From Micromonospora pallida (GTDB taxonomy: Bacteria; Actinomycetota; Actinomycetes; Mycobacteriales; Micromonosporaceae), in contig NZ_FMHW01000002.1 of the NCBI RefSeq assembly GCF_900090325.1, forward strand, positions 1,178,001-1,242,000: DNA of 64,000 nucleotides, given 5' to 3'. Numbering within the stretch: position 1 is the stretch's first letter; the number at the start of each line of letters is the position of its first letter. Below, piece by piece: positions 1-64,000 of the stretch. The notes beneath the pieces were generated by a model. The model saw only the letters and a list, made by a program, of their open reading frames with translations, ran no database searches and was not told where the DNA came from. The position numbers and the translations under genes were made by a program.

Positions 1-174
1 CAGGTTGCCGTCGCGAGTCACCAGCCCGAGCGCGACCAGCCGCGCCATCACGGATTCCGCAGCCGGCGCCGGCAGCCCGAGCACCTCCGCCATTTCGGCG
101 ACGGTCGCCCGACGTCGCCGCAGCAGCTCGACGTAGACCGACTCGTCCTGCTCGCTGATACCCACCCCGTGCAT
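1..174 (-). CDS. Helix-turn-helix regulator, N-terminal part (cut by window edge)
   Basis: The ATG at 174 opens a frame that stays open to the left edge. The 58 visible residues read as a winged-helix domain of the TrmB-like type: a short lead (EQDESVYVELLRRR), a recognition-type segment (ATVAEMAEVLGLP), then a second helix ending in LVALGLVTRDGNL. In actinomycetes such domains often head LuxR-type regulators with a second helix-turn-helix at the C-terminus, but that part is outside the window. It lies on the same strand as the large operon that ends at 495 but is separated from it by 320 bases and a hairpin, so it is probably a separate transcription unit. Confidence 0.6.
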   Translation of the reverse strand, partial: MHGVGISEQDESVYVELLRRRRATVAEMAEVLGLPAPAAESVMARLVALGLVTRDGNL

Positions 175-494
175 TCGTCACCCAATCCCACCGTCGTTAC
201 GGCGCTGCCCTGCGACGACCAGGCCGTGTCCGGTCGATCGCGCCGCTGTGCGGCGGAGTCCAGACGGCGGTCCGACGAGGCGAAGCTCGTCCGGATACTG
301 GTGTGGTTTCCGGACGAATCGACAACGCCGCCGGTCGCCGCCTGAACCCGTCACAGCCGGAAGATGATCGACAGGACACCACCATGCCGGGCGGCGAGGG
401 CCGGAGGCAATGGCGGGAGAGCGTGGTGTTCCCTGGTCGGGGCCCCGCTGCGGGGACACCGCCCCGCCCCCGCGGCGGGGCCCCGGTCACCGGG
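175..494. other. Intergenic region with terminator, no gene seen
   Basis: This 320-base gap separates the regulator start at 174 from the stop codon of the large operon at 495. Its right third is taken up by the GC-rich hairpin at 435-488. The rest should contain the promoter of the leftward regulator, but I could not pick a convincing -35/-10 pair. Open frames here have no family resemblance and overlap each other on both strands. Confidence 0.5.
435..488 (-). terminator. GC-rich terminator hairpin of the large operon
   Basis: A perfect 10-base inverted repeat (GGGGCCCCGC at 439-448 and GCGGGGCCCC at 475-484) extends to about 14 pairs with G-U wobbles. A second stem (450-455 with 462-467) can form inside the loop. 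There is no T tract, as is usual for actinobacterial terminators. It starts 7 bases after the stop codon of the last operon gene. Confidence 0.7.
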
Positions 495-2327
495 TCAGGG
501 GCGCAGGAAGGTGACCCGTTCGGCGGTTTCGGTGAGCTGGAGGGCCAGATCCCCCGAGTCCACCTCGGCCGCCGGCACCCCCAGGGACCCCGCGATCGCG
601 GCGGCCAACCTAGTCGGGGAAACCGTGCCCCGGGGCCCCAGGGGCAGGGGCCCGACCGGGTCGGGGACCCGCTCCGAGCCTCCCGGGGCCCGCAGGGTCC
701 TGCCGAAGCTGCCGGGGGAGTGCGGCTCCACCGCCAGGTGCTGGGCCTCCGGGGGCTGGTGCAGGTCCAGCCGGGCCAGTTCCCCCTCGAAGAGGCAGAG
801 CAGCACCTCCGGGCTCAGCCGGCGGGTCACCCAGGGGGTCAGGTGTCCGGTGCCGGCCCGGTCGGCGTACCCGTCGACGAGCAGCCCCGGGTAGCCCGAC
901 ACCACCTGGGACCGGATCAGGGCCCCGGTGAGGGTGGGGAACTCCAACGGCAGGGGAGCGGCGGCGTCTCGGGCCTCGTCGGCGGGGCCCAGCCGACCCA
1001 CGCTGACCGCCCCGTCGACCAGGTGTCGGACCCAGCCCTGGTCCACCCCGAGGAACCGGATCGACTCGGCCGGCAGCAGCCCCTCGTCCGGCACCAGGTA
1101 GCCGAAGGGCACCCCCTCGAGCCGGGTCAGCCCGGTCAGCCAGTCCGTTACCCCCGCCGGGAGGGAGTCGTCGATCGGGGCCACCGCCAGGGGGTATCCG
1201 GCGTCGAGGTTGCGGGCGGCGCGCTGGTCCCGGGCGGCCTGCTGGTCCCGGCGGCGACGCCACCCGTACAGGCCGGTGGCGGTGTCCCCACTGCCCAGGG
1301 CCAGCAGCCGGCCGAGCTGCCAGGCGGCGGCGTACCCCAGGTCGAACATGCCCAGCTCCGCATCGAAACGCAGCAGAGCGTCCCCGGACCGTACCGGGGC
1401 CACCGGCCCCGCATCCGTCGGACCGGGCACCAGGGGCCCCCGGTACCAGCCGATGCTGCTCCCGCCCTGCCGGAGCCGGTGCCGGGCTGGCACGAACCCC
1501 TGATCGAGGTACCGGTCAGCGGCGGGCTGCCCGCTGGGGGGAAGCCGGAGGGTGGCCCCCTCCTCGGCGAGGTCCCGGACCAGGGTGGCGAAGGTGTGGT
1601 CGGCGCTCACCGAGGCGAACCGCCAACTCGTCAGGCTGACCAGCCGGACGGTGTCCCCGACCGGGGCGGGTCCCCGATCGAGTGCCCACGACCCGTCGGC
1701 GGCCGGGGTGAACCGGTGCTCCAGGGAGACCAGGTGCACCACGCTGGTCATCCCGGCCGGCGGCAGCCGGGTGCCGACCACCACCGCCGCGTCGGCCGGG
1801 TCGTCCCCCTCGGCCCGGACGTGGGCCAGCAGGGGCAGATCGGCGTAGCCGGGCAGCAGGTCGGCGAGGAGCGCGGCCGGGACGTCGATGACGGTGACCG
1901 GCTCCTCGGCCGACTCGTGGGACTCGGCAGCGACGGCGGCCGGCGGCAGCCAGGGGCCCGCCCCCAGCCGCCCCAGGGGCACCGTCGAGACGGGGGGCGC
2001 CTCCTGCTCGGTGAAGAGCAGCAGGGCCAGCCAGGGCGGGGTCTGCGGGCCGCCTCCCCCCGGGCTGCGTTCCCAGGGCAGGGTGGCCCGCTCCAGCACG
2101 ATGTGCGGCAGCACGGTGGCGTGGTCCCCGACACTCCCCTCGGGCGGGAAGACCGACCGGATGAGGGAGGGGGCCAGGCCGAACCGGTCCCCGGCGACGG
2201 TGAACCGACGGGTCGTGGTGAAGTCCACCGGTTCCAGACTCACCCGCTGGGAGAGGGTGACCTGGTAGTTACCGGCGGCCAGCACCGGGCGGTGCTCGTG
2301 GCGGAAGGTCACCTGGGACTCAGACAT
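495..2327 (-). CDS. Uncharacterised 610-residue protein, last gene of the large operon
   Basis: I do not recognise a named family. The protein begins MSESQVTFRHEHRPVLAAG and has no signal peptide or membrane segment, so it should be cytoplasmic unless exported by a special route. It is rich in Pro, Leu, Trp and aromatic residues. Patches that look conserved are FGLAPSLIRSVFPPEG (about residues 48-63) and PWLALLLFTEQE (about 98-109). The ATG at 2327 overlaps the stop of the upstream giant gene by 8 bases, so translation is probably coupled; the only Shine-Dalgarno-like sequence is a weak GGTGG. It is followed by a strong hairpin, making it the promoter-distal gene. Given the lectin-like and tail-fibre-like proteins upstream, a structural role in a large assembly is possible, but this is inference. 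Confidence 0.85.
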   Translation of the reverse strand: MSESQVTFRHEHRPVLAAGNYQVTLSQRVSLEPVDFTTTRRFTVAGDRFGLAPSLIRSVFPPEGSVGDHATVLPHIVLERATLPWERSPGGGGPQTPPWLALLLFTEQEAPPVSTVPLGRLGAGPWLPPAAVAAESHESAEEPVTVIDVPAALLADLLPGYADLPLLAHVRAEGDDPADAAVVVGTRLPPAGMTSVVHLVSLEHRFTPAADGSWALDRGPAPVGDTVRLVSLTSWRFASVSADHTFATLVRDLAEEGATLRLPPSGQPAADRYLDQGFVPARHRLRQGGSSIGWYRGPLVPGPTDAGPVAPVRSGDALLRFDAELGMFDLGYAAAWQLGRLLALGSGDTATGLYGWRRRRDQQAARDQRAARNLDAGYPLAVAPIDDSLPAGVTDWLTGLTRLEGVPFGYLVPDEGLLPAESIRFLGVDQGWVRHLVDGAVSVGRLGPADEARDAAAPLPLEFPTLTGALIRSQVVSGYPGLLVDGYADRAGTGHLTPWVTRRLSPEVLLCLFEGELARLDLHQPPEAQHLAVEPHSPGSFGRTLRAPGGSERVPDPVGPLPLGPRGTVSPTRLAAAIAGSLGVPAAEVDSGDLALQLTETAERVTFLRP

Positions 2328-5300
2328 GCGCTGCCACCTGGGGGATCGCGTGGAACTGGGTGGTGTCGAAGCCGGCGGGGTCGACTACCGCCGAGGGAAG
2401 CAGGGCGGCGGCGACCGCGCTGCGGGCGGCGGCGACCCCTGGGTCGGCCATCGCCGTCCGGATCGTGGTCGCCCGCGCCGCCGGCCCGTCCGGTACGACC
2501 GGCCGTCGGGGCGGCGGGGCCAGGGTGAGCACCTCCCGGGTGTACAGGGGAGTGTCGGCCTGGAGGGCGGACCGGTCCACCCAGACCGCACGCGCCGGGG
2601 CGGGCGGCCGGGGGCGCAGCTCGTACCCGGTGACCAGGTCCTCCATCAGGGCCGGGTCGGTGACCTGGGGAGTGAGCCGGCCACCCCACAGGGCGAAGGG
2701 CAGCCCCTGACGGACCGGGGTGAAGTCGAACCGGTCCTCGACCGGCATCCCCTCGTGGGTGACCACGATCCGGTGGACGGCGGTGACGGCGCCGGGGGCC
2801 AGGTCGGCCGGGCCGATCCCGAACGCGGTCCGGCCCCCGCCGGTGGGCAGGGCCACCTCCCGTTCCGGGGTGCCCCGGACCGCCCCGCTGGCCGGGATGG
2901 CGCTGTTGGTCGACACGACCAGGGTGGCCGGGTCGACGATCCCCAGCTCCTCGGGGGCGGCCCCGGGGGCGGTGCGGTGGGTCTCGGCCCGTACCGACAG
3001 GTCGAGAATCCGGTCCCGGGGCGGCAGCAGGGTGTCCCGGAACCGGTCCCAGCTCACCGGCGCCGGCTTCGCCCCACCGTTCGCGCCGAAGGAGATGCGC
3101 ACCGTGACGATGTCCAGGTCGATGGCGGCGGCACCGCCGAAGTCCGGGCCCCACAACTGGACGTCGGCGCCGACCTGCACGTTGAGGGTGTGGGTGCCGA
3201 AGAAGCTGAAGGTGTACGACACCCCGATGCTGACCTGCAGGGACGCCTCGTAGTGGTACGGCTGCCAGGAGATCAGGAAGTCCATCGAGGCGTCGAACCC
3301 GGCCCGCAGGGAATCGTCCTGCCACAGGGCGGTGACCCGGCCCCCGGCCATCAGCATGGTGGGGGTCAGCGCGAAGTACCCGGCCCCGGCGATGCTGAAC
3401 TGCTCCGTGATCTGCCAGGCGAAGCCGAGCCGGGGCACCGTCGGGTAGTGGGCGGGTACCGGGAACTGGGGGTGGTAGCCCCCGGCGGTGAGGGCGAAGT
3501 CCCCGGCGTGCTCCCCGGTGAACCAGGTGGCGAAGGCGAACCCCCCGGTCAGGTGGCAGTCCGGGGAGAGCAGGTACGAGGCCCGGGTGAGCTGGGCCTC
3601 CACCGCCAGGTACCCGTCCTCGGGGACCAGGGTGGCCTTGATGGCGAGCTGGATCTGGGCGACCGGTTTGACCGGCCCCGCCCCCGCGTCCGGTGCCGGC
3701 AGCACCACCGTGGCCAGCCCCAGCACGTCCAGCTCGAACCGGTGCCCGAGGGCGGCGGCGACCAGCAGGAAGGCGTCCACCATCTCGAAGGAGTTGACCC
3801 GCAGCCCCACGGCGAGGAAGTAGTCCCCGACCGAGGGCGGCAGGTAGTCGGCGAGGATCCGCAACTCGTCGGCGAGGGTGGTGCCCGGGGGCGGCCCGGT
3901 GACCGCGTCGGCTACCAGGGGGAAGGTCGCCACCTGGTCGATGGCGGGGGCCACGAACCGCCGGTTGTACCCGAACCCGCCCGCCAGCCCCCGTAGCGAC
4001 AGGGCGGGCGGACCGGCGTGCAGGCCGTTGAGGTAGGCGTAGGCGAACAGGGAGGGTCCGGCGGGGAGCTGGACGTAGGCGCCGAGGGCCCCGACGGAGA
4101 AGGACGGGGTCCGGACGCTCAGCCCCCCGCTGTACGCGGTGTAGCTGGCCCCCTCGTACTCGATGGTGTCCTTGCGCAGCGCCCCGTCGATGCGCAGCGG
4201 GACGGTGTCGTAGGCCAGCCCGATCCCGGCCAGGTCGAAGGTGGGCATCGAGAGGGGGTCGGTGGTGGAGACCTCGATGGCGAGGCCGCTCAGGGAGAGG
4301 GTCAGCCCGGCCACGGTGACCGAGGCGTCCAGCAGCAGGGCGACCCGGGCCTCCCGGCCGGGGGACTGCCGGAAGGCCAGGCCGACCCGGGAGATGTGCA
4401 GGGGCCCGAAGGAACGCTGGACGGTGAGCCAGGTGGCGTCGTCGCCGGTCCGTACCGGCGCGGGGCCGCCGCTGGCCGGTGCCGGGGTCACCCCCGGCGG
4501 GCCGCCGACCGGTACCGCCAGGGCCTGGGTGAAGGGCCCGAGCACCAGGGTGGCGTCCACGGTGAACCCGGCGGCGAGGCCCCCGCTGGGCATGTCGGTT
4601 CCCTGCGGGAGCAGGGCGGCCAGGGCGGTGGCCTCGGCCGCGGGCAGGGCGGTGGTGGCGGCGAGCAGCCGCAGGGGGTCCACCCCCATTTTGGTGCCCC
4701 GCAGGTGGTCCCCGACCACCGGGAGCCGCCCCAGGTCCAGGGTGGCGGCGACCTCCACCCCGAAGAGGTACCCGGTGCGGGTGCCGTTGCCGGTGAGGGC
4801 GAACAGGGCCTGACGCAGGTCCAGCCGGATTCCCTCGGGCACGTGCGCGGCGGCGGTGGGGGAGATGGCCCCCACCAGGGATTTCAGGTCGGGCACCGGG
4901 TCGGCGGGCAGGTGCCGGTAGGAGGCGGCGAGCCGGTGGGCGGTGGGGTCCTGGGCGAAGTGCAGCTCCAGGGTGGGGTGGAAGGTTCCGCCTTGGACCG
5001 GTACGGCCAGGTCCAGGGTCCCGGCGACGGAGCGTCGGGCGGTGTCCACGGCCAGGGTGAGGGCCACCTCGGTGCCGTCGACCGGGAACCGGGTCCGTCC
5101 GGTGAGGAAGAGGCGTCGGGCCCCGGTGGAGATCTCGGCGGCCAGATTGTCCACGGTGGACTCGGCAAGGGGGGCCGGCAGGGCCAGCCCGCCGAAGCGG
5201 TCGGCCAGGTCGGCGAAGAGGTGCCCGATGGGGATCTGCTGGTCGGGGCCGGTCTCCCCGGCGAACTCCCAACGCCGGTCGGGGGCCGGGTCGTAGGCGG

Positions 5301-6054
5301 CCTGGACCGTCACCCCGAGCCCGCCCAGCAGCAGCCCCGCCCGGGCGTGGAAGGTGGTGCCGGTGGAGTCGTGCAGCAGGTCGAAGCCGACCTGGGTGAG
5401 CGTGACCTCCTCGGTGATCTGCCAGGCGCCGTCGATGACGATCTCGCCGTCGAAGGAGGCGGGCACGGTGGCCGAGGGCACCACGGCCCCGGCCTGGAAC
5501 CGGGTGACCGTCAGATCCGGGACGTGGTCGGGCTCGAGGCCGGTGAAGTGCTGGTAGACCTCCCGGATGCGCAGGGGCGGGTCGCCGACGCGCAGCCCGC
5601 CGCCGATCTGCCGGGTGGCGGAGTCGGCGACCAGCTCCAGGGTGCCGTCCCGACCGATCCCGAACAGGCCGCCGACCAGGACCGACACCTGGGCGGACGG
5701 GCCGGGAGCGACCACCCGGACGGTCAGGTCGATCTGCTGGAGGGTGAACAGCCCGGGGATCACCTCCCAATCCGCCTCGGTGTACAGGGTCATGGTCAGG
5801 TACTCGACCGGGTTCGCGGCGGTGGGGTTCACCGCGAGGGTGACCGCCCCCAGGGTGATCCCGGCCCCCGGGTCGATGCCGAAGGGCACCGACAGGGTCT
5901 CCAGCCCGACCAGGCCGGCGATGTCGGTCAGGGTCAACGGGCCCAGCTTGCTGAAGTCGGCGGTGAGGACCAGGTCCTCGCTCCAGGAGGCGAGGCGAGC
6001 GTCGATGGTGATCTCGTGGTCCTCGGTGACCCCGGTCATGCTGCCCGCCGACAC
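2320..6054 (-). CDS. Giant beta-rich protein resembling the DUF6603 family (main part)
   Basis: 1244 residues from a GTG at 6054. The C-terminal half matches my memory of DUF6603, a large uncharacterised family of bacteria and some fungi. Recognisable segments are LAGIGLAYDTVPLRIDGAL, the Gly/Tyr-rich GGFGYNRRF, GGYHPQFPVPAHYPTVPRLG, ISWQPYHYEASLQVSIGVSY and FGTHTLNVQVGADVQLWGP. The N-terminal half is a series of beta-strand-like stretches rich in Val, Leu, Gly and Thr. There is no signal peptide or transmembrane helix. The GTG start has no good Shine-Dalgarno sequence and lies inside the upstream gene. Reading upstream in this frame gives ALVLAAGIPVSAGSM, which joins smoothly to the upstream protein if one G is added to the G5 run (plus-strand C5 at 6081-6085). 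I therefore suspect that this and the 6036-6776 gene are one gene of about 1485 residues. Confidence 0.8.
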   Translation of the reverse strand: MSAGSMTGVTEDHEITIDARLASWSEDLVLTADFSKLGPLTLTDIAGLVGLETLSVPFGIDPGAGITLGAVTLAVNPTAANPVEYLTMTLYTEADWEVIPGLFTLQQIDLTVRVVAPGPSAQVSVLVGGLFGIGRDGTLELVADSATRQIGGGLRVGDPPLRIREVYQHFTGLEPDHVPDLTVTRFQAGAVVPSATVPASFDGEIVIDGAWQITEEVTLTQVGFDLLHDSTGTTFHARAGLLLGGLGVTVQAAYDPAPDRRWEFAGETGPDQQIPIGHLFADLADRFGGLALPAPLAESTVDNLAAEISTGARRLFLTGRTRFPVDGTEVALTLAVDTARRSVAGTLDLAVPVQGGTFHPTLELHFAQDPTAHRLAASYRHLPADPVPDLKSLVGAISPTAAAHVPEGIRLDLRQALFALTGNGTRTGYLFGVEVAATLDLGRLPVVGDHLRGTKMGVDPLRLLAATTALPAAEATALAALLPQGTDMPSGGLAAGFTVDATLVLGPFTQALAVPVGGPPGVTPAPASGGPAPVRTGDDATWLTVQRSFGPLHISRVGLAFRQSPGREARVALLLDASVTVAGLTLSLSGLAIEVSTTDPLSMPTFDLAGIGLAYDTVPLRIDGALRKDTIEYEGASYTAYSGGLSVRTPSFSVGALGAYVQLPAGPSLFAYAYLNGLHAGPPALSLRGLAGGFGYNRRFVAPAIDQVATFPLVADAVTGPPPGTTLADELRILADYLPPSVGDYFLAVGLRVNSFEMVDAFLLVAAALGHRFELDVLGLATVVLPAPDAGAGPVKPVAQIQLAIKATLVPEDGYLAVEAQLTRASYLLSPDCHLTGGFAFATWFTGEHAGDFALTAGGYHPQFPVPAHYPTVPRLGFAWQITEQFSIAGAGYFALTPTMLMAGGRVTALWQDDSLRAGFDASMDFLISWQPYHYEASLQVSIGVSYTFSFFGTHTLNVQVGADVQLWGPDFGGAAAIDLDIVTVRISFGANGGAKPAPVSWDRFRDTLLPPRDRILDLSVRAETHRTAPGAAPEELGIVDPATLVVSTNSAIPASGAVRGTPEREVALPTGGGRTAFGIGPADLAPGAVTAVHRIVVTHEGMPVEDRFDFTPVRQGLPFALWGGRLTPQVTDPALMEDLVTGYELRPRPPAPARAVWVDRSALQADTPLYTREVLTLAPPPRRPVVPDGPAARATTIRTAMADPGVAAARSAVAAALLPSAVVDPAGFDTTQFHAIPQVAAHV

Positions 6055-6776
6055 CGGGATGCCCGCCGCGAGGACCAGCGCCCCCGGACCCGGTGGTCGA
6101 GGGTGTGGTAGTTCAGGTCGGGCAGGCCGAACAGCCCGTACCGCAGGTTGGTGAGGGTGAACAGCCCCAGGTCGAGGCCGGCGTCGGCAGGGCCGTACAG
6201 GGCCACGCTCGGCACCAGGGGGGCGGCCGGTGTGATCCCGGGTGGGGCGAGGGAGACCATGGTGATCTCCCCGGAGAGGGGGTGGCTCTCCCCGGGGAAG
6301 AGCAGCCCGACCAGCTCCATCCCGGGCCGGATCAGCAGGTTCCCCTCGAAGGCCATCCAGGTGGCGGTCGGGACGGGGGGCTCCCCGCTCTCCGCGATCA
6401 GGTCGGTGTCCAGGCGCAGGACGGCCCCGCTGAATCGGAGAGTGCCCAGCAGGGTCCCGCGCAGGGGCGGGAACGTGTCGGCCAGGGACCAGTCGGCGGC
6501 CGGCCGCACGATCACCTCCACCCGGCTGACGGTGTCGCCGGTCAGGGTGAACCGGAGGGTCACGTCGGCCCGGTCGAAGGGTGCTCCGGAGCCGGTGCCC
6601 TCGATGGTGACCGGGCCGGGGGCCTCGGCGCGTTCACAGCCGGTCAGCAGCAGCCGGCCGGTGGGCAGGAACCGGCCCAGGTAGGCGGCGGTCGGGGGGT
6701 CCAGGGCGGAGACCGGCAGGTCGAGCCGGCCGGAGGGCACCCCGGCCAGCAGGGTCTCCAGGGCCTCGGGGGTCAT
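6036..6776 (-). CDS. N-terminal part of the DUF6603-like giant protein, or separate 246-residue protein
   Basis: The ATG at 6776 overlaps the stop of the MBL-fold gene (ATGA), and GGGAGAAG upstream is a good ribosome binding site. The product is beta-rich and of unknown function. Up to about residue 232 it reads as ordinary protein (ending GLPDLNYHTLDHRVRG), then abruptly becomes Arg/Ser/Cys-rich (RWSSRRASRCRRAA), which is typical of out-of-frame GC-rich DNA. Adding one base in the run at 6081-6085 continues instead into ALVLAAGIPVSAG and the next gene. The short ending is thus probably an artefact or a frameshift mutation. If it is real, the two proteins would be coupled subunits. Confidence 0.7.
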   Translation of the reverse strand: MTPEALETLLAGVPSGRLDLPVSALDPPTAAYLGRFLPTGRLLLTGCERAEAPGPVTIEGTGSGAPFDRADVTLRFTLTGDTVSRVEVIVRPAADWSLADTFPPLRGTLLGTLRFSGAVLRLDTDLIAESGEPPVPTATWMAFEGNLLIRPGMELVGLLFPGESHPLSGEITMVSLAPPGITPAAPLVPSVALYGPADAGLDLGLFTLTNLRYGLFGLPDLNYHTLDHRVRGRWSSRRASRCRRAA

Positions 6777-8113
6777 GACTTCTTCTCCCAGGTGATGTCG
6801 AGGTCACCGTGGGACCCGGTGATGTAGACCGGGGCCTTGAAGGGGAACTGGAGGGACATCGGGGGATTCCAGTTCTCGGAGTCCCAGGCCCATCCGGAGT
6901 GGGGCGGAGTCTTCTCCCGGCCGCTGTCGATGAACCGTTTGACGTAGCGCTCCACCACGGTCCGGGAGGGCAGGTGGTGACTGGTCACGCCCTCCTTCCC
7001 GGCGCTGATCAGGGCTTTCTCCTTCGGGTCCACCAGGTTCACGAACTCCAGGGAGGAAGAGGTGCGGTTGCTGCCGTGGTGGGCGATGTGGACGACGTCG
7101 ACGTTCTTCAGCCGGGTCCGGTTCTGGGCGGCGTACATCCCCCGGCGCATGAGGTGGTGCTCGGTGCTGCGGGTCGAGTCCCCGCAGAGCAGCAGCTTCT
7201 TGCCGAAGACCTCCACCAGGAGCACCACGCTGCCCCGGTTCTTGCCCGGGTCTCCGTCTTTCTTGTAATTGTTCACGACCCCGGAGGCCAGGATGGTCAC
7301 CGTGCAGGCCGGGTCAGTCTCGGCCACGATCCGGATGCCGCCCTGGGCGTCGAGGCAGTCGATGTCGGTGGCGGTCATCGCCGCCGGTAGGGCGATCCCC
7401 TCCAGGGTCGTCTCCCCGGCCACCTCACCCTTGTTCAGTTTCTTGTCGGGGTCGACCGCGTTGTGGACCACCTTGCGGATCAGGTTCTCGTTCACGATGT
7501 GCTGACGCACCCAGGTATTGGCGGTGCCGTAGTCGGCGAAGTTCCCGCTGTGGTAGACCCGGCCGACCTGGATCTTGTAAGGCTTGTCGGCGAGCACCGT
7601 GGCGAGCTGGTTGTAGTGGTCCTCGTCGGAGTGGGTGAAGATCAGGATGTCGATGAGCTGGGCCCTCGGGGTCGTGCCGAAGACGGTGGTGGTCTGCGCC
7701 GGGCCCAGGAACTTCGGATCCTCCAGGCAGTCCCGCACCCGCTTGGTGTAGACATCGGCCTCGGAGTCGTCCATCTCCTTCGAGGTGGAGCCGCAGTCGA
7801 TGAGGATCATCCGCCCACCCGGGGTGCTCAGCACGATGCAGTCCCCCTGCCCCACCTTGATCATGCGGGCGTAGAACTTCCGGTCCCCCCGGTTGCCGGG
7901 GGCGGCCGGGGGCCGCTTGCTGACCTCGTCCTCCCAGAGCTTGGACAGGGCTGCGGCCTCCCTCCGGAGCCTTGCCTCGTGCTCCTCCTGCAGCTTGATC
8001 CGCTTTTTTTTGGACTCCTTGCGGCTCTTGTGGAGAATCGTCTCCCCGTCTCTCAGGCCGAGGTCGTAGTCGGCCGTCTTCCGCTTGCGCGTCGGAGGGT
8101 TCGGGCTGGTCAT
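6773..8113 (-). CDS. ComEC-like metallo-beta-lactamase-fold hydrolase
   Basis: 446 residues. The ATG at 8113 is preceded by GAGGAG six bases away, so I prefer it to an upstream alternative at 8170. Residues 25-65 form a Lys/Arg/Glu-rich, probably coiled-coil helix (KSRKESKKKRIKLQEEHEAR). From about residue 80 comes an MBL fold of the ComEC/Rec2 soluble-domain type: VGQGDCIVLSTPGG, ILIDCGS, the metal motif THSDEDH (residues 160-166, the HxDxDH variant), LLLCGDS (metal-bridging Asp) and IAHHGSN (distal His pair). All key ligands are present, so it should be an active phosphoesterase, nuclease-like or lipid-hydrolase enzyme; the substrate is unknown. No membrane domain is present, unlike true ComEC. 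It is the only recognisable enzyme in the operon. The next gene overlaps by ATGA. Confidence 0.85.
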   Translation of the reverse strand: MTSPNPPTRKRKTADYDLGLRDGETILHKSRKESKKKRIKLQEEHEARLRREAAALSKLWEDEVSKRPPAAPGNRGDRKFYARMIKVGQGDCIVLSTPGGRMILIDCGSTSKEMDDSEADVYTKRVRDCLEDPKFLGPAQTTTVFGTTPRAQLIDILIFTHSDEDHYNQLATVLADKPYKIQVGRVYHSGNFADYGTANTWVRQHIVNENLIRKVVHNAVDPDKKLNKGEVAGETTLEGIALPAAMTATDIDCLDAQGGIRIVAETDPACTVTILASGVVNNYKKDGDPGKNRGSVVLLVEVFGKKLLLCGDSTRSTEHHLMRRGMYAAQNRTRLKNVDVVHIAHHGSNRTSSSLEFVNLVDPKEKALISAGKEGVTSHHLPSRTVVERYVKRFIDSGREKTPPHSGWAWDSENWNPPMSLQFPFKAPVYITGSHGDLDITWEKKS

Positions 8114-8123
8114 GCTGCTCTCC

Positions 8124-10757
8124 TCAGCTCGGGAAGGCGATCCGCCAGCGGCCCTGGCTGACCCGTTCACCCTTGCGCCGCCAGGTGAAGACGTGTCGGC
8201 GGTCGTTGTCGAAGGGGCTGAAGTCGGCGGCGTAGGCGAACTCGTTCTGCAGCACGTTGTAGAGGTCGAACTCCAGCTCCCCGGCGGCCAGCCGCAGCAG
8301 GGCCCGCAGCTCGTGGGCGCCGATGGTGACCCCGTCCACGGTCAGGGCCTGGAAGGTCCCCCGGGCGGCCCGGACGTCGCTCAGGTCGTCGGAGCCGCCC
8401 TGCTTGAACGCGAAGCCCTCGGGGCGGCCCTCGATGCGGTGCCAGAACTTGTGGGAGTGGTGGAAGCGGATGCTGGGGTGGACGTCCACCCCGTCCGGGG
8501 TCTGAGCCTGGTACAGCTCCAGGAACAGGACCCCGCCGCCGCTCTGGGCCTCCCGGCGGAGCTGGAGGTGGTCGGAGCCGGCCGTGAACACCGACTGGCC
8601 GGCCGCGAGCCGGGTACCGCGCACCTCGTCGGCCTGGAGCTGGGGGGTCGTCACGGTGCCGGCCACCAGAGGCCCGGTCGTCACGGCGCTGGCGGTCAGC
8701 GCCCCGGTCTGCACGCCGGTCAGCTCGTCGGAGTTGCCCTGCTTGAACGCGAAGCCCTCGGGGCGGCCCTCGATGCGGTGCCCGAACCTGTTGGCGTGGT
8801 GGAAGCGGATGCTGGGATAGACGTCCACCCCCGGCGGGGTCTCGGCCTGGAACAGCTCCAGGAACACCACAGGCCCCCCGCTCTGGGCCTCCCGCCGCAG
8901 TTGCAGGTGCTCGGAGACCGCCTGGACGGTCAGCGGGGACTGGGGCGCGGTGGTGCCGATGCCGACCCTGTTGCCCAACGGGTTGATGGCCAGAGGCGCG
9001 GAGCCGTGGGACTGGATCCAGGAGTACCCGGTGTCGTAGCCGAGCCGTAGGTTCGGCTGGTGGGTGGGGCCGACGATGACGCTGCCCCCGTTGGCGTCGC
9101 CGTTGTCGTCCACGATGTGCAGCCGGGCCTGGGGGGTGGCGGTGCCCAGCCCGGCGTTGCGGGCGGAGAAGACCAGGGGCGCCCGCTCCACCGCGGCGCT
9201 GAGCTGGCCGTCCTGGAACCCGGGGAGGTTGCGGTAGGCCAGCACCACCGGGGCGTGGCCGGGGTCCGGCAGCCCCTGCACCTCCTCCAGGGTCAGCTCC
9301 AGGCACCCCCCGGGGGGCAGGGTCGTGTCCTGCTGGGGGATCAGGGTCCACTGGGCCCGGTCCGCCAGCATCTCCCGGTGGACCTGCCAGACCCCGGGAA
9401 CCGACCCCCCGACCCGGAGGGTGACCGTGCCGGCGGTACCGGCGGTGGTCAGGGCCCAGTCCCGGGTCTCCCGGTCGCCCTGCACCTCGAAGGAGAGGAC
9501 CAGCTCGGTGGGAGCGGTCCCGTCCGCCCCGGTCAACGGAACGGGAATCTCCCGGGAGACGTTGGCCACCCGGACCCGCAGGTCACAGGGGGTACGGCCG
9601 TCGCTGAGCACCCGGTCCCCGCCGACGAACCCCAGGTGCAGGGGTACGTCGGGTCGACCCCGGTGGTTGACGATCTCCAGCACCTGGTGTCGGGCCCCGG
9701 TCAGTTCGGTGGGCTCCCCGCTGTACCCCATGCGCCGGTAGCCCAGCTCCACCCGGCTGCCCCGGGTGCCCCCCACCCCGTCGGCCCGCAGCCCGGTCAG
9801 GGGCAGGTCGAGGGAGTTCCCGGCCGGCAGGGTCAGCCCCTCCGGTCCGCGCAGCCAGCCGGTGGACCCGGTCAGGGACAGCTCCCACCCCGGCACCTCC
9901 ACGGCCGGCCGGGTGTCGGCGGCCAGCACCCCCTGGCGGAAGGTCACCGCGAGGTGATGGTTCTCGGGACCGGTGGGTCCGGGGGCCGACCAGAGGACCA
10001 GGTCCTGGCGGGAGGAGTTGGTGACCCGCAGGGTGAGGGTCTGTCCCGCCGGGGTGTCGTCGATGTAGAGCACCGGCTGGTCGTCGACGTTGACCAGCTC
10101 GAAGGTGAGGGGGTGGGTACGGACGAAGGTGGCGAGCAGGGCCTCGTCGCCGGCCATGTCCCGCTGGATCTCGGCCACCGACCGAGGAGCGTCGTACACC
10201 CGCAGGTGGGCCGCGGCGAGCGCGAGGTGGTAGCTGACGGAGTTGGGGTCGCGGCCCAGCGCGAACCTCTCCCCGTTCGGCTGGGTGGGCCCCGGCATCG
10301 CGTCCTCGGCCACCACCATCCCGTCCAGCAGGATCCGGGCGGTGCTGTCCTGGCTGGTCACCGCCAGGTGGTGCCACTGGTCGAAGGTGAAGGTCCCCGG
10401 GGCGGTCTCCTGCTGGAAGGGGCCGTTCACCGTGGAGCCCTGGTACACGATCCGACCGTCGTCGACGAGCCAGAGCGCGAAGTGGCCCCACTGGCCGAAG
10501 ACGACGGCCTTCGAGTTCGACGGCATCGGGGGCACCCGCACCCAGGCCATGCTGGTGATCGGCCGGGTCACGCCCGAGGTGCTGACCACCGCGTCGGAGC
10601 CCCCGCCCAGGGCCAGGCAACTGCCGAACCGGTTGTCGGCGCGGACCTGCGGGGCACCTTCGATCTCCCCGGTGGCCGGGGCGGCGGGGGAGCCGGTGAC
10701 CAGGGGGCCGCGGGCCAGGTCGTCGAGCTGCCAGTGCAGCAGCAGGGTGGCGCTCAT
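8124..10757 (-). CDS. LamG-lectin protein with phage-tail-fibre-like repeats
   Basis: 877 residues, ATG at 10757 overlapping the stop of the 72-residue gene. Residues 1-205 resemble a LamG/concanavalin-like domain (LLLHWQLDD start, WVRVPPMPS, FDQWHHLAVTSQ, RILLDGMVV, LRVYDAPRS). The middle part is beta-rich. From about residue 530 come tail-fibre-type motifs, GLGTATPQARLHI and RVGIGTTAPQSPLTV, like the short repeats of phage tail fibres that often precede a trimerisation or chaperone domain. Two near-identical 65-residue modules follow (LQLRREAQSGG ... IEGRPEGFAFKQG), separated by about 48 residues, then a C-terminal cap ending GRWRIAFPS. There is no signal peptide. I infer a carbohydrate-binding fibre, possibly trimeric. 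The next gene starts 10 bases downstream. Confidence 0.85.
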   Translation of the reverse strand: MSATLLLHWQLDDLARGPLVTGSPAAPATGEIEGAPQVRADNRFGSCLALGGGSDAVVSTSGVTRPITSMAWVRVPPMPSNSKAVVFGQWGHFALWLVDDGRIVYQGSTVNGPFQQETAPGTFTFDQWHHLAVTSQDSTARILLDGMVVAEDAMPGPTQPNGERFALGRDPNSVSYHLALAAAHLRVYDAPRSVAEIQRDMAGDEALLATFVRTHPLTFELVNVDDQPVLYIDDTPAGQTLTLRVTNSSRQDLVLWSAPGPTGPENHHLAVTFRQGVLAADTRPAVEVPGWELSLTGSTGWLRGPEGLTLPAGNSLDLPLTGLRADGVGGTRGSRVELGYRRMGYSGEPTELTGARHQVLEIVNHRGRPDVPLHLGFVGGDRVLSDGRTPCDLRVRVANVSREIPVPLTGADGTAPTELVLSFEVQGDRETRDWALTTAGTAGTVTLRVGGSVPGVWQVHREMLADRAQWTLIPQQDTTLPPGGCLELTLEEVQGLPDPGHAPVVLAYRNLPGFQDGQLSAAVERAPLVFSARNAGLGTATPQARLHIVDDNGDANGGSVIVGPTHQPNLRLGYDTGYSWIQSHGSAPLAINPLGNRVGIGTTAPQSPLTVQAVSEHLQLRREAQSGGPVVFLELFQAETPPGVDVYPSIRFHHANRFGHRIEGRPEGFAFKQGNSDELTGVQTGALTASAVTTGPLVAGTVTTPQLQADEVRGTRLAAGQSVFTAGSDHLQLRREAQSGGGVLFLELYQAQTPDGVDVHPSIRFHHSHKFWHRIEGRPEGFAFKQGGSDDLSDVRAARGTFQALTVDGVTIGAHELRALLRLAAGELEFDLYNVLQNEFAYAADFSPFDNDRRHVFTWRRKGERVSQGRWRIAFPS
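8382..8577 (-). repeat. Internal direct repeat, copy 2 (fibre module)
   Basis: About 196 bases encoding a module with LQLRREAQSGG, VHPSIRFHHSHKF and IEGRPEGFAFKQGGSDDL. It matches the copy at 8721-8916 in length and at most positions, with differences clustered in the middle (for example HSHKFW against HANRFG). It is the product of an in-frame duplication within the fibre gene. Confidence 0.85.
8721..8916 (-). repeat. Internal direct repeat, copy 1 (fibre module)
   Basis: This copy encodes LQLRREAQSGG, VYPSIRFHHANRF and IEGRPEGFAFKQGNSDEL. The DNA as well as the protein is closely conserved between the copies, so the duplication is either fairly recent or kept uniform by gene conversion. In-frame gain or loss between the copies would change fibre length. 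Confidence 0.85.
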
Positions 10758-10972
10758 GCCGGAGAGCCCGGGACGACGGGGGCGGCGGAGGCGGCGGCAC
10801 CGGGGGCGGCCGGTCGGGTGCCGGCCGGGGCCCCGTCCGGGTGGAGCTGGGCCCCGGCCTGCTGGCCGATGCTCTCGATCAGTTCGTACACACGGACGTA
10901 GGGCATCTGACCCAGGGCCTCCATGATCGTGTTCGTCTGGTCGAGGGTGAGAGAGAGGGTGATCGGGGGCAT
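10754..10972 (-). CDS. Small phage-type protein (72 residues)
   Basis: The ATG at 10972 has AAGGA eight bases upstream; an alternative ATG at 10981 is less well placed. The N-terminal 42 residues (LSLTLDQTNTIMEALGQMPY ... VYELIESIGQQAGAQL) resemble small proteins often found beside phage tail-fibre genes, which share the pattern of Leu-Thr-x-Asp/Glu-Gln, then ALG, then a PY or PF step before a second helix. The rest is a Pro/Ala-rich tail, probably disordered. Its stop overlaps the ATG of the lectin/fibre gene (ATGA), so the two are almost surely co-translated. This supports a phage-derived origin for the fibre part. The function is unknown; a fibre-associated or chaperone-like role is a guess. 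Confidence 0.7.
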   Translation of the reverse strand: MPPITLSLTLDQTNTIMEALGQMPYVRVYELIESIGQQAGAQLHPDGAPAGTRPAAPGAAASAAPVVPGSPA

Positions 10973-11013
10973 CGCTCGCATCCTTGATCCGGTCGGGTGA
11001 CCGGGGTGGTGGC

Positions 11014-14000
11014 TCATCGGGTGGGTGGGGTCGGGGTGGGCAGCGCGAGCCAGCCCTCCCGCAGGGTCAGGTCGGTGGGGAACCCCGGGTTTGGGGCGGG
11101 GGGATCCTCGGTCTCGGTCCAGACGGCACCCGCCCGCTCCCGCCAGGTCCACCGGCGCCCCGGCTCGGTGGCGGGCAGCACCAGCCCGACCTCGGCCGCG
11201 TCGGTCAGCACCGGGGCGGCGAGGAAGCCGGTCTCCAGGCGGGCCAGGGCGGCGTGGTGGTGGGCGGGGTCCAGCCGTACCGAGACGGTGGGCAGGATGC
11301 CGGTGGTGGCGTGCAGGGCCCCGGCCGGCTCCAGGAGCACCGTCAGGGTCTCCTCGGGCAGACCGAAGGCGAGCCGTACCGGGGGGTCGGTGCCGGCGGC
11401 GGCCATGGTGGGCACGTCGTGGTACTCGGTGCCGAGGCTCCCGTCGGGCTCGTGCCGCCAGTAGCCCAGCACCCCGTCGGCGAGCCGCCCGTACGCCCCC
11501 AGCCGGACCGGGAACCGCACCAGCGGGAAGCCGTTGGTCTCCCGGCCGGTACGCCCCAGGTCCTGCCGGAACACGTTCCAGTCCTGGTGGATCGCGGGAG
11601 GGCCGAGCAGGTCCAGCCCGACGGCCAGGCGCAGCACCGCGATCGGTCGGCCGGTGAGCCGGGACCGGACCTGGTGGCCGCCCTCCCCCTCCTCGACCAC
11701 CGCCTCCAGGGCCTCGATCAGGGAGCTGAACAGCTCCCCGAGCCGGTCGGCCCCGTACCCCCGCAGCCGGTCGACGACGGCCCGCAGCCCAGGGTTGGTG
11801 ATCTGCTCCACGGCGGGAAACCCCCCGGTGGGGGCGGCCAGCCAACGGGCCAGGGCCGGGCGGTCCGGGTCCGGGTCGGGAAGGAGGCTGCCCAGCCACT
11901 CCCCGCTGGCGGCGTGTACCCGCAGTCCGTCGTCGAGCAGGTCGGGCAGCAGCCACCCGCAGACCGGGGAGGACTCCACCAGGCCGCTGACCGGCCGGCG
12001 CGGGTGCTCGGCGTCGAGCAGCCGCAGCCGCAGTCGGGCCGGTTGGGCCACCCGGGGCGGCAGGGCGATCCAGCCCGGCCGGTCCGGTACCCGTAGCCGG
12101 GTGGTGGCGGCGGGCTGGTCCACCGAGAGGTCGTGCCCGACCCCGAAGGAGTCCACCACCCGCAGCCGCAACAGCCGCAGGCACCCGGCCCGCAGGGGGT
12201 TGAAGTCGGCCAGGGGCACCGGGGCCTGCCGGTTCTGCTCCCCGACCCGGTCCCGCACCTGCTCGGCGAGGAACTGTCCGGAGGGGAAACCGAGGGGGTC
12301 GAGGATGGGGAGCTGGCGGGTCAGCCGGCGCATCAGCAGGGCATCGTTGAACCCGCCCAGGCTCTGGGCCAGGTTGCTCCCCTCGTGCTCGGCCAGGTGG
12401 GCGTAGGCGGCGGCGAGGGTCCCCAACCGGAGGTCGGCCGACTGGTCGGCACACCAGGCGAGCAGGGCCCCGGGGTCCCCGGTCACCTGCTCCGGGGTGA
12501 GGGGCCCCAGTCCGGCGGCCGCCCGTTCCTCGTTGTACCGGGCCAGGGGGCCGCCTGCGAGGTACCGCAGGATCCGGGCCGAGAGCAGCGGGCGGGTGGC
12601 GGTGGAGAGCACGGTGCTGCCGCTGTAGGTGACGGCCGCCCGTTCGGTGAGCCGGTGCCCGGGGCGGGGCGCCAGTTCGACCTCCCCGGCTGGGAGCCGG
12701 TAGTTGAGGCTGACCACCTCGGGGTCGTAGTCCCGGTCGGTGGGGTCGAGGTTGGTCCCGGGGGCGGACGGCAGGAACTCCACCTCCCAGTGCAGCAGCA
12801 GAGGATGCCAGGGCTGGCCGGCCCAGCGGCGCAGCGCCGGGTGGGGTTCGGTCAGCCCGGCGAGGACCGTGTCCAGCAGGTCGCCGGCGGCGGCGAACCC
12901 CTCGGCCTCGGTCAGGGCCCCGACCGCCCCGGGGGTCTCCACCACCAGGCAGGGCAGCAGGCCCTCGGGGTGCTCGTCGTCGCTTCCGTACCGGTCCGAC
13001 CCGGTGGCCTCGGCGCCGGTGAGCAGCACCACCGGCTCGTTGGGCACCTGGTACGAGTCGTCGGGGAGCTGCTGGAGCCGGTAGCCGGCCCCCTCCGGCA
13101 GCTCCGCGTTGACCCGGGCCACCACCGCCTCCACCGCCTCCCGGGCCGCCGCCAGCCGGTGGGCCAGGGTGTCCCCCCGCCCGCTCGGGGGAACTCCCCG
13201 GTCTCGGCGAGCAGGGCGTCCAGGGCCGCCAGCTCCCGTTGCAGGTAGGCGGCTGCCAGGTCCGGGTCGGGGTAGTCCGTCCGGTTCTCCGGAGGCGGGT
13301 AGGCGCAGGTCAGGTACCGGTGCCAGTCGGCGAAGAGACGCTGCCGCAGCCCGGTGGCCTCGGCCTGGGCCCCCTCGTGGGTGGCCTGGGCGGCGTTCAG
13401 GGCGACCAGCAGGTCACCCAGCTCGGGCGGCAGGTCGGCCAGCTCCCGGGCGGGGGCAGCCCCCACCGGGGCGAGGCCGGCGGGGCCGGCGGCGGCGACC
13501 AGGGCCGTCGGGTCGGTACCGGGGACGGCGTCCTGGGGCCGGACCGTCCAGCGGGTCCCGGCGGCGACCGGGGTGAAGGCAGCGGTGTGCCGGGCCTCGG
13601 CGAGCCGCTCCGGCAGGTCCAGGGTGGCGGTCTCCAGGTGTTCGGCGAGGTCGATCGCCTCCAGGAGCTGCTCCATCTCGTCGGCGCTCACCCCGGGCAG
13701 CTCCGCCCCCAGATGGGCGGCGAGGGCCTCGGTGGCGCTGTCGGCGAGGTAGACCCCGGTCCCGGTGGTCCGGGTGTCGAACAGGGACAGCTCCCCCTCC
13801 GGGTCGAGGGTCAGCCGGCCGAAGCAGACCATCCGCTCCGGGGCCGCCCCCTCGGGCCCCGCCGCCCAACCCAGCTCGTCGGCCACCCGCTGGGCCCAGG
13901 TGCCGGTACCCGGCCGGGCCAGGGTGCCGGTCAGCTCGTCCAGGGCGGGGGAGGAGTACCAGCCGAGCAGGTCGTACCGGGTACCGGCCGGGGGCCGGGT

Positions 14001-14615
14001 GCCCGACTGGGGGTCGAAGAACCCGAAGACGCTGGCCGAGTTGGGGTAGAAGGCGGCGAAGGTGGGTTCCCCGTACCCGAGGGCGGTCAGCCGGGCCACC
14101 CGGTCGGTCTCCGGCCCCGGCCAGGCCCCGAGGGGCAGGACCCGCCCGAGCCGCCGCCAGGGCCGACCCGAGGGGCCCGGGGGGTCGGCGGGGGAGAGGG
14201 GGTAGGCCACCGAGGCGGGCGACTCGTCGGTGAGGGCGTCGCTCTCCACCACCCACCGGGCCCGCCGGCCGTCGGGGTCGGTGCGGGTGACCAGCCACCG
14301 GTCGGGTACCCGGGGCGGCTGCACCGCCGCCTCCCGCCCTCGGCCGGGGACGCCCTCCTGCGGGCCGTGGACCAGGCGGGTCAGTGCGTCAGGCAAGGCC
14401 CAGTGCAGGTGGACCCCGGCCTGGAGGGTGAACTCCTCCTCGAAGGGGGCGGGGAGGATCCCATCGCTGAGGAAGGGCTGGTCGGGGTGGACGTCCCGCC
14501 CGGTGACCGGGTCACAGTAGGGCAGTCGGGTGAAGTCGGCGACCGGGCCGGCGACGGTCCGCTGGGCCGGGAGCCACAGTGCGTCGATTCGGACGGGTAC
14601 GGCGAGCAGACGCAT
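11014..14615 (-). CDS. Giant protein of unknown function, first gene of the operon (frameshifted)
   Basis: The frame from the ATG at 14615 (GAGGG eight bases upstream) is sensible up to about residue 480 (ending LLAETGEFPRAGG), then turns into Trp/Arg/Ser-rich noise. The correct sequence resumes in another frame as DTLAHRLAAAREAVEAVVAR and runs on to 11014. Adding one base to the run of six C on the plus strand (13173-13178) gives one frame of 1200 residues. I do not recognise a family. Likely conserved patches are LHWALPDALTRLVHG, VPDRWLVTRTDPDG, GEPTFAAFYPNSASVFGFFD and RYDLLGWYSSPALDEL in the N-terminal part, and YNEERAAAGLGPL and SLGGFNDALLMRRLTRQLP in the C-terminal part. It has no signal peptide or membrane helix. 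As read it would give a truncated protein and, at best, a second product from an internal start. Confidence 0.75.
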
Positions 14616-14839
14616 GGGGCATCCCTCTGGGGTGGACGGTCAGCGCGGTACACCCTACAAACCGGACCGATCTTGAGCCTCAACAAAGTCGACAATGGAC
14701 TCGTTCGGTGCGCCGTAGCGCTGTTGGCCCCCCGTGGTGTAGGACCGACTTCGGCGAACTGTTCAGGTATCGGCAATGATGATTGTGATTTCCCCGTAGG
14801 TCCGGTCTGCTCCGGTTCCCTCGCCGCAGGTCAGGACGG
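14616..14839 (-). other. Upstream region of the large operon
   Basis: This 224-base stretch must carry the promoter of the operon. On the minus strand the best candidate is TTGAGG followed by TAGGGT, but the spacing is about 20 bases, longer than usual, so I do not annotate it as a promoter. The ribosome binding site is GAGGG just before 14615. The DNA is less GC-rich here than in the genes. No inverted-repeat operator stands out. Confidence 0.35.
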
Positions 14840-14971
14840 TCAGGCGGTGGAGGAGCGGACCACCTGGGTTGGCGGGAAGCGGACCTTCCGGTGCCCCGCT
14901 TCCCCCTCGGCCAGCAGCAGGGCGGCGGCGGTGTGCCCCATTCGGTAGGGCGACTGTCGGATGATGGTCAG
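14840..14971 (-). pseudogene. 3' remnant of a LacI-family regulator gene
   Basis: A minus-strand frame ending at 14840 encodes LTIIRQ, then MGHTAAALLLAEGEAGH, then FPPTQVVRSSTA and a stop. This is the usual end of LacI-family sensor domains (T-IRQP, MG--AA-LLL, P-LVVR-STA). The preceding 270 residues, including the DNA-binding domain, are absent: upstream in this frame is unrelated Arg-rich sequence. It is therefore a decayed fragment, on the same strand and just upstream of the large operon. Confidence 0.6.
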
Positions 14972-15097
14972 CCTGCAACACCTCACGGCGGCGGTGTCCC
15001 GTTGCCCCCGAGTCCTACGCCCGCACTCCCGACCGGTTACGTCATGTAACGGGCACCCCGGCCTCGGCGAACCACTCCGCATCCGCTTCCGCCGGTG

Positions 15098-15365
15098 TCA
15101 GCGCGCGATTGACGCCTCGATGATGGTGGCCGTTCCCACCGCGGGTCGGCCCTCGTGCATGGTGATCGTCATGCCCGGCTGTAGGTGCCGCCAGCGGTCT
15201 GGGGACAGCGGGCCCAGGCGGACCGAGCGCAACCTCCCACTCGTCGTGGTCGAGGTACTCGCGTACGTCGGCCACCGTTACGCCAGCCTCGTTGACGACA
15301 TCAGCCGGGACCATGGCCGCAGCCCGAACGAGTAGATCAGCAACATCCACCCTCGGATTGTTCAA
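15098..15365 (-). pseudogene. Internally deleted, frameshifted gene of an actinobacterial hypothetical family
   Basis: From a TTG at 15365 (GAAGG ten bases upstream) the frame reads VDVADLLVRAAAMVPADV and VADVREYLDHDEWEVA, which looks like an intact N-terminus. Immediately after, the sensible sequence switches frame to SVRLGPLSPDRWRHLQPG, MTITMHEGRPAVGTATII and EASIAR, ending at 15098. From memory, actinobacterial relatives have about 100 further residues between these two parts, and the C-terminal segment is the small beta-barrel ending common to them. The junction near 15225 looks like a deletion that also broke the frame. Confidence 0.55.
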
Positions 15366-15445
15366 CGTCGCCGTACCTTCGAGGCCGACCGCTCGTACCG
15401 ATGTCCGTTGGTTGCTCCTGGGCGATGGTCTGGAATGCTTCGCTT

Positions 15446-15943
15446 ATGCCTTCCTATCCGCCTACCTTCGCCGACCAGGTCGTCGCACTCCCAGCCCGTG
15501 CCCAGTTCGAGGCGTTCCTCGACGAGCACCGCGGCGCGCTCAACGGCTGTCTGGACGGGCTGACGGAGGAACAGGTGCGCCGGTCGTTGGTGGCCTCCGG
15601 GACCACGCTGTTGGGTCTGGTGAAGCACGCGACGTTCGTCGAGAAGGTCTGGTTCGACGAAGCCGTCACGTGCCGGTCGCGCGCTGAGATCGGTATCCCC
15701 GCGAGGTCAGAAGAGTCGTTCATTCTCGATGACGACGACACGATCGCCACCGTCCGGCACGCACACCGCGAAGCCTGCGAAGCATCACGCCGTGCGACGT
15801 CATCCCTGGGTCTGGACGACATCCTGCACGGGCACCGGCGGGGCCCGCTTCCGCTGCGGTGGGTGTATCTCCACGTGCTGCGCGAGCTCGCCCAGCACTG
15901 TGGGCACGCAGACATTCTTCGAGAGCAGCTCGTCAACGAGTAG
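15446..15943 (+). CDS. DinB/DUF664-type protein
   Basis: 165 residues from the ATG at 15446; a GGA lies six bases upstream and a longer frame from 15401 looks like leader sequence. The pattern FEAFLDEHRGALNGCLDGLT, then GTTLLGLVKHATFVEKVWF, then RWVYLHVLRELAQHCGHADI is that of the DUF664/DinB four-helix-bundle family. Metal-binding His residues are expected in KHATFVE and in LAQHCGHAD, and both are present. Members include mycothiol-dependent enzymes and many uncharacterised proteins. It has no operon partner: pseudogene remains lie on the left and a convergent MBL gene on the right. Confidence 0.85.
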   Translation: MPSYPPTFADQVVALPARAQFEAFLDEHRGALNGCLDGLTEEQVRRSLVASGTTLLGLVKHATFVEKVWFDEAVTCRSRAEIGIPARSEESFILDDDDTIATVRHAHREACEASRRATSSLGLDDILHGHRRGPLPLRWVYLHVLRELAQHCGHADILREQLVNE

Positions 15944-16110
15944 TACGCGGACGTCCGCTCATGCCGCTCCGGGTGGGCTGGCGTTCATCGCCGCCGGTGA
16001 CGCATGGTGTTGTACGAACCGACGTAGCGAGAACACCACCCGGCAGCATAGGCACTACCCGCCGCGCCCCACGTCCGGTGAGAGAGCACGCGCAACCGTG
16101 CACGAGGTCG

Positions 16111-16947
16111 TTAGCCGGGCGTCCCGGCGCGCTCGTTTCTTTGGGCGAGGCGCTGGGCTTGCCCGTTGTGCACATCGCTCACCCACTCCCAGCCGGGCTT
16201 GGCCGATGGGCCGATCCGCGGGTCGTTGGGAACATGGCCGTCACGCAAGGCGAGCACGTACGCCCGATCCTGCTCGATCCGTGCACGTACCTGGTCAGCT
16301 CCGCCGACTGACCCGTGGCCGGGGACGACGACATCGACATCGCCCGCCACGTCCTCCAGCAGCCGCAGTGCTGCGAGGTAGTCCTCGATCGGGTCAGCGG
16401 TGCCGTTCAGATCGAGCATTGGAATCAAGACATCAGAGAGCATGTCGCCGGCGACGAGAACCCCGCGTTCTTCGACGAACAGCGCCGCATGGCCCGGCGC
16501 ATGTGCTTGATGCTCGATGATCCGGACTTGAGGGCCATCCCAGGGGATCTGCGTCGTCTCGGCGGGCAGGGCGGTGATCAGGCCGTACAGGTCCAGCGGT
16601 ACCCGGTCGGCGATGCCCGTCGGTTCCAGGTGGGCGGTTATCTCGGCCTTCGCACCGGGGTCGGACAGCTCATCCCGGACGGTGGCCGCGCAGCGGGCCG
16701 TGCCGTAACGAGGGGCCGCGCCAAGCTGGGCGTGCCACAGCAGGTGATCCCAGTGAGGATGCGTCGAGAAGCCTGCCACGACGGCCTGGTCCGAATGGGA
16801 CAGGTCGTTCGCGATGCAGGCCATTTCCTGGTCCTGCACCCCGGGGTCGATGAGCAAAACACCGGCGCGGCCTTGCACGACAATGGAATTGCTCTGGAGA
16901 AACTCGCTCTCGTGGATCAGCACACCGTCCGCGACCTGTCTCAGCAC
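16111..16947 (-). CDS. MBL-fold metallohydrolase
   Basis: 278 residues from a GTG at 16947 with AAGGGG five bases upstream; the frame extends further but the extra part overlaps the hxlR pseudogene on the other strand and has no family character. Metal-binding motifs are THPHWDHLLWH (HxHxDH with Trp in the variable place), the third-ligand region EHQAHAPGHAALFV, LVAGDMLSD (bridging Asp) and VVPGHGSVGG. The N-terminal VLIHESEFLQSNSIVVQG and LLIDPG are typical of the fold. The substrate is unknown. The 63 bases to the start of a broken HxlR regulator suggest that this gene was once controlled by it. Confidence 0.88.
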   Translation of the reverse strand: MLRQVADGVLIHESEFLQSNSIVVQGRAGVLLIDPGVQDQEMACIANDLSHSDQAVVAGFSTHPHWDHLLWHAQLGAAPRYGTARCAATVRDELSDPGAKAEITAHLEPTGIADRVPLDLYGLITALPAETTQIPWDGPQVRIIEHQAHAPGHAALFVEERGVLVAGDMLSDVLIPMLDLNGTADPIEDYLAALRLLEDVAGDVDVVVPGHGSVGGADQVRARIEQDRAYVLALRDGHVPNDPRIGPSAKPGWEWVSDVHNGQAQRLAQRNERAGTPG

Positions 16948-17010
16948 GATGACCCCTTCCGCTTGTGGTCTGCAACCGCCCGGCGAGACGGTAGTGCCTG
17001 GCAGTAATAG

Positions 17011-17238
17011 GTGGCAAGCATCATGGGCGAAGCGAATGAGCCGCGGTCGGAGTGCCCGGTCAACGCCGCCGTCGAGGTGTCCGGCGATCGCCGGAGCCCG
17101 CTCGTCCTGGTTGGCATCGTCTTCGGAGACCGCCGCTATTTCCGAGAACTGCAAGCCAACTCTATCGAGGGGATCGCCTCGAATATTCTCGCCGACCCAC
17201 TCAAGTGACTCGTCGAGTCGGGACTGCTCACCCGTGAC
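17011..17238 (+). pseudogene. HxlR-family regulator broken by a stop codon
   Basis: From GTG 17011 or ATG 17023 the frame gives NEPRSECPVNAAVEVSGDR, then LVGIVFGDRRYFRELQA, then EGIASNILADPLK: the N-terminal two thirds of an HxlR winged helix. A TGA at 17206-17208 then interrupts it, and the same frame continues LVESGLLTRD, the expected next segment (family pattern LK-R-LV--GLL-R). One change, CGA to TGA, explains the stop. After 17238 the rest of the domain is not recognisable, so the 3' end is lost too. It is divergent from the MBL hydrolase at 16111-16947. Confidence 0.75.
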
Positions 17239-17255
17239 GTGCGTGCCGTGACCGG

Positions 17256-17339
17256 TCAGGTCGGACCACCAGCAGCGCGGAACCGGTTGCGGGCCCGATG
17301 CAACCGCACCGCGTAGGTGGGACGCGACCAGGCGAGGGT
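17256..17339 (-). pseudogene. Possible 3' remnant of a sigma-factor gene
   Basis: The last 27 codons of a minus-strand frame read LAWSRPTYAVRLHRARNRF and a short tail. This resembles the end of region 4 in ECF sigma factors (pattern A-RVRLHRARRRLR). Upstream in the frame there is nothing sigma-like. The match is short, so it could be chance. Confidence 0.25.
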
Positions 17340-17378
17340 GAGAAATTTCCACGAGAACGCTGTGCAGCACAGCAATAA

Positions 17379-18362
17379 TTGGCGTTTGGACCTCACCGCG
17401 GCCAGGAAGCGTCGGTCCTTCCTCTGGAAGCGTTTGGTCGAGCAGCAGGGGAGCGGCGTATCGACGTTCAAGAAATTCTGCGTACGTTCCGCGCCGTGCC
17501 GCGGGAACGATCCGGCGGCCTGGAATCTCGGTCGGGCGTCGGGGTTCACCCGGTGACCTCGCTCGGCGGCACGGATGCGTACCTCAAGATCGCCCCGGCG
17601 TCACTGGGCCCGGAGGCGCTCGCGGCGGCACGCCGTGAGCTGCGCTTCTACCGCGACCTGGCGTCGATCGTCCCGGTCCGGGCGCCGCGACTGATCAATC
17701 ACCTCGATGTGGCCGACGGCGTTGCGCTGCTTCTGGCCGACGCCGGAGGCTCGCTGGCCGTGGACATGTGGCGGGAGCGGGACTGGGCCGCACTCGGCCA
17801 CGACCTGGCCGCGCTGCATTCCGCGTCCGGTCTACCGACGCGCGCGTGGGACGGACCCGATGCGCTGGGCGCGGCGATGACCGACCCGGACATTCGCACG
17901 ATGAGAGAGTTCTGGGAATCGGCCCTGCCGCAGTTCGACCACATCCTGTCCGGTGCCGACCGCGTGCGAGGCGACATGTCCGCAGTGCCGCCGACCTTCG
18001 TCCACGGCGACTGCCACACCGAGAACGTCACGTTCGACCACGGCTCCCTCGTCCTCTGCGACTGGCAGTCCTCGGGGGTCGGCCGTCCATCCGGGGATCT
18101 GGCACTGCTTTCGGTGCGGGCCACTCCGGCCGGCGTCGCGGTGCCCCGGGCGCTCTTCGACGCCTACCTCAAGGTGAACACCGAGCGGTCCGCCGAGCTG
18201 CGTCGGGCGACCTTGGCCGAGGAGCTGGCCATCCTGCTGTTCCAGTGGCCGCACTACGCCATGTACAACAGCCCGGCGGGCAACGACCGCATCCGGAGGC
18301 GGGGGACCGACCTTGCCGCCCGTTGGACCGGAGAGTCCGATTCGGGAGGACGCTCGACATGA
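17379..18362 (+). CDS. Aminoglycoside-phosphotransferase-like kinase
   Basis: Up to 327 residues. The kinase motifs are clear: GTDAYLKI (ATP-binding Lys), FVHGDCHTEN (catalytic loop HGDxxxxN) and LVLCDWQSSGVGRPSGDLA (metal-binding DW/DF-type loop with the family's GDLA). The fold is that of small-molecule kinases that act on antibiotics, choline or sugars; the substrate cannot be told from sequence. The start is uncertain: TTG 17379 gives the longest frame, and GTG 17496 would remove 39 doubtful residues. No good Shine-Dalgarno sequence favours either. The gene is followed by a convergent MFS gene. Confidence 0.8.
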   Translation: MAFGPHRGQEASVLPLEAFGRAAGERRIDVQEILRTFRAVPRERSGGLESRSGVGVHPVTSLGGTDAYLKIAPASLGPEALAAARRELRFYRDLASIVPVRAPRLINHLDVADGVALLLADAGGSLAVDMWRERDWAALGHDLAALHSASGLPTRAWDGPDALGAAMTDPDIRTMREFWESALPQFDHILSGADRVRGDMSAVPPTFVHGDCHTENVTFDHGSLVLCDWQSSGVGRPSGDLALLSVRATPAGVAVPRALFDAYLKVNTERSAELRRATLAEELAILLFQWPHYAMYNSPAGNDRIRRRGTDLAARWTGESDSGGRST

Positions 18363-18405
18363 GCTTCGCGTTCATGCCGCCCGCGCGGCCGTCCGGCGTG
18401 ACGGC

Positions 18406-19833
18406 TCAGGCCAGGGCGGGTGCGGTGGCCCGGCGGCGGATCAGGGCCGCCGCGGCGCCGAGCACGGCCAGGCCGGATCCGAGCAGCAGGACCGCGTCGG
18501 CGCCGTGGGCGGAGAAGCCGCCGGTCTGGCCGGCCGGCAGCAGGCTGGAGGCCACGGTGATGCTGGCGGCGACGCCGAGCGAGGCACCGACGTAGCGGGC
18601 GGTGTTGTTGGCGCCGGAGCCCATCGCGACCCGGTCCGGGGGGACGCTGGCGACGGCGAGCCGGGCGAGTGCCGCGTTGAGCAGGCCGCTGCCCGCCCCG
18701 GAGATGAGCAGCCCGGGGATGGTGCGTGCCCACGAGTGCGCGCCGGCGTAGCCGAGCATGGTCAGGTAGCCGGCGGCGGTGAGGGCGAAGCCGAGGGCGA
18801 GTTGCCGAGTGGGCGCGAAGCGGGTTCCGTGGTGGCGCAGCTGGTTGCTGACCACGTACGAGGCTCCGGCCCACACGAAGGCCAGGCCGGCGGCGCCCAG
18901 CGCGCTGACGCCGATCAACCGCTGCACGAGGGTGGGTAGGACGGTACTCGGGCCGAGCGCGGCGAGCCCGGTGAAGAGCGCGCCGATGGTGGCGACCCGG
19001 AAGTCCGACCGGCGGAACAGGGCCAGGTCGAGCATCGGCGCCCGGGTGCGGGCCTCGGTCGCCACGAAGGCGGCGAGCAGCAGCACCGACAGCCCCAGGG
19101 GAATCAGCACCGCGGGCCGCAGCCAGCCGGCGCGTCCGAGGGTGACGGCGATGAGCAGCAGTGCCAGGGCCGTGCCGAGGGTCAACACACCGGGTACGTC
19201 GATACGGGCCGCCCGTTCGGCCCGGGACTCGGCGAGCAGCCGGCCACCGGTCGCCGCCAGTACGGCGGCCAGCGCCGCGAGGAGGAGGTAGAGCCAGCGC
19301 CAACTGCTGAGTGCGGTCAGCGCGGCCGCGGCCAGTGGGCCGACGGCGATGCCGGCGCCGATCATCGACGCCCAGAGCGCCGTGGCGTGGGCCCGGCCCT
19401 GGTGGGTGTGGAAGGTGTGCGCGAGCAGACCCAGGCCGACGGCGAGGATGGCGGCGCTGGCGACGCCCTGTGTCACTCGGGCGGCGATGAAGGTGCCGGC
19501 GTCGGGGGCGACGGCTGCCCCGACCGTACTGGCGGCGAGCAGCGCGAGGCCGACGCGGAAGATCCGGCGTCGGCCAAAGTCGTCGCCGAGGCTGCCGGCC
19601 ACCAGCAGGGTGGCGGCGAGTCCGAGATTGATCGCGTTGATCAGCCAGGTCTGGGTGGTGAGGCCGGCCCCGAGGCTCCGCGCGGTCTGCGGCAGTACGG
19701 CCACCGGGGCGGTGTAGTTCATGAGGACGAGCAGGGTCGCGGCGCAGACCGCGAACAGGGCCCGAGAACCGGAGCGGTTCGTGTCCGCGACCGGGGCGGC
19801 GGACGGTGCGGTGACGCCGGCGGGTGTCGACAT
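18406..19833 (-). CDS. MFS drug-exporter-type transporter (14-helix class)
   Basis: 475 residues from an ATG at 19833 with GAGAGG eight bases upstream. It has about 14 hydrophobic segments. Segment 1 is LFAVCAATLLVLMNYTAPVA; motif A is present as GSLGDDFGRRRIFRVGL; motif C-like ASMIGAGIAVGPL follows. This is the DHA2/QacA-like group of proton-driven multidrug exporters. The frame continues far upstream, but that part overlaps the divergent regulator and is not coding. It is divergent from an HxlR regulator with inverted repeats between them, so it is probably repressed by that protein and induced by a toxic compound. Confidence 0.9.
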   Translation of the reverse strand: MSTPAGVTAPSAAPVADTNRSGSRALFAVCAATLLVLMNYTAPVAVLPQTARSLGAGLTTQTWLINAINLGLAATLLVAGSLGDDFGRRRIFRVGLALLAASTVGAAVAPDAGTFIAARVTQGVASAAILAVGLGLLAHTFHTHQGRAHATALWASMIGAGIAVGPLAAAALTALSSWRWLYLLLAALAAVLAATGGRLLAESRAERAARIDVPGVLTLGTALALLLIAVTLGRAGWLRPAVLIPLGLSVLLLAAFVATEARTRAPMLDLALFRRSDFRVATIGALFTGLAALGPSTVLPTLVQRLIGVSALGAAGLAFVWAGASYVVSNQLRHHGTRFAPTRQLALGFALTAAGYLTMLGYAGAHSWARTIPGLLISGAGSGLLNAALARLAVASVPPDRVAMGSGANNTARYVGASLGVAASITVASSLLPAGQTGGFSAHGADAVLLLGSGLAVLGAAAALIRRRATAPALA

Positions 19834-19847
19834 GCGGGTGGCCTCTC

Positions 19848-19910
19848 GGTTCGGTGAACGAACCGACGATAGCAGAGATAGTTCGTTCAATGAACTGACC
19901 GGTGTAGGAT
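19848..19910. promoter_or_regulatory. Divergent control region: two inverted repeats and a leaderless promoter
   Basis: Two related inverted repeats lie between the MFS and hxlR genes: GGTTCG-N5-CGAACC (19848-19864) and AGTTC-N7-GAACT (19880-19896, with an inner GTTCA-A-TGAAC). Both share GTTC/GAAC half-sites. On the plus strand TTCGTT (19882-19887), 17 bases, then TAGGAT (19905-19910) forms a promoter whose expected start point is the A of the hxlR ATG at 19918, so the mRNA is probably leaderless. The second repeat covers the -35 box, as expected for autorepression. Confidence 0.6.
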
Positions 19911-19917
19911 CCGTTCC

Positions 19918-20445
19918 ATGGCACTGGGAAAGAGCTACGAGGGGCAGAACTGCTACCTGGCCAGGGCGCTGGAACTGGTCGGCGAACGGTGGACGCTGCT
20001 CGTCGTCCGCGACGCCTTCTTCGGCGTACGCCGCTACGGCGACTTCCTCGCCCACCTGGACATCCCCCGGGCCGTGCTCGCCGACCGGCTCAGCACCCTC
20101 GTCGACGCCGGCATCCTCCAGCGCCACCGTTACCAGGACTCCCCACCGCGGGACGAATACCTGCTCACCGACCGCGGCATCGAACTCTGGTCGGTGATCT
20201 ACCCGTTGATGCGCTGGGGCGAGCGGCACTTCGCCTCCGGCGAGCGGCTGCGGACCTTCCGGCACGTCACGTGCGGCACCGAACTCGACCCGGCCAGTCG
20301 CTGCCCGGCCTGCGGCGGGGCCGATGTGCCACCGGGCGACGTCGAGACCCACCCCGGGCCGGGCATCCCGGCCCAGCCGCGCCAGGACCCGGTGAGCGTC
20401 GCGATGCGGCAGCACCCGCACCGCCTCCTGCAACCGCTGATCTGA
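19918..20445 (+). CDS. HxlR-family transcriptional regulator
   Basis: 175 residues. The winged-helix core is complete: ALELVGERWTLLVVRDAFFG, YGDFLAHLDIPRAVLADRLS, TLVDAGILQRHRY and YLLTDRGIELWSVIYPLMRW. A C-terminal extension carries CGTELDPASRCPACGG, a possible zinc site with three Cys. HxlR proteins bind DNA as dimers and often respond to redox or small toxic molecules. The gene is divergent from the MFS exporter, which is the likely target. No Shine-Dalgarno sequence is present; the promoter spacing predicts a leaderless mRNA. Confidence 0.9.
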   Translation: MALGKSYEGQNCYLARALELVGERWTLLVVRDAFFGVRRYGDFLAHLDIPRAVLADRLSTLVDAGILQRHRYQDSPPRDEYLLTDRGIELWSVIYPLMRWGERHFASGERLRTFRHVTCGTELDPASRCPACGGADVPPGDVETHPGPGIPAQPRQDPVSVAMRQHPHRLLQPLI

Positions 20446-20589
20446 GCCGGCCCCCCTGGTCGGTTGCGATGCGTGCCGGGGGTGTGGTCGGGTCGATGGC
20501 CGTCCTCGCCCGGACATCACGCAGGTCAGGCCGAGGCAATCCGGGCCAAGTAGGCCCGGGGACGGACGGATTTCCGTACGCTGCGCTGG

Positions 20590-21642
20590 GTGAAGTGGGC
20601 ACGATCCTTCGTCGCGCTGGCGGCGACCCTGACTGTTGCGGCGTGCGATGCCGCCCGGACGCCACCGGCCGGTGCGCCCACCCGTTCCTCCCCGGCGGCA
20701 TCCCCGTCGCACCCCGCCGAGATCACCTTGGCCTTCGCAGGCGACGTGCACTTCGCCGACCGTACCGCCGACCTGCTGCGTGACCCGGCGACCGCGTTCG
20801 GGCCGATCTCGTCGATCCTGTCGGCCGCGGACCTCGCGATGGTCAACCTGGAGACGGCGGTCACCACGCGGGGCACCCCCGAGCCGAAGGAGTTCCATTT
20901 CCGGGCGCCGGCGAGCACGTACGACGCGGTGAAGGCCGCCGGCGTCGACGTCGTGACGATCGCCAACAACCACGCGCTCGACTACGGCCGGACGGGCCTG
21001 GCCGACACCGTGGACGCAGCCAGGGCCGCCGGGATGCCCGCCGTCGGGGCGGGCGCCGACGCGGCAGCGGCCTACGCACCGTGGATCACCGAGATACGCG
21101 GCACCAGAATCGCTGTCCTCGGCTTCAACCAGGTCTCCGAACTGTGGTCGGAGTGGAGAGCCACCGACTCCCGGGCCGGCATCGCGATGACCCGGGACCT
21201 GCCGCGCGCCGTCGCGGCGGTGCGCGCTGCCCGGAGCCAGGCCAGCGTGGTCGTCGTCTACGTCCACTGGGGCACCGAGGGCGAGGCCTGTCCACCCGCC
21301 GAGGCCCGCGAGTTCGCCGGCGAGATGGCCAGGGCGGGTGCCACGCTCGTGGTCGGCACCCACGCCCATCTCCTGCTCGGCGACGGGTGGCTCGGCCATA
21401 CCTTCGTCCAGTACGGACTCGGCAACTTCCTGTGGTGGCGTGACGATGCGTACAGCAACGACACGGGGGTGTTGCGGGTGACCCTCGACGATTCGGCGAT
21501 TTCGAAGACGGAACTGGTGCCCGCGACGATCTCCCGCCGTACCGGTCGACCCGAACTCGCCGACGGGGAGAATGCGGCCCGGATTCGCAAGGAGTACGCG
21601 GACCTGCACGCCTGCACCGAACTCGCCTCGCGCCCCACGTGA
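20590..21642 (+). CDS. CapA-family lipoprotein (metallophosphatase fold)
   Basis: 350 residues from a GTG at 20590. A lipobox (LTVAAC, modified Cys at residue 19) follows a short signal, so the protein should be membrane-anchored outside the cell. The mature part has the CapA pattern: ITLAFAGDVHF (metal motif), MVNLETAV, FHFRAPASTYDAVKAAGVDV, TIANNHALDYGRTGL, VVYVHWGTEG and VGTHAHLLL. CapA/PgsA proteins belong to the calcineurin-like phosphoesterases and take part in poly-gamma-glutamate or envelope metabolism in some bacteria. No capsule genes are nearby, so the role is open. TACGCT at 20577-20582 lies 7 bases before the start, which suggests leaderless transcription. Confidence 0.88.
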   Translation: MKWARSFVALAATLTVAACDAARTPPAGAPTRSSPAASPSHPAEITLAFAGDVHFADRTADLLRDPATAFGPISSILSAADLAMVNLETAVTTRGTPEPKEFHFRAPASTYDAVKAAGVDVVTIANNHALDYGRTGLADTVDAARAAGMPAVGAGADAAAAYAPWITEIRGTRIAVLGFNQVSELWSEWRATDSRAGIAMTRDLPRAVAAVRAARSQASVVVVYVHWGTEGEACPPAEAREFAGEMARAGATLVVGTHAHLLLGDGWLGHTFVQYGLGNFLWWRDDAYSNDTGVLRVTLDDSAISKTELVPATISRRTGRPELADGENAARIRKEYADLHACTELASRPT

Positions 21643-21726
21643 TAGGCCGGCGGCGTACCCTACAGCCGCTTGCTCTTGGCGGCTGTTCTGAAGTTCGCTC
21701 TGATGCGGACCGCGACGGTGGTGGAC

Positions 21727-23094
21727 ATGGGTTCGGCTGAACTGAAGCAGGTCGCGGTGCCGGTCACCTCACCGGACCTGCGGCGGATGCTTCTCGCCTA
21801 TACGGTCAGCACCGTCGGTACGCTGCTCGGCAGCGGCGTCGTCCTGTGGATCGCCATCACGCAGGTCGGTGTCAGCGGCGGCGAACTGGGGTTGTTGAGT
21901 GGCATGGCGACGCTTGCGGCGGGTGCCACCGCCCTGGTGGTCGCGCCGAGGATCGATACCTGGCACAAGCGGCCGGTGATGATCACGTTGGACCTGCTGG
22001 CGGGCGCCGCCCTGCTCAGCCTCTGCCTCGCCACCTGGGCGGGGAAGGTGACCGTGTGGCACCTGACGGCGGTGGCCGCTACCGCGATGTCGGTGGCGAT
22101 CCTCTTTGCCGCCGCAAGTACGTCGATGCTCAAACACGTCGGCCGCGATCGTCTGGACTGGGCGCTCGGGCGGCAGGAGTCGGTGTTCTGGGCGGCCCAG
22201 CTGATCGGTCCACCTGCCGGGGGCGTGGTGACCTCGGCCATCGGCGCGTCCCTGACCCTCGCGTGCAACAGCGCGTCGTTCCTGCTGTCTGCCATCCTGC
22301 TGGCCGGGATCTCCGAACCAGGTCCCGCTGCCGAACGAGCGTCGACCGGCCTTCGGGTCGGCGCGGGCCTCCGCACCATCTGGCGATTGCCTTCCCTTCG
22401 TGCCCTCTACGTCAATGCCGTGCTCTTCGGATCCGCCCTCATGGCCACGAACCCGATCCTGGCGCTGTTCATCGTGCACGACCTGGGCCTGTCCGCGTGG
22501 GAGTACGGGCTGACCCTCGGCGTTCCATGTCTCGGCGGGATGCTCGCGGGCACGCTGTCGTACCGGTTGATCCGGCGGTGGGGGAGGGACCGGGTCCTTC
22601 TCGGCACCGGACTGGTCCGCGTCGTCTGGCTGCTTCCCCTCGCCGCCATACCGGCGGGGCCTGCGGCGCTTGCGGCGATCCTGACGTTGCAGTTCGGCCT
22701 GCTCTTCACCACGGGACTGTTCAACCCGACGTTCGCGTCGACGCGGATGTCGGTCACCCCGGCGGACCGGCTCAGCTCGGTCGTCGGTAGCTGGGCGGCC
22801 ACCACGCGACTGGTGCACCCGATAGCCATCGGGTCGGTCGGCCTCCTGGCGGAGATCCTGGGTGTACGCGCCGCACTCGCGATCGGCACTGGACTGGGGG
22901 CGTTGAGTGTCCTTCCGCTGCTGAGTCGGTCGTTCCGCGATCGATCAGGCCAGGACGCGAACGGGGCTGGCGCCATCACAGAGCGGTATGGAGGGCCTGG
23001 CAGTGTGCCCTCGCCAAGTGCTGCGACACCTGCGCTCTACCGCAAGCTCAGCCAGTACGGCGTGGGTCTGGCCCGCGGTACGCGGCAGCAGTGA
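21727..23094 (+). CDS. MFS transporter (EntS/MefA-like, 12 helices)
   Basis: About 455 residues with 10-12 hydrophobic segments, including LLAYTVSTVGTLLGSGVVLW at the N-terminus. A motif A-like IDTWHKRPVMITLDLLAG, ESVFWAAQLIGPPAGGVV and RLSSVVGSWAATTRLVHPI match the branch that includes macrolide and siderophore exporters. The start is unsettled: ATG 21727, ATG 21703 and an upstream 21670 are in frame and none has a clear Shine-Dalgarno sequence; 21727 puts the N-terminus where the family usually starts. The C-terminal 50 residues after SRSFRDRSGQD are hydrophilic and may be unstructured. It converges on a hypothetical gene one base away. Confidence 0.82.
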   Translation: MGSAELKQVAVPVTSPDLRRMLLAYTVSTVGTLLGSGVVLWIAITQVGVSGGELGLLSGMATLAAGATALVVAPRIDTWHKRPVMITLDLLAGAALLSLCLATWAGKVTVWHLTAVAATAMSVAILFAAASTSMLKHVGRDRLDWALGRQESVFWAAQLIGPPAGGVVTSAIGASLTLACNSASFLLSAILLAGISEPGPAAERASTGLRVGAGLRTIWRLPSLRALYVNAVLFGSALMATNPILALFIVHDLGLSAWEYGLTLGVPCLGGMLAGTLSYRLIRRWGRDRVLLGTGLVRVVWLLPLAAIPAGPAALAAILTLQFGLLFTTGLFNPTFASTRMSVTPADRLSSVVGSWAATTRLVHPIAIGSVGLLAEILGVRAALAIGTGLGALSVLPLLSRSFRDRSGQDANGAGAITERYGGPGSVPSPSAATPALYRKLSQYGVGLARGTRQQ

Positions 23095-23095
23095 C

Positions 23096-23545
23096 TCAGC
23101 TTCGCCAGCCCGTCTCGGATACACCCCGATTCAGCTGATTCTCATGGTCGGCGTCCTCGGCGGCCATGGACTTCGGCCACACTCGCCAAGCCGCGCGGTC
23201 GGCCTCCGTCTCGGAACAGTCGGTCGCGATCATCAGGTGGGTTCGCGCGCCGTCGATGTAGTGCATCGCCTGGTCGAGGGTGCCCTGGTCGGGCTCGTCG
23301 TACCCCAGCCGCGCGAACTCCGCGGCCAGTTCGGCCATGCGTGTCTCGCTCTCCTGCTGACGCCGGGTCGCATACCGTTGCCGCGCCTCGGTCAGCCAGG
23401 CGGGGTTGCTGTCACGCAGCTCTCGGACGTCCCCCTTGGTCCAGGGTCGGTCGAGTTTCGGCAGATCACTGTGGTCGATGCAGAGCACCCGGGCAGCCCA
23501 GGAGGGCTTTACCACCTTGTCTAGTTTGTGGGCTTTCGCTGCCAC
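23096..23545 (-). CDS. Hypothetical protein, 149 residues
   Basis: GTG start at 23545 with AAGAGG about nine bases upstream. The protein is hydrophilic and mostly helical by composition, with WAARVLCIDHSDL near the N-terminus, PWTKGDVRELRDSN, and a charged helix RQRYATRRQQESETRMAEL. I recognise no domain. Coding is supported by the ribosome binding site, normal composition and lack of a better frame on the other strand. It stands alone, converging with the MFS gene. Confidence 0.55.
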   Translation of the reverse strand: MAAKAHKLDKVVKPSWAARVLCIDHSDLPKLDRPWTKGDVRELRDSNPAWLTEARQRYATRRQQESETRMAELAAEFARLGYDEPDQGTLDQAMHYIDGARTHLMIATDCSETEADRAAWRVWPKSMAAEDADHENQLNRGVSETGWRS

Positions 23546-23619
23546 GTTGATGAGCCTCTTTCTTCATCGATCCGGCATCCGGATCTGGCGCGTCGCGGTA
23601 GGTCGCGCCGGATCCAGAT

Positions 23620-24033
23620 TCAGCAGGTCGAGTGAAACAGCCCGCCGACCGGCTGCGTCGTGGCCAGTTCGTTGTACCGCTGCACGGCTTGCGTTGTCTC
23701 GACGATGTGCGGAGTTATGCCACGCTCTTCGAGGAGCGTGAGTGTGCGCGGGTCGACCTGGAGCTGGAGTTGCATGCCGCGCGACAGAACGATCGCCGTC
23801 GCCCCGTGGAGGAGGAGTTCCTCGACGTCGTCGGGCTGGATCCCGGGACTGTGGCGGGTTCCGGTCTCGGACCAGTCCCACGTCCTGCCGCCGCCGGGAT
23901 AGAGCTTGAAGTCTTTGCCCGTACCCAGATATTCAACCTCCATCCGCCCCCAGGAGATCGCCAGCACTCTCGGAGAGCGTTTCACGGCTTCGGCCACGAC
24001 AGCCTCCGTTCCACCCGACACGACCAGCACCAT
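23620..24033 (-). CDS. Mth938-like domain protein
   Basis: 137 residues. The signature of the Mth938/DUF498 (NDUFAF3-like) fold is strong: ISWGRMEVE, GKDFKLYPGGGRTWDWSETG, TRHSPGIQPDDVEELLLHGA, IVLSRGMQ, then ITPHIVETTQAVQRYNEL and the C-terminal GGLFHSTC. The start is ATG 24033 with GGAG six bases upstream; a GTG at 23985 is an alternative that trims the first 16 residues. Bacterial members are uncharacterised, and the mitochondrial relative is a complex I assembly factor. It lies just after a DUF1152-like gene on the same strand. Confidence 0.85.
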   Translation of the reverse strand: MVLVVSGGTEAVVAEAVKRSPRVLAISWGRMEVEYLGTGKDFKLYPGGGRTWDWSETGTRHSPGIQPDDVEELLLHGATAIVLSRGMQLQLQVDPRTLTLLEERGITPHIVETTQAVQRYNELATTQPVGGLFHSTC

Positions 24034-24111
24034 GCATGCTCCGACCGTCGAGCCTACTTTGGCCCAGGAAGCGGACCGTCACGGCATGCTCACCTGCCGT
24101 CATCCGGGCGT

Positions 24112-25104
24112 TCAGTGAGGGAAGGTGCGAGGGGTGCGTGCGTTGCGGAGTTCGTCGCGGAACGCTTGGATGCGCGTGATGACCTGTCGCCTGCCGATGG
24201 TGCTCTCGATGCGGTCGAGGTACAGGCATCGGGCGGCGAGTTTGTCGAGGTCGACGGTGAAGTAGATCGCCATGAGCGGGTTGACGAGCAGGTCGCCGCC
24301 TCCGGTGCGTCGGGTGAACCGGATGTCTCCGAACGCGCCACTGGTGGCGGCGGCGATCTGCCCTTGGACGATGCTCGGCCGGTCCGGTGTGGCGGCCTGG
24401 GCGTCGGCGACAGCATCGCGGTACAGCGCGGCCTCGCGGCTGGAACCGGGGATGGACAGGGCGCCGAGGTAGCCGCCGTCACGGTCGAGTGCGGCGAGGT
24501 TCTCCAGCACCTGGACGTGGTTGACGCCGTCGTAGGCGTCGATGCCGAAGCCGAGACTGGTTACCAACTTGACCGGCACGTCCAGGGCGGCCACGGCGGC
24601 CAGGCTGGTGATGTCCTCCACCGGGGTGCCGAGATTGCTTTCGTCGCCGCGCAGCAGGACGTCGGTGCCGCCATCGACCAGCACCACCGCATCGATGTCG
24701 AGTTGTTCGACCAGGTGCCGGTAGGCCGCCCGTAACGGCTGGACACCGAGTGGCGGAAAGGCGTACACGGTCGACGGCAGCTCGTGAGCTGCCAGCCACC
24801 GGGCGAGCGTCCGTTCGGGGAAGTACCAGTCCGGGCTGGTGGTGTCCGGCTGCACCGCCGCGACGTGCTCCGCTACCCACGCGTCCCGGTCGATCAACTC
24901 GAGTTCGGAGAAGGACAGGCTGGCCAGGTGCACCTGTGCGCCGCCGTGCCACAGGGCGAACGCCAAGGGCGGGCCGGCGTACACGTCGAACCCCCCGCCA
25001 GCTCCGGCGATGAGGATGCTCCGCGCCGGAGCCAGCGCGGCAAGCAGCGGCGGAACGGCCAACGAGAACGCACCGGGGGTGGGCGGCAGCGCGGCAGGGT
25101 TCAT
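24112..25104 (-). CDS. DUF1152-family protein
   Basis: 330 residues from an ATG at 25104; a GTG three bases upstream is an alternative. Key segments are ILIAGAGGGFDVYAGPPLAF, a Gly-rich loop that may bind a nucleotide or phosphate, then YAFPPLGVQPLRAAYRHLVE, VVLVDGGTDVLLRGDESNLG and VKLVTSLGFGIDAYDGVNHV. These match the DUF1152 family as I know it; its activity is not established, and the GGTD-RGDE loop suggests a metal or nucleotide site. It is probably co-transcribed with the Mth938-like gene 78 bases downstream. Confidence 0.8.
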   Translation of the reverse strand: MNPAALPPTPGAFSLAVPPLLAALAPARSILIAGAGGGFDVYAGPPLAFALWHGGAQVHLASLSFSELELIDRDAWVAEHVAAVQPDTTSPDWYFPERTLARWLAAHELPSTVYAFPPLGVQPLRAAYRHLVEQLDIDAVVLVDGGTDVLLRGDESNLGTPVEDITSLAAVAALDVPVKLVTSLGFGIDAYDGVNHVQVLENLAALDRDGGYLGALSIPGSSREAALYRDAVADAQAATPDRPSIVQGQIAAATSGAFGDIRFTRRTGGGDLLVNPLMAIYFTVDLDKLAARCLYLDRIESTIGRRQVITRIQAFRDELRNARTPRTFPH

Positions 25105-25136
25105 CACCGCTCAATGATCAACCACGCCACCCTCAG

Positions 25137-25934
25137 CTACAGCTCGGTGGGGCGGCGGGCCAGCCAGACCGTACGCTCCGTGCGTACCGTGAAGTCGGTG
25201 CGGTGCGGCAGGTCGGCGGCCAACTGTTCCAGGGCGGCCAGGTCCTCGGCCGGGAGGCGGTCCTCCAGACCGAGGCGGATGCGGCCCAGCGAGATCTCCG
25301 CATAGCGGCTGGTCGCGGCGGGCAACGGCGGCCGCAGGACGAGGTCGAAGTGGCGCTCCGCCTCGACGGTGTAGCCCGCGCCGGTCAGCCGCTCGCCCCA
25401 CGCCTCGCCCATGTGCAGGCCGTGTTCGAGGCGCTTGGCGGCGAGCAGGGCCTGGCACCGCTCCTCCAGCGCGGCGCCGGCCGGATCGTCCAGGAAGCGC
25501 GGGAACGAGTCGAGTTCGACCACGGCGAACAGACCGCCGGGGCGGTTCAGCTCGTACGCCCGGGCCAGTGCCCTGTCCGGGTCACCGATGTGGTGCAGGG
25601 ACGCGGACGCCCAGATCAGGTCGGCCGGCTCGAGCTGCGGCCAGGGCTGGTCCAGATCCGCGCGTACGGTTCGAACTCGGTCTCCCAGGCCCTCCTCGTC
25701 CGCTTTGTGCCGTAGGTGCGCGAGCATTTCCTCGTCGACGTCAACGGCGGTGATCCGGGCGGTGGGCAGGTGGCGGGCCAACGAGCGGCTGCCGACGCCG
25801 GTGCCCGCGCCGAGGTCGACGATGTGCGGCCGGTCCGGCAGTTGTGCGCCGACCCAGCCGATCAGTTCCGCGTAGTACTCGTGCAGGACGGCGGCGTCGA
25901 GTTCGAGCATCTCGCCCAGGTGCGTGTGTGCCAT
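25137..25934 (-). CDS. SAM-dependent methyltransferase
   Basis: 265 residues with a class I methyltransferase fold: IVDLGAGTGVGSRSLARHLP (motif I), ITAVDVDEEML (acidic residue after strand 2), VRADLDQPWPQ, then ADLIWASASLHHIGDPDRA (motif II/III type) and LNRPGGLFAVVEL. The substrate is not evident. On the minus strand TACGGT ends 6 bases before the ATG, so the mRNA is probably leaderless. It is divergent, across only 47 bases, from an XRE-cupin regulator that likely controls it. Confidence 0.88.
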   Translation of the reverse strand: MAHTHLGEMLELDAAVLHEYYAELIGWVGAQLPDRPHIVDLGAGTGVGSRSLARHLPTARITAVDVDEEMLAHLRHKADEEGLGDRVRTVRADLDQPWPQLEPADLIWASASLHHIGDPDRALARAYELNRPGGLFAVVELDSFPRFLDDPAGAALEERCQALLAAKRLEHGLHMGEAWGERLTGAGYTVEAERHFDLVLRPPLPAATSRYAEISLGRIRLGLEDRLPAEDLAALEQLAADLPHRTDFTVRTERTVWLARRPTEL

Positions 25935-25981
25935 GCGCCGACCGTACGTCGGTCATGCGCGAATGGCATAAGGTCTTGCGT
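25935..25981. promoter_or_regulatory. Divergent leaderless promoters with an inverted repeat
   Basis: The 47 bases between the methyltransferase and regulator genes contain GACCG-TACGT-CGGTC (25940-25954), which overlaps the minus-strand -10 box (TACGGT, plus positions 25941-25946). The plus-strand -10 box TAAGGT (25969-25974) lies 7 bases before the regulator ATG. Both genes thus appear leaderless, and the repeat is a likely site for the XRE-cupin protein. Confidence 0.55.
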
Positions 25982-26548
25982 ATGAAGCAAGACGGAGATC
26001 TGGACACCCTCGTCCGGCAGCGCATCCGCGGACTGCGGACGGCCCGCGGCTGGTCGCTGGACGAGCTGGCGGCACGGAGCTATCTGAGCCCGTCCACGCT
26101 GAGCCGGATCGAGACCGGCCACCGGCGCATCGCGCTCGACCAGCTCACCCCGATCGCCCGGGCACTGGGCATCACGCTGGACCAACTGGTCGAGGCGGGC
26201 GGGGACGACGACGTGGTGATCCGGCCGCACCACGAGCCGGAGCGGGGCATCACCACGTGGCTGCTGTCCCAGGGCGACGCCGCGCCGAGGATGACGGTCG
26301 CCAAGCTGCGGATCACCCGGCCGGTCCCGGCGGATCTACGGGTGCATCCGGGGCGCGACTGGTTCACCGTGCTCTCCGGGACGGTGCTGCTGCGGCTCGG
26401 CGAGCGGACCATCCGGGTCGAGGCGGGCGAGGCGGCCGAGTTCTCCACGATGGTGCCGCACGCGTTCGGCGTGGACCGTGGACCGGCCGAGATGCTGTGC
26501 ATCCTCGACCACGACGGCGAGCGCACCCACCTCGGACCGGAGCGCTGA
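25982..26548 (+). CDS. XRE-family regulator with C-terminal cupin domain
   Basis: 188 residues. Residues 8-70 are a lambda-repressor-like helix-turn-helix (RIRGLRTARGWSLDELAARS, STLSRIETGHRRI, PIARALGITLDQLVE). Residues 110-185 form a cupin barrel (VHPGRDWFTVLSGTVLLRLG, TIRVEAGEAAEFSTMVPHAF). The first cupin motif lacks the usual two His residues, so a small-molecule sensor role is likelier than metal catalysis. Such proteins often regulate a neighbouring divergent gene, here the methyltransferase. The ATG at 25982 has no Shine-Dalgarno sequence but has TAAGGT at the leaderless distance. Confidence 0.9.
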   Translation: MKQDGDLDTLVRQRIRGLRTARGWSLDELAARSYLSPSTLSRIETGHRRIALDQLTPIARALGITLDQLVEAGGDDDVVIRPHHEPERGITTWLLSQGDAAPRMTVAKLRITRPVPADLRVHPGRDWFTVLSGTVLLRLGERTIRVEAGEAAEFSTMVPHAFGVDRGPAEMLCILDHDGERTHLGPER

Positions 26549-26654
26549 CGGGCCCGCTGCCTCGGCTGGCGCCGGCCCGGATGACGGAAAGCCGACCGGT
26601 GTCGATATGCGGACATCGACGCAGAGGGGCTCCTGCCACGCTCTGGGCCATCGC

Positions 26655-26686
26655 CCGCCGGCACTGTCGACAGACAGCGCCGGCGG
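26655..26686 (+). terminator. Hairpin between regulator and propeller genes
   Basis: CCGCCGGC (26655-26662) pairs with GCCGGCGG (26679-26686), with an inner CTGT/ACAG extension. It could end the regulator transcript or lie in the leader of the secreted protein gene that begins at 26721. Confidence 0.4.
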
Positions 26687-26720
26687 TTGTGCGATTCCCT
26701 CGCGAACAGGAGCCCCATCG

Positions 26721-27986
26721 ATGCTGAGGTCAAGACGACGAACGCGGTTACTCGCCGCCATCCTGGTGGGCGCGCTACTGACCGTCCCCGCCGCTCAGCC
26801 CGGGGCGGCGCGGCCCGCGCTCGCGTCGAGCACGGCGGGTCCAATGTCGACCGCTTCGGCGTGGCACGTCGAAGACCTCGGCGCTCCGGTTCCCAACCTG
26901 GGGTACGCCAGGGTGGTCGGGGCGGTCAGCCTCCAGGACGGCCCGGCGAGCGACCCCCGGCCGTACATGTTCAACATCATCAACGATGCCCTGTGGGTGA
27001 TGTCGCCGGTGGCGGGCAGTTGGCGGTGGACCGCGCGCGGCGCGCCCCCGGTGGGCCGGATCAGGGGCTCGGTCGGTGTCGTCAAGTTCCTGGACCAGTT
27101 CACGTCCATCGAGCGCGCCTACGTCTTCGTCTACACCGACGACGGCCACCTGTGGGGTAACTGGTGGGACGGCAGCCGCTGGGCCTGGACCGACATCGGC
27201 ACGCCCGGCGGCACCACGGTCAGCGCGCCGGTCGGTGCGGTCGCCGTACAGACCGCTCCCGGCAGTCAGGCGGTCCCGTACATCTACGTGATCGGCGCCG
27301 ACGGGCATCTCTGGTGGAGCCGGAAGAACAACACCGGACAATGGACCTGGACGGACCAGGGTGTCCCGGCGGGGGTGACCCTGAACCGCCTCGCCGACCC
27401 GGTGGGCGCGGTCAACCTGCGGCTGTCGCCCACCCAACCCGACCTGCCCCAGGTCTTCGTGTTGGACGTGCAGGGCAATCTCTGGCGCCACGGCTTCGAC
27501 GGCCTGACCTGGCGATGGTACGGCCACGGTTCACCGCAGCCCAGCTACAACGCTCACGGCGTGGGTCTGGTCGCTGTCCAGGACGGACCCAACACCGCCT
27601 CCCGCCCCGAGGCGTTCATCGGCGTCAACGGCACCGTGCTGGAGCTCACTTGGTGGAACGGCGCATGGTGGTGGTCCACCCATTCCAGTTCGGGCACCAC
27701 CTACGTCCGGCACGCCGGCACGATCGCCGTACAGGACGGCTGGGACGCCCCACAACGGCCCTACCTCTTCTCCTGCGATCTGGAGGGCGGTCCACTGCGC
27801 ACCAACTGGTGGACCGGGTCGCAATGGCAGTGGTCGGTGCAGTCCGGCACCGACGCCGCCGGACTCGACCCCAGCTGCGGGGACGCCGTGGCGCTGCCGA
27901 ACAGGTTCACCGGCACCCGGTACCCGTACGTCTTCTACTGGTCCCGGCAGCAGCCGATGCGGCTCATGCTCACCTGGTGGGGCTGA
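26721..27986 (+). CDS. Secreted beta-propeller, lectin-like protein
   Basis: 421 residues from ATG 26721 (AGGAG nine bases upstream). A signal peptide is clear: RSRRRTRLLAAILVGALL, then a cleavage region near AAQPGAARPALA. The mature part has about six repeats of 55-60 residues, each with a Trp-rich core such as LWGNWWDGSRWAWTDIGTP and LWWSRKNNTGQWTWTDQGVP, alternating with strands of the type PVGAVAVQ. This resembles bacterial PLL/fucose-lectin-like propellers. I infer an extracellular sugar-binding role; no catalytic motif is seen. A strong hairpin follows. Other tandem-repeat propellers cannot be excluded. Confidence 0.75.
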   Translation: MLRSRRRTRLLAAILVGALLTVPAAQPGAARPALASSTAGPMSTASAWHVEDLGAPVPNLGYARVVGAVSLQDGPASDPRPYMFNIINDALWVMSPVAGSWRWTARGAPPVGRIRGSVGVVKFLDQFTSIERAYVFVYTDDGHLWGNWWDGSRWAWTDIGTPGGTTVSAPVGAVAVQTAPGSQAVPYIYVIGADGHLWWSRKNNTGQWTWTDQGVPAGVTLNRLADPVGAVNLRLSPTQPDLPQVFVLDVQGNLWRHGFDGLTWRWYGHGSPQPSYNAHGVGLVAVQDGPNTASRPEAFIGVNGTVLELTWWNGAWWWSTHSSSGTTYVRHAGTIAVQDGWDAPQRPYLFSCDLEGGPLRTNWWTGSQWQWSVQSGTDAAGLDPSCGDAVALPNRFTGTRYPYVFYWSRQQPMRLMLTWWG

Positions 27987-27998
27987 CCGGCACCGCTC

Positions 27999-28027
27999 GA
28001 TGCCGGAGGCATCCCGCCTCCGGCATC
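27999..28027. terminator. Terminator hairpin, probably bidirectional
   Basis: GATGCCGGAGGC (27999-28010) and its perfect complement (28016-28027) flank a 5-base loop. It starts 12 bases after the propeller gene stop and lies 43 bases beyond the stop of the convergent ferredoxin gene, so it can serve both. Confidence 0.75.
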
Positions 28028-28070
28028 CGTGCCGTTTGGGCACAAGGCATACGTGCTGCGGGCGGGTTGC

Positions 28071-28475
28071 TCAGGGCAGTTGCTGGCGGGTCCGTCGGGC
28101 GGGGGCGATCGTGTACAGGTCGAGCACGCCTGGCGGATCCGCCAGGCCGGGGCCACCGGCGTGGACCCAGGCGGCGATGTCGCCGGCGGCGTCGGGGTCG
28201 TTGACCAGGCCCAGCCAGACGGGTCGGCCGCCGGCTCGCCGGCCGGCAGCCGAGGGCTGTACGACGACGACGTTGGCGTAGTCGCAGGTGTCGAGGCAGT
28301 CGCTGACCCGGACCTGCGCCACGCCGGCCAGTGTCTGCCGTAGCTGCGACAGTTGGGCGGCGTGGTCGACACCGGGGATCTTGCTCGTGCCGCAGCAGCA
28401 GCCCCGGCACACGGTGACCGTGCAGCTCGGGTTGGCTGCCGTGTCGCGGGCGGTGGGGCCGGTGCGGCGGGTCAC
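28071..28475 (-). CDS. Thioredoxin-like [2Fe-2S] ferredoxin
   Basis: 134 residues from a GTG at 28475 that overlaps the stop of a 53-residue frame (GTGA). Cys residues that should bind a 2Fe-2S cluster are in VTVCRGCCCGTSKIPGVDH and VSDCLDTCDYANVVVVQPS; the spacing (C-x-x-C-C-C early, C-x3-C late) fits the thioredoxin-like ferredoxin group common in actinomycetes. It then has RAGGRPVWLGLVND and a C-terminal tail. Such proteins are often next to cobalt or cobalamin-related genes; none is visible here. Electron-transfer partners are unknown. Confidence 0.82.
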   Translation of the reverse strand: MTRRTGPTARDTAANPSCTVTVCRGCCCGTSKIPGVDHAAQLSQLRQTLAGVAQVRVSDCLDTCDYANVVVVQPSAAGRRAGGRPVWLGLVNDPDAAGDIAAWVHAGGPGLADPPGVLDLYTIAPARRTRQQLP

Positions 28476-28633
28476 GACGCGGCCTCGGCGGCTGTCCGGC
28501 TGGGCGACAGCCGCAGTCCGTCGAGCCGGACGATGGCGGGGCGACCCTCGTGCCCGGCGACGCCGAGTGGCAGGGGTAGGTGGCCGATCAGGTCCCAGGT
28601 AGCGAGCACGGTGACAAAGGTAGCGGCGATCAT
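28472..28633 (-). CDS. Small coupled protein, 53 residues
   Basis: The ATG at 28633 shares its A with the TGA of a preceding 20-codon frame (TGATG), and its own stop overlaps the GTG of the ferredoxin gene. The product starts with a hydrophobic stretch (MIAATFVTVLATWDLIGHLP) and continues to a polar tail ending in SRTAAEAAS. A GTG nine bases further upstream is another possible start. I know no family. The double overlap with a real gene is the main argument that it is translated. Confidence 0.45.
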   Translation of the reverse strand: MIAATFVTVLATWDLIGHLPLPLGVAGHEGRPAIVRLDGLRLSPSRTAAEAAS

Positions 28634-28695
28634 CAGATTCGCCACCCGTACGCGTCCGTGCCGGGTTCGTCGAGCAGGTGGAGAGCGGCAACCAT
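28633..28695 (-). CDS. Possible 20-residue leader peptide
   Basis: A 21-codon frame, ATG at 28695 to TGA at 28633, encodes MVAALHLLDEPGTDAYGWRI. It is the first start codon after the minus-strand -10 box in the palindrome at 28706-28731, and its stop overlaps the next start. It may be a leader peptide that couples translation to the two genes below, or merely the untranslated leader. Confidence 0.25.
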   Translation of the reverse strand: MVAALHLLDEPGTDAYGWRI

Positions 28696-28705
28696 CGATT
28701 GCCGA

Positions 28706-28731
28706 GATTACCCTACCGGGGTAGGGTAATC
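28706..28731. promoter_or_regulatory. Perfect 26-base palindrome holding two opposed -10 boxes
   Basis: GATTACCCTACC (28706-28717), two bases, then its exact complement (28720-28731). Each arm contains TAGGGT read outward. The plus-strand copy (28722-28727) is 7 bases before the GTG of the serine hydrolase (leaderless spacing); the minus-strand copy is 14 bases before the ATG at 28695. A dimeric or tetrameric regulator bound here would block both promoters. The C3/G4 pattern recalls operators of CsoR/RcnR-type metal sensors, but no such gene is in the window. Confidence 0.7.
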
Positions 28732-28734
28732 CGG

Positions 28735-29829
28735 GTGAAGGTCGAAGGGTTCACCGAAGAGGGGTACGACGCCGTACGGCAGGTGTTCCAGCGCCTGGTC
28801 GACGAGGGCCGGGAAACCGGCGCGGGGGTGTCGGTGTGGCGGGACGGTCGCGAGGTGGTTCGGCTCAGCGGGGGATGGGCTGATGTGCAGCGGCAACGCC
28901 CGTGGCGCGATGACACGCTGGTCCAGCCCTACTCGTTGTCGAAGACGTTCGCCACCCTCGCCGCGCTGGTGGCGGTCCGCGACGGTGCGTTGGCCCTCGA
29001 TGAGCCCGTCGCGGCGTACTGGAAAGAGTACGGAGTGAGGGGCAAGGACCGGACCACGCTGCGTCAGGTGCTCACCCACCAGGCGGGGCAACCCCGGTTT
29101 CCGCAAGAGGCTGCGGACCTGGACCTGCTCGACGATGCCGGGCTACGGGAGAGTCTTGCGAGGACGGCGCCGGAGTACGCCCCGGGCACCGCGCTGGGGG
29201 AGCACGCGCTGACGTACGGCCACCTCATCGACGGGATCCTCCGCGCCGCCACCGGACGCAGCCTCCAGGAGGTGTTCGACAGCGTCGTGCGACCCGCGCT
29301 CGCTCTCGACGCCTGGTTCGGCGTACCGGACACCGAACTCGAACGTGTCGCCGACCTCGAGTACGCCAGCCCCGACTGGCCGCGGCAACTGCACGCAGCA
29401 CCATGGCTGCAGATCCCCGACGGCGCGTTGGACACCCGTCGGACCAACTCCCGCGCCTGGCGGCAGACGGTGTTCGCCGCGGCCAACCTCCACACGACCG
29501 CGACCGCCATGGCCCGCTTCTTTTCGTCCATCACCAGCGAAGAGGGGCCCCTGCGCGAGCTGCTCGGCCCGCAGCTGCACACCGAACTGCTCACCTCGCA
29601 GATCACCGACCACGACCACGTCTTCGGCACCAGGCTCACCTGGACGCTCGGCTTCATCCGTGACCGCGGCAAAATCGCCAAGGGCGGTATCGGCGGCTCC
29701 GCCGCCTGGTGGTCCCTCAACCACCACCACTCCTGCGCCTACCTCACCCGTCGGCTGGACGACCACTCCCGAGCCGCTGAGATCGCTACCGCACTCGGTG
29801 ACAACCTGGCCGTGGTCGGGGAGGACTGA
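28735..29829 (+). CDS. Serine hydrolase of the beta-lactamase (class C/esterase) family
   Basis: 364 residues from a GTG at 28735. The nucleophile motif is YSLSKTFATL (SxxK, with the Ser of SLSK), the second motif is probably TYGHLIDGI (Tyr in a YxN-like place), and IAKGGIGGSAAWW stands where the KTG/HxG box is expected. The segments GAGVSVWRDGREVVRLSGGW and RTTLRQVLTHQAGQ are typical. These enzymes act as esterases, D-amino-acid peptidases or carboxypeptidase-like proteins. There is no signal peptide, so it acts in the cytoplasm. Expression should depend on the palindrome just upstream. Confidence 0.9.
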   Translation: MKVEGFTEEGYDAVRQVFQRLVDEGRETGAGVSVWRDGREVVRLSGGWADVQRQRPWRDDTLVQPYSLSKTFATLAALVAVRDGALALDEPVAAYWKEYGVRGKDRTTLRQVLTHQAGQPRFPQEAADLDLLDDAGLRESLARTAPEYAPGTALGEHALTYGHLIDGILRAATGRSLQEVFDSVVRPALALDAWFGVPDTELERVADLEYASPDWPRQLHAAPWLQIPDGALDTRRTNSRAWRQTVFAAANLHTTATAMARFFSSITSEEGPLRELLGPQLHTELLTSQITDHDHVFGTRLTWTLGFIRDRGKIAKGGIGGSAAWWSLNHHHSCAYLTRRLDDHSRAAEIATALGDNLAVVGED

Positions 29830-29920
29830 GCACCCAGGGCTGTTCGGCGCTGGCACAGGTGCAGACGCTGAGGGTGCACGCTGGGTCCGTGACGACGGGC
29901 GTGGGCGTAGGGTGCGGCCG

Positions 29921-31174
29921 GTGATCGGTGATGCCTGGTTGGATCGGTGTTTGTCTCCTTCGCCCGTGCTGCGGGGGCTGGCGAGGAACCCGGCGGCGTC
30001 GGTCACCGTGCTGCTGCGGCTGGTGGAGGCGTGGCCGGAGCAGGCGTGCGAGGGGCTACGTCGCCGCCGCGTGCTGCCCCTGCCGGTGCGGGATGCGATG
30101 CTGCGTCATCCCTCGCCGAGGGTCCGCGCGGCGCTGGCCGCCCACCCGCACGTTGACGCTGTGGCGCGCGCCGAGCTGCTGGCCGACCCGGTGTGGCGGG
30201 TGAGACTGAGCGCGTTCGGCCAGCCCGGTCAGGAGCCGTTGCCGGACGACGCGCTGATGAGGTTGTTGGCCGAGCTCGACGACCCGCCCTCCGACATGCT
30301 GTTCATCCGCGAGGAGTTGTTCGGCGAGTTGTGCCATGCGACCGGGTATGAGCTGCGGCTGTTCCGGCTGGCTGCCGCGCACCCCCGGCCCGGGGTGCGC
30401 GGATTCGCGGCCGGTTTCCTGTACCTGCTGGACGAGCGGTCGTGCCAGGCGCTGCTGGAGGACGAAGCGCCCGAGGTACGGGCGGCCGCCGCAGCGGCCG
30501 TCGCGCACCGGCAGCAGGTGATGCAGCCCGCGGATCTGCCGGACCAGCACTGTCACGCCTTCTGGTACGTGCTGCAGCGTCCACTGTCCCGGGCCCTGGT
30601 CGATCAGGTGCTGGCCAGCGGCGACACGGACGCGCTGCAGGTGATGGGCAGGAACCCGACCGTCCCGCCCGACGTGGTCGAGACACTCCTGCGCCACCCC
30701 GACCCGTCGGTCCGGCAGGCAGTCACCGGCCGCGTCGACCTGACCGACGACCAGCTCGCCAGGCTCGCCGCCGACCCAGCGGTCGAGGTCCGCACCGCGC
30801 TCTCCAACCATCCCTCGGCACCTGCCGAACACGCCGCGTGGATCGACCACGGATGCGATATCCGGCCGGGAAATACCGCCTTCCTCCTGGACCGCTACGG
30901 CGACTTCCTACGCCAAGCTGGCGGCAGGTTGCGACTCGTCACTTCCGAATGCCCCGCGTGCCCAGGCTGCTGGTACCTCGACATGGCAGTGGTCAGAGAC
31001 GGGTTGGAGGCCGTCACCCTGGTCCTGCCGTCGCGAGCCCGGGCAGAATTTTGCCGGCTCCTGAACAGGCTCGACCGTGACGTCCGGCGCCGCACCCCGC
31101 CGGACTCCAGCCGCAAACTGCGATGGACCGGCGAGCCACAGCCCTGGTGGCATCAACGGATCTACCAACGATGA
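29921..31174 (+). CDS. HEAT/LRV-type repeat protein with a Cys-rich C-terminal module
   Basis: 417 residues. A GTG at 29921 stands 7 bases after TAGGGT (29908-29913), again a leaderless arrangement. The protein is built from helical repeats of about 25 residues with the recurrent pattern LLRHPDPSVRQAV, HPSPRVRAALAAHP and ADPAVEVRTALSNHPSAP, as in leucine-rich-variant and HEAT repeats, which usually bind proteins. Near the C-terminus TSECPACPGCWYLDM has three Cys and may bind metal. Similar proteins occur in many actinomycetes without known function. It is followed by a convergent kinase-like gene. Confidence 0.8.
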   Translation: MIGDAWLDRCLSPSPVLRGLARNPAASVTVLLRLVEAWPEQACEGLRRRRVLPLPVRDAMLRHPSPRVRAALAAHPHVDAVARAELLADPVWRVRLSAFGQPGQEPLPDDALMRLLAELDDPPSDMLFIREELFGELCHATGYELRLFRLAAAHPRPGVRGFAAGFLYLLDERSCQALLEDEAPEVRAAAAAAVAHRQQVMQPADLPDQHCHAFWYVLQRPLSRALVDQVLASGDTDALQVMGRNPTVPPDVVETLLRHPDPSVRQAVTGRVDLTDDQLARLAADPAVEVRTALSNHPSAPAEHAAWIDHGCDIRPGNTAFLLDRYGDFLRQAGGRLRLVTSECPACPGCWYLDMAVVRDGLEAVTLVLPSRARAEFCRLLNRLDRDVRRRTPPDSSRKLRWTGEPQPWWHQRIYQR

Positions 31175-31277
31175 CGCCGCCCACAGGTCGCAGCGTGCCC
31201 GCGTCCCAACATGCTGTCGTAGCCGATGAGCTGATGGCTGATCACGCCGTCCGTCGGACGCGGTGGTGATCGCCGGG

Positions 31278-32192
31278 TCAGCGGATGGTGGCGGTGAGGC
31301 GTTGCAGGGCGGCGTGGGCGGGTGGGCCCCAGGTGGGTTTGCCGCCGGGGCGGCCGTGGACGCCGTTGTCGCCGATGAGGATGCCGCCGAGGGCGCGTAT
31401 CGTCGCCCAGCCTCGGGCGCGACGCATGGTGGCGGTGTCCGGGGTCGGCTGGTAGGCCGCGTGGAAGTGGTCGGTGGTGTCGTCCGGTAGCAGGAGCCAC
31501 GCGGCGGCGAGGTCGTATGCCGGGTCGCCCGCGCAGAGGTCGCCGAAGTCGATCACGCCGCAGAAGGTGCCGTCGGCGGTGAGGACGTTGGCCGGGTGTA
31601 GGTCGGCGTGCAGCCACAGCGGCGGGCCCGTCCACTGCGGCGCGGTGACCGCGTCGTGCCAGACGGCGCGGACGGCGTCCGGGTCGTTGACCAGCCCTCG
31701 TTCGGTGGCGGACGTGAGCCCCTTGGCGAAGCCCCCGGCGTGGTCGGCCAGTGGCCCGCCACGGTCCCGGCCGGTGGGCGCGCCGCTGGGGGCCGGTTGG
31801 TGAAGAGCCATGAGGAAAGTGGCCAGGGATCTGGCCGCGTCGGAGGCTCGCGTGACGGGGGCCTGGTCGGCGGGTGTGCCCGGAACCCAGGTGGTGATGA
31901 GCCAGGGCCGAGGGAACCGCTCGGAGGGTTCGCCGAGTCGCTGCGGGACGGGAATCGGCAGCGGAAGGCGCGGGGCCAGCGTGGGCAGCCAGGAGTACTC
32001 CTTGCGCAGCAGCGCGTCCGCGGACCCGGTCGCCCAGGGAAGCCGGACGGCCAGGTCGTCACCGAGTCGCCACAGTTGGTTGTCCCAGCCACGCGCGCCC
32101 AGCCGAACCGGGCGATCGGCGAGGTCCGGGTGCTGGTCGCGGACCAGATCCCGGACCAGATCCGCGGTGATCTCGATCTCGGCGTGGGTCAT
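31278..32192 (-). CDS. Aminoglycoside-phosphotransferase-family kinase
   Basis: 304 residues from ATG 32192 (an upstream in-frame ATG at 32225 is less likely because TACTGT ends 8 bases before 32192, consistent with a leaderless mRNA). Motifs: RLGDDLAVRLPW (ATP-binding region), LLRKEYSWLP, PLWLHADLHPANVL (catalytic HADLHPxN) and CGVIDFGDLCAGDPAYDLAA (metal-binding DFGD). This is the APH/macrolide-kinase-like subgroup; many members are annotated as resistance proteins, but most act on unknown metabolites. It is adjacent to a broken TetR gene on the same strand. Confidence 0.87.
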   Translation of the reverse strand: MTHAEIEITADLVRDLVRDQHPDLADRPVRLGARGWDNQLWRLGDDLAVRLPWATGSADALLRKEYSWLPTLAPRLPLPIPVPQRLGEPSERFPRPWLITTWVPGTPADQAPVTRASDAARSLATFLMALHQPAPSGAPTGRDRGGPLADHAGGFAKGLTSATERGLVNDPDAVRAVWHDAVTAPQWTGPPLWLHADLHPANVLTADGTFCGVIDFGDLCAGDPAYDLAAAWLLLPDDTTDHFHAAYQPTPDTATMRRARGWATIRALGGILIGDNGVHGRPGGKPTWGPPAHAALQRLTATIR

Positions 32193-32246
32193 GCCGAGCA
32201 ACAGTAGTCCCGCAGCGTGCTCCACCCGCGCGTGCGGACCGCCAGG

Positions 32247-32851
32247 TCAGTCAGTCCCGCCCCGGCCGCGGACCAACGGTAGGAAGATCTCGTCGACGAT
32301 CTCGACCAGGACCTCGTCGGGCACAGCCGGAACGCCGCGCAGGGCGTACTCGCCACGCAGCAGCATCAACGGCAGCGCCGCCACCCGCGGCTGCACCGCC
32401 TCGGGGGTGCCTCGCCGCGGGCCACCGCCCGGCTCAGCAGGGTGAACCACGCGGCGTTCATCGCGCTGCCGCCGGCCTGCTCGCGCAGTAGCTCCAGCAG
32501 AGCCGGCTCGTCGGCGGCCGCCGCCAGGAGGTCGCGCAGGATCGCCCCGCGGGGTGAGGACCAGGTCGCGTTGGCCCGCCGCAGCAGTTCCAACGCGTCG
32601 CTTCGGAGGCTGCCGGTGTCCGGCGTCGGGGTACGGGTGTCGGCCAGGTGTTTGTAGGCGGCGATGCCGAGCGCGGCGCGCTGCGGCCAGCGTCGGTAGA
32701 TCGCATTCTTGTTCGTGCCGGCACGCCGGGCGACCTTGTCCATGGTCATGCCGGCGTAGCCGGAGGCGGTCAGTTCCTCGGCGGCCGCGCGCAGGATTGC
32801 CTGCTCCAGCTCCGCGCCTCGCCGCCGCTGTCCCCCCGCCACGGTACGCAT
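32247..32851 (-). pseudogene. TetR-family regulator with a one-base frameshift
   Basis: The DNA-binding domain is intact from ATG 32851: ILRAAAEELTASGYAGMTMD, KVARRAGTNKNAIYRRWPQR. The frame is good through FTLLSRAVARGEAP, then becomes RRCSRGWRRCR and stops at 32366. The expected ending, EAVQPRVAALPLMLL then VLVEIVDEIFLPLVRGRGG, is in a different frame and ends at 32247. One extra base in the run of five G on the plus strand (32403-32407) restores a 201-residue TetR. As read, the ligand-binding domain lacks its last two helices. It is divergent from the TIM-barrel gene with a palindrome between them. Confidence 0.8.
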
Positions 32852-32870
32852 CGTACGCTAAACCGAGTAC

Positions 32871-32885
32871 GGTACTGCCAGTACC
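32871..32885. promoter_or_regulatory. 15-base palindrome, likely TetR operator
   Basis: GGTACTG-C-CAGTACC is a perfect inverted repeat with a one-base centre. It lies between the TetR start (32851) and the divergent gene (32901), immediately before the strong ribosome binding site AAGGAGG. Position and symmetry fit a TetR-type operator controlling both genes. Confidence 0.65.
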
Positions 32886-32900
32886 TTAAGGAGGTAAGCA

Positions 32901-33941
32901 ATGCGCGCTTGGGGCGTCACCTACGACACCGGCTTTACCAACATGGGAACCACCACCCACGAACCCTTCGACCCCGACATCGTCGCCAGGGACATGCGGA
33001 TCATCCGCGCCGACCTGCACGCCGACGCCGTCCGGATCACCGGAGGGGTCGCCGACCGTCTGGAGATCGCCGCCCGGCACGCGGCCGCCGCCGGCCTGGA
33101 GGTCTGGTACTGCCCGTTCACCAACGACCTGACCACCGACCAGTTGCTGGCGTTCCTGCTGGACGCCGCCGAGCGCGCCGAGCGGATCCGGCGGGAAGGG
33201 GCGAACGTCCGGTTCCTCACCGGCTCGGAGATCAGCATGATGACGATCGGGCTCGTGCCCGGTGACACCCTGACCGAGCGAGCGGCCGTCCTTACCGACC
33301 CGGCGCGGGTCCGCGAGGTCCTCCCGGGTGTGCAGCGAGAGACCAACGCCCTTCTGGCCCAGGCCGCCGCAGGCGCCCGCGAGCGGTTCGGCGGCCTCAT
33401 AGGGTACGCGTCGCTCCCTATGGAGGCGGTGGACTGGACACCGTTCGACTTCGTCGCGACCGACGCCGGCTACCGCGACGCCAGCAACGCCGCCGCCCTA
33501 CCCGCGAACCTCGTCGCCATGACCTCCCAGGGCAAGCCGTTCGCCATCACCGAGTTCGGCTGCGCGCCCTTCACCGGCGCCGCGGACCGGGGCAGCCGCA
33601 GCGACATCATCGGGTACGACGAGCGCACCGCGCAGGCCGTCCGGCTCACCGAGACCGTCGAGCGCGACGAACCCGAACAAGCCGCCTACCTGAGGGATCT
33701 TCTCGAGGTCTACGACGCCGGCGGCGTGGACACCGCGTTCGTCTACACCTTCGCCTCCCGGCACCTGCCCACCTCGGAGGATCCCGAGCGGGACTTCGAC
33801 CTGGGCAGCTTCGGGATCGTGAAGGTCCTCCCATCCGGCCGTACCGGGACCGCCTACCCAGGAATGCCGTGGGAGCCCAAGGCAGCCTTCTACTCCCTGG
33901 CCGAGTATGGCCGCGCCCGGGCGAGCGGGTCCGCGGTCTGA
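32901..33941 (+). CDS. TIM-barrel protein, glycoside-hydrolase-like
   Basis: 346 residues from an ATG at 32901 with a very strong AAGGAGG six bases upstream. The protein looks like a TIM barrel: an N-terminal WGVTYDTGF strand, ADAVRITGGVADRLEIAARH, LEVWYCPFTNDLT, NVRFLTGSEISMM (possible acid/base Glu), FDFVATDAGYRD, and FAITEFGCAPFTGAADRG with the TEFG motif typical of a catalytic nucleophile in clan A glycosidases. I cannot name the family with confidence. There is no signal peptide. It is the probable target of the divergent, frameshifted TetR; if that repressor is truly dead, expression may be constitutive. Confidence 0.8.
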   Translation: MRAWGVTYDTGFTNMGTTTHEPFDPDIVARDMRIIRADLHADAVRITGGVADRLEIAARHAAAAGLEVWYCPFTNDLTTDQLLAFLLDAAERAERIRREGANVRFLTGSEISMMTIGLVPGDTLTERAAVLTDPARVREVLPGVQRETNALLAQAAAGARERFGGLIGYASLPMEAVDWTPFDFVATDAGYRDASNAAALPANLVAMTSQGKPFAITEFGCAPFTGAADRGSRSDIIGYDERTAQAVRLTETVERDEPEQAAYLRDLLEVYDAGGVDTAFVYTFASRHLPTSEDPERDFDLGSFGIVKVLPSGRTGTAYPGMPWEPKAAFYSLAEYGRARASGSAV

Positions 33942-33964
33942 CGCGTCTGCGGCTGGTTCGCACC

Positions 33965-33997
33965 GAGGACACGCGGCTACCGCGACCGCGTGTCCTC
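33965..33997. terminator. Terminator hairpin
   Basis: A perfect 12-base stem (GAGGACACGCGG at 33965-33976 with its complement at 33986-33997) and a 9-base loop. It lies 24 bases after the TIM-barrel gene and 56 bases beyond the end of the convergent lacI gene. Confidence 0.75.
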
Positions 33998-34052
33998 TGG
34001 GAACTCCCAGGCGGGGTCGAGTGCCCCCATCTGGCCGTAGCGGGACCCGGGC

Positions 34053-35144
34053 TCAGCCGACGGGCCCGACTGCTCCCCTCAGGTCGCCGGCCTCGGCGCG
34101 GCTTGCCGGCAGCACCGTGGGGGCGGGCCCGGTCGAGTCGCGGACCACCAGGAGGTGGCCGATCGTCCGGCGGCGGGGACGGGTCGAGCGGGCCTTGAGC
34201 GCGAGCGACAGCGCCATCCGCCCCATGTCGGTCATCGGCAGCCGGATGGTGGTGAGGCTGGGGGCGAGGTCGGCGGCGACGGGGACGTCGTCGAACCCGA
34301 CGACCGACATCCGCTCGGGCACGGGGATGCGGTGTGCCCGCAGCGTCGACAGCACCCCGATGGCCATCGCGTCGTTGAGCGCGATGATCGCGGTGGTCTG
34401 GGGGCGGTCGCGCAGGATCTGTTCGGTGGCGACCCGGCCGCCGTCGCGGGTGAAGTCGGAGTGCACGACCGGAAGATCGTCGAGGGAGAACCCGCGCTGG
34501 CGCAGGGCGGTCGCCACGCCGGCGAGCCGGTCGGCGACGGTGGTGAGCCCGGCCGTGCCGGCGGCGACGGCGATGTGGCGGTGTCCGAGGTTCAGCAGGT
34601 GATCGGTGAGGGCGCGGCCGCCGGCCTCGTTCTCCGGCAGGACCGCGTCGACGCCGAGGGCGTGCCGGCCGATGACGGCGACCCGGCCGCCCTGGCTCTG
34701 GAACTCCGCGAGCTCCGCGCGGGCCTCGGCCTCGATCCGGGCGTCGTCGTAGCCCGATCCGGCGATCAGGATGATCCCGACCCGCTGCGCGATGAGGTGG
34801 CGCAGTTGCCGTAGCTCCGCGTCCGGGTCCCGGCCGGAGTGGCAGATCTGCACCAGCAGCCCCTCCTCGGCGGCCACCTGGATGACCCCGCCGGCGATCT
34901 CCGAGAAGTAGGGGTCGTCGACCTGGTGCACGACCAGCCCGACCGTCGAGCTCGCGCCGCCGGCGAGGGTGCGGGCGTACGGGTTGGCGACGTAGCCCAG
35001 CTCCTGGGCCATCTGCCGGACGCGTCCGGCGACCTCCTCGCTGACCCCCTCGCGTCCGGCGAGGGCGCGGGACGCCGTCGCCAGAGAGACACCCGCTCGC
35101 TCGGCCACGTCGATCAGACGCAGTCTCGGGCCTGGTCTGGGCAT
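34053..35144 (-). CDS. LacI-family transcriptional regulator of the sugar regulon
   Basis: 363 residues from ATG 35144 (AGGGAG six bases upstream). The N-terminal helix-turn-helix is complete: LRLIDVAERAGVSLATASRA and LAGREGVSEEVAGRVRQ, with the hinge-region motif NPYARTLAGG. The sensor domain is of the periplasmic-binding type: VGLVVHQVDDPYFSEIAGG, VGIILIAGSGYDD, RVAVIGRHALGVDAVLPENE, HRHIAVAAG, MSVVGFDDVPVAADLAPSLT, and a final VVRDST. LacI proteins bind about 14-base palindromes with a central CG; such boxes lie in front of the divergent ABC operon (35213-35236) and a second operon (40043-40066), which makes this the likely local repressor. The ligand is unknown. Confidence 0.93.
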   Translation of the reverse strand: MPRPGPRLRLIDVAERAGVSLATASRALAGREGVSEEVAGRVRQMAQELGYVANPYARTLAGGASSTVGLVVHQVDDPYFSEIAGGVIQVAAEEGLLVQICHSGRDPDAELRQLRHLIAQRVGIILIAGSGYDDARIEAEARAELAEFQSQGGRVAVIGRHALGVDAVLPENEAGGRALTDHLLNLGHRHIAVAAGTAGLTTVADRLAGVATALRQRGFSLDDLPVVHSDFTRDGGRVATEQILRDRPQTTAIIALNDAMAIGVLSTLRAHRIPVPERMSVVGFDDVPVAADLAPSLTTIRLPMTDMGRMALSLALKARSTRPRRRTIGHLLVVRDSTGPAPTVLPASRAEAGDLRGAVGPVG

Positions 35145-35180
35145 CGGCAACTCCCTGGAAACATCAATGTCATCTGACTC

Positions 35181-35236
35181 TTGCCAGTGGTGTAGACCAC
35201 AGCCTAGTCTACGAAAGCGCTTCCGTAAGCGCTTCC
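35181..35236 (+). promoter_or_regulatory. Promoter and tandem LacI boxes of the ABC operon
   Basis: TTGCCA (35181-35186), 18 bases, TAGTCT (35205-35210) is a good -35/-10 pair. Immediately downstream two LacI-type boxes stand back to back: GAAAGCGCTTCC (35213-35224) and GTAAGCGCTTCC (35225-35236). A repressor there would block the start of transcription. The boxes also lie within reach of the divergent lacI gene, so autoregulation is likely. Confidence 0.75.
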
Positions 35237-35260
35237 GTCCCGGCAAAGGAGCGTCTCGGG

Positions 35261-36484
35261 ATGACAACCCGATTGAAACGAATCCAGTGGTTGACAGCAC
35301 TCGGAGCGAGCCTCACCCTCGCGCTCACGGGCTGTGGTGACGGTGGTGGCGGGGGTTCCGGTGCCGACGATCCGATCGTCGTGGGGATCTCCCTGCCCCT
35401 GACCGGGGACTTCTCCGAACCGGGCAAGGGTGTCCAACGCGGCTACGAGGCCTGGGCCAAGATCACCAACGACAATGGCGGCCTCCTCGGCCGCAAGGTC
35501 GAGCTGAAGATCCTCGACGACCAGTCCAACGCGGACCGGGTGGTCGCCGACTACGAGCAGCTCATCGGCAAGGACAACGTGGACCTCGTGGTGGGCCCGT
35601 TCTCGACCCGCCTCGTGGTGCCCGCGGCCCGGGTCGCCGAGGAGTACGGCATGCTCTTCGTCGAGCCGGCGGGCGCGGCGAAGGAGGTCTTCGAGCAGGG
35701 CTTCAAGAACATGTTCTACGCCGCCCCGGCGGTGGCGAACGACCACTACAACCACCTGGCCGAGTACATCCTGGCACTGCCGCCCGACCAGCGGCCGAAG
35801 ACCGCGGCGTACGCGGCCATGGACGACCCGTTCGCGCAGGGCACGGCGTACGGGCTGAAGGAGAAGCTCGAGGCGGGCGGCGTCCGCACCGTCGTCAACG
35901 AGGTCTACCCGCCGAACACCACCGACTTCGGCAGCATCGCCGCGAAGATCGCGTCGTCCAGGGCCGATCTGGTGGTGGGCGGCTCCCAGTACCAGGACGG
36001 CGTGAACCTGATCGTCGCCCTCCAGCAGCTCCGGTACCAGCCGAAGCTGGCCGCCTTCTCCACCGCCCCGACGAACCCCGAGTTCGCCGCGGCGATCGGC
36101 AACAAGACCGAGGGGATCCTCTCGCCGACCGGGTACACGCAGGACGCGCCGTACCCGAGCAACAAGGAGTTCGTCGAGAAGTACACCGCGCAGTTCGGCT
36201 CGCCGCCGGAGGAGGACGAGGCCAACGCGTACACGACCGGGCAGGTCGTCGCGGCGGCGGTCACCGCGGCGGGCTGCGCCGAGCAGGGCGACTGCCAGAA
36301 GAAGCTGGTCGAGTGGGTCCGCGGCAACACCGTGGAGACGGTGGTCGGCCCGCTCTCCTGGGACGAGACGGGCAAGCCCAAGGGCGCCCACATGATCCAG
36401 CAGTGGGTGGGCGGCAAGATCCAGATCGTGCTGCCGGCCGACGCCCGGGAGACCGACCTCGTCTACCCGAAGCCGGCCTGGTAG
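35261..36484 (+). CDS. ABC transporter substrate-binding lipoprotein (Liv/amide type)
   Basis: 407 residues, ATG 35261 with AAAGGAG upstream. Lipobox LALTGC (modified Cys at residue 25), then a Gly-rich linker. The mature protein is a type I periplasmic binding protein of the Leu/Ile/Val family: IVVGISLPLTGDFSEPGKGV, ITNDNGGLLGRKVELKILDD, QLIGKDNVDLVVGPF, MLFVEPAGAAKEVF, TTDFGSIAAKIASSRADLV, and LVEWVRGNTVETVVGPLSWD. This family brings branched amino acids, amides, urea, aromatic acids and sometimes sugars to LivHMGF-type transporters. It is the first gene of a five-gene operon under LacI boxes shared with sugar-oxidising genes, so a carbohydrate-derived ligand is plausible. Confidence 0.92.
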   Translation: MTTRLKRIQWLTALGASLTLALTGCGDGGGGGSGADDPIVVGISLPLTGDFSEPGKGVQRGYEAWAKITNDNGGLLGRKVELKILDDQSNADRVVADYEQLIGKDNVDLVVGPFSTRLVVPAARVAEEYGMLFVEPAGAAKEVFEQGFKNMFYAAPAVANDHYNHLAEYILALPPDQRPKTAAYAAMDDPFAQGTAYGLKEKLEAGGVRTVVNEVYPPNTTDFGSIAAKIASSRADLVVGGSQYQDGVNLIVALQQLRYQPKLAAFSTAPTNPEFAAAIGNKTEGILSPTGYTQDAPYPSNKEFVEKYTAQFGSPPEEDEANAYTTGQVVAAAVTAAGCAEQGDCQKKLVEWVRGNTVETVVGPLSWDETGKPKGAHMIQQWVGGKIQIVLPADARETDLVYPKPAW

Positions 36485-36494
36485 GAGACGACAC

Positions 36495-37382
36495 ATGCCC
36501 TCCGGTGCCCTGCTCTTCCAGAGCATCATCCTGGGTCTGCTGCTGGGAGGGCTCTACGCCCTCCTGGCAGCGGGGCTCACCCTCTACTTCGGAATCATGC
36601 GGGTCGTGATGATCGCCCACTCGGCGTTCCTCATCCTCGCCGCGTACCTCGCCTGGTGGTCCCACACTCGGCTGGGGATCGACCCGCTGCTGTCGATGAT
36701 CGTGACCGTGCCGCTCTTCTTCGCCTGCGGCGTCCTGTTGCAGCGGCTGCTCCTGGCCCGGCTGCGCCCGGCCACGCTGACCATGATGTCGGTGCTGCTG
36801 ACCTTCTCGATCGCGGTCGTCGTCGAGGGCCTGCTCGGCTACCTGTTCACCGGCACCCAGCGGCGGATCCAGCTCGACTACAGCTCGGCGAGCTTCGGGA
36901 TCTTCGGTGCCCGGGTCGCGGTGGTCAAGCTGATCGCGTTCGGTCTCGCCGCCGTTGCCCTGCTCACCCTCTATCTGCTGATGAAGAAGACCACCTTCGG
37001 CTGGGCCCTGCGGGCGACCATCCAGCACCGCGACGCGGCGCGGCTGGTGGGCATCGAGACCGAGCGGGTGGCCGGGTACGGCTTCGGCCTCGGCCTCGCC
37101 ACCGCGGCCGTCGGCGGTACGGCCCTGGCCCTCGACACCACCATCTACCCGTCGCTGCACTGGCACTGGATCGGCCCGCTGATGGCCATCATCGTGGTGG
37201 GCGGGCTGGGCAGCGTGCCTGGTGCCGCGATGGCCGCGATGGTGCTCGGCATGCTGCAGAGCCTGTTGCAGATCCCGCTCGGCACGACCTGGGCGCAGAC
37301 CATCTTCTACCTGGCCCTGTTCGCGACGCTGGCATTCCGGCCACAAGGTTTCTTCGGAGGTCGACTTGCGCAGCGCTTCTGA
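36495..37382 (+). CDS. Branched-chain-type ABC permease (LivH-like)
   Basis: 295 residues and about eight membrane segments. ATG 36495 is preceded by AGGAG, part of which overlaps the stop codon of the binding-protein gene. Typical LivH segments: LLGGLYALLAAGLTLYFGIM near the N-terminus, MVSVLLTF-like MMSVLLTFSIAVVVEGLLG, the cytoplasmic coupling loop GWALRATIQHRDAARLVGIE, and IVVGGLGSVPGAAMAAMVLG. It forms the transport channel with the LivM-like gene. The end overlaps the start of the next gene by 17 bases. Confidence 0.92.
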   Translation: MPSGALLFQSIILGLLLGGLYALLAAGLTLYFGIMRVVMIAHSAFLILAAYLAWWSHTRLGIDPLLSMIVTVPLFFACGVLLQRLLLARLRPATLTMMSVLLTFSIAVVVEGLLGYLFTGTQRRIQLDYSSASFGIFGARVAVVKLIAFGLAAVALLTLYLLMKKTTFGWALRATIQHRDAARLVGIETERVAGYGFGLGLATAAVGGTALALDTTIYPSLHWHWIGPLMAIIVVGGLGSVPGAAMAAMVLGMLQSLLQIPLGTTWAQTIFYLALFATLAFRPQGFFGGRLAQRF

Positions 37383-38520
37383 TCCGACGACGGTGGACGT
37401 CCCGCCGGCCGGGGCGGTGACGACGCGGCGCAGTCTCGACCGGTTCCTCCAGGTGGCAGCGATCGTGCTGCTCGCCGCAGCGGTGCTGGCCTTCCCGTCC
37501 CTGGCACCCAACCCGTACATCCTCTCGGCGGGCGTCGTGGTGCTCAACTACGCGGTGCTCTCGACGTCGTGGAATTTCGTCGGCGGGTTCACCGGCTACA
37601 TCTCGCTCGGCCACGGCGCCCTCGCCGGGCTCGGCGGCTACGGGACCGCCCTGCTGGTCACGAAGGCCGGCCTGCCGAGCTTCGTGGCCCTCGTGGTGGC
37701 GGCCCTGCTGGTGGCGGCCCTCGCCGTACCGATCGGCTTCGCCGCGCTGCGGGTCCGTGGCGCGTCGTTCGTCATCGTCTCGATCGCGTTGGTGCTGATC
37801 ATGCTGCTGGTCTTCCAGAGCTGGGCGTCGCTCACCGGCGGATCACGCGGTCTGGTCGTGCCGCGCCCGTTCCCGGACCTGCTCCGTCCGGAGCACCACC
37901 GGGTGTTCTACTACCTCTTCACCGGCCTGCTCGCGCTGGCCCTGCTGGCCTGGTGGGTCATCGACCGCTCCCGGTTCGGCCTCGGGCTGAAGGCCGTCCG
38001 GGAGGACGAGGACAAGGCGGAGGCGCTGGGCACCCCGACCTTCGCGTACAAGCTGGTGGTGTTCGTGGTCTCGGCGGGGTTCACCGCCCTGGGCGGCGGG
38101 CTCTACGCGCTCTGGTTCGGCGACCTCGACCCGGTGTTCCAGTTCTCCATCCTCACCGGCTCGTACCTGGTGCTGATGGCGCTGCTCGGCGGTGTCCGGA
38201 ACCTGTTCGGCCCGCTGATCGGCGCGCTGGTGGTCGGCATCGGGCTGGAGTACTTCAAGGTGGAGTTCGGCGACACACAGTTGCACCTGGTCGCGACGGG
38301 CCTGCTGCTCGCGCTGGTCGTGCTCTTCATGCCCGACGGCGTGCTGCCGGCGCTCGGTTCCCTGCTCGGCCGGATGCGGCCGGCGCAGAACTCGATCCGC
38401 GAGGTCACGGCCGCCCAGTTGCGCGAGCAGCGTGTCGCGGCCGCCGGCGCGCCGGCCGCGCGGGAACCCGTGGACGCCGCCGCCGGTGCGCGGTCCCAGT
38501 CGACGGAGGAGCGGGCATGA
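37366..38520 (+). CDS. Branched-chain-type ABC permease (LivM-like)
   Basis: 384 residues. I chose TTG 37366 because GGAGG is five bases upstream; GTG 37393 is a later alternative. About nine to ten membrane segments, with the LivM hallmarks SWNFVGGFTGYISLGHGAL, LRVRGASFVIVSIALVLIM, the coupling loop GLGLKAVREDEDKAEALG and LGGVRNLFGPLIGALVVG. The C-terminal 45 residues after GRMRPAQNS are an Ala/Arg/Glu-rich cytoplasmic tail. Stop and next start overlap (ATGA). Confidence 0.92.
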   Translation: MRSASDPTTVDVPPAGAVTTRRSLDRFLQVAAIVLLAAAVLAFPSLAPNPYILSAGVVVLNYAVLSTSWNFVGGFTGYISLGHGALAGLGGYGTALLVTKAGLPSFVALVVAALLVAALAVPIGFAALRVRGASFVIVSIALVLIMLLVFQSWASLTGGSRGLVVPRPFPDLLRPEHHRVFYYLFTGLLALALLAWWVIDRSRFGLGLKAVREDEDKAEALGTPTFAYKLVVFVVSAGFTALGGGLYALWFGDLDPVFQFSILTGSYLVLMALLGGVRNLFGPLIGALVVGIGLEYFKVEFGDTQLHLVATGLLLALVVLFMPDGVLPALGSLLGRMRPAQNSIREVTAAQLREQRVAAAGAPAAREPVDAAAGARSQSTEERA

Positions 38521-39257
38521 GCGAGGCACGGGGTCTGGCCATCGCCGGGCTCACCAAGGCGTTCGGTGGCGTGGTGGCGCTCGACGGTGCGACCGTCGAG
38601 TTCCAGCACGGCAAGGTCAACGCGCTGATCGGGCCCAACGGGTCGGGCAAGACCACCTTCTTCAACTGCATCACCGGGATGATCCGACCGGACGGCGGGC
38701 AGGTCACCTACCGCGGGCGGGACATCACCGGCGCGGCCCCGCACCGCATCGTCCACGCCGGTGTCGGCCGTACGTTCCAGCTGTGCCGCGTCTTTCCCCG
38801 GATGACGGCGTTGGACAACGTCCTCGCGGCCGTGCGTCCGACCGGCCTGACCGGCCTGCTGCGTGGCGCCCGCGCCCGCGCGGAGGTCGACCGTGCCCGG
38901 GGGTGGCTCACCCGCCTCGGCATCGAGCACCTGGCCGACGTGGAGGCGCGCAACATGTCCTGGGGCCAGCAGAAGCTGCTGGAACTCGCCGGTGTGCTGA
39001 TGAGCGACCCGGAAACCGTCCTGCTCGACGAGCCGGCCGGCGGCGTCAACCCGGCCCTGCTGGACCGGATCGGCACCCTGGTCCGCGAACTCAACGCCGA
39101 GGGGCGGACGTTCGTGGTCGTGGAGCACAACATGGACCTGGTGATGAGCGTCAGCGACCACATCGTGGTGTTCGACCGGGGCCGCCCGATCGCTGAGGGT
39201 CCGCCGTCGCTCATCCGCTCCGACGAACGCGTCCTGGGGGCCTACCTTGGCGTCTGA
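38517..39257 (+). CDS. ABC transporter ATPase (LivG-like)
   Basis: 246 residues. Walker A GPNGSGKT, Q-loop region GVGRTFQLCRVFPRMTALDN, Walker B TVLLDEPAGG and the His switch VVEHNMDLVMSV are all standard for LivG. The ABC signature reads NMSWGQQKLLELAG instead of LSGGQ, with Trp replacing the first Gly; GQQ is kept. The change may be tolerated, since LivG-type proteins vary here, but it is worth noting. ATG 38517 overlaps the permease stop. Confidence 0.93.
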   Translation: MSEARGLAIAGLTKAFGGVVALDGATVEFQHGKVNALIGPNGSGKTTFFNCITGMIRPDGGQVTYRGRDITGAAPHRIVHAGVGRTFQLCRVFPRMTALDNVLAAVRPTGLTGLLRGARARAEVDRARGWLTRLGIEHLADVEARNMSWGQQKLLELAGVLMSDPETVLLDEPAGGVNPALLDRIGTLVRELNAEGRTFVVVEHNMDLVMSVSDHIVVFDRGRPIAEGPPSLIRSDERVLGAYLGV

Positions 39258-39996
39258 AATCGAACTCGTCGACATCCAGGCCGGCTACGGGCGCGCCGCG
39301 CCGGTGCTGCGCGGCCTGACCGTCTCGGTGCCAGCGGGCCAGATCGTCTGCCTGGTCGGCCCGAACGGCGCCGGGAAGTCCACCGTCCTGAAGGTCGCCA
39401 GCGGCCTGCTCAAGCCCCGCTCCGGAAAGATCCTCGTCGGCGGCGTGGACGTGACCGGCCAGGGGCCGCAGCGGATGCTCGCCTCCGGCGTCGCGCACGT
39501 CCTGCAGGGGCACAGCGTCTTCCGCGAGATGACCGTGGCGGAGAACGTCCTGCTGGGCGGCTACACGTTGAAGGACAAGGCATTGATCGCCAAACGTACG
39601 GCCTTCGTCAAGGAGGTATTCCCGGTCGTCGCGCAACGCTGGAACTCGCTGGCCGGATTGCTGTCCGGCGGGCAGCAGAAGCAGGTGGAGTTCGCCCGGT
39701 CGCTCATGGTCAACCCCAAGGTCGTGCTCCTCGACGAGCCGTCCATGGGCCTGGACCCGAGGGCGACGACCACCGTGTTCGAACAGGTCGTGCGAATGCG
39801 CGACGCTGGTACGGCGGTGCTGCTCGTGGAGCAGAACGCCCGGCGGGCGTTGGAGACAGCCGACCTCGGTTGCGTGCTCGACCTCGGGCACGTGCACATC
39901 TCCGGGCCGGCTTCGCAACTGTTGGCCGACCCGCAGCTCGGCGAGCTGTACCTCGGCGGACGGCCCGCCGAGCCGACGGCACCGCCGAAGCGGTAA
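39247..39996 (+). CDS. ABC transporter ATPase (LivF-like)
   Basis: 249 residues. TTG 39247 overlaps the end of the LivG-like gene by 11 bases. Walker A GPNGAGKS, Q-loop VAHVLQGHSVFREMTVAENV, intact signature LLSGGQQKQVEFARSLM, Walker B KVVLLDEPSMGLDP and switch LLVEQNARRALETAD identify LivF. It should pair with the LivG-like subunit on the cytoplasmic face. It is the last gene of the operon; a second LacI-type operator follows within 50 bases. Confidence 0.93.
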   Translation: MASEIELVDIQAGYGRAAPVLRGLTVSVPAGQIVCLVGPNGAGKSTVLKVASGLLKPRSGKILVGGVDVTGQGPQRMLASGVAHVLQGHSVFREMTVAENVLLGGYTLKDKALIAKRTAFVKEVFPVVAQRWNSLAGLLSGGQQKQVEFARSLMVNPKVVLLDEPSMGLDPRATTTVFEQVVRMRDAGTAVLLVEQNARRALETADLGCVLDLGHVHISGPASQLLADPQLGELYLGGRPAEPTAPPKR

Positions 39997-40032
39997 CAGA
40001 CTCCGACGTGACAGCGGCACACATGGGTTGGA

Positions 40033-40076
40033 GCGTGCGTACGTAAGCGCTTCCGAAAGCGGTTACGTACGCACGC
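40033..40076 (+). promoter_or_regulatory. Compound LacI operator of the second operon
   Basis: Two LacI boxes back to back, GTAAGCGCTTCC (40043-40054) and GAAAGCGGTTAC (40055-40066), sit inside a larger inverted repeat with 14-base perfect arms (40033-40046 and 40063-40076). The first box is identical to the second box at 35225-35236. It lies 26 bases upstream of the LamG gene start. I could not assign -35/-10 boxes with confidence. Confidence 0.75.
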
Positions 40077-40102
40077 CAGAGCTGAAACAGAGGTGTATCG
40101 CG

Positions 40103-41059
40103 ATGATCAGAACAAGACGGTTCGCCGTCGCCACGGCCGCCGTACTGGCGACCGGTGTGCTGGCGGGTGTCGGGGCGCCCCCGGCCCAGGCGGACCGGAG
40201 CAACCCGCGCGACGTCCATCCCCACCTGCGATCGAGCCTGGTCGCCTTCTACGACTTCGACCACCCCGTGGAGGGTGACGCGGCGCTCGAGCGGGACCTG
40301 GGCCGCTCCGGCACCGAGATCGAACTCGTCAACGGCGGCGCCGACATGCGCGTGGCCGAGCACGCCTACCCGGGCAGCGGCAACGCGTTGCAGACCCGAC
40401 AGGTGAACCCCGCCCAGGCCGGCAACGACGACTGGAAGGCAGGCACCTGGTCGGCCAGCGGCGTACGCACCCTGCGCCCCTTCGCCGGCACCCAGGGCAC
40501 CACCGTGATGGGCTGGTTCAAGATGGAGATGGACGCCCCGGCGCCCAACTCCACCACCGTCAACCCGGCCGACCGGTTCAACGCGATCGGGCTGGCCGGT
40601 GTGCTGACCGGCGACTCGGACGGCCACGGCGTCCGGGCGCTGCTGGAGCTCATCGACGTCAACGGCGAACTGCGGCTGGTCGCGCTCGGCCGGCGCCTCG
40701 ACGGCGGCAACTCGCAGACCTTCGCGGCGAGCGAGGACTGGCGGACGCTGCTGCCGAAGGGGGAGTGGGTCCACCTCGCGGCCACCTTCGACTTCAACAC
40801 CGGCGCGCTGGCGCTCTACCGCAACGGCCTGCCGGTGGACGGCTTCTACACCCGCACCGACGACCCGTGGCTCGTGTCCGGCCCGGGCCCGCACGTCACC
40901 ACCGCCTCGGATCCGCGAGGCATCAAGATCGGCGGGAGCTTCCCGCAGGACACGCTGGAGCGGAATCCGTGCGACTGCCGCATGGACGCCCTGATGTTCC
41001 TCGACACCGTCGTCTCGGCGTCCGACGTCGAGAAGCAGTACCGGTACCAGGCTCGCTGA
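40103..41059 (+). CDS. Secreted LamG-domain protein
   Basis: 318 residues from ATG 40103 (AGAGGTG about eight bases upstream). Signal peptide with Arg start and AVATAAVLATGVLAG core, cleavage near APPAQA-D. The mature protein is a single concanavalin/LamG-like domain: SSLVAFYDFDHPVEGD, TTVMGWFKMEMDAPAP, GEWVHLAATFDFNTGALALY, RNGLPVDGF and a final RMDALMFLDTVVSASDVEKQ. These domains bind carbohydrates outside the cell. Being first in the LacI-controlled second operon, before a secreted sugar dehydrogenase, it may capture or present the substrate polymer. Confidence 0.85.
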   Translation: MIRTRRFAVATAAVLATGVLAGVGAPPAQADRSNPRDVHPHLRSSLVAFYDFDHPVEGDAALERDLGRSGTEIELVNGGADMRVAEHAYPGSGNALQTRQVNPAQAGNDDWKAGTWSASGVRTLRPFAGTQGTTVMGWFKMEMDAPAPNSTTVNPADRFNAIGLAGVLTGDSDGHGVRALLELIDVNGELRLVALGRRLDGGNSQTFAASEDWRTLLPKGEWVHLAATFDFNTGALALYRNGLPVDGFYTRTDDPWLVSGPGPHVTTASDPRGIKIGGSFPQDTLERNPCDCRMDALMFLDTVVSASDVEKQYRYQAR

Positions 41060-41096
41060 CCACCCTCCGCACCGCCCCACCGGGAAGGAGACCCGC

Positions 41097-43184
41097 GTGC
41101 GCAGTATCCGCACGATCCGCAGATCCGCGCTGACGGCCGGGCTCACCGCCGCCACCCTCGTCCTGTCCACCCTGGTCGCCGGCCCCGCCCAGGCCGCCGA
41201 CGCCGTCTACGATCCGGTCCTCGAGACGCCCAGCCAGTCCCGGCTCGGCCTGGTCCTGACCGAGTACGCCAGCTTCCCGCAGTCGTCCCCCATCCCGGCG
41301 CCGACCGACCAGCGGCTCATGCGTACCGCCCGTATCAACACCATCATGGAACTGCCCGACGGCTCCGGCCGCCGTGCCGTGCCGGACCTCAACGGCCACC
41401 TCTACCTGGTCAGGGACGGCGTGCCGCAGGTCTACCTGGACGTCGCCGACACGTTCGCGCCGCAGTTCTTCTCCGGCCGCGGGCTCGGCCAGGGCTTCGG
41501 CTACGTCGCGTTCCACCCCGAGTTCGGCACCAACGGCCGCTTCTACACCATCCACACCGAACAGGCGTCGCTGGCCACCAAGGCGCCGGACTACGCCCAG
41601 GCCAACAGCATCTTCCACGGCGTGATCACCGAGTGGACGGCGACCGACCCGGCCGCCGACACGTTCTCCGGTACCCGCCGCGAGGTGCTGCGGATCGGCT
41701 TCGCCGGCCAGGTCCACGGCGTCCAGGAGATCAACTTCAACCCCACGGCGCGACCCGGCCAGCGTGACTACGGGGTGCTGTACCTGGCCGTCGGCGACGG
41801 CGGCACCGGCGTACGCAACACCGAGCCGCAGAACCTGGGCATGGTGCACGGCAAGCTGCTGCGCATCGACCCGCAGGGCACCGACTCGGCCAACGGGCAG
41901 TACGGCATCCCGACGGACAACCCGTTCGTCGGCCGGGCCGGCGCCCTGGGCGAGGTCTACGCGGTCGGGTTCCGCGACCCGCACCGGTTCAGCTGGGACC
42001 CGGCCACCGGCCGGATGTTCCTCGGCCACATCGGCGAGCACGCCATCGAGGCGATCTACGAGGTGCGCGCCGGTGACAACTTCGGCTGGAGCGAGCGGGA
42101 GGGCGCGTTCGTCTTCGACAAGACGGGGAGCGCCTGCGACAAGCTCCTGCCGCTGCCGGCGGACGACGCCCAGTACGGCTATACGTACCCGGTCGCGGCG
42201 TACGACCACAACCCGGCGCCCGGCTGGAACTGCACCGGCGACGTGGGTGTCGCGGTGGCCGGCGGGTTCGTCTACCGGGGCAACGAGCTGCCCGCGCTGA
42301 AGGGCAAGTACGTCTTCGGTGACCTGGTTGACGGGCAGGTCCTCTACACCGAGGCGAACGAGATGCGGCGCGGCCACGACCCGGCCACGATCCACCGCCT
42401 TGCGCTCTTCAACGCCGCCGGCGAGTCGGTGCGCATGCAGGACCTATCCGGCCCCGGTGCCGTGGGCAACCGGGAGCGGGTCGACCTGCGGTTCGGCACC
42501 GACGCCGCCGGTGCGCTTTACCTCCTCGCCAAGGCCAACGGGAAGGTCTGGAAGGTGACCGGCACCCGGGAGTTCGCGGACGGCGACGTCGGCGGCACCA
42601 AGCTGCACAAGCCCTCCGGCCCGGAGAGCTGGACGCCGGTCACCCCGTCGAAGTGGCAGTTCGACCGGGACGAGGTGATCCTCGCCGAGGCGGGCGTGAG
42701 CCGGCCCGGCCCGCGCCGTCCGTTCGAGTACGCGGTGGTGACCGACGGGCCGGAGTGGTCGTCCGTGGAGATCGAGGCCGATGTCCGGCTCGACACGCCG
42801 GTCGAGGTGAGCAACCGGGACGTGATCATCGTCTTCGGCTGGCGTTCGGACACCGAGTTCTACTACGCCCACCTGTCGACCGACAACACGATCCTGCCGC
42901 ACAACGGCATCTTCAAGGTGAACAACGCCGACCGGCAGCGCCTCGACTACCAGTGGAACGGCCGGTCGCGCGGCGCGAACCCGGCGATCGTCGACGCCGA
43001 CTGGCACAAGGTGCGCGTCGTGCACCTGCCGGCCACCGGCGAGATCGCGGTCTACGTCGACGGCAAGAAGGACCCGCTGATGACCGCGAAGGACACCACG
43101 TTCGGCTCCGGACGGGTCGGCTTCGGCTCGTTCGACAACATCGGCCGGCTGCGTCACCTGACGGTGACCGGAACCCCGGCCTGA
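41097..43184 (+). CDS. Secreted PQQ-type sugar dehydrogenase with C-terminal lectin-like domain
   Basis: 695 residues, GTG 41097 with GAAGGAG seven bases upstream. Signal peptide ending near PAQAADAVY. Residues 40-490 form the beta-propeller of the glucose/sorbosone dehydrogenase family: GRGLGQGFGYVAFHPEFG, YLAVGDGGTGVRNTEPQNLG, GKLLRIDPQGTD, VGFRDPHRFSWDPATG and AGDNFGWSEREGAF. These enzymes oxidise sugars with PQQ in the periplasm or outside. Residues 510-695 (VEIEADVRLDTPVEVSN, FYYAHLSTDN, WHKVRVVHLPATGEIAVYVD) form a concanavalin-like domain as in polysaccharide-active enzymes. It is likely the first oxidation step of the regulon; PQQ synthesis genes are not in the window. Confidence 0.87.
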   Translation: MRSIRTIRRSALTAGLTAATLVLSTLVAGPAQAADAVYDPVLETPSQSRLGLVLTEYASFPQSSPIPAPTDQRLMRTARINTIMELPDGSGRRAVPDLNGHLYLVRDGVPQVYLDVADTFAPQFFSGRGLGQGFGYVAFHPEFGTNGRFYTIHTEQASLATKAPDYAQANSIFHGVITEWTATDPAADTFSGTRREVLRIGFAGQVHGVQEINFNPTARPGQRDYGVLYLAVGDGGTGVRNTEPQNLGMVHGKLLRIDPQGTDSANGQYGIPTDNPFVGRAGALGEVYAVGFRDPHRFSWDPATGRMFLGHIGEHAIEAIYEVRAGDNFGWSEREGAFVFDKTGSACDKLLPLPADDAQYGYTYPVAAYDHNPAPGWNCTGDVGVAVAGGFVYRGNELPALKGKYVFGDLVDGQVLYTEANEMRRGHDPATIHRLALFNAAGESVRMQDLSGPGAVGNRERVDLRFGTDAAGALYLLAKANGKVWKVTGTREFADGDVGGTKLHKPSGPESWTPVTPSKWQFDRDEVILAEAGVSRPGPRRPFEYAVVTDGPEWSSVEIEADVRLDTPVEVSNRDVIIVFGWRSDTEFYYAHLSTDNTILPHNGIFKVNNADRQRLDYQWNGRSRGANPAIVDADWHKVRVVHLPATGEIAVYVDGKKDPLMTAKDTTFGSGRVGFGSFDNIGRLRHLTVTGTPA

Positions 43185-43189
43185 TCCGG

Positions 43190-43228
43190 CCCGGTGGGGA
43201 CGGCGGCAGGGCCGTCGTCCCCACCGGG
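43190..43228 (+). terminator. Strong hairpin between dehydrogenase and oxidoreductase genes
   Basis: A 17-base stem (43190-43206 with 43212-43228, one G-U pair) and a 5-base loop, starting 5 bases after the dehydrogenase stop. It should stop or attenuate transcription, so the three catabolic genes that follow may be expressed at a lower level or from their own promoter. Confidence 0.7.
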
Positions 43229-43293
43229 GACGGGCAGTGTGCGGCACCCGGCCGAACCGGGTACCGGAGATGACCCCTGAGGAGAGTAGGACG

Positions 43294-44448
43294 ATGACGG
43301 CACGTGTTCCGATCGGCATCGTGATGAATGGCGTGACCGGGCGGATGGGCTACCGGCAGCACCTGGTCCGATCGCTGCTGGCCATCCGCGAGCAGGGCGG
43401 CGTACCGCTGCGCGACGGGAGCCGGCTCTGGCCGGAACTCGTTCTGGTCGGGCGGAACGAGGCCAAGCTGCGCGACGTCGCGGCCCGGCACGGGTTGACC
43501 GACTGGACGACCGACCTGGACGCCGCGCTGGCGCGACCGGACGTCTCGATCTACTTCGACGCGCAGGTCACCAGCGAACGGGAGAAGGCCCTCCGGCTTG
43601 CCGTCGCGGCGGGCAAGCACATCTACACCGAGAAGCCCACCGCCACCACGCTGCACGGCGCGGTCGAGCTGGCGCGCGCCGCCGACGCGGCCGGGATACG
43701 GCACGGCGTGGTACAGGACAAGCTCTTCCTGCCCGGCCTGCGCAAGCTCGACCGGCTCGTGCGGGGCGGATTCTTTGGCCGGATCCTGTCGGTGCGCGGC
43801 GAGTTCGGCTACTGGGTCTTCGAGGGCGACTGGCAGGAGGCACAGCGGCCGAGCTGGAACTACCGGGCCGCCGACGGCGGCGGCATCGTCGTCGACATGT
43901 TCCCGCACTGGCACTACGTCCTGGAGCAGATCTTCTCGCCGGTCCGGGCGGTCACCGCCCACGTCACCACCCACATCCCGCGCCGGTGGGCCGAGGACGG
44001 TCAGCCCTACGAGGCGACCGCCGACGACGCCGCGTACGGGATCTTCGAGCTGGACGGTGGCGTCGTCGCCCAGATCAACTCCTCCTGGGCCGTCCGGGTG
44101 AACCGGGACGAGCTGGTCGAGTTCCAGGTCGACGGCACCGAGGGCAGCGCGGTCGCCGGGCTGCGTCGCTGCCGCGTCCAGCACCGGGCCACCACCCCGA
44201 AGCCGGTCTGGAACCCGGACCTGCCGTCCACCGACGACTTCCGCGCGCAGTGGCAGGAGGTGCCGGACAACGAGGTGTTCGACAACGGCTTCAAGGCGCA
44301 GTGGGAGATGTTCCTGCGGCACGTCGCCGAGGACGCCCCGTACACCTGGGACCTGTGGGCCGGCGCGCGCGGTGTGCAACTGGCCGAGCTGGGCCTCCAG
44401 TCGGCCCGGGAGGGCCGGCGCGTCGAGGTGACGGAGCTGCGGTCGTGA
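43294..44448 (+). CDS. Gfo/Idh/MocA-family oxidoreductase
   Basis: 384 residues, ATG 43294 with GAGGAG about 12 bases and AGTAGG about 5 bases upstream. The N-terminus has an unusual nucleotide loop, IGIVMNGVTGRMGYRQHL (GxxGRMG), then VSIYFDAQVTSEREKALRLA and HIYTEKPTATTL, where EKP holds the conserved Lys of the family. The central domain has IRHGVVQDKLFLPGLRKLDR and GGIVVDMFPHWHYVLEQIF, with the catalytic-type His. These NAD(P)-dependent enzymes oxidise sugars, 3-keto sugars or inositols. The gene is coupled to the next (GTGA). Confidence 0.9.
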   Translation: MTARVPIGIVMNGVTGRMGYRQHLVRSLLAIREQGGVPLRDGSRLWPELVLVGRNEAKLRDVAARHGLTDWTTDLDAALARPDVSIYFDAQVTSEREKALRLAVAAGKHIYTEKPTATTLHGAVELARAADAAGIRHGVVQDKLFLPGLRKLDRLVRGGFFGRILSVRGEFGYWVFEGDWQEAQRPSWNYRAADGGGIVVDMFPHWHYVLEQIFSPVRAVTAHVTTHIPRRWAEDGQPYEATADDAAYGIFELDGGVVAQINSSWAVRVNRDELVEFQVDGTEGSAVAGLRRCRVQHRATTPKPVWNPDLPSTDDFRAQWQEVPDNEVFDNGFKAQWEMFLRHVAEDAPYTWDLWAGARGVQLAELGLQSAREGRRVEVTELRS

Positions 44449-45596
44449 CCCGGACCGTCAACCTGCCCGACGGGCCGTTCACCCTCTCCGGGACCGGGCG
44501 CGAGCACCTCACGCCCGGCGTCCGCTTCACCAGCCGGGTCGCGTACGCCGCCGCGCACGTCGTCGCCGATCCCCGCGCGGAGAACGTGCCGGGCACACCG
44601 GCCGCCGTCGACTGGGACGCGACCCTGGCGTTCCGCCGGCACCTGTGGTCGTACGGGTTCGGCGTCGCCGAGGCGATGGACACCGCCCAGCGGGGCATGG
44701 GCATGGACTACCCGGCCGCGCGCGAACTGGTGCGGCGCTCGGCCGCGGCCGCCCGGGCCGAGGGGGGCGCGATCTGCGCCGGTGTCGCCACCGACCAGTT
44801 GCCGGCCGGCCCGGCCTCGCTCGACGAGATCCGCAAGGCGTACGCCGAGCAGCTCGCCGACGTGCAGGAGGCCGGCGCCCGGCCGGTGCTCATGTGCAGC
44901 CGCCACCTGGCCGCTGCGGCCCGGTCCGCCGACGACTACCTCGACATCTACGGCCGGCTGCTGGCCGACGCCGACGGCCCGGTGGTGCTGCACTGGCTCG
45001 GCCCGGCGTTCGACCCGGCGCTCACCGGCTACTGGGGCGACGCCGATCCGGTGCGCGCCGCGGAGACCGTGGTCGCGCTGATCGACACGCACCCGAGCCG
45101 GGTCGACGGCATCAAACTGTCGCTGCTCGACGAGGACTTCGAGGTCGCGCTGCGTCGACGCCTGCCCGCCGGGGTACGGCTCTACACCGGCGACGACTTC
45201 AACTACCCGGCCCTGATTCGGGGCGACGGCGAGGGCCACTCCGACGCGCTGCTCGGCGTCCTCGCCGCGATCGCGCCCCCGGCCGCCGCCGCGCTGCGCG
45301 CGCTCGACACCGGTGACCTGGCGACGTACGACCGGATCCTGGCCCCCACGCTGCCGCTCGCCCGGCACCTGTTCGGTGCCCCGACCTTCTACTACAAGAC
45401 CGGCATCGTGTTCCTGGCCTGGCTCGCCGGTCACCAGGACCACTTCACGATGGTCGGCGGTCTCCAGTCGGGACGGTCGCCGGTGCACCTGGGCCGGCTG
45501 CTGCGGCTGGCCGACGCGGCCGGGCTGCTGCCCGACGCCGAGCTGGCCGCGCACCGCGCGCGGGCGTTCATGACCACGGCGGGGGTGGCGCAGTGA
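44445..45596 (+). CDS. DUF993 protein (dihydrodipicolinate-synthase-like)
   Basis: 383 residues from GTG 44445, overlapping the preceding stop. A TIM barrel related to the DapA family and assigned by memory to DUF993: VDWDATLAFRRHLWSYGFGV, AEAMDTAQRGMGMDYPAARE, GPVVLHWLGPAFDPALTGYW, VDGIKLSLLDEDFEVALRRR (Lys of IKLS stands where the Schiff-base Lys of DapA lies) and LYTGDDFNYPALIRGDGEGH. An aldolase-type cleavage of a sugar acid or keto sugar is a reasonable inference. It is between an oxidoreductase and a sugar isomerase in the same transcription unit. Confidence 0.85.
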   Translation: MTRTVNLPDGPFTLSGTGREHLTPGVRFTSRVAYAAAHVVADPRAENVPGTPAAVDWDATLAFRRHLWSYGFGVAEAMDTAQRGMGMDYPAARELVRRSAAAARAEGGAICAGVATDQLPAGPASLDEIRKAYAEQLADVQEAGARPVLMCSRHLAAAARSADDYLDIYGRLLADADGPVVLHWLGPAFDPALTGYWGDADPVRAAETVVALIDTHPSRVDGIKLSLLDEDFEVALRRRLPAGVRLYTGDDFNYPALIRGDGEGHSDALLGVLAAIAPPAAAALRALDTGDLATYDRILAPTLPLARHLFGAPTFYYKTGIVFLAWLAGHQDHFTMVGGLQSGRSPVHLGRLLRLADAAGLLPDAELAAHRARAFMTTAGVAQ

Positions 45597-46396
45597 AGCG
45601 GTTCGCGCTCAACTCGGCGACGACGAAGCGGTGGCCCCTGCCGGACCTCGTCGCCGGCTGCGTCGACGCCGGGGTGTCCGGGGTGGGGCTGTGGCGGGAG
45701 GACCTGGCCGCGTACGGGGTCGAGCCGGCCGCGGCGCTGGTGCGGGACGCGGGCCTGACCGTCACGTCGCTGTGCCGCGGCGGGTTCTTCAGCACCCCCG
45801 GATGGCTCGACGAGAACCGGCGTGCCATCGACGAGGCGGCGGCGGTGGGCGCGCCGGAGCTGGTGCTGGTCTCCGGCGGTCTGCCCGACGGCAGCCGGGA
45901 CATCGACGGTGCCCGGGGGCACGTGCGGGACGCGATCGGCGAGTTGGTGCCGTACGCCCGCGCCGCGGGGGTCCGGCTCGCCCTGGAGCCGCTGCACCCG
46001 ATGTTCTGTTCCGACCGATGCGTGGTCGCCAGTCTCGGTCAGGCCCTGGACCTCGTCGCGCCGTATCCGGCGGAGACGGTGGGCGTCGTCGTCGACACGT
46101 ACCACCTCTGGTGGGACGACCAGGTGTGGGCGCAGATCGCGCGGGCCGGCCGGGAGGGCCGGATCGCCTGCTTCCAGATCGCCGACTGGGTGACGCCGCT
46201 GCCGGCGGGGGTGCTGCTCGGTCGGGGGCTGCCCGGCAACGGCTGCGTCGATCTGCGCCGCTTCCGGGAGGCCGTGGACGCGGCCGGCTACACCGGACCG
46301 GTGGAGGTGGAGGTCTTCGCCGAGGAGGTGTGGGCCCGGCCTGGCCGGGAGGTGCTCGACGAGGCCGTCGCCGGCTACCTCACGCACGTCGCCTGA
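45593..46396 (+). CDS. Sugar phosphate isomerase/epimerase (AP-endonuclease-2-like TIM barrel)
   Basis: 267 residues from GTG 45593, overlapping the DUF993 stop. Family features: FALNSATTKRW at the N-terminus, GLWREDLAAYG, VTSLCRGGFFSTPG, LALEPLHPMFCSDRCVVAS (metal-binding Glu), VGVVVDTYHLWWDD (metal-binding Asp/His) and VEVEVFAEEVWARPG. These enzymes isomerise or dehydrate sugars and inosose. It ends the catabolic operon; a hairpin follows. Confidence 0.88.
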   Translation: MKRFALNSATTKRWPLPDLVAGCVDAGVSGVGLWREDLAAYGVEPAAALVRDAGLTVTSLCRGGFFSTPGWLDENRRAIDEAAAVGAPELVLVSGGLPDGSRDIDGARGHVRDAIGELVPYARAAGVRLALEPLHPMFCSDRCVVASLGQALDLVAPYPAETVGVVVDTYHLWWDDQVWAQIARAGREGRIACFQIADWVTPLPAGVLLGRGLPGNGCVDLRRFREAVDAAGYTGPVEVEVFAEEVWARPGREVLDEAVAGYLTHVA

Positions 46397-46404
46397 GCGG
46401 ACGC

Positions 46405-46433
46405 ACGGCCCGCCCGGTCTCCGGTCGGGCCGT
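46405..46433 (+). terminator. Terminator hairpin of the catabolic operon
   Basis: ACGGCCCG and CGGGCCGT arms with an inner CCGG/CCGG stem, separated by one-base bulges, and a 3-base loop. It starts 9 bases after the isomerase stop. Confidence 0.7.
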
Positions 46434-46685
46434 CGGTCAGGACCGGCCCAGGCGGGGCCGGGTGGGTCCGGCCGCTGTGGCGATTACTCGTGGCCTCCGT
46501 GGTGATCGTGCCGGTATGGTGGCCGGGCCGGCCGTGGGACTTGCGTGCGACTTCCGGAACCCGCCTCTGAAGCGATGCTTCGCAGTTCGTGCCTTCATTC
46601 CCCGGCCGGCCTCTGGGTCACCCGTCGAGGAAGCTGGGTCGCGGTCGTGTCGCTGTCGGAGCAGGTCGCGTGCGAGGACGTGGTC

Positions 46686-48080
46686 ATGTTCGTCAACGCG
46701 GCGATCGCCTCCACGGCTCAGCACGAGTTCCACAGTCGCGCCGGCGCGCAGCGGATGTCGCTGGACTTCCTGCACGAGTACGTGCTGGGCAACTACCGGG
46801 ATCTCTACGCGGCGACGGCGGCCCTGGACATCAACCATCTCAACGCGGCGATGGTCGTGACGAACCTGCTGCGCACCGCGTCGACCGCGAGCCCCGGGCA
46901 GCGGGCGGTCGAGGGGCGGCTGATCGCCGCGCGGCTGCGGCTACTGCCGCCCCAACGGGTGTACTCCGTGTTCCGTGAACTACGCCGGCTGGGCGTCAAC
47001 AACCGGCGTACCAGGGCGATCGTGCGTGACTGGGTGGCTGGCCGGCCGGATCCCGCGTTCGACGCGGTCAAGTACCGCCGGTCGCTGTCCGTCGCGGCCC
47101 GCCACGCGCACCTGCCGCTGCCCGGCGAGGTGGGTACCGCGCTGTTCGACTGGCGTCGCCCCAGGCGGTACGAGACGCTGATCCTGGAGACGTGGCGGCG
47201 CGCCCACTACGAACAGCGCGCGCTGTACGAGCTGCCCTACACGGTCGCCGAGGGACTCGCCGCCCAACAGGGAATCGACCGGGCCCGCTTCCTGACCGGC
47301 ATCGCGCCGAAGCTCACCGACGGCGAACGGCTGCGGTTGCAGTCGGCCGCCGCACGGCACAAGGTCGGCGCAATCGCCATGGACCTCGCCACCGCGCCAC
47401 TGACCCGTCTCGCCGTCTACGTGCTGTCGCTGTCCCGGCCGGAGCGGAACCGGCGCCGCGAGGAGTTGACCGGTGCGCTGCGGACGGCCGCCCGGCGCGC
47501 CGCCCGTCGACAGGCGGGCTCGTGGGGCCGGGTCGTGGCGGTCCTCGACGACAGCTATTCCGCCGCCGGATCCGGGGTGAAACGTCGCCGGCCCCTCGCC
47601 GTCGCCCTCGCCACCCACTACCTGCTGGAGGCGCTCGCCACCGAGTACACCGGACTGTGGCTGAACCACCGCGGCGACCCGCTGCTGGTGCACCCCATCG
47701 GAGCGACCGGGCTCGGTGAACGCATCCTCGACGGCCTCGAACAGCGACCCGAGCGACTCGTCATCGTCTCCGACGGCTGGGACAACGCCCCGCCCGGACA
47801 GGCCGCCGAGGTGCTCCGGGTGTGGCGTACCCGTCTCGACCCCCACCGGCGCACGAGCATTGTGCACCTCAACCCGGTCTACGACGCCGACACCTTCGAC
47901 GTACGGCGCCTCGCTCCCGGTGTGGCCAGCGTCGGCGTGCGCGACGCCGAGGACGTAACGGCCCTCGTCGAGCTGGCCCGCTTCGCCACCGGCGGTGCCG
48001 GCTTCGACGAGCTGCGCCGCCACCTCGCCGACCGGGTGGACCGGTTTCTCAGCGATTCTGGTGGGCCGGAGTCGCCATGA
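46686..48080 (+). CDS. TROVE/vWA-like protein (Ro60-type architecture)
   Basis: 464 residues from ATG 46686, which has GAGG eight bases upstream; a GTG at 46647 is possible. Residues 1-270 are helical, HEAT-like (FVNAAIASTAQHEFHSRAG, MSLDFLHEYVLGNYRDLYAA, RVYSVFRELRRLGVNNRRTR), similar in layout to the RNA-binding ring of TROVE proteins. Residues 280-440 form a von Willebrand A domain: VVAVLDDSYSAAGSG carries the DxSxS metal site (Asp288, Ser290, Ser292), and VIVSDGWDN supplies the later Asp. Ro60-type proteins bind Y-like RNAs and misfolded RNA. The next gene overlaps by ATGA. The assignment is by architecture, not close identity. Confidence 0.7.
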   Translation: MFVNAAIASTAQHEFHSRAGAQRMSLDFLHEYVLGNYRDLYAATAALDINHLNAAMVVTNLLRTASTASPGQRAVEGRLIAARLRLLPPQRVYSVFRELRRLGVNNRRTRAIVRDWVAGRPDPAFDAVKYRRSLSVAARHAHLPLPGEVGTALFDWRRPRRYETLILETWRRAHYEQRALYELPYTVAEGLAAQQGIDRARFLTGIAPKLTDGERLRLQSAAARHKVGAIAMDLATAPLTRLAVYVLSLSRPERNRRREELTGALRTAARRAARRQAGSWGRVVAVLDDSYSAAGSGVKRRRPLAVALATHYLLEALATEYTGLWLNHRGDPLLVHPIGATGLGERILDGLEQRPERLVIVSDGWDNAPPGQAAEVLRVWRTRLDPHRRTSIVHLNPVYDADTFDVRRLAPGVASVGVRDAEDVTALVELARFATGGAGFDELRRHLADRVDRFLSDSGGPESP

Positions 48081-49273
48081 CCACCACCGCACCCGTGGAC
48101 CGGATCGACCTGACCGGGCTGACCGTCGCCCCCGACCAGACGTGGGGCGCGGTACGCCTCGTGCCGCTGCTGCGGCCCGTACCCATCACGGATCTGCGCC
48201 TGCACGCCCGCCTCCACGACCCCGACGAGCTGTCGATCGTCCACACCGGCCCGCGCAGCGCGTACGTCTCCTATGTGCCCCACGCGTTCGTGGCGAGCTG
48301 GACCACGGACGACACGCCCGCCGCCGCCTACGGCACCCAGCTACGCGACCCCGCCGCGTCCGGTGAGCCCAGCGGCATCCGGCTGGCGTTCCGGCGACGC
48401 ATGGCCCGCCGGGACGGCAAGCAGCGGCTCCGTTTCCTGCCGCTGCACCTGGCGATGGAGGGTTACCTCGCCCTACAGTTCGGCGGGCCGTCCATCGCCT
48501 GGCAGGAGTGGACCCGTCACGCCGTCACCCGTGGCCTGTCCCCGCGCGTCGAGGCCAGCTACACCGGCACCGCCATTCCCGGCCTCGAGGATGCGCTGCG
48601 CATCTTCGAGATCCACCCTGACCAGTGCGGAATGGTGCTCTACGTCGCCGACACTCTTGCTGCCGCGTTCGTCGTCAGCCACCCCGACGACTACCGCGCC
48701 CTGCACCCGACCCTGCTACAGGACTTCTACGGCGAGCTGCTCTTCCAGTACGCCCACCTGTACCCGGCAGCGCCCAGCTTCACCGCCCGCCTCGACGACA
48801 CCGCCGTCGCCAGCGTCGCCGATCTGCGCGCACAGCTCGCCCAGGCTCGCGCCGACTGGGCGGCCCTCCACACCGTCATGGCCGGCGGGCTCCTCGCGGA
48901 CGAACGCCGTACGGTCACGCCGGTGTACCGGATGGGGCGCTTCACCCTGTCCCGCTTTCTACCGGCTTTCGACCCCGACACCGAGAATCACATCGGCGAA
49001 ACGATCACCGACGACACCGGCCAACTCGCCTACCTCAAGACGTTCCGGCTGTCGGCCGCCCAGACCCGCCGTGGGCACCTGCTGTCCCAACTCGCCGCCC
49101 ACGACTGGGACCTCGACGCCACCGCCACCGCTCTCGGCACCGACCGCCGAGGAATCACGCTACGGCTGGCCAACGCCGGCTTCGGCCACCTGCTCCGACC
49201 CGACATCATCGACGCCTGCCGCAACCACGCCCGAAAGCTACGCAACCAGGCGACGAGATCGCAGCGTGGGTGA
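48077..49273 (+). CDS. ARPP-2-like partner of the TROVE/vWA-like protein
   Basis: 398 residues, ATG 48077 overlapping the preceding stop, so the two proteins are made together. Residues 10-180 (IDLTGLTVAPDQTWGAVRLV, PLLRPVPITDLRLHARLHDP, LRFLPLHLAMEGYLALQFGG) resemble the ARPP-2 domain described in predicted conflict and RNA-related systems, as far as I recall. Residues 180-270 include GLEDALRIFEIHPDQCGMVL and LQDFYGELLFQYAHLYPAAP. The C-terminal 130 residues (TRRGHLLSQLAAHDWDLDAT and ALGTDRRGITLRLANAGFGH) look like a Fis-type or similar helix-turn-helix. A nucleic-acid-linked role for the pair is inferred. Confidence 0.65.
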   Translation: MTTTAPVDRIDLTGLTVAPDQTWGAVRLVPLLRPVPITDLRLHARLHDPDELSIVHTGPRSAYVSYVPHAFVASWTTDDTPAAAYGTQLRDPAASGEPSGIRLAFRRRMARRDGKQRLRFLPLHLAMEGYLALQFGGPSIAWQEWTRHAVTRGLSPRVEASYTGTAIPGLEDALRIFEIHPDQCGMVLYVADTLAAAFVVSHPDDYRALHPTLLQDFYGELLFQYAHLYPAAPSFTARLDDTAVASVADLRAQLAQARADWAALHTVMAGGLLADERRTVTPVYRMGRFTLSRFLPAFDPDTENHIGETITDDTGQLAYLKTFRLSAAQTRRGHLLSQLAAHDWDLDATATALGTDRRGITLRLANAGFGHLLRPDIIDACRNHARKLRNQATRSQRG

Positions 49274-49320
49274 GGAGCGCCTGGCCGCCGCCTCGACGAC
49301 CGCCCTGGCCGATGTTCGGC

Positions 49321-50211
49321 TCACGCCGTCCGGCCCCGACCGGCCTCGGCTGGAGCACGTCGCCGGCTGACCAGGTAACCGAAGACGGCGGCGGTGAAGA
49401 ACATGACGATGCCGTAGACGGCGGCCGGGATCGCGATCTCGGTACTGTCCAGCAGTGCCGGGCTGATCGCGATGGTGATGGCCAACGTGCTGTTGTGAAT
49501 GCCGACCTCCATACCGGCGGCGATCGACTCCCGCCGGCCGACGCCGGCCAGCCTCGGTACGCCGTACCCGATCAGCAGGCTGATCACGTTGAAGGCCAGC
49601 ACCACCGCGCCGACCGCGAGGAAGTAGTCGGCGAGGTTCGCCCGTTCCTTGAGCACCGCCCCGAGGATCACCGCGACCAGCACGACCACCGAGAGGATCT
49701 TCACCGGGCGGCCGAGTCGGTCGGCGACCCTGGGAAACCGCGACCGTAGGGCCATCCCGAGGGCGACCGGCACCAGCACGATCGCGAAGACCTGGAGCAC
49801 CTTGTCGAACTGGAGTCCGATCGATGCCGCGTCACCGAGGAAGTGATCCGCCGACAGGTTCACCACCACGGGCAGGGTGACCACGGCGAGCACCGAGTTG
49901 ACCGCGGTGAGCGTGACGTTGACGGCGACGTGGCCACCGAAAAGGTGGCTGTAGAGGTTGGCGGTGGTCCCGCCGGGCGAGGCGGCGAGCAGCATCATGC
50001 CGACGGCCAGCTCGGGCCGGAGCCCGAAGAGCAGGACCAGACCGAAGCAGAGCGCCGGCAGCAGCAGCACCTGGCAGCCGAGGGCGATGAGCACCAGCCT
50101 CGGATACGCCGCCACCCGCCGGAAGTCACCGATGGTGAGGCCCAACCCGAGTCCGAGCATGACGATGCCGAGCGCGACCGGCAACCCGACCGTCGTCAAC
50201 CAGGAGTCCAT
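49321..50211 (-). CDS. Bile acid:sodium symporter family transporter
   Basis: 296 residues from ATG 50211 (ATG 50247 is an alternative; neither has a clear Shine-Dalgarno sequence). About nine to ten membrane helices. BASS-family markers: LGLGLTIGDFRRVAAYPRLV, MLLAASPGGTTANLYSHLFG (crossover motif with Gly-Gly-Thr), VNVTLTAVNSVLAVVTLPVV and AAGMEVGIHNSTLAITIAIS (the ExGxQN-type motif). Bacterial relatives move organic acids, pantoate and other anions with Na+. The C-terminal RRRAPAEAGRGR is cytoplasmic. It is convergent with the ARPP-2-like gene. Confidence 0.9.
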   Translation of the reverse strand: MDSWLTTVGLPVALGIVMLGLGLGLTIGDFRRVAAYPRLVLIALGCQVLLLPALCFGLVLLFGLRPELAVGMMLLAASPGGTTANLYSHLFGGHVAVNVTLTAVNSVLAVVTLPVVVNLSADHFLGDAASIGLQFDKVLQVFAIVLVPVALGMALRSRFPRVADRLGRPVKILSVVVLVAVILGAVLKERANLADYFLAVGAVVLAFNVISLLIGYGVPRLAGVGRRESIAAGMEVGIHNSTLAITIAISPALLDSTEIAIPAAVYGIVMFFTAAVFGYLVSRRRAPAEAGRGRTA

Positions 50212-50337
50212 TCGCGAATTGTGCTGGTCGGCACGGCCGGGCGACATCGGCCGTATCGCTGGTTCTCGATTGATATCTGATCGGCGCGCAGCACCCGGAG
50301 TTCGCGACCTCCGAGGCGGGTTGGCTCCACGCGTCGG

Positions 50338-51582
50338 TCAGCCGGCGAGCTGGTTGCGGCGGCGGGTGAGGTAGGCCCGCTCGGCGGGGTTGCCGGCGAG
50401 TCCGATGGCCCGGTCGTACGCCGCCCGCGACTCGCCGCCGCGTCCGAGTCGCCGCAGCAGGTCGGCGCGCGCGGCGTGGAAGGCATGGTAGCCGTCGAGG
50501 ACCGCCGTGAGCCGGTCGACCTCGGCCAGCCCGACCCCGGGGCCGTCGACCTCGGCGACCGCGACCGCCCGGTTGAGCCGCACGATCGGCGAGGGGTCGA
50601 GCAGCACCATGCGGCCGTAGAGGGCGGCGATCGTGGACCAGTCGGTGTCTCGGGCGGATGGGGCATTCGTGTGGACCATGTTGATCGCGGCCTGGAGTTG
50701 GTAGCGCCCCGGTGGGTCACCGCCGGCCGCCACCGCCTCGACCCGCTCGCGGACCAGGGCATTGCCCTCGGCGATGAAGGTGCGGTTCCATGCGCCACGG
50801 TCCTGCTCGTCGAGGGTCACCAGCTCCCCGGTGCGGGACACGCGCGCCGGCCGCCGGGCGTCGGTGAGGAGCATCAGGGCGAGCAGGCCGGCTACCTCGC
50901 CGTTGTCCGGGAGGAGGCTTCGGAGCAGCCGGCCGAGGCGGATCGCCTCGTCGGTGAGTTCGACGCGCACCGGGTCGTCCCCCTCGCTGGCGAGATAGCC
51001 CTCGTTGAAGACGAGGTAGACGACCGCGAGTACGCCGGCGAGCCGCTCGCGGATGTCGTCGGCCGAGGGCACCCGGTAGGGAATGTGCGCCGCCTTGATC
51101 TTCGCCTTGGCGCGGGTGATCCGTCGCGCCATCGTGGTCTCCTGCACCAGAAAGGCGCGGGCGATCTCGGGGACGGTGAGGCCGCCGAGCAGGCGCAGGG
51201 TGAGCGCCACCCGGGCCTCCATCGCGAGTGCGGGGTGGCAGCAGGTGAAGACCAGTCTGAGCCGGTCGTCCTCGACCGGGCCGGTCGGCTCGGCAGGGGT
51301 GTCGTCGTACATCATCCGGGCCGCCTGGTGTTTGGCGTCGCGCTGCGACTCGCGACGGAGCCGATCGATCGCCTTGCGGTTCGCGGTGGTGGCGAGCCAG
51401 CCGCCGGGATTCGGCGGTACGCCCTCGCGCGGCCACCGCTCCGCAGCCGCTACGAACGCCTCGGCCGTCGCTTCCTCGGCGACGTCGAGGTCGCCGAGAC
51501 GGCGCGCGAGGCTGGCGACCACCCGCGCCCACTCCTCGTGGTAGGCGCGGGTGATCGCCTGCTCGACGGTGGGAACAGTCAC
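50338..51582 (-). CDS. ECF sigma factor of the ECF42 type with C-terminal extension
   Basis: 414 residues from GTG 51582, overlapping the stop of the DGPF gene upstream. Sigma region 2: AYHEEWARVVASLARRLGDL, EEATAEAFVAAAERWPREGV, NPGGWLATTANRKAIDRLRR. Region 4: LTLRLLGGLTVPEIARAFLV and QETTMARRITRAKAKIK. From about residue 190 a long C-terminal extension (VLAVVYLVFNEGYLASEGDD, LLALMLLTDARRPARV, then TPR-like helices GYHAFHAARADLLRRLG) is the hallmark of ECF42, which has no anti-sigma factor; the extension is thought to control activity. The two DGPF proteins encoded just upstream are the typical partners. Confidence 0.93.
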   Translation of the reverse strand: MTVPTVEQAITRAYHEEWARVVASLARRLGDLDVAEEATAEAFVAAAERWPREGVPPNPGGWLATTANRKAIDRLRRESQRDAKHQAARMMYDDTPAEPTGPVEDDRLRLVFTCCHPALAMEARVALTLRLLGGLTVPEIARAFLVQETTMARRITRAKAKIKAAHIPYRVPSADDIRERLAGVLAVVYLVFNEGYLASEGDDPVRVELTDEAIRLGRLLRSLLPDNGEVAGLLALMLLTDARRPARVSRTGELVTLDEQDRGAWNRTFIAEGNALVRERVEAVAAGGDPPGRYQLQAAINMVHTNAPSARDTDWSTIAALYGRMVLLDPSPIVRLNRAVAVAEVDGPGVGLAEVDRLTAVLDGYHAFHAARADLLRRLGRGGESRAAYDRAIGLAGNPAERAYLTRRRNQLAG

Positions 51583-51974
51583 GGCTCCAGCATCGCTCGG
51601 ACGGATTCCTCGGTGCGGAAGGGGCGCACCTCGATCGTTCCGCGGCACGCTTTCGACCCCGCGGCGGCAAGCGCCAGTGCCACGTCGAGGTCGGCCGCCT
51701 CGATGACCCAGAAGCCGCCGAGGTGCTCCTTCGTCTCCAGGTAGGGACCGTCGGTGAAGACCGGCTTCCCGCCCCGCCCGTCGACGGTGGTGGCGGTCGT
51801 CGCGGGCTCCAGGCCGTCGGCGAAGACGAGGTGACCGTCCCGCTGGAGCCGCTCGTTGAAGGCGCCGGTGTCGGCGAACGCCTGCGACATCGCCTCCCGG
51901 GAGGGGTAGGTGCCGAACTCGGTGTGCTCGGCCGGTCCGTAGACGGACAGCAGGTACCTGGGCACCGCGCTCAC
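51579..51974 (-). CDS. DGPF/YCII-related protein
   Basis: 131 residues, GTG 51974. The pattern RYLLSVYGPAEHTEFGTYPS and VFTDGPYLETKEHLGGFWVI is that of the DGPF family (here TDGPY), a YCII-like ferredoxin fold of unknown activity that accompanies ECF42 sigma factors. Both ends overlap neighbours (GTGA with the sigma gene, and the stop of the upstream DGPF gene), so the three genes form one operon. Confidence 0.92.
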   Translation of the reverse strand: MSAVPRYLLSVYGPAEHTEFGTYPSREAMSQAFADTGAFNERLQRDGHLVFADGLEPATTATTVDGRGGKPVFTDGPYLETKEHLGGFWVIEAADLDVALALAAAGSKACRGTIEVRPFRTEESVRAMLEP

Positions 51975-52351
51975 TTCTCCCCAGAGCTGCTACGCCTGGC
52001 CTCCCCGGGCCCTCGGAACCGGTGCACCTCCTGCGGCCAGTCGAGCACGGCCGCGAGCCGGCCGGCCCAGTATCGCGCCGTCTCGTCGTCGGGCACGTCC
52101 ACCACGGCGAAACCGCCGAGGTGCTCCTTGGTCTCGACGTACGGACCGTCGGTGAAGACCGGCCGGCCGTCGACCAACTCGACACTGCACACGGCGGTGG
52201 ACCGGTCGAGCCCGCCGTTGCTGAAGATCAGGACATCGGCGGTCCGCATCTCCTCGATCACGGCCCGGCTGGCCACGCCCTTCGCGCGAATCTCCTCCGC
52301 CGTGTGCTCGCGCACCCACTCGTCGTTGAAGGCGATCAGGTACTCCGTCAT
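51971..52351 (-). CDS. DGPF/YCII-related protein, first gene of the ECF42 operon
   Basis: 126 residues, ATG 52351 with GAGAGGAG upstream. MTEYLIAFNDEWVREHTAEE at the N-terminus and VFTDGPYVETKEHLGGFAVV in the middle place it in the same family as the following gene, of which it is a diverged copy. In ECF42 systems the DGPF gene promoter is usually the sigma factor's own target; I saw no consensus I could assert in the 180 bases upstream. Confidence 0.92.
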   Translation of the reverse strand: MTEYLIAFNDEWVREHTAEEIRAKGVASRAVIEEMRTADVLIFSNGGLDRSTAVCSVELVDGRPVFTDGPYVETKEHLGGFAVVDVPDDETARYWAGRLAAVLDWPQEVHRFRGPGEARRSSSGEK

Positions 52352-52531
52352 GGTCGTCTCCTCTCAGTCCCGGGACGAGGGCCGTTCCCGACTCCTCGTG
52401 TCCGGCGGCCCGGCCGGCCGCCGCACACCAGTTCCACGAACGGCTGCGCCCTGATACGACAGCATCCCGGAAACTTTTCCCGAGCATGGGGAGAGCGATG
52501 GGCCGCGCCTTGCAGTGACCGCGTTCGGTCC

Positions 52532-53512
52532 TTACTCGTCGACGGTGATGCGGACGGCGGTCGGGACGCCTGAAGCGTCCAGGTCAAGGTGAACCGGGAA
52601 GACGCCGTCGCCAATCGAGGTCATGGCCATCATGATCTCGGCGCCGCCGACCGTGATGGTGGCCGCCTCGTACTCGGCGGCGCGCACACCTGCCATCACC
52701 TGCCAGTGGTGGGAGTGGGGGCGGAAGTCGAACGCGAACATGGCGCGGGGTTCGGCACTTCGCCGCTCGTTCAGCGCGACGGCTCGCTCGTATGCCTGCT
52801 GGATCGGCAGGTCGAGCCAGCCGTAGTTATCGTCCCCAGGCGTGCCGGTGCGTGATGCGCCAAGCTCGGTGGCGATCAGCTCCTCGTCCCTGCCCCAGAA
52901 GGCCACGTCGGCGAGACCGTCGATGGAGTCGTCGTGTACCCACGACGACAGAGCGTCCGCGTCCGCGAACACAAGCCGGGCATGATCCACGTAGATGCTG
53001 CCCAGCCGGCGTGAACTCCCGACGGTGGCCGTCCCGAGCTCGATCCGGATCTGGCGCCATCCCCACTCGCTTGGGGATGCGGTGACCCGCAGCGGGCGAT
53101 CGGATGGCACGTCCCCAACGGGAACCACCGGAACGCCGGTGATCAGGAAGTCCGGATCCCCTGCGGTCAACGCCCGCCGGGCCCGGTCTCGGTGCGGCAC
53201 CTGACGGGTGTAGGGACGCAGGGATGCGTCGAGGCCACGTTCTCGGCAGTGCTCACCGAACTTGGCGACGACCTGCTGCACCCCATGCTGCGGTATGTCG
53301 TAGAGGTAGAGGCCTGATTGGTGGTCGAACGACCTGGCCGCGGTCTCCGCGTCGCGGCCAACGACCTCGAAGTCAACCGCGGCGACGGCATCCGGTCCAC
53401 GGGTCTCCTCCGGGGAGCGGTCGCCCGACCAGAGCCCGAGGTAGCCGCCGTCCATCAGGATGAGGTCGCCGGACGGACAGGTGACCTCGCCGAGCACAAC
53501 TGGATCTTCCAC
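52532..53512 (-). CDS. DUF4241-like protein
   Basis: 326 residues from a GTG at 53512. TAGACT lies 8 bases before it, a possible leaderless promoter. The N-terminal part has a DUF4241-like lead (EVTCPSGDLILMDGGYLG), and the C-terminal GVRAAEYEAATITVGGAEIM and TSIGDGVFPVHLDLDASGVP match the GDG-YP pattern of that family. Middle segments such as FWGRDEELIATELGASRTGT and YGWLDLPIQQAYERAV are not known to me. There is no signal peptide. Proteins of this type often belong to immunity or conflict gene sets, but no toxin is adjacent. The end is 180 bases from the ECF42 operon. Confidence 0.6.
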   Translation of the reverse strand: MEDPVVLGEVTCPSGDLILMDGGYLGLWSGDRSPEETRGPDAVAAVDFEVVGRDAETAARSFDHQSGLYLYDIPQHGVQQVVAKFGEHCRERGLDASLRPYTRQVPHRDRARRALTAGDPDFLITGVPVVPVGDVPSDRPLRVTASPSEWGWRQIRIELGTATVGSSRRLGSIYVDHARLVFADADALSSWVHDDSIDGLADVAFWGRDEELIATELGASRTGTPGDDNYGWLDLPIQQAYERAVALNERRSAEPRAMFAFDFRPHSHHWQVMAGVRAAEYEAATITVGGAEIMMAMTSIGDGVFPVHLDLDASGVPTAVRITVDE

Positions 53513-53563
53513 GAGCGCGGAGTCTACGACGGTCGAACCGACTCCTTGGATCTGTGCGGGGTG

Positions 53564-54514
53564 TCAGCTCTGCTGGTAGTTCACCGCAGCGAACCCGCAC
53601 GGCGCATGCAGGTGCAGGTAGTAGGCGCCCTCGCCGAACTCGTCCAGATCAGCGCCGCCGATCAGACCCACGTAGTCCATCGGTTGTCCGCAACCAGGGC
53701 AGTCGGCGTGCTCGGCGTCCTGGATCCAGTCGGGTCGACCGCCCAGCGTCGAGCCGCCCTGATCCCAGGCGCTGGCCTGGTAGGGACTCGACAGGGCCGG
53801 ACCCAGGGCCGGTAGCAGCGTCGGGGGATCCTCCGGCTCTGCGGTACCCAGGTAGCTCGGGCGGGTGTTGCCGGTCCACCAGGTGGCGACGCCGGCCGGC
53901 GTGACCCGGCTGTACAGCGTCGTGTAGCAGGCGCAGAAGTGGCAGGTCTCGATCACCAATCGGCCAGACCAGCCCGTGTGCGCCATCGCGGCGCCGGTGG
54001 CGGGTTCCGTGGTGTCGAGGTCCGCGGCAGTCCACATCGGCGACGCACACCACGGACAGTTGGGTCCGTCCGCGCGTCGCGGTGTTTCGCGCATGACCCA
54101 CCGGTACGCGGTGTCCCCGCACAGGTCCCGTCGCTTGCCGTCCAGGCCGACCGTCCAACCGCCCTCGCGTGCGTAGCTCAGCACCCCGACGTGCAGCTCG
54201 CCCGCGCCGGCCGGCGGTTCCGTCGACCAGCGACGCATCGCGCTCTCGGCGAGCGGGTGAGCACTGTGCGCCAGGATGGCGAGCAGGTGGTTGAGGCGGT
54301 CCGGCGTCCGGCCGCCGTCGATCTGCTCGACGACCCGGCGGACCACGTCGGTGTCCGCCGCTCGGTACAACTTCGCCGGCCACAGCACGTCGAGGTCCAG
54401 CAGGAGGCCCAGGTGCGGGGTCAGCCTCCGTGGGTCGAGGCCCGCGATCAGGGACAACTCCTCGAGCGCGTCGTCGTCCTCGGCAGCCGCCCGCCTGACC
54501 AACTCCTCGATCAT
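53564..54514 (-). CDS. Hypothetical protein with two zinc-ribbon-like Cys pairs
   Basis: 316 residues. The ATG at 54514 stands 6 bases after TACCAT (minus strand), a leaderless arrangement. The N-terminal 110 residues are helical. Then come CPWCASPMWTAADL, CHFCACYTTLYSRVTPAG and CPGCGQPMDYVGLIGGADLD with a late Cys in HAPCGFAAVNYQQ, which together could form two zinc sites. The layout resembles bacterial DUF1963/YwqG-like proteins in its ending, but I would not assign it. It is followed within 51 bases by the DUF4241-like gene and may share a transcript with it. Confidence 0.65.
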   Translation of the reverse strand: MIEELVRRAAAEDDDALEELSLIAGLDPRRLTPHLGLLLDLDVLWPAKLYRAADTDVVRRVVEQIDGGRTPDRLNHLLAILAHSAHPLAESAMRRWSTEPPAGAGELHVGVLSYAREGGWTVGLDGKRRDLCGDTAYRWVMRETPRRADGPNCPWCASPMWTAADLDTTEPATGAAMAHTGWSGRLVIETCHFCACYTTLYSRVTPAGVATWWTGNTRPSYLGTAEPEDPPTLLPALGPALSSPYQASAWDQGGSTLGGRPDWIQDAEHADCPGCGQPMDYVGLIGGADLDEFGEGAYYLHLHAPCGFAAVNYQQS

Positions 54515-54655
54515 GAGCGGATGGTAGTCAGGTCAGTCAGCCGGCCACGCAACCGGTCCGACGCCCTCCGCGACCGGGGCGGGTCGGGCGCCGCGGGACG
54601 CGGCTGGTGGGCGGCCCACACCGTGACCGACGCCGAGGTGTCGATCGTACGGATA

Positions 54656-54683
54656 TTGGCTGTGTTCGATGTCACGTTAGCGT
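54656..54683 (+). promoter_or_regulatory. Candidate promoter of the secreted esterase gene
   Basis: TTGGCT (54656-54661), 16 bases, TAGCGT (54678-54683), located 45 bases before the ATG at 54729. Both boxes agree with actinobacterial housekeeping promoters. Confidence 0.45.
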
Positions 54684-54728
54684 CTCCGCACGCCGGCCGT
54701 CCCGCCGGCGCTTTGACGGGAGAACGTC

Positions 54729-55763
54729 ATGAGAACACCGTGGAAAGCCCTCACCGCCCTCGTCGCCGCCGTCCTGCTGGTCCTCCCCGGTAGTGTCGCC
54801 GCCCAGGCCGCCGGTACCCCGTACACCAAGACCCCGGTCTCCGGCTCGCTGCGCAGCTACCCGGTGTCCGCCGTCTACGTCGCCGGGGTCTCCTCCGGCG
54901 GGTACATGGCCACCCAGCTCCAGGTCGCCTACTCGTCGCGGATCCGGGGAGCCGCGGTCTTCGCGGCCGGCCCGTACTACTGCGCCCAGAACAACGTCGC
55001 GCAGGCGCTCTACGGCTGCGGCGACAACATCTACCCCACCAACGTGCCCGCGTTGGAGACCTACACCCGCACCTGGGCGTCGTACGGCTGGGTGGACGGC
55101 ACCGGCAACCTCGCCGGCCAGCCGGTCTACGTCTACCACGGGAGCAACGACGGGGTCGTGAAGACCTCGGTCACCAACGACCTGGCCCACTACTACCGGG
55201 ACTTCGGCGCCAGCGTCCAGTACGACTCCGGCAGCGCCGCCGGCCACGCCTGGGTGACCCCGTACGGCACGGTCGGCTGCACGCAGACCGCCGCGCCGTT
55301 CCTCAACGACTGCGGCACCGACCCACAGCGCACCTTCCTCAGCAAGCTGCTCGGTTCGGTGTCCCCGCCGAACACCGGCCCGCTCGGCGGCACCCTGATC
55401 CGGTACAGCCAGGACTCGTTTGCGGTCAACGGCTGGGCCAACGGGCTCAGCATGGATGCCAACGGCTTCGCGTACGTCCCGAGCTCCTGCGCCGCCAACC
55501 AGACCTGCCGCCTGCTGGTCGCCCTGCACGGCTGCGCCCAGGGCCACAGCAAGGTCGGCACCGCCTTCGTCGACCGAGCCAACCTCAACCAGTACGCCGA
55601 CACCAACCGGCTCATCGTCCTGTACCCGCAGGCGATCACGACGGCGGTGAACCCGAACGGCTGCTGGGACTGGTGGGGCTACCTCGGGGCCACCAACTAC
55701 CCGATCAAGGGCGGGGCCCAGATCGAGACGATCATGAACATGGTCCGCCGGCTGGACGGCTGA
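54729..55763 (+). CDS. Secreted PHB-depolymerase-type esterase
   Basis: 344 residues, ATG 54729 with GGGAGAA five bases upstream. Signal peptide with core ALVAAVLLVLPGSVAA and cleavage near AAQAAG. Alpha/beta-hydrolase triad: GVSSGGYMA (Ser55 nucleophile), YVYHGSNDGVVKTS (Asp) and SAAGHAWVTPYG (His). The pattern matches extracellular poly(3-hydroxybutyrate) depolymerases. The second half (NGLSMDANGFAYVPSSCAAN, LLVALHGCAQGHSKVG, GCWDWWGYLGATNYPIKGG) looks like part of a second esterase/PHB-type repeat in which the order of family motifs is changed, compatible with a circularly permuted (type 2) depolymerase. Paired Cys suggest disulphides. A very strong terminator follows. Confidence 0.88.
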   Translation: MRTPWKALTALVAAVLLVLPGSVAAQAAGTPYTKTPVSGSLRSYPVSAVYVAGVSSGGYMATQLQVAYSSRIRGAAVFAAGPYYCAQNNVAQALYGCGDNIYPTNVPALETYTRTWASYGWVDGTGNLAGQPVYVYHGSNDGVVKTSVTNDLAHYYRDFGASVQYDSGSAAGHAWVTPYGTVGCTQTAAPFLNDCGTDPQRTFLSKLLGSVSPPNTGPLGGTLIRYSQDSFAVNGWANGLSMDANGFAYVPSSCAANQTCRLLVALHGCAQGHSKVGTAFVDRANLNQYADTNRLIVLYPQAITTAVNPNGCWDWWGYLGATNYPIKGGAQIETIMNMVRRLDG

Positions 55764-55771
55764 CCACAGCA

Positions 55772-55815
55772 CGCCACAGGGCCGGCCCGGATCCGTCCGG
55801 GCCGGCCCTGTGGCG
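55772..55815 (+). terminator. Very strong terminator hairpin
   Basis: Two perfectly complementary 20-base arms (55772-55791 and 55796-55815) around a 4-base loop TCCG, 8 bases after the esterase stop. It is the most stable hairpin noticed in the window. Confidence 0.9.
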
Positions 55816-56411
55816 TGTCCGATCCGGCGATGACCGGCACGATGGCCGACCATGTCCAGTCCCAAGCCATTACCCGGAACGGATCATCTTTTCTCTGCCT
55901 GGTGTGAGTACCTTCTGGAAAGGCGGCACTTGTCGCAGGGTGATAAATGCTGTCGCTGGGGCGACGTTACGGCACGACCGCTACCAGGTCAACGGCTGCG
56001 AATGTGCCTATCACCGTGTGAAACGTTCAGGAGTTTGGTGCACCTGAGGGGCGGCGGCCGTGCTTCTTCATGCGTGCGCGTCAGAACCCGCCCAAGGTAA
56101 ACGAGGTCTTGACGGCCTTGGCTCTGCCCTGCATCATCCATGTCACATCTGCGAAACATTGTTTCACGCAGTGAACACATCCCGCCGATCAGGAAGAAGG
56201 AGACGTCGTTACGGGCCATCAGCACTCGCCTGAAGTGTGGGCTGTAAGCGCCATCGCTTGATGCTGGAACTGTTCGTCGATAACGGTTCTCTGCGTGAGG
56301 ACATGCGCGTCCAGCAAAACGGCTGTACTTCGTCTTTTGGCTCACGACCGGCCGGAGCCGTATTCGTCAACTCTGTGCACCGTGACTCCCGTTCGCGGTG
56401 TGCGCCACTGT
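55816..56411. other. Intergenic region, less GC-rich, no gene recognised
   Basis: About 600 bases between the esterase terminator and the secreted MBL gene. The base composition is clearly less GC-rich than the surroundings (for example around 55880-55960 and 56130-56220). Frames of up to 118 codons exist on the minus strand, but they show no family pattern or ribosome binding site. It may be a decayed gene or imported flanking DNA. Confidence 0.4.
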
Positions 56412-56423
56412 GGAAGCGTTTCC
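56412..56423 (+). promoter_or_regulatory. LacI-type box before the secreted MBL gene
   Basis: GGAAGCGTTTCC is a near-palindrome with a central CG, 18 bases before the ATG at 56442. It resembles the boxes at 35213-35236 and 40043-40066, but is not identical, so it may bind another LacI-family protein. Confidence 0.4.
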
Positions 56424-56441
56424 GAGAGAAGGGAAAGTGCC

Positions 56442-57782
56442 ATGAGTTATCGCCCAGGCGCGGCGAGGCGTGTTGGACTGACGGCGTCGATGGCTGTCCT
56501 CGCACTGACGACGGCGGCACTGGCGGTGAAGGTCACGAGCAGTCCAGCCCTGGGTGCCCAGGGTGGGGAGGCCGAGGTGCAGGAGCACCTCGACGAAGCG
56601 GTCAAGAACTCGGGCGGAGACCTGGATCTCGTCAACAGGTACCGGACGTACTCCTGCGATGCGGTCGAAGACCCCGAGATGTACGGCAGGACCAGCGCCG
56701 AGCGGCACGCGACACGCGTTCCGCTGACCCAGGTCTTCGACGACCTGTGGTACATCGGCGACCAGTACGTCGGCCAGTACATCCTCAAGACGGCCAACGG
56801 CGGTTTCGTCCTCATCGACACGCTGAACAACAGCGCCGAGGTGACGCAGTACACCATGCCGGCGCTCGAGTCCCTCGGGCTGAGCACCAAGCGCCCCCTG
56901 GAAGGCGTGCTTGTCTCGCACGGTCACGGCGACCACGACGGCGGGGCGAACCAGCTTCGCGCCAACTTCGGGCCGGACCTCGACATCTACCTCGGGTCCG
57001 GTGACAGCTCCCGCAAGACCTACAACCCCACGCTGATCGACTCCGCCATCGCTGAGCCCCAGGAGCTCACCATCGACGGCACCACGGTGGTCGTGCAGTC
57101 CATCCCGGGCCACACTCCCGGCGCGCTGAACTTCGTGGTCCCCGTTCACCAGAACGGCAAGCGGCACATGTTGCTGATGGGCGGTCGTCAGGGCCACCCG
57201 GGGGCCGTCGCGAGCGCCAAGGGGTACCTCGCGGGCGCCGAGCGCACCTATCAGCTGGTGGCGGAGTACGGCGTCGAGGGAACGTTCCTCACACACCCGA
57301 CCTCAGACGGGTCGACGGTGAACATGCAGGCGATCGAGCGTGCCGGCACGCGCGACCCGAACCCCTTCGTCATCGGACACGAGAGGACCCTGCGTGCCGC
57401 CGCCATCTGGCGTGGATGCGCGGCGGCCTGGCTCGCGGCCGTCGACCCGACCACCGACGTTCCGGTCTGGCGCGTCACGTCGCTCACGTTCCCCGAGCTC
57501 ACGTCGCAGACCACGACGTTGACGGCACAGCTCGAGACCGGCTGGGGCGGCGTGGATCGTGGTGCCGGGTGGGGCCCTGTGGCCGGTCAGACCGTGACCT
57601 TCAGGGTCGAGGGTTCCCGCCATGGGTGCACGGCGGTCACCAACAGCGACGGTGTCGCGACCTGCGAGGCCACCCGCAAGATTCTGCCGCAGCAGAAGGT
57701 GACGGCGACGTTCGAGGGTAACTCCACCGCAGAGTACGTCAACCTCCCCACCAGCACATCGACCGTGGTCCCGACCAGGTAG
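56442..57782 (+). CDS. Secreted MBL-fold hydrolase with C-terminal Ig-like domain
   Basis: 446 residues from ATG 56442 (AAGGGA upstream). Signal region: RVGLTASMAVLALTTAALAV, cleavage near GAQG. MBL fold: VFDDLWYIGDQYVGQYILKT, FVLIDTLNNSAEV, VLVSHGHGDHDGGANQLRA (HxHxDH), IPGHTPGALNFVVPV (His ligand) and a late FLTHPTSDGS. The usual bridging Asp segment reads LLMGGRQGHPG, so the metal site may be subclass-B3-like or altered. Residues 355-446 (TTLTAQLETGWGGVDRGAGW, GQTVTFRVEGSRHGCTAVTN, KVTATFEGNSTAEYVNL) form a bacterial Ig-like domain, probably for cell-surface or substrate attachment. It lies next to less GC-rich DNA and could have been acquired. Confidence 0.85.
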   Translation: MSYRPGAARRVGLTASMAVLALTTAALAVKVTSSPALGAQGGEAEVQEHLDEAVKNSGGDLDLVNRYRTYSCDAVEDPEMYGRTSAERHATRVPLTQVFDDLWYIGDQYVGQYILKTANGGFVLIDTLNNSAEVTQYTMPALESLGLSTKRPLEGVLVSHGHGDHDGGANQLRANFGPDLDIYLGSGDSSRKTYNPTLIDSAIAEPQELTIDGTTVVVQSIPGHTPGALNFVVPVHQNGKRHMLLMGGRQGHPGAVASAKGYLAGAERTYQLVAEYGVEGTFLTHPTSDGSTVNMQAIERAGTRDPNPFVIGHERTLRAAAIWRGCAAAWLAAVDPTTDVPVWRVTSLTFPELTSQTTTLTAQLETGWGGVDRGAGWGPVAGQTVTFRVEGSRHGCTAVTNSDGVATCEATRKILPQQKVTATFEGNSTAEYVNLPTSTSTVVPTR

Positions 57783-57852
57783 CTCGGTCAGCCCGAGCAC
57801 GAAAGCGGATGCGTCACATCCCGGAAGACAGCCGAGGTGGGCGGATACCGTG

Positions 57853-57881
57853 GTGCGCGGCGACGATCGGTCGCCGCGCAC
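57853..57881 (+). terminator. Hairpin between the MBL and NmrA-like genes
   Basis: GTGCGCGGCGAC (57853-57864) and its perfect complement (57870-57881) with a 5-base loop. It lies 70 bases after the MBL stop and 25 before the next ATG, so it may terminate the first transcript or shape the leader of the second. Confidence 0.6.
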
Positions 57882-57906
57882 GCTCGCGGAGAATGAGGTG
57901 TCTTTG

Positions 57907-58758
57907 ATGGCCGATGCGCCGATCTTGGTGCTCGGGGCGACCGGCGGTCAGGGCAGCGCCGTCACCGAGGGGTTGTTGGGCCGCGGGGCCCGGGTGCGGG
58001 CGCTGGTGCGTGACCCGGAGCGGCCGTCGGCTCGTCGGCTCGCCGACCGGGGTGTCGAGGTGGTCGCGGGATCGCTGGATGATCGCAGCTCGCTGGCCAC
58101 GGCGATGGCGGGCGTGGGAGCCACCTTCGCGCTCACGACTCCGTTCGAGGCGGGCGTGGATGCCGAGGTGGCCCAGGGGCGGGCGATCCTGGCGGCCGCT
58201 GGCGAGGCCCGAGTGCCGCATCTGGTGTTCAGTTCGGTGGCCGGCGCCGACCAGGGAAGCGGTGTGCCGCACTTCGACAGCAAGGCGCGCATCGAGACCG
58301 AGCTCGCTGCCGGTGACGTCCCGTACACGATCCTGGGGCCGACGTACTTCTTCGAGAACGCCCTCGGCGGGGCGGACCGTATTCGCGGCGGGGTGCTCGA
58401 CCTGCCGCTGCCGGCGGATCGGCCGCTGCAACAGCTTGCCCGCGCCGACCTTGGCGTCTTTGCTGCGCAGGTACTTCTCGACCCCGCTCCGTACGTCGGG
58501 CGGCGCATCGAGCTGGCCAGCGATGCCCCGACTCCCGCCCAGATGGCGGCCGCGCTCGGCGCGGCCCTGGGCCGGGAAGTGCGCCTTGAGGGGGTGCCAC
58601 TGGCCGCGATCGGCGATCCGGACATGCACGCGATGTGGACGTTCCTGAACGGTCCGGGTTACCAGGTCGACATCGCCGCGTTGCACGCCGCCCACCCCGA
58701 GGTGGGTTGGACCAGCTTCGCCGACTGGGCCCACCACACGTTCGGATCCGTTGCGTGA
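57907..58758 (+). CDS. NmrA-like NAD(P)-binding protein
   Basis: 283 residues, ATG 57907 with GAGGTG six bases upstream. Rossmann start ILVLGATGGQGSAVTEGLLG (GxxGxxG), then VRALVRDPERPSARRLADRG (Arg for NADP phosphate), VVAGSLDDRSSLATAMAGVG and VPHLVFSSVAGADQ. The Tyr of the YxxxK motif of classical SDRs is replaced (FDSKARIE), as is usual in the NmrA/HSCARG group, so it is probably a redox-sensing or atypical reductase. It converges on the LuxR-type regulator gene with 7 bases between the stops. Confidence 0.88.
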   Translation: MADAPILVLGATGGQGSAVTEGLLGRGARVRALVRDPERPSARRLADRGVEVVAGSLDDRSSLATAMAGVGATFALTTPFEAGVDAEVAQGRAILAAAGEARVPHLVFSSVAGADQGSGVPHFDSKARIETELAAGDVPYTILGPTYFFENALGGADRIRGGVLDLPLPADRPLQQLARADLGVFAAQVLLDPAPYVGRRIELASDAPTPAQMAAALGAALGREVRLEGVPLAAIGDPDMHAMWTFLNGPGYQVDIAALHAAHPEVGWTSFADWAHHTFGSVA

Positions 58759-58765
58759 ACACCCG

Positions 58766-61651
58766 CTAGGCGCCGCCATCGAGCGACAGGGCCGCCAGTT
58801 CCTTGCGCGACAGGTAGCCGAGCTTCCGCAGCGCGCTGGAGACATGGCTCTCGACCGTGCGTCGGGAGAGAAACAGCTCGACCGCGATCTCCTGGTTCGT
58901 CCTGCCCTCCGCCGCCAGCAGCGCCACCTCGCGCTCCCGCGACGACAGCGTCTGGCCGAGGGACGGCCGCCCGCCCCGCCACGGGTACGGGATCGGCACG
59001 CCGTTCCGTCGCATGATCTGGCAGATCCGCGCGATGTCGCGGTCGGCGTGCAGCGCTCCGTACCGGCGCAGTGCGCTCTCGAGCAGGCGCCCGCCGTCTG
59101 TGGCATCGCGCTCGCAGCGCAACCGGCCGAGCCGTTCGGCGGCCAGGGCCTCCTCGTACCGCAGCCCCGCACGCTTCAGCGTGGTACGTGCCTCGTCGAA
59201 CAGGCGATCAGCCGGTCCCCATTCGTCGCGGGAGCGGGCCAGGACGCCCTGAGCGGTCAGCAGGGCGGCCTGGGCGATGGGCGCGTCGGCCCCCGCGAGC
59301 CGGGCCGCGAGCTCGTCCACCAGCTCCGCGGCCTCGCCGCCCCTGCCTTGCGCGTGCAGCGCGTCCACCAGGCACAGCACGGGCTCGGCACCCCACACCC
59401 AGTTTCCCTTGGTCCGGACGTGGGCGAGAGCGGCGTTGGCGTGCTCGGCCGCGCCGGCGGCGTCGTCCAGCGTCAGCAGCAGCCGCGACAGCGTCGTTCT
59501 GGCCGGGATGAGCGGCCAGACGGCGCCGACCCGCTCGGCGACCGCGATCACGTCGACCAGGCGGTCCACGGCCTCCTCGGTCGGCCCGGTCGCCGCGAGC
59601 AGCGCGCCGTGCAGCAACTGCGAGTCCAGGGACGCCGCAGCGAACGTGGCCGCCGCGCCGCCCAGCCCGCGGACCCGATCCACCAGACCATCCCACCGTC
59701 CCGCGGCCCGGTCCACGGCGGCCGTCACCAGCTCGACCACCTCCGCCACCCGCAGGTACTCCGCCTGACCGGCGACCCGGCGTCCCTCGGCCAGCAGCGC
59801 CTCGGCGGGCTCGAGCCGGCCGATGTGCAGCGCCGCCTGCGCCCAGTTGAGGCAGGCGCGCGCGTGCTCTCGCGGCGCCGAGCGTAGGTGGTCGTCGTGC
59901 AGTAGGTCGTCGATCAGCCGCCAGCTCCCCGGGTCGCCCTGTTCGAGCATGAGCGACGCGCGCGCGATACGTACCGCGATGTCGACGTCGCGGTCGCCGC
60001 TGCGCCGCGCGGCGTCCTCGGCCTGGTCGCAGCGGGCGACGTGCTCGCGGACGTGCCGCTCCACGACGGTCTCGGGCGCGGTCAGTACGGCCAGCGCCCG
60101 GCCCAGGAGCGCGGGCTGGTCGGCGAGGTCGTCGATCGCGCTTTCGATCTGCAGGTGGCCCGCTCGGACCTCGCCGTGCTGTCGCAGCAGGCGGCCGAGC
60201 GCGAAGCGCAGCTCGCCGCGCACGGGAGCGGGCAGCGGCTCGGTTGCCAGCAGGCGTTCGAGTATCGGTACGGCTTCGGCGTGCGCCAGCCCGTCCACCG
60301 CCGCCCGGCCCAGCTTGACGGCCAGCCGTACGCGGGTGTCGCGGGACGGCTCGCCGGCCTCGAGGGCCTGGAGCAGGAAGCGCGCCGCCGTGGCGTCGTT
60401 GCCGTGGGTGAGCGCGGTGTCGGCCGCCGCCTCCACGTTGGCGACGAACTCCGTGGTACGTCCCGCGTGCAGGAAATGGTGGGCGAGCCTGGCCGCCGGC
60501 TTCGGACCGACCCCGGACTCCAGGGCCCGGGCGGCGTTGAGGTGCAGCCAGCGCCGCTCTGACACGGGCACGGACTCGTACACGATCTGCCGGGCGAGCG
60601 CGTGCCGGAACCGGCAGTGTCCGTCCTCCTCGTGCAGCAGCCCCACGGCCTGCGCCCTGGCCAGCGCGTGAGCGATCTCGGCCAGGTCCCGGCCGGTGAC
60701 CTCCGCGAGAACCCGGTCGTCAGGGACCGGGCCGATGATCGCGGCGGCGCCGAGGATCTCCTGCGCGGTCTCGTCGAGCGAGTACAGGCGGTGCAGCACG
60801 ACGTCGCGCAGCACGGTCGGGACGGCGAGATCGGCCAGCACCTCGGCGCGGTGGGGGATCTCGCTCGCGGGCAGGCGTTCCATCAGCGTGCGGAGGACCT
60901 CCTCCACCACGAAGGGGATGCCGCCGGTCTTCTCGTACAGCAGATCGGCGAACGTGCGGGGCAGCTCGGCCGCCAGGATTCCGGCAGCGAGCTCCGCCAC
61001 CTCCGGCCGGCTCAGCGGGCTGAGGCCGACGAACCGCGCCGGGCCGGACGGCGCCCGGGCGAGCGCCTCGCGGATCGGGAGCCGCCCCGCCCCCGTGCGG
61101 GCCGTGAGGATCACCGACAGGTCTCGCGGCAGGTGGGAGGCGAGGAACGCGAGGAAGTCGTGGGTGACGCTGTCGGCCCAGTGCACGTCCTCGAGGACGA
61201 GCACCAGGGGGCTGAGGTGGTCGAGCAGGGCCACGGCGGCTCGGAAGGTCCGGTGCCGCTCGGCCCCCGGGTCGGGTAGCGGCGGCAGCGGCGGCGGGAG
61301 GTGCGGGGCGATCTCCGGCAGCAGCGGCGCGAGCGTGCCGATCACCGGATTGAGTGCCTGGGAGCGGGCCAGCTCGTCCCGGGCCAGGCGGAAGGCGTCG
61401 AGCAGGGGGGACAGCGGCAGGGGCTCCTGGAGCTGTTCGCACTGGCCCACGAGCCGTCGGACACCGGCCAGGCGGGGTGTGGCGAGCAGTTCCGCCACCA
61501 GCCGGCTCTTGCCGATTCCGGCCTCGCCCTCGATCAGGGCGAGGGACGGCGGTGCGGCGATCGCCGAGTGCAGGAGCTCCAGCTCGGCCTGACGGCCGAC
61601 GAGCGTGTCGGAGAGGGCACCTGGGCGGGTAGCGCCAGGTCCCAAGGGCAC
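58766..61651 (-). CDS. LAL-type LuxR-family ATPase regulator
   Basis: 961 residues from GTG 61651 (GGAGGG seven bases upstream). N-terminal AAA-type ATPase: VGRQAELELLHSAI, Walker A GEAGIGKS (residues 42-49), LVLVLEDVHWADSVTHDFLA (Walker B), and VGLSPLSRPEVAELAAGILA. A long helical, TPR-like middle region follows. The C-terminal 65 residues are a LuxR helix-turn-helix: LSSREREVALLAAEGRTNQE, IAVELFLSRRTVESHVSSAL. LAL regulators are large ATP-dependent activators often linked to secondary metabolism or transport. The target is not obvious; the divergent secreted protease gene, 151 bases away, is one candidate. Confidence 0.93.
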   Translation of the reverse strand: MPLGPGATRPGALSDTLVGRQAELELLHSAIAAPPSLALIEGEAGIGKSRLVAELLATPRLAGVRRLVGQCEQLQEPLPLSPLLDAFRLARDELARSQALNPVIGTLAPLLPEIAPHLPPPLPPLPDPGAERHRTFRAAVALLDHLSPLVLVLEDVHWADSVTHDFLAFLASHLPRDLSVILTARTGAGRLPIREALARAPSGPARFVGLSPLSRPEVAELAAGILAAELPRTFADLLYEKTGGIPFVVEEVLRTLMERLPASEIPHRAEVLADLAVPTVLRDVVLHRLYSLDETAQEILGAAAIIGPVPDDRVLAEVTGRDLAEIAHALARAQAVGLLHEEDGHCRFRHALARQIVYESVPVSERRWLHLNAARALESGVGPKPAARLAHHFLHAGRTTEFVANVEAAADTALTHGNDATAARFLLQALEAGEPSRDTRVRLAVKLGRAAVDGLAHAEAVPILERLLATEPLPAPVRGELRFALGRLLRQHGEVRAGHLQIESAIDDLADQPALLGRALAVLTAPETVVERHVREHVARCDQAEDAARRSGDRDVDIAVRIARASLMLEQGDPGSWRLIDDLLHDDHLRSAPREHARACLNWAQAALHIGRLEPAEALLAEGRRVAGQAEYLRVAEVVELVTAAVDRAAGRWDGLVDRVRGLGGAAATFAAASLDSQLLHGALLAATGPTEEAVDRLVDVIAVAERVGAVWPLIPARTTLSRLLLTLDDAAGAAEHANAALAHVRTKGNWVWGAEPVLCLVDALHAQGRGGEAAELVDELAARLAGADAPIAQAALLTAQGVLARSRDEWGPADRLFDEARTTLKRAGLRYEEALAAERLGRLRCERDATDGGRLLESALRRYGALHADRDIARICQIMRRNGVPIPYPWRGGRPSLGQTLSSREREVALLAAEGRTNQEIAVELFLSRRTVESHVSSALRKLGYLSRKELAALSLDGGA

Positions 61652-61802
61652 GTGTCCGCCCTCCTACCTGGGCTGATCTGCTGATCTCCGCGAGCAGGCT
61701 ACCAGTCAAAATTCCGTATCGGTACGGATGCCGCCCTCCGTGGTCGTCGTTAGCGTCGGCGACCTGTACGCGCGTGATCAGCGGCGACGTGGGAAGGCAA
61801 CG

Positions 61803-64000
61803 ATGGATCGGTATGCCGGTAGACGGTGGTCAGTCGGGGTGGCGCTGACCGGATTGGCAGCGGCTGTGGTCGCCGGGCCTGGTGCCCCCGCCACGGCCGA
61901 GAGCAGCCCGGAACAACAGAAGACATACGTTGTCCAGATGGCCCTGGACCCCGTGGTGAGCTACCAGGGGGACGTGGCAGGGCTGCCGGCGACCAAGCCC
62001 AAGCGGGGCGAGAAGATCGACCCCCGTTCCGCCGCGGTCGGCCGGTACGTCGACCGCGCCCGTGGCCGGCACGACGCGGCGCTCAAGAAGGTGGGCGCCA
62101 GCAAGAAGCTCTACGACTACACGTACTCGTTCGACGGCTTCGCCGCCCGGCTGACGCAGTCGCAGGTGGCGCGGCTGCGGGCGATGCCCGACGTCGTCGC
62201 CGTGACCGAGGACCGGAAGGTGTCGACCCAGACGTCGTCGACCCCGTCCTTCCTCGGCCTCGACGCGCGTTCCGATGGCCTGTGGCAGCAACTCCACGGC
62301 CCGAAGAACGCCGGCGAGGGGCTCGTCATCGGCGTGATCGACTCCGGTATCTGGCCGGATAGCGCGAGCTTCGCCGACCCCGACCGCAGTGGCAAGAAGT
62401 ACGGTCCGATCCCAGGGTTCCACGGCACGTGCGCGACGGGCACGGACGACTCCTGGAACGCGGACACGTGCAACGGCAAGCTCGTCGCGGCGCAGCACTT
62501 CAACGCCGCGTGGGGCGGCGACCAGGGCCTCAAGGAGTTCCTGCCCTGGGAGTTCGCCTCCCCGCGTGACTACAACGGGCACGGCACCCACACGGCGTCG
62601 ACGGCGGGTGGCAACCACGACGTGCCCGCGACCGGCCCGACCGTGGAGTTCGGGTCGATCAGCGGCATGGCGCCGCGCGCCCGGATCGCCGCCTACAAGG
62701 CGCTCTGGTCGGCCCAGGACGGGTCCACCGCCAACGGCTACACCTCCGACCTGGTCGCCGCCGTCGACCGGGCGGTCGCCGACGGCGTCGACGTCATCAA
62801 CTACTCCGTCTCCGGTACGAGCACGGACTTCCTCGATCCGGTGGAGGTGGCGTTCCTGGCCGCAGCCGAGGCGGGCGTGTTCGTCGCGGCGTCGGCCGGC
62901 AACAGCGGCCCCACCGCGTCCACCGTGGCGCACCCGTCGCCCTGGGTGACGACGGTGGCTGCGGGCACGCACAACCGGGGCGCCCAGGGGGCGGTGACGC
63001 TCGGCAACGGCACCACCTACCGCGGGGTGTCACTGGCGGCCACGAAGGCGGGACCCGCGCCGCTGATCAACGCCACCGCCGCCGGACTGCCCGGCACCGA
63101 CCCGGTACGGGTGGCGCAGTGCCATGCCGCCAGGGACAACGGCGGTAAGGCCGTGCTCGACCCGGCGAAGGTGACCGGCAAGATCGTCGTCTGTGAGCGG
63201 GGGTTGACGCCGCGCCTCAACAAGAGCATCGCCGTCGCCGAGGCGGGCGGCGTCGGCATGGTCCTGACCAACGTCGACGAGAACGACAACTCGGTCAGCG
63301 CCGACCTGCACTCGGTGCCCACCGTGCACCTGACCGTCAAGGACCGCCAGGCGGTCAGGGACTACGCCGCCGGCGACGGCGCGACGGCCACCATCGAGCA
63401 GGCGGAGTTCACCGACGTCCCGGCGCCGTACGCCGCCGCGTTCTCCTCCCGCGGGCCGCTGAGCGCCGCCGGTGGCGACGTGCTGAAGCCCGACGTGACC
63501 GCGCCCGGGCAGGACATCCTGGCGGCGGTGGCGCCACCGGGCCACGGGGGGCGGGACTTCGACCTGTCCAGCGGCACCTCCATGTCCGCGCCCCACGTCG
63601 CCGGGCTGGCCGCGCTGCTGAAGCAGCAGTACCCCGACTGGTCGCCGATGGCCGTCAAGTCGGCCCTGATGACGACCGGCCGCGATGTCCTCGACGGGCC
63701 TGGCACGGACCCGTCGGTGACGTTCGCCCAGGGCGCCGGCCACGTCACCCCGAACAGCGCCACCGACCCCGGGCTCGTCTACGACAGCGACGTCAGTGAC
63801 TGGGTCGCCTTCCTCTGCGGCACCACCAAGGGCGTCGAGAAGGAGAACTGCGACGCGCTGGCCGAGAACGGCCACTCGTTCGACCCGAGTGACCTGAACA
63901 CCCCCTCGATCGCGGTCGGACGGCTGTCCGGCAGCCAGCGGGTGACCCGCGAGGTGACCAACGTCGGCCGCTCGAAGGCCACCTACACCGCCTCGGTCAG
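61803..64000 (+). CDS. Secreted subtilisin-family (S8) protease, 3' end beyond window
   Basis: ATG 61803, GGAAGG six bases upstream; 732 codons are visible and the frame is open at the right edge. Signal peptide core VGVALTGLAAAVVAGPG, then an I9-type propeptide (KTYVVQMALDPVVSYQG, YSFDGFAARLTQSQVARLRA, VVAVTEDRKVST). The catalytic triad is present: Asp180 in GVIDSGIWP, His260 in NGHGTHTAS and Ser593 in SGTSMSAPHVAG. Between His and Ser a PA domain is inserted (VTGKIVVCERGLTPRLNKSI). After the catalytic domain, VGRLSGSQRVTREVTNVGRS starts a fibronectin-type domain. The layout is that of cucumisin/plant-subtilase-like proteases found in actinomycetes. Confidence 0.93.
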   Translation, partial: MDRYAGRRWSVGVALTGLAAAVVAGPGAPATAESSPEQQKTYVVQMALDPVVSYQGDVAGLPATKPKRGEKIDPRSAAVGRYVDRARGRHDAALKKVGASKKLYDYTYSFDGFAARLTQSQVARLRAMPDVVAVTEDRKVSTQTSSTPSFLGLDARSDGLWQQLHGPKNAGEGLVIGVIDSGIWPDSASFADPDRSGKKYGPIPGFHGTCATGTDDSWNADTCNGKLVAAQHFNAAWGGDQGLKEFLPWEFASPRDYNGHGTHTASTAGGNHDVPATGPTVEFGSISGMAPRARIAAYKALWSAQDGSTANGYTSDLVAAVDRAVADGVDVINYSVSGTSTDFLDPVEVAFLAAAEAGVFVAASAGNSGPTASTVAHPSPWVTTVAAGTHNRGAQGAVTLGNGTTYRGVSLAATKAGPAPLINATAAGLPGTDPVRVAQCHAARDNGGKAVLDPAKVTGKIVVCERGLTPRLNKSIAVAEAGGVGMVLTNVDENDNSVSADLHSVPTVHLTVKDRQAVRDYAAGDGATATIEQAEFTDVPAPYAAAFSSRGPLSAAGGDVLKPDVTAPGQDILAAVAPPGHGGRDFDLSSGTSMSAPHVAGLAALLKQQYPDWSPMAVKSALMTTGRDVLDGPGTDPSVTFAQGAGHVTPNSATDPGLVYDSDVSDWVAFLCGTTKGVEKENCDALAENGHSFDPSDLNTPSIAVGRLSGSQRVTREVTNVGRSKATYTASV

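Follow-up and report, generated by a model that had tools for sequence, protein, structure and literature searches.

Comparison of the loci that encode DUF6603 proteins indicates that two giant proteins without a known family, here termed G and A, and the DUF6603 protein itself, F, make up one co-inherited unit with an exchangeable enzyme slot. The window, by which we mean the whole stretch of 64,000 nucleotides analysed here (C2:1178001-1242000 of the 7.76-Mb genome of Micromonospora pallida, a soil actinomycete), encodes the only DUF6603 protein of that genome. The combination of a fixed three-protein core with varied digestive enzymes suggests an unrecognised modular machine that brings enzymes to a target. 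We consider the chances evenly balanced that the operon specifies a modular, horizontally moving, multi-protein effector complex.

Results

Organization of the operon

A tightly packed series of minus-strand genes runs from 14615 to 495, with overlaps or short gaps between neighbours and high third-position GC. It comprises the following frames:

12912..14615, minus strand: A, N-terminal frame, 567 aa; covers positions 2-458 of the A profile
11014..13134, minus strand: A, C-terminal frame, 706 aa; covers positions 453-1174 of the A profile
10754..10972, minus strand: B, small protein of 72 aa; family f12, present in part of the type I loci
8124..10757, minus strand: C, 877 aa, LamG/ConA-like lectin domain and fibre-like C-terminal part; PF13385, family f7
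6773..8113, minus strand: D, ComEC-like metallo-beta-lactamase (MBL)-fold hydrolase, 446 aa from an ATG (465 aa from an alternative GTG start at 8170); fills the variable enzyme slot
6036..6776, minus strand: E, 246 aa, a separate frame here; positions 1-232 of the EF profile, the N-terminal part of F in relatives
2320..6054, minus strand: F, DUF6603 giant beta protein, 1,244 aa; PF20248, core protein
495..2327, minus strand: G, core protein of 610 aa without known family

The initial annotation had described seven packed minus-strand frames, one of them a protein of about 1,200 residues. The tight packing stands; the gene number and the single large frame do not. In five relatives (L061, L048, L052, L060 and L077) a single ORF of 1,436-1,496 aa spans both E and F, and full-length homologues of A are single proteins, mostly of 1,070-1,240 aa. 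Because E is fused to F and A is one protein in these relatives, the operon has six genes rather than seven. The order A, B, C, D, EF, G recurs in L060, L061, L052 and L077 with gaps of -8 to 67 bases, and locus tags in several genera give G, EF and A positions one, two and six, as expected of a six-gene operon (39350, 39345 and 39325 in Streptomyces sp. NBC_01136; 3667, 3668 and 3672 in Actinocorallia herbida). The operon is both real and conserved. In the present assembly, A consists of two overlapping frames, and both frame changes, in A and between E and F, sit in G-rich stretches that have intact counterparts elsewhere; either sequencing error or decay may have caused them.

A consensus scan gave no minus-strand terminator and two plus-strand sites, against 3.0 expected by chance; the single terminator reported earlier is therefore not borne out, although a GC-rich inverted repeat that lacks a T run was spotted by eye after G. 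A crude hydropathy test detected no N-terminal signal-like or transmembrane segment in the operon's proteins; the best 19-residue means ranged from 0.65 to 1.74, with the maximum inside F. This agrees with the earlier statement that signal peptides and membrane helices are absent. A, B, E and G matched no family in Pfam, NCBIfam, PHROG or PADLOC, apart from a single chance-level Pfam line for B (E 0.13), and the description of G as an unrecognised 610-residue protein is upheld.

Co-occurrence and distribution of F, G and A

DUF6603 proteins were sought in partly overlapping sets of 296 phylum, 151 genus, 394 class, 35 order and 199 Streptomyces-type genomes, and in plasmids. Up to 20 kb were read around 103 genome places, together with seven plasmid stretches; in the genus set, loci were read in 31 of the 36 genomes with DUF6603. 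Short search loci (L001, L003-L039, L088-L112), a test record (L087) and two duplicates (L002, on the same contig as L061, which was counted once, and L166, the same record as L082) were left out before counting. L081, L144, L145 and L146 had no DUF6603 protein by the models used, leaving 106 loci including the window. Genes in many loci were called by a codon-usage script, and their starts are approximate, with frames possibly broken and short genes possibly missed.

Among these 106 loci, a G-family neighbour was found in 105, an A-family neighbour in 98 and both in 97. Seven of the nine incomplete loci reach a contig end (L041, L114, L115, L122, L130, L136 and L142); in the remaining two, F and G form one ORF (L056) or no A lies in the stretch read (L133). 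It had been proposed that the genes of this operon belong together, a view open to refutation by their separation in other genomes; the neighbourhood analysis supports it. In the genus set, G occurs in 14 of 151 genomes and A in the same 14, all of them within the 36 that carry F. Identical genome sets for G and A would arise by chance with a probability of about 5e-20, a figure that ignores relatedness. Among the other 22 F-bearing genomes, 17 were read, and all have the type III layout described below.

At least 1,895 homologues of G were found at E<=0.001, the nearest named relatives being those of Micromonospora rosaria DSM 803 and M. echinospora (93% each); others come from Streptomyces, Nonomuraea, cyanobacteria (Lyngbya, Cylindrospermum, Hormoscilla) and a Gemmatimonadaceae MAG. 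A has 82 homologues at the same threshold, including one from a Blastocatellia MAG. An AF2 model of G (pLDDT 81.5) matched neither the PDB nor viral structures at E<=0.001, and a profile search with A against the PDB returned lines at E 0.42-0.68 only.

The distribution of DUF6603 is patchy: it was found in 9 of 296 phylum, 37 of 394 class, 36 of 151 genus and 25 of 199 Streptomyces-type genomes, with up to five loci in one genome of the Streptomyces type. The trio also occurs on plasmids and in other phyla. In this sample it was mostly seen in filamentous or differentiating bacteria.

Locus layouts and block inheritance

Three layouts were distinguished. Type I, A-(B)-C-D-EF-G, is found in the window and in L048, L052, L060, L061, L077, L121, L124 and L126. 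Type II has the order F-G-A, with f0 genes behind A in many loci; an f0 gene is present in 29 loci, including the Streptomyces plasmid loci L082 and L083. The f0 proteins were called fibre-like by eye; of six that were scanned, only the one from L116 matched a tail fibre, and weakly (E 0.0069). Some type II loci carry an MBL-type gene before F (L040, L051, L079, L083, L148, L151, L154), and others an F of 2,658-3,341 aa with G split into two genes (L042, L064, L067, L068, L071, L134, L135). F-G-A is also present on a P. polymyxa plasmid (L080). In type III, a slot gene is followed by F, G' and A', and an f2 gene occurs in 16 loci. The type III labels come from profiles built on genes picked by position, with blastp links for 26 of 27 (G') and 26 of 26 (A'). 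Against type I, hhalign gave 99.4% for F and 94.9% for G' over 108 columns, corresponding to the first ~110 residues of G, and no match between A' and A. The G and A of type III are tied to those of types I and II only by position and by this short G profile match.

Distance matrices of F, G and A correlate with r 0.92-0.94 in both groups (50 type I/II and 43 type III loci), against permutation maxima of 0.12-0.27 in 1,000 permutations. Whichever two core genes are paired, both have the same locus as nearest neighbour in 57 of 93 loci. Of the 57 core genes in 19 loci from eight hand-picked multi-copy genomes, 56 have their closest counterpart in a different genome and one in its own, from which we conclude that the three genes move together. 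These relationships indicate that F-G-A is inherited as a block and is horizontally mobile.

An exchangeable enzyme slot before F

A slot gene was defined as the gene directly before F on the same strand, at a gap of up to 150 bases, that is not A, F or E. By this rule 59 of the 106 loci have one. The other 47, many of them type II loci with f0 genes behind A, do not, and the slot enzyme is therefore not universal; the window falls into this group solely through the separation of its E frame. Of the 59 slot genes, 39 belong to families in which scanned members gave hydrolase matches, which extends to other loci the earlier claim that the set includes a hydrolytic enzyme. A further 16, that of L139 among them, have no firm or no hydrolase assignment, and four are of the WD40/propeller type.

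The largest slot family, f1 (18 loci), is of the PhoD phosphatase type; among four members scanned, PhoD passed the cut-off in L049 and L055, fell short of it in L044 and gave no match in L163. The L049 protein also carries a peptidoglycan-binding domain, and that of L163 such a domain with DUF7800. MBL-like families (f3, f31 and f34) fill the slot in 15 loci, with Lactamase_B above the cut-off in L048 and L079, below it in L040 and L126, and absent from L148, though L148 has the motifs. Peptidases of three kinds were assigned: M64 in three loci (L043, L053, L161), S8 subtilase in two (L132, L162) and M14 carboxypeptidase in one (L066). Two tentative cases are f18 (2 loci), with serine-protease-like TCGH and GDSG motifs seen by eye and no Pfam match in L159, and the L054 gene, with Tox-REase-9 at E 0.0097, below its cut-off. 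Propellers occupy the slot in five loci (f8 in four, with WD40 in L045, and f10 in one). Slot genes without a family are f16 (three loci and L058), f19 (3), f32 (2) and those of L041 and L065.

In the window the slot is filled by D, whose identification as a ComEC-like MBL enzyme is confirmed by PF00753 (E 7.6e-6) and by a partial match to TIGR00361 (E 2.5e-17; 62.3 bits against a cut-off of 190.05) that covers the MBL part only. Its nearest solved relatives are ComEC/Rec2 MBL domains. The motifs HSDEDH and HHGS can be read in D, and pairs of this type occur in 9 of 11 f3 slot genes of other loci (the pattern missed L077 and L124) and are absent, by the pattern used, from four f31/f34 genes. 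From these features D is most likely a nuclease or phosphodiesterase.

D also has partial PADLOC and NCBIfam matches, mainly to MBL proteins of defence systems (LmuA, E 1.7e-21; RTasMBL; Avs1a; 6A-MBL), and no PADLOC family was found in the other seven frames of the operon. These matches bear on an alternative in which the operon is an intracellular conflict system, for example against phages, whose core senses an invader and releases or activates the hydrolase. Its patchy, multi-copy occurrence, mostly in filamentous or differentiating bacteria, and core proteins without signal-like N-termini would fit such a role. However, the scores of D for AVAST type 1 and 6A-MBL (41.9 of 420 and 42.3 of 220 bits) are far below the curated NCBIfam cut-offs, and F, G and A contain no NTPase, STAND, nucleotide-sensor or DNA-binding family. 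LamG and peptidoglycan-binding domains point to surfaces instead, and LamG, M64, PhoD and MBL were absent from a survey of conflict systems by a term search of its main text (PMC7159879). We regard this alternative as unlikely.

Exchange of the slot enzyme was screened for between loci whose F proteins share more than 42% identity and whose slot genes have no or short similarity, and 18 pairs were listed. Four were dropped: L040/L079, which is MBL-type on both sides, and three that involve L058. The 666-aa frame of L058, taken at first as a slot gene for an alpha/beta-hydrolase (below cut-off), is a piece of a fragmented F, as are its 380-, 243- and 482-aa frames; the true slot gene is an f16 member, and L058 is therefore no case of exchange. 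In 5 of the 14 remaining pairs the two enzymes have different assignments. With identities taken over the best local alignment, F, G and A are 57, 69 and 62% identical between L066 (M14) and L132 (S8), 58, 58 and 61% between L161 (M64) and L162 (S8), 46, 48 and 38% between L043 (M64) and L066, and 42, 43 and 44% between L066 and L137 (PhoD family, f1); the fifth pair is L053 (M64) and L076 (f1). These pairs show that the enzyme has been exchanged on a kept F-G-A core, even where F, G and A are 57-69% identical.

The assigned slot enzymes are degradative hydrolases, and together with the lectin and peptidoglycan-binding domains they could also speak for an extracellular scavenging or wall-remodelling complex, whose core would present a phosphatase, peptidase or nuclease at a surface for nutrition or development. 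The crude hydropathy test shows a hydrophobic N-terminus in 8 of the 59 slot proteins, and some may therefore be self-exported, but the same is true of only 3 of 106 F, 0 of 105 G and 0 of 98 A proteins. Patchiness and block transfer, moreover, suit conflict better than housekeeping nutrition, and we hold this alternative to be quite improbable.

Predicted fold of F

The initial description of F as a DUF6603-like giant beta protein is well founded: F matches PF20248 with E 3.9e-135 and 451.7 bits against a gathering cut-off of 27, over domain positions 1-453 of 502. No mention of DUF6603 or PF20248 was found in the literature searched, and a profile search of F against PDB sequences gave a chance line only. 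An AF2 model of 1,094 residues (pLDDT 73.8, pTM 0.41) resembles the long-strand beta sheets of the LptD, porin and ApoB type, with Foldseek matches to LptD (E 5.9e-6), ApoB100 (4.5e-4) and, more weakly, LPD-3 (8.4e-3). Hydrophobicity alternates along the strands of F more than in shuffled sequences (z 5.2).

These matches and the alternation would be expected if F were a lipid-holding groove or barrel, in a unit that makes lipoprotein-like particles or modifies lipids. Against this, the TM-scores by query length of the Foldseek rows listed are 0.06-0.14, with rmsd above 27 A, the pTM of the model is low, and none of the slot genes was assigned to a lipid enzyme. A lipid-handling complex therefore seems to us very unlikely.

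Accessory proteins and comparison with phages and injection systems

Besides the core and the slot, many operons encode binding-type proteins, either LamG/fibre proteins or propellers of the WD40, Kelch or lactonase type, so that the fibre-type companion noted in the window has counterparts in many loci. C contains a LamG domain (PF13385, E 3.7e-18), as first described, and gave weak tail-fibre lines in PHROG (E 0.08-0.23). Its family, f7, is found in nine type I loci including the window, and the homologue in L048 matches virion-structure, tail-fibre and baseplate-wedge families (best E 2.6e-24; baseplate wedge, E 6.7e-5). We propose C as the binding subunit. The B family (f12) occurs in five loci including the window; B had been called phage-type, a label we withdraw, as it matched no phage family.

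The operon had also been suggested to derive from a phage tail. As D matches phrog_7043, "tail protein" (E 1e-11, over the MBL part), and the C homologue of L048 matches phage families, the accessory parts do share domains with phages, and a phage-sheath-family gene is present in this genome. That gene, at C2:4776452, is nevertheless about 3.6 Mb away, and no phage relative of F, B, C or G was found. A tblastn search with F, B and C of 50,697 phage records gave no match, a limited scan of IMG/VR with two peptide patterns from the G alignment gave no relative of G, and A, B, E, F and G had no match in PHROGs. Family searches of the eight frames of the operon recovered none of the sheath, tube, baseplate and AAA ATPase families, as the initial annotation had noted. 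That the operon is what remains of a phage tail or contractile injection system is in our judgement highly improbable, and a phage origin of the core is not supported. Similarly, the operon's proteins matched none of the TcA, TcB and TcC families in Pfam or NCBIfam at E<=1, and no translocation channel or domain, cocoon or immunity gene was identified.

Discussion

We favour a reading in which the operon encodes an effector complex, and from its gene content we infer delivery, a target and a toxic outcome. F, G and A would come together in a large scaffold or particle that is produced without a Sec signal and is either freed by lysis or stored in the cell until needed. Lectin- or fibre-type proteins such as C would fix the complex to a surface, the long-strand beta sheets of F may insert into the target membrane or wrap its lipid, and the slot hydrolase would be the payload. 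In the window, D would be the payload and C the binder. Several observations weigh against this reading: the 47 loci without a slot gene, the slot genes that have no hydrolase assignment, the enzyme-family members that score below Pfam cut-offs or not at all, the slot proteins that may be self-exported, the single weak tail-fibre match among six f0 proteins, the negative results for a translocation domain or immunity gene, and the limited link of the type III G and A to those of the other types.

In its most specific form, this effector reading makes F-G-A an undescribed class of enzyme-delivery system, found in Gram-positive bacteria among others and not related to either phage tails or Tc toxins, with a giant beta-barrel or lipid-clad scaffold, one interchangeable hydrolase per locus, aiming by lectin or fibre proteins, and passage through or onto a target membrane. 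We put this form forward tentatively, as a possibility with the balance of likelihood against it. A unit that delivers enzymes would amount to a new type of bacterial delivery machine in which cargo is naturally exchanged, and one that acts inside the cell would represent a new defence architecture. Either way, a testable role is offered for many unannotated giant genes, G homologues alone numbering well over a thousand.

Several known systems share features with this operon. F belongs by score to DUF6603 (PF20248), a family of unknown function that does not include the trio, the enzyme slot or the E domain. D shares its motif type with the ComEC/Rec2 MBL domains but lacks the membrane part and falls far short of the TIGR00361 cut-off. 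In its fold only, the predicted model of F is like LptD, porins, ushers and ApoB100, with long antiparallel beta strands that bend in the direction of a barrel or groove; it differs from them by its low TM-scores, its chance-only PDB profile line and its Gram-positive host. With contractile injection systems the operon has a fibre-like binding protein in common, and release by lysis may be a shared route; the frames of the operon differ from them in being without sheath, tube, baseplate and AAA ATPase, and the neighbours of other loci were scanned in part. Tc-type toxin complexes and polymorphic toxin systems combine a large multi-protein scaffold, binding parts and an exchangeable enzymatic payload, and have no Sec signal. 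Families of this kind matched no protein of the operon; the complex proposed for the window would be like them in its scaffold, binding parts, exchangeable payload and lack of a Sec signal.

Copy number and integrity of the DUF6603 gene

The gene for the giant beta protein F (DUF6603, PF20248) can be present several times in one genome. A Streptomyces-type genome, G869, carries five DUF6603 loci (L147, L150, L153, L154 and L168) comprising types II (F followed by the core genes G and A) and III (a slot gene, F, and the variants G' and A'), and the nearest relatives of each of the five are loci of other genomes.

The length of F is highly variable, with a maximum of 3,341 amino acids (loci noted: L050, L056 and L136; L042, L067, L068 and L134), and at L056 a single open reading frame of 2,846 amino acids apparently spans both F and G. 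No Pfam family was found in L042 for the N-terminal 2,000 amino acids of the longest F proteins. At L058 (7869-17443, minus strand) a long F is split over five called frames that match successive parts of the F proteins of L067 and L068; the breakage would be a sequencing error or decay. Partial, weak DUF6603 matches (28-41 bits) lie within open reading frames of 1,404-2,286 amino acids at L144-L146 (genomes G493, G461 and G731) and in genome G478, and these may represent a distant DUF6603 group with a different context.

Plasmid loci and neighboring genes

On the Paenibacillus polymyxa plasmid p-YT9A, the F-G-A trio is preceded, at a distance of ~9 kb upstream, by two genes (L080:2454-7449) whose annotations are phage baseplate assembly protein V and a DUF4280 protein; the annotation of a GH-E family nuclease falls between these genes and the trio. 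A Paenibacillus sonchi plasmid (L081:16923-21894) carries a G-like gene with a large gene behind it, and no DUF6603 gene was found within the stretch read; this pair is possibly a minimal or decayed version.

In Micromonospora pallida, a second frame for a metallo-beta-lactamase-type hydrolase, recognized by eye from sequence only, is directly upstream of the operon (window 16111-17370, minus strand). Outside the window, ~3.6 Mb away, the same genome contains a phage-sheath-family gene (84 bits; G000:C2:4776452-4776919), possibly a sign that this genome encodes a contractile injection system or a prophage.
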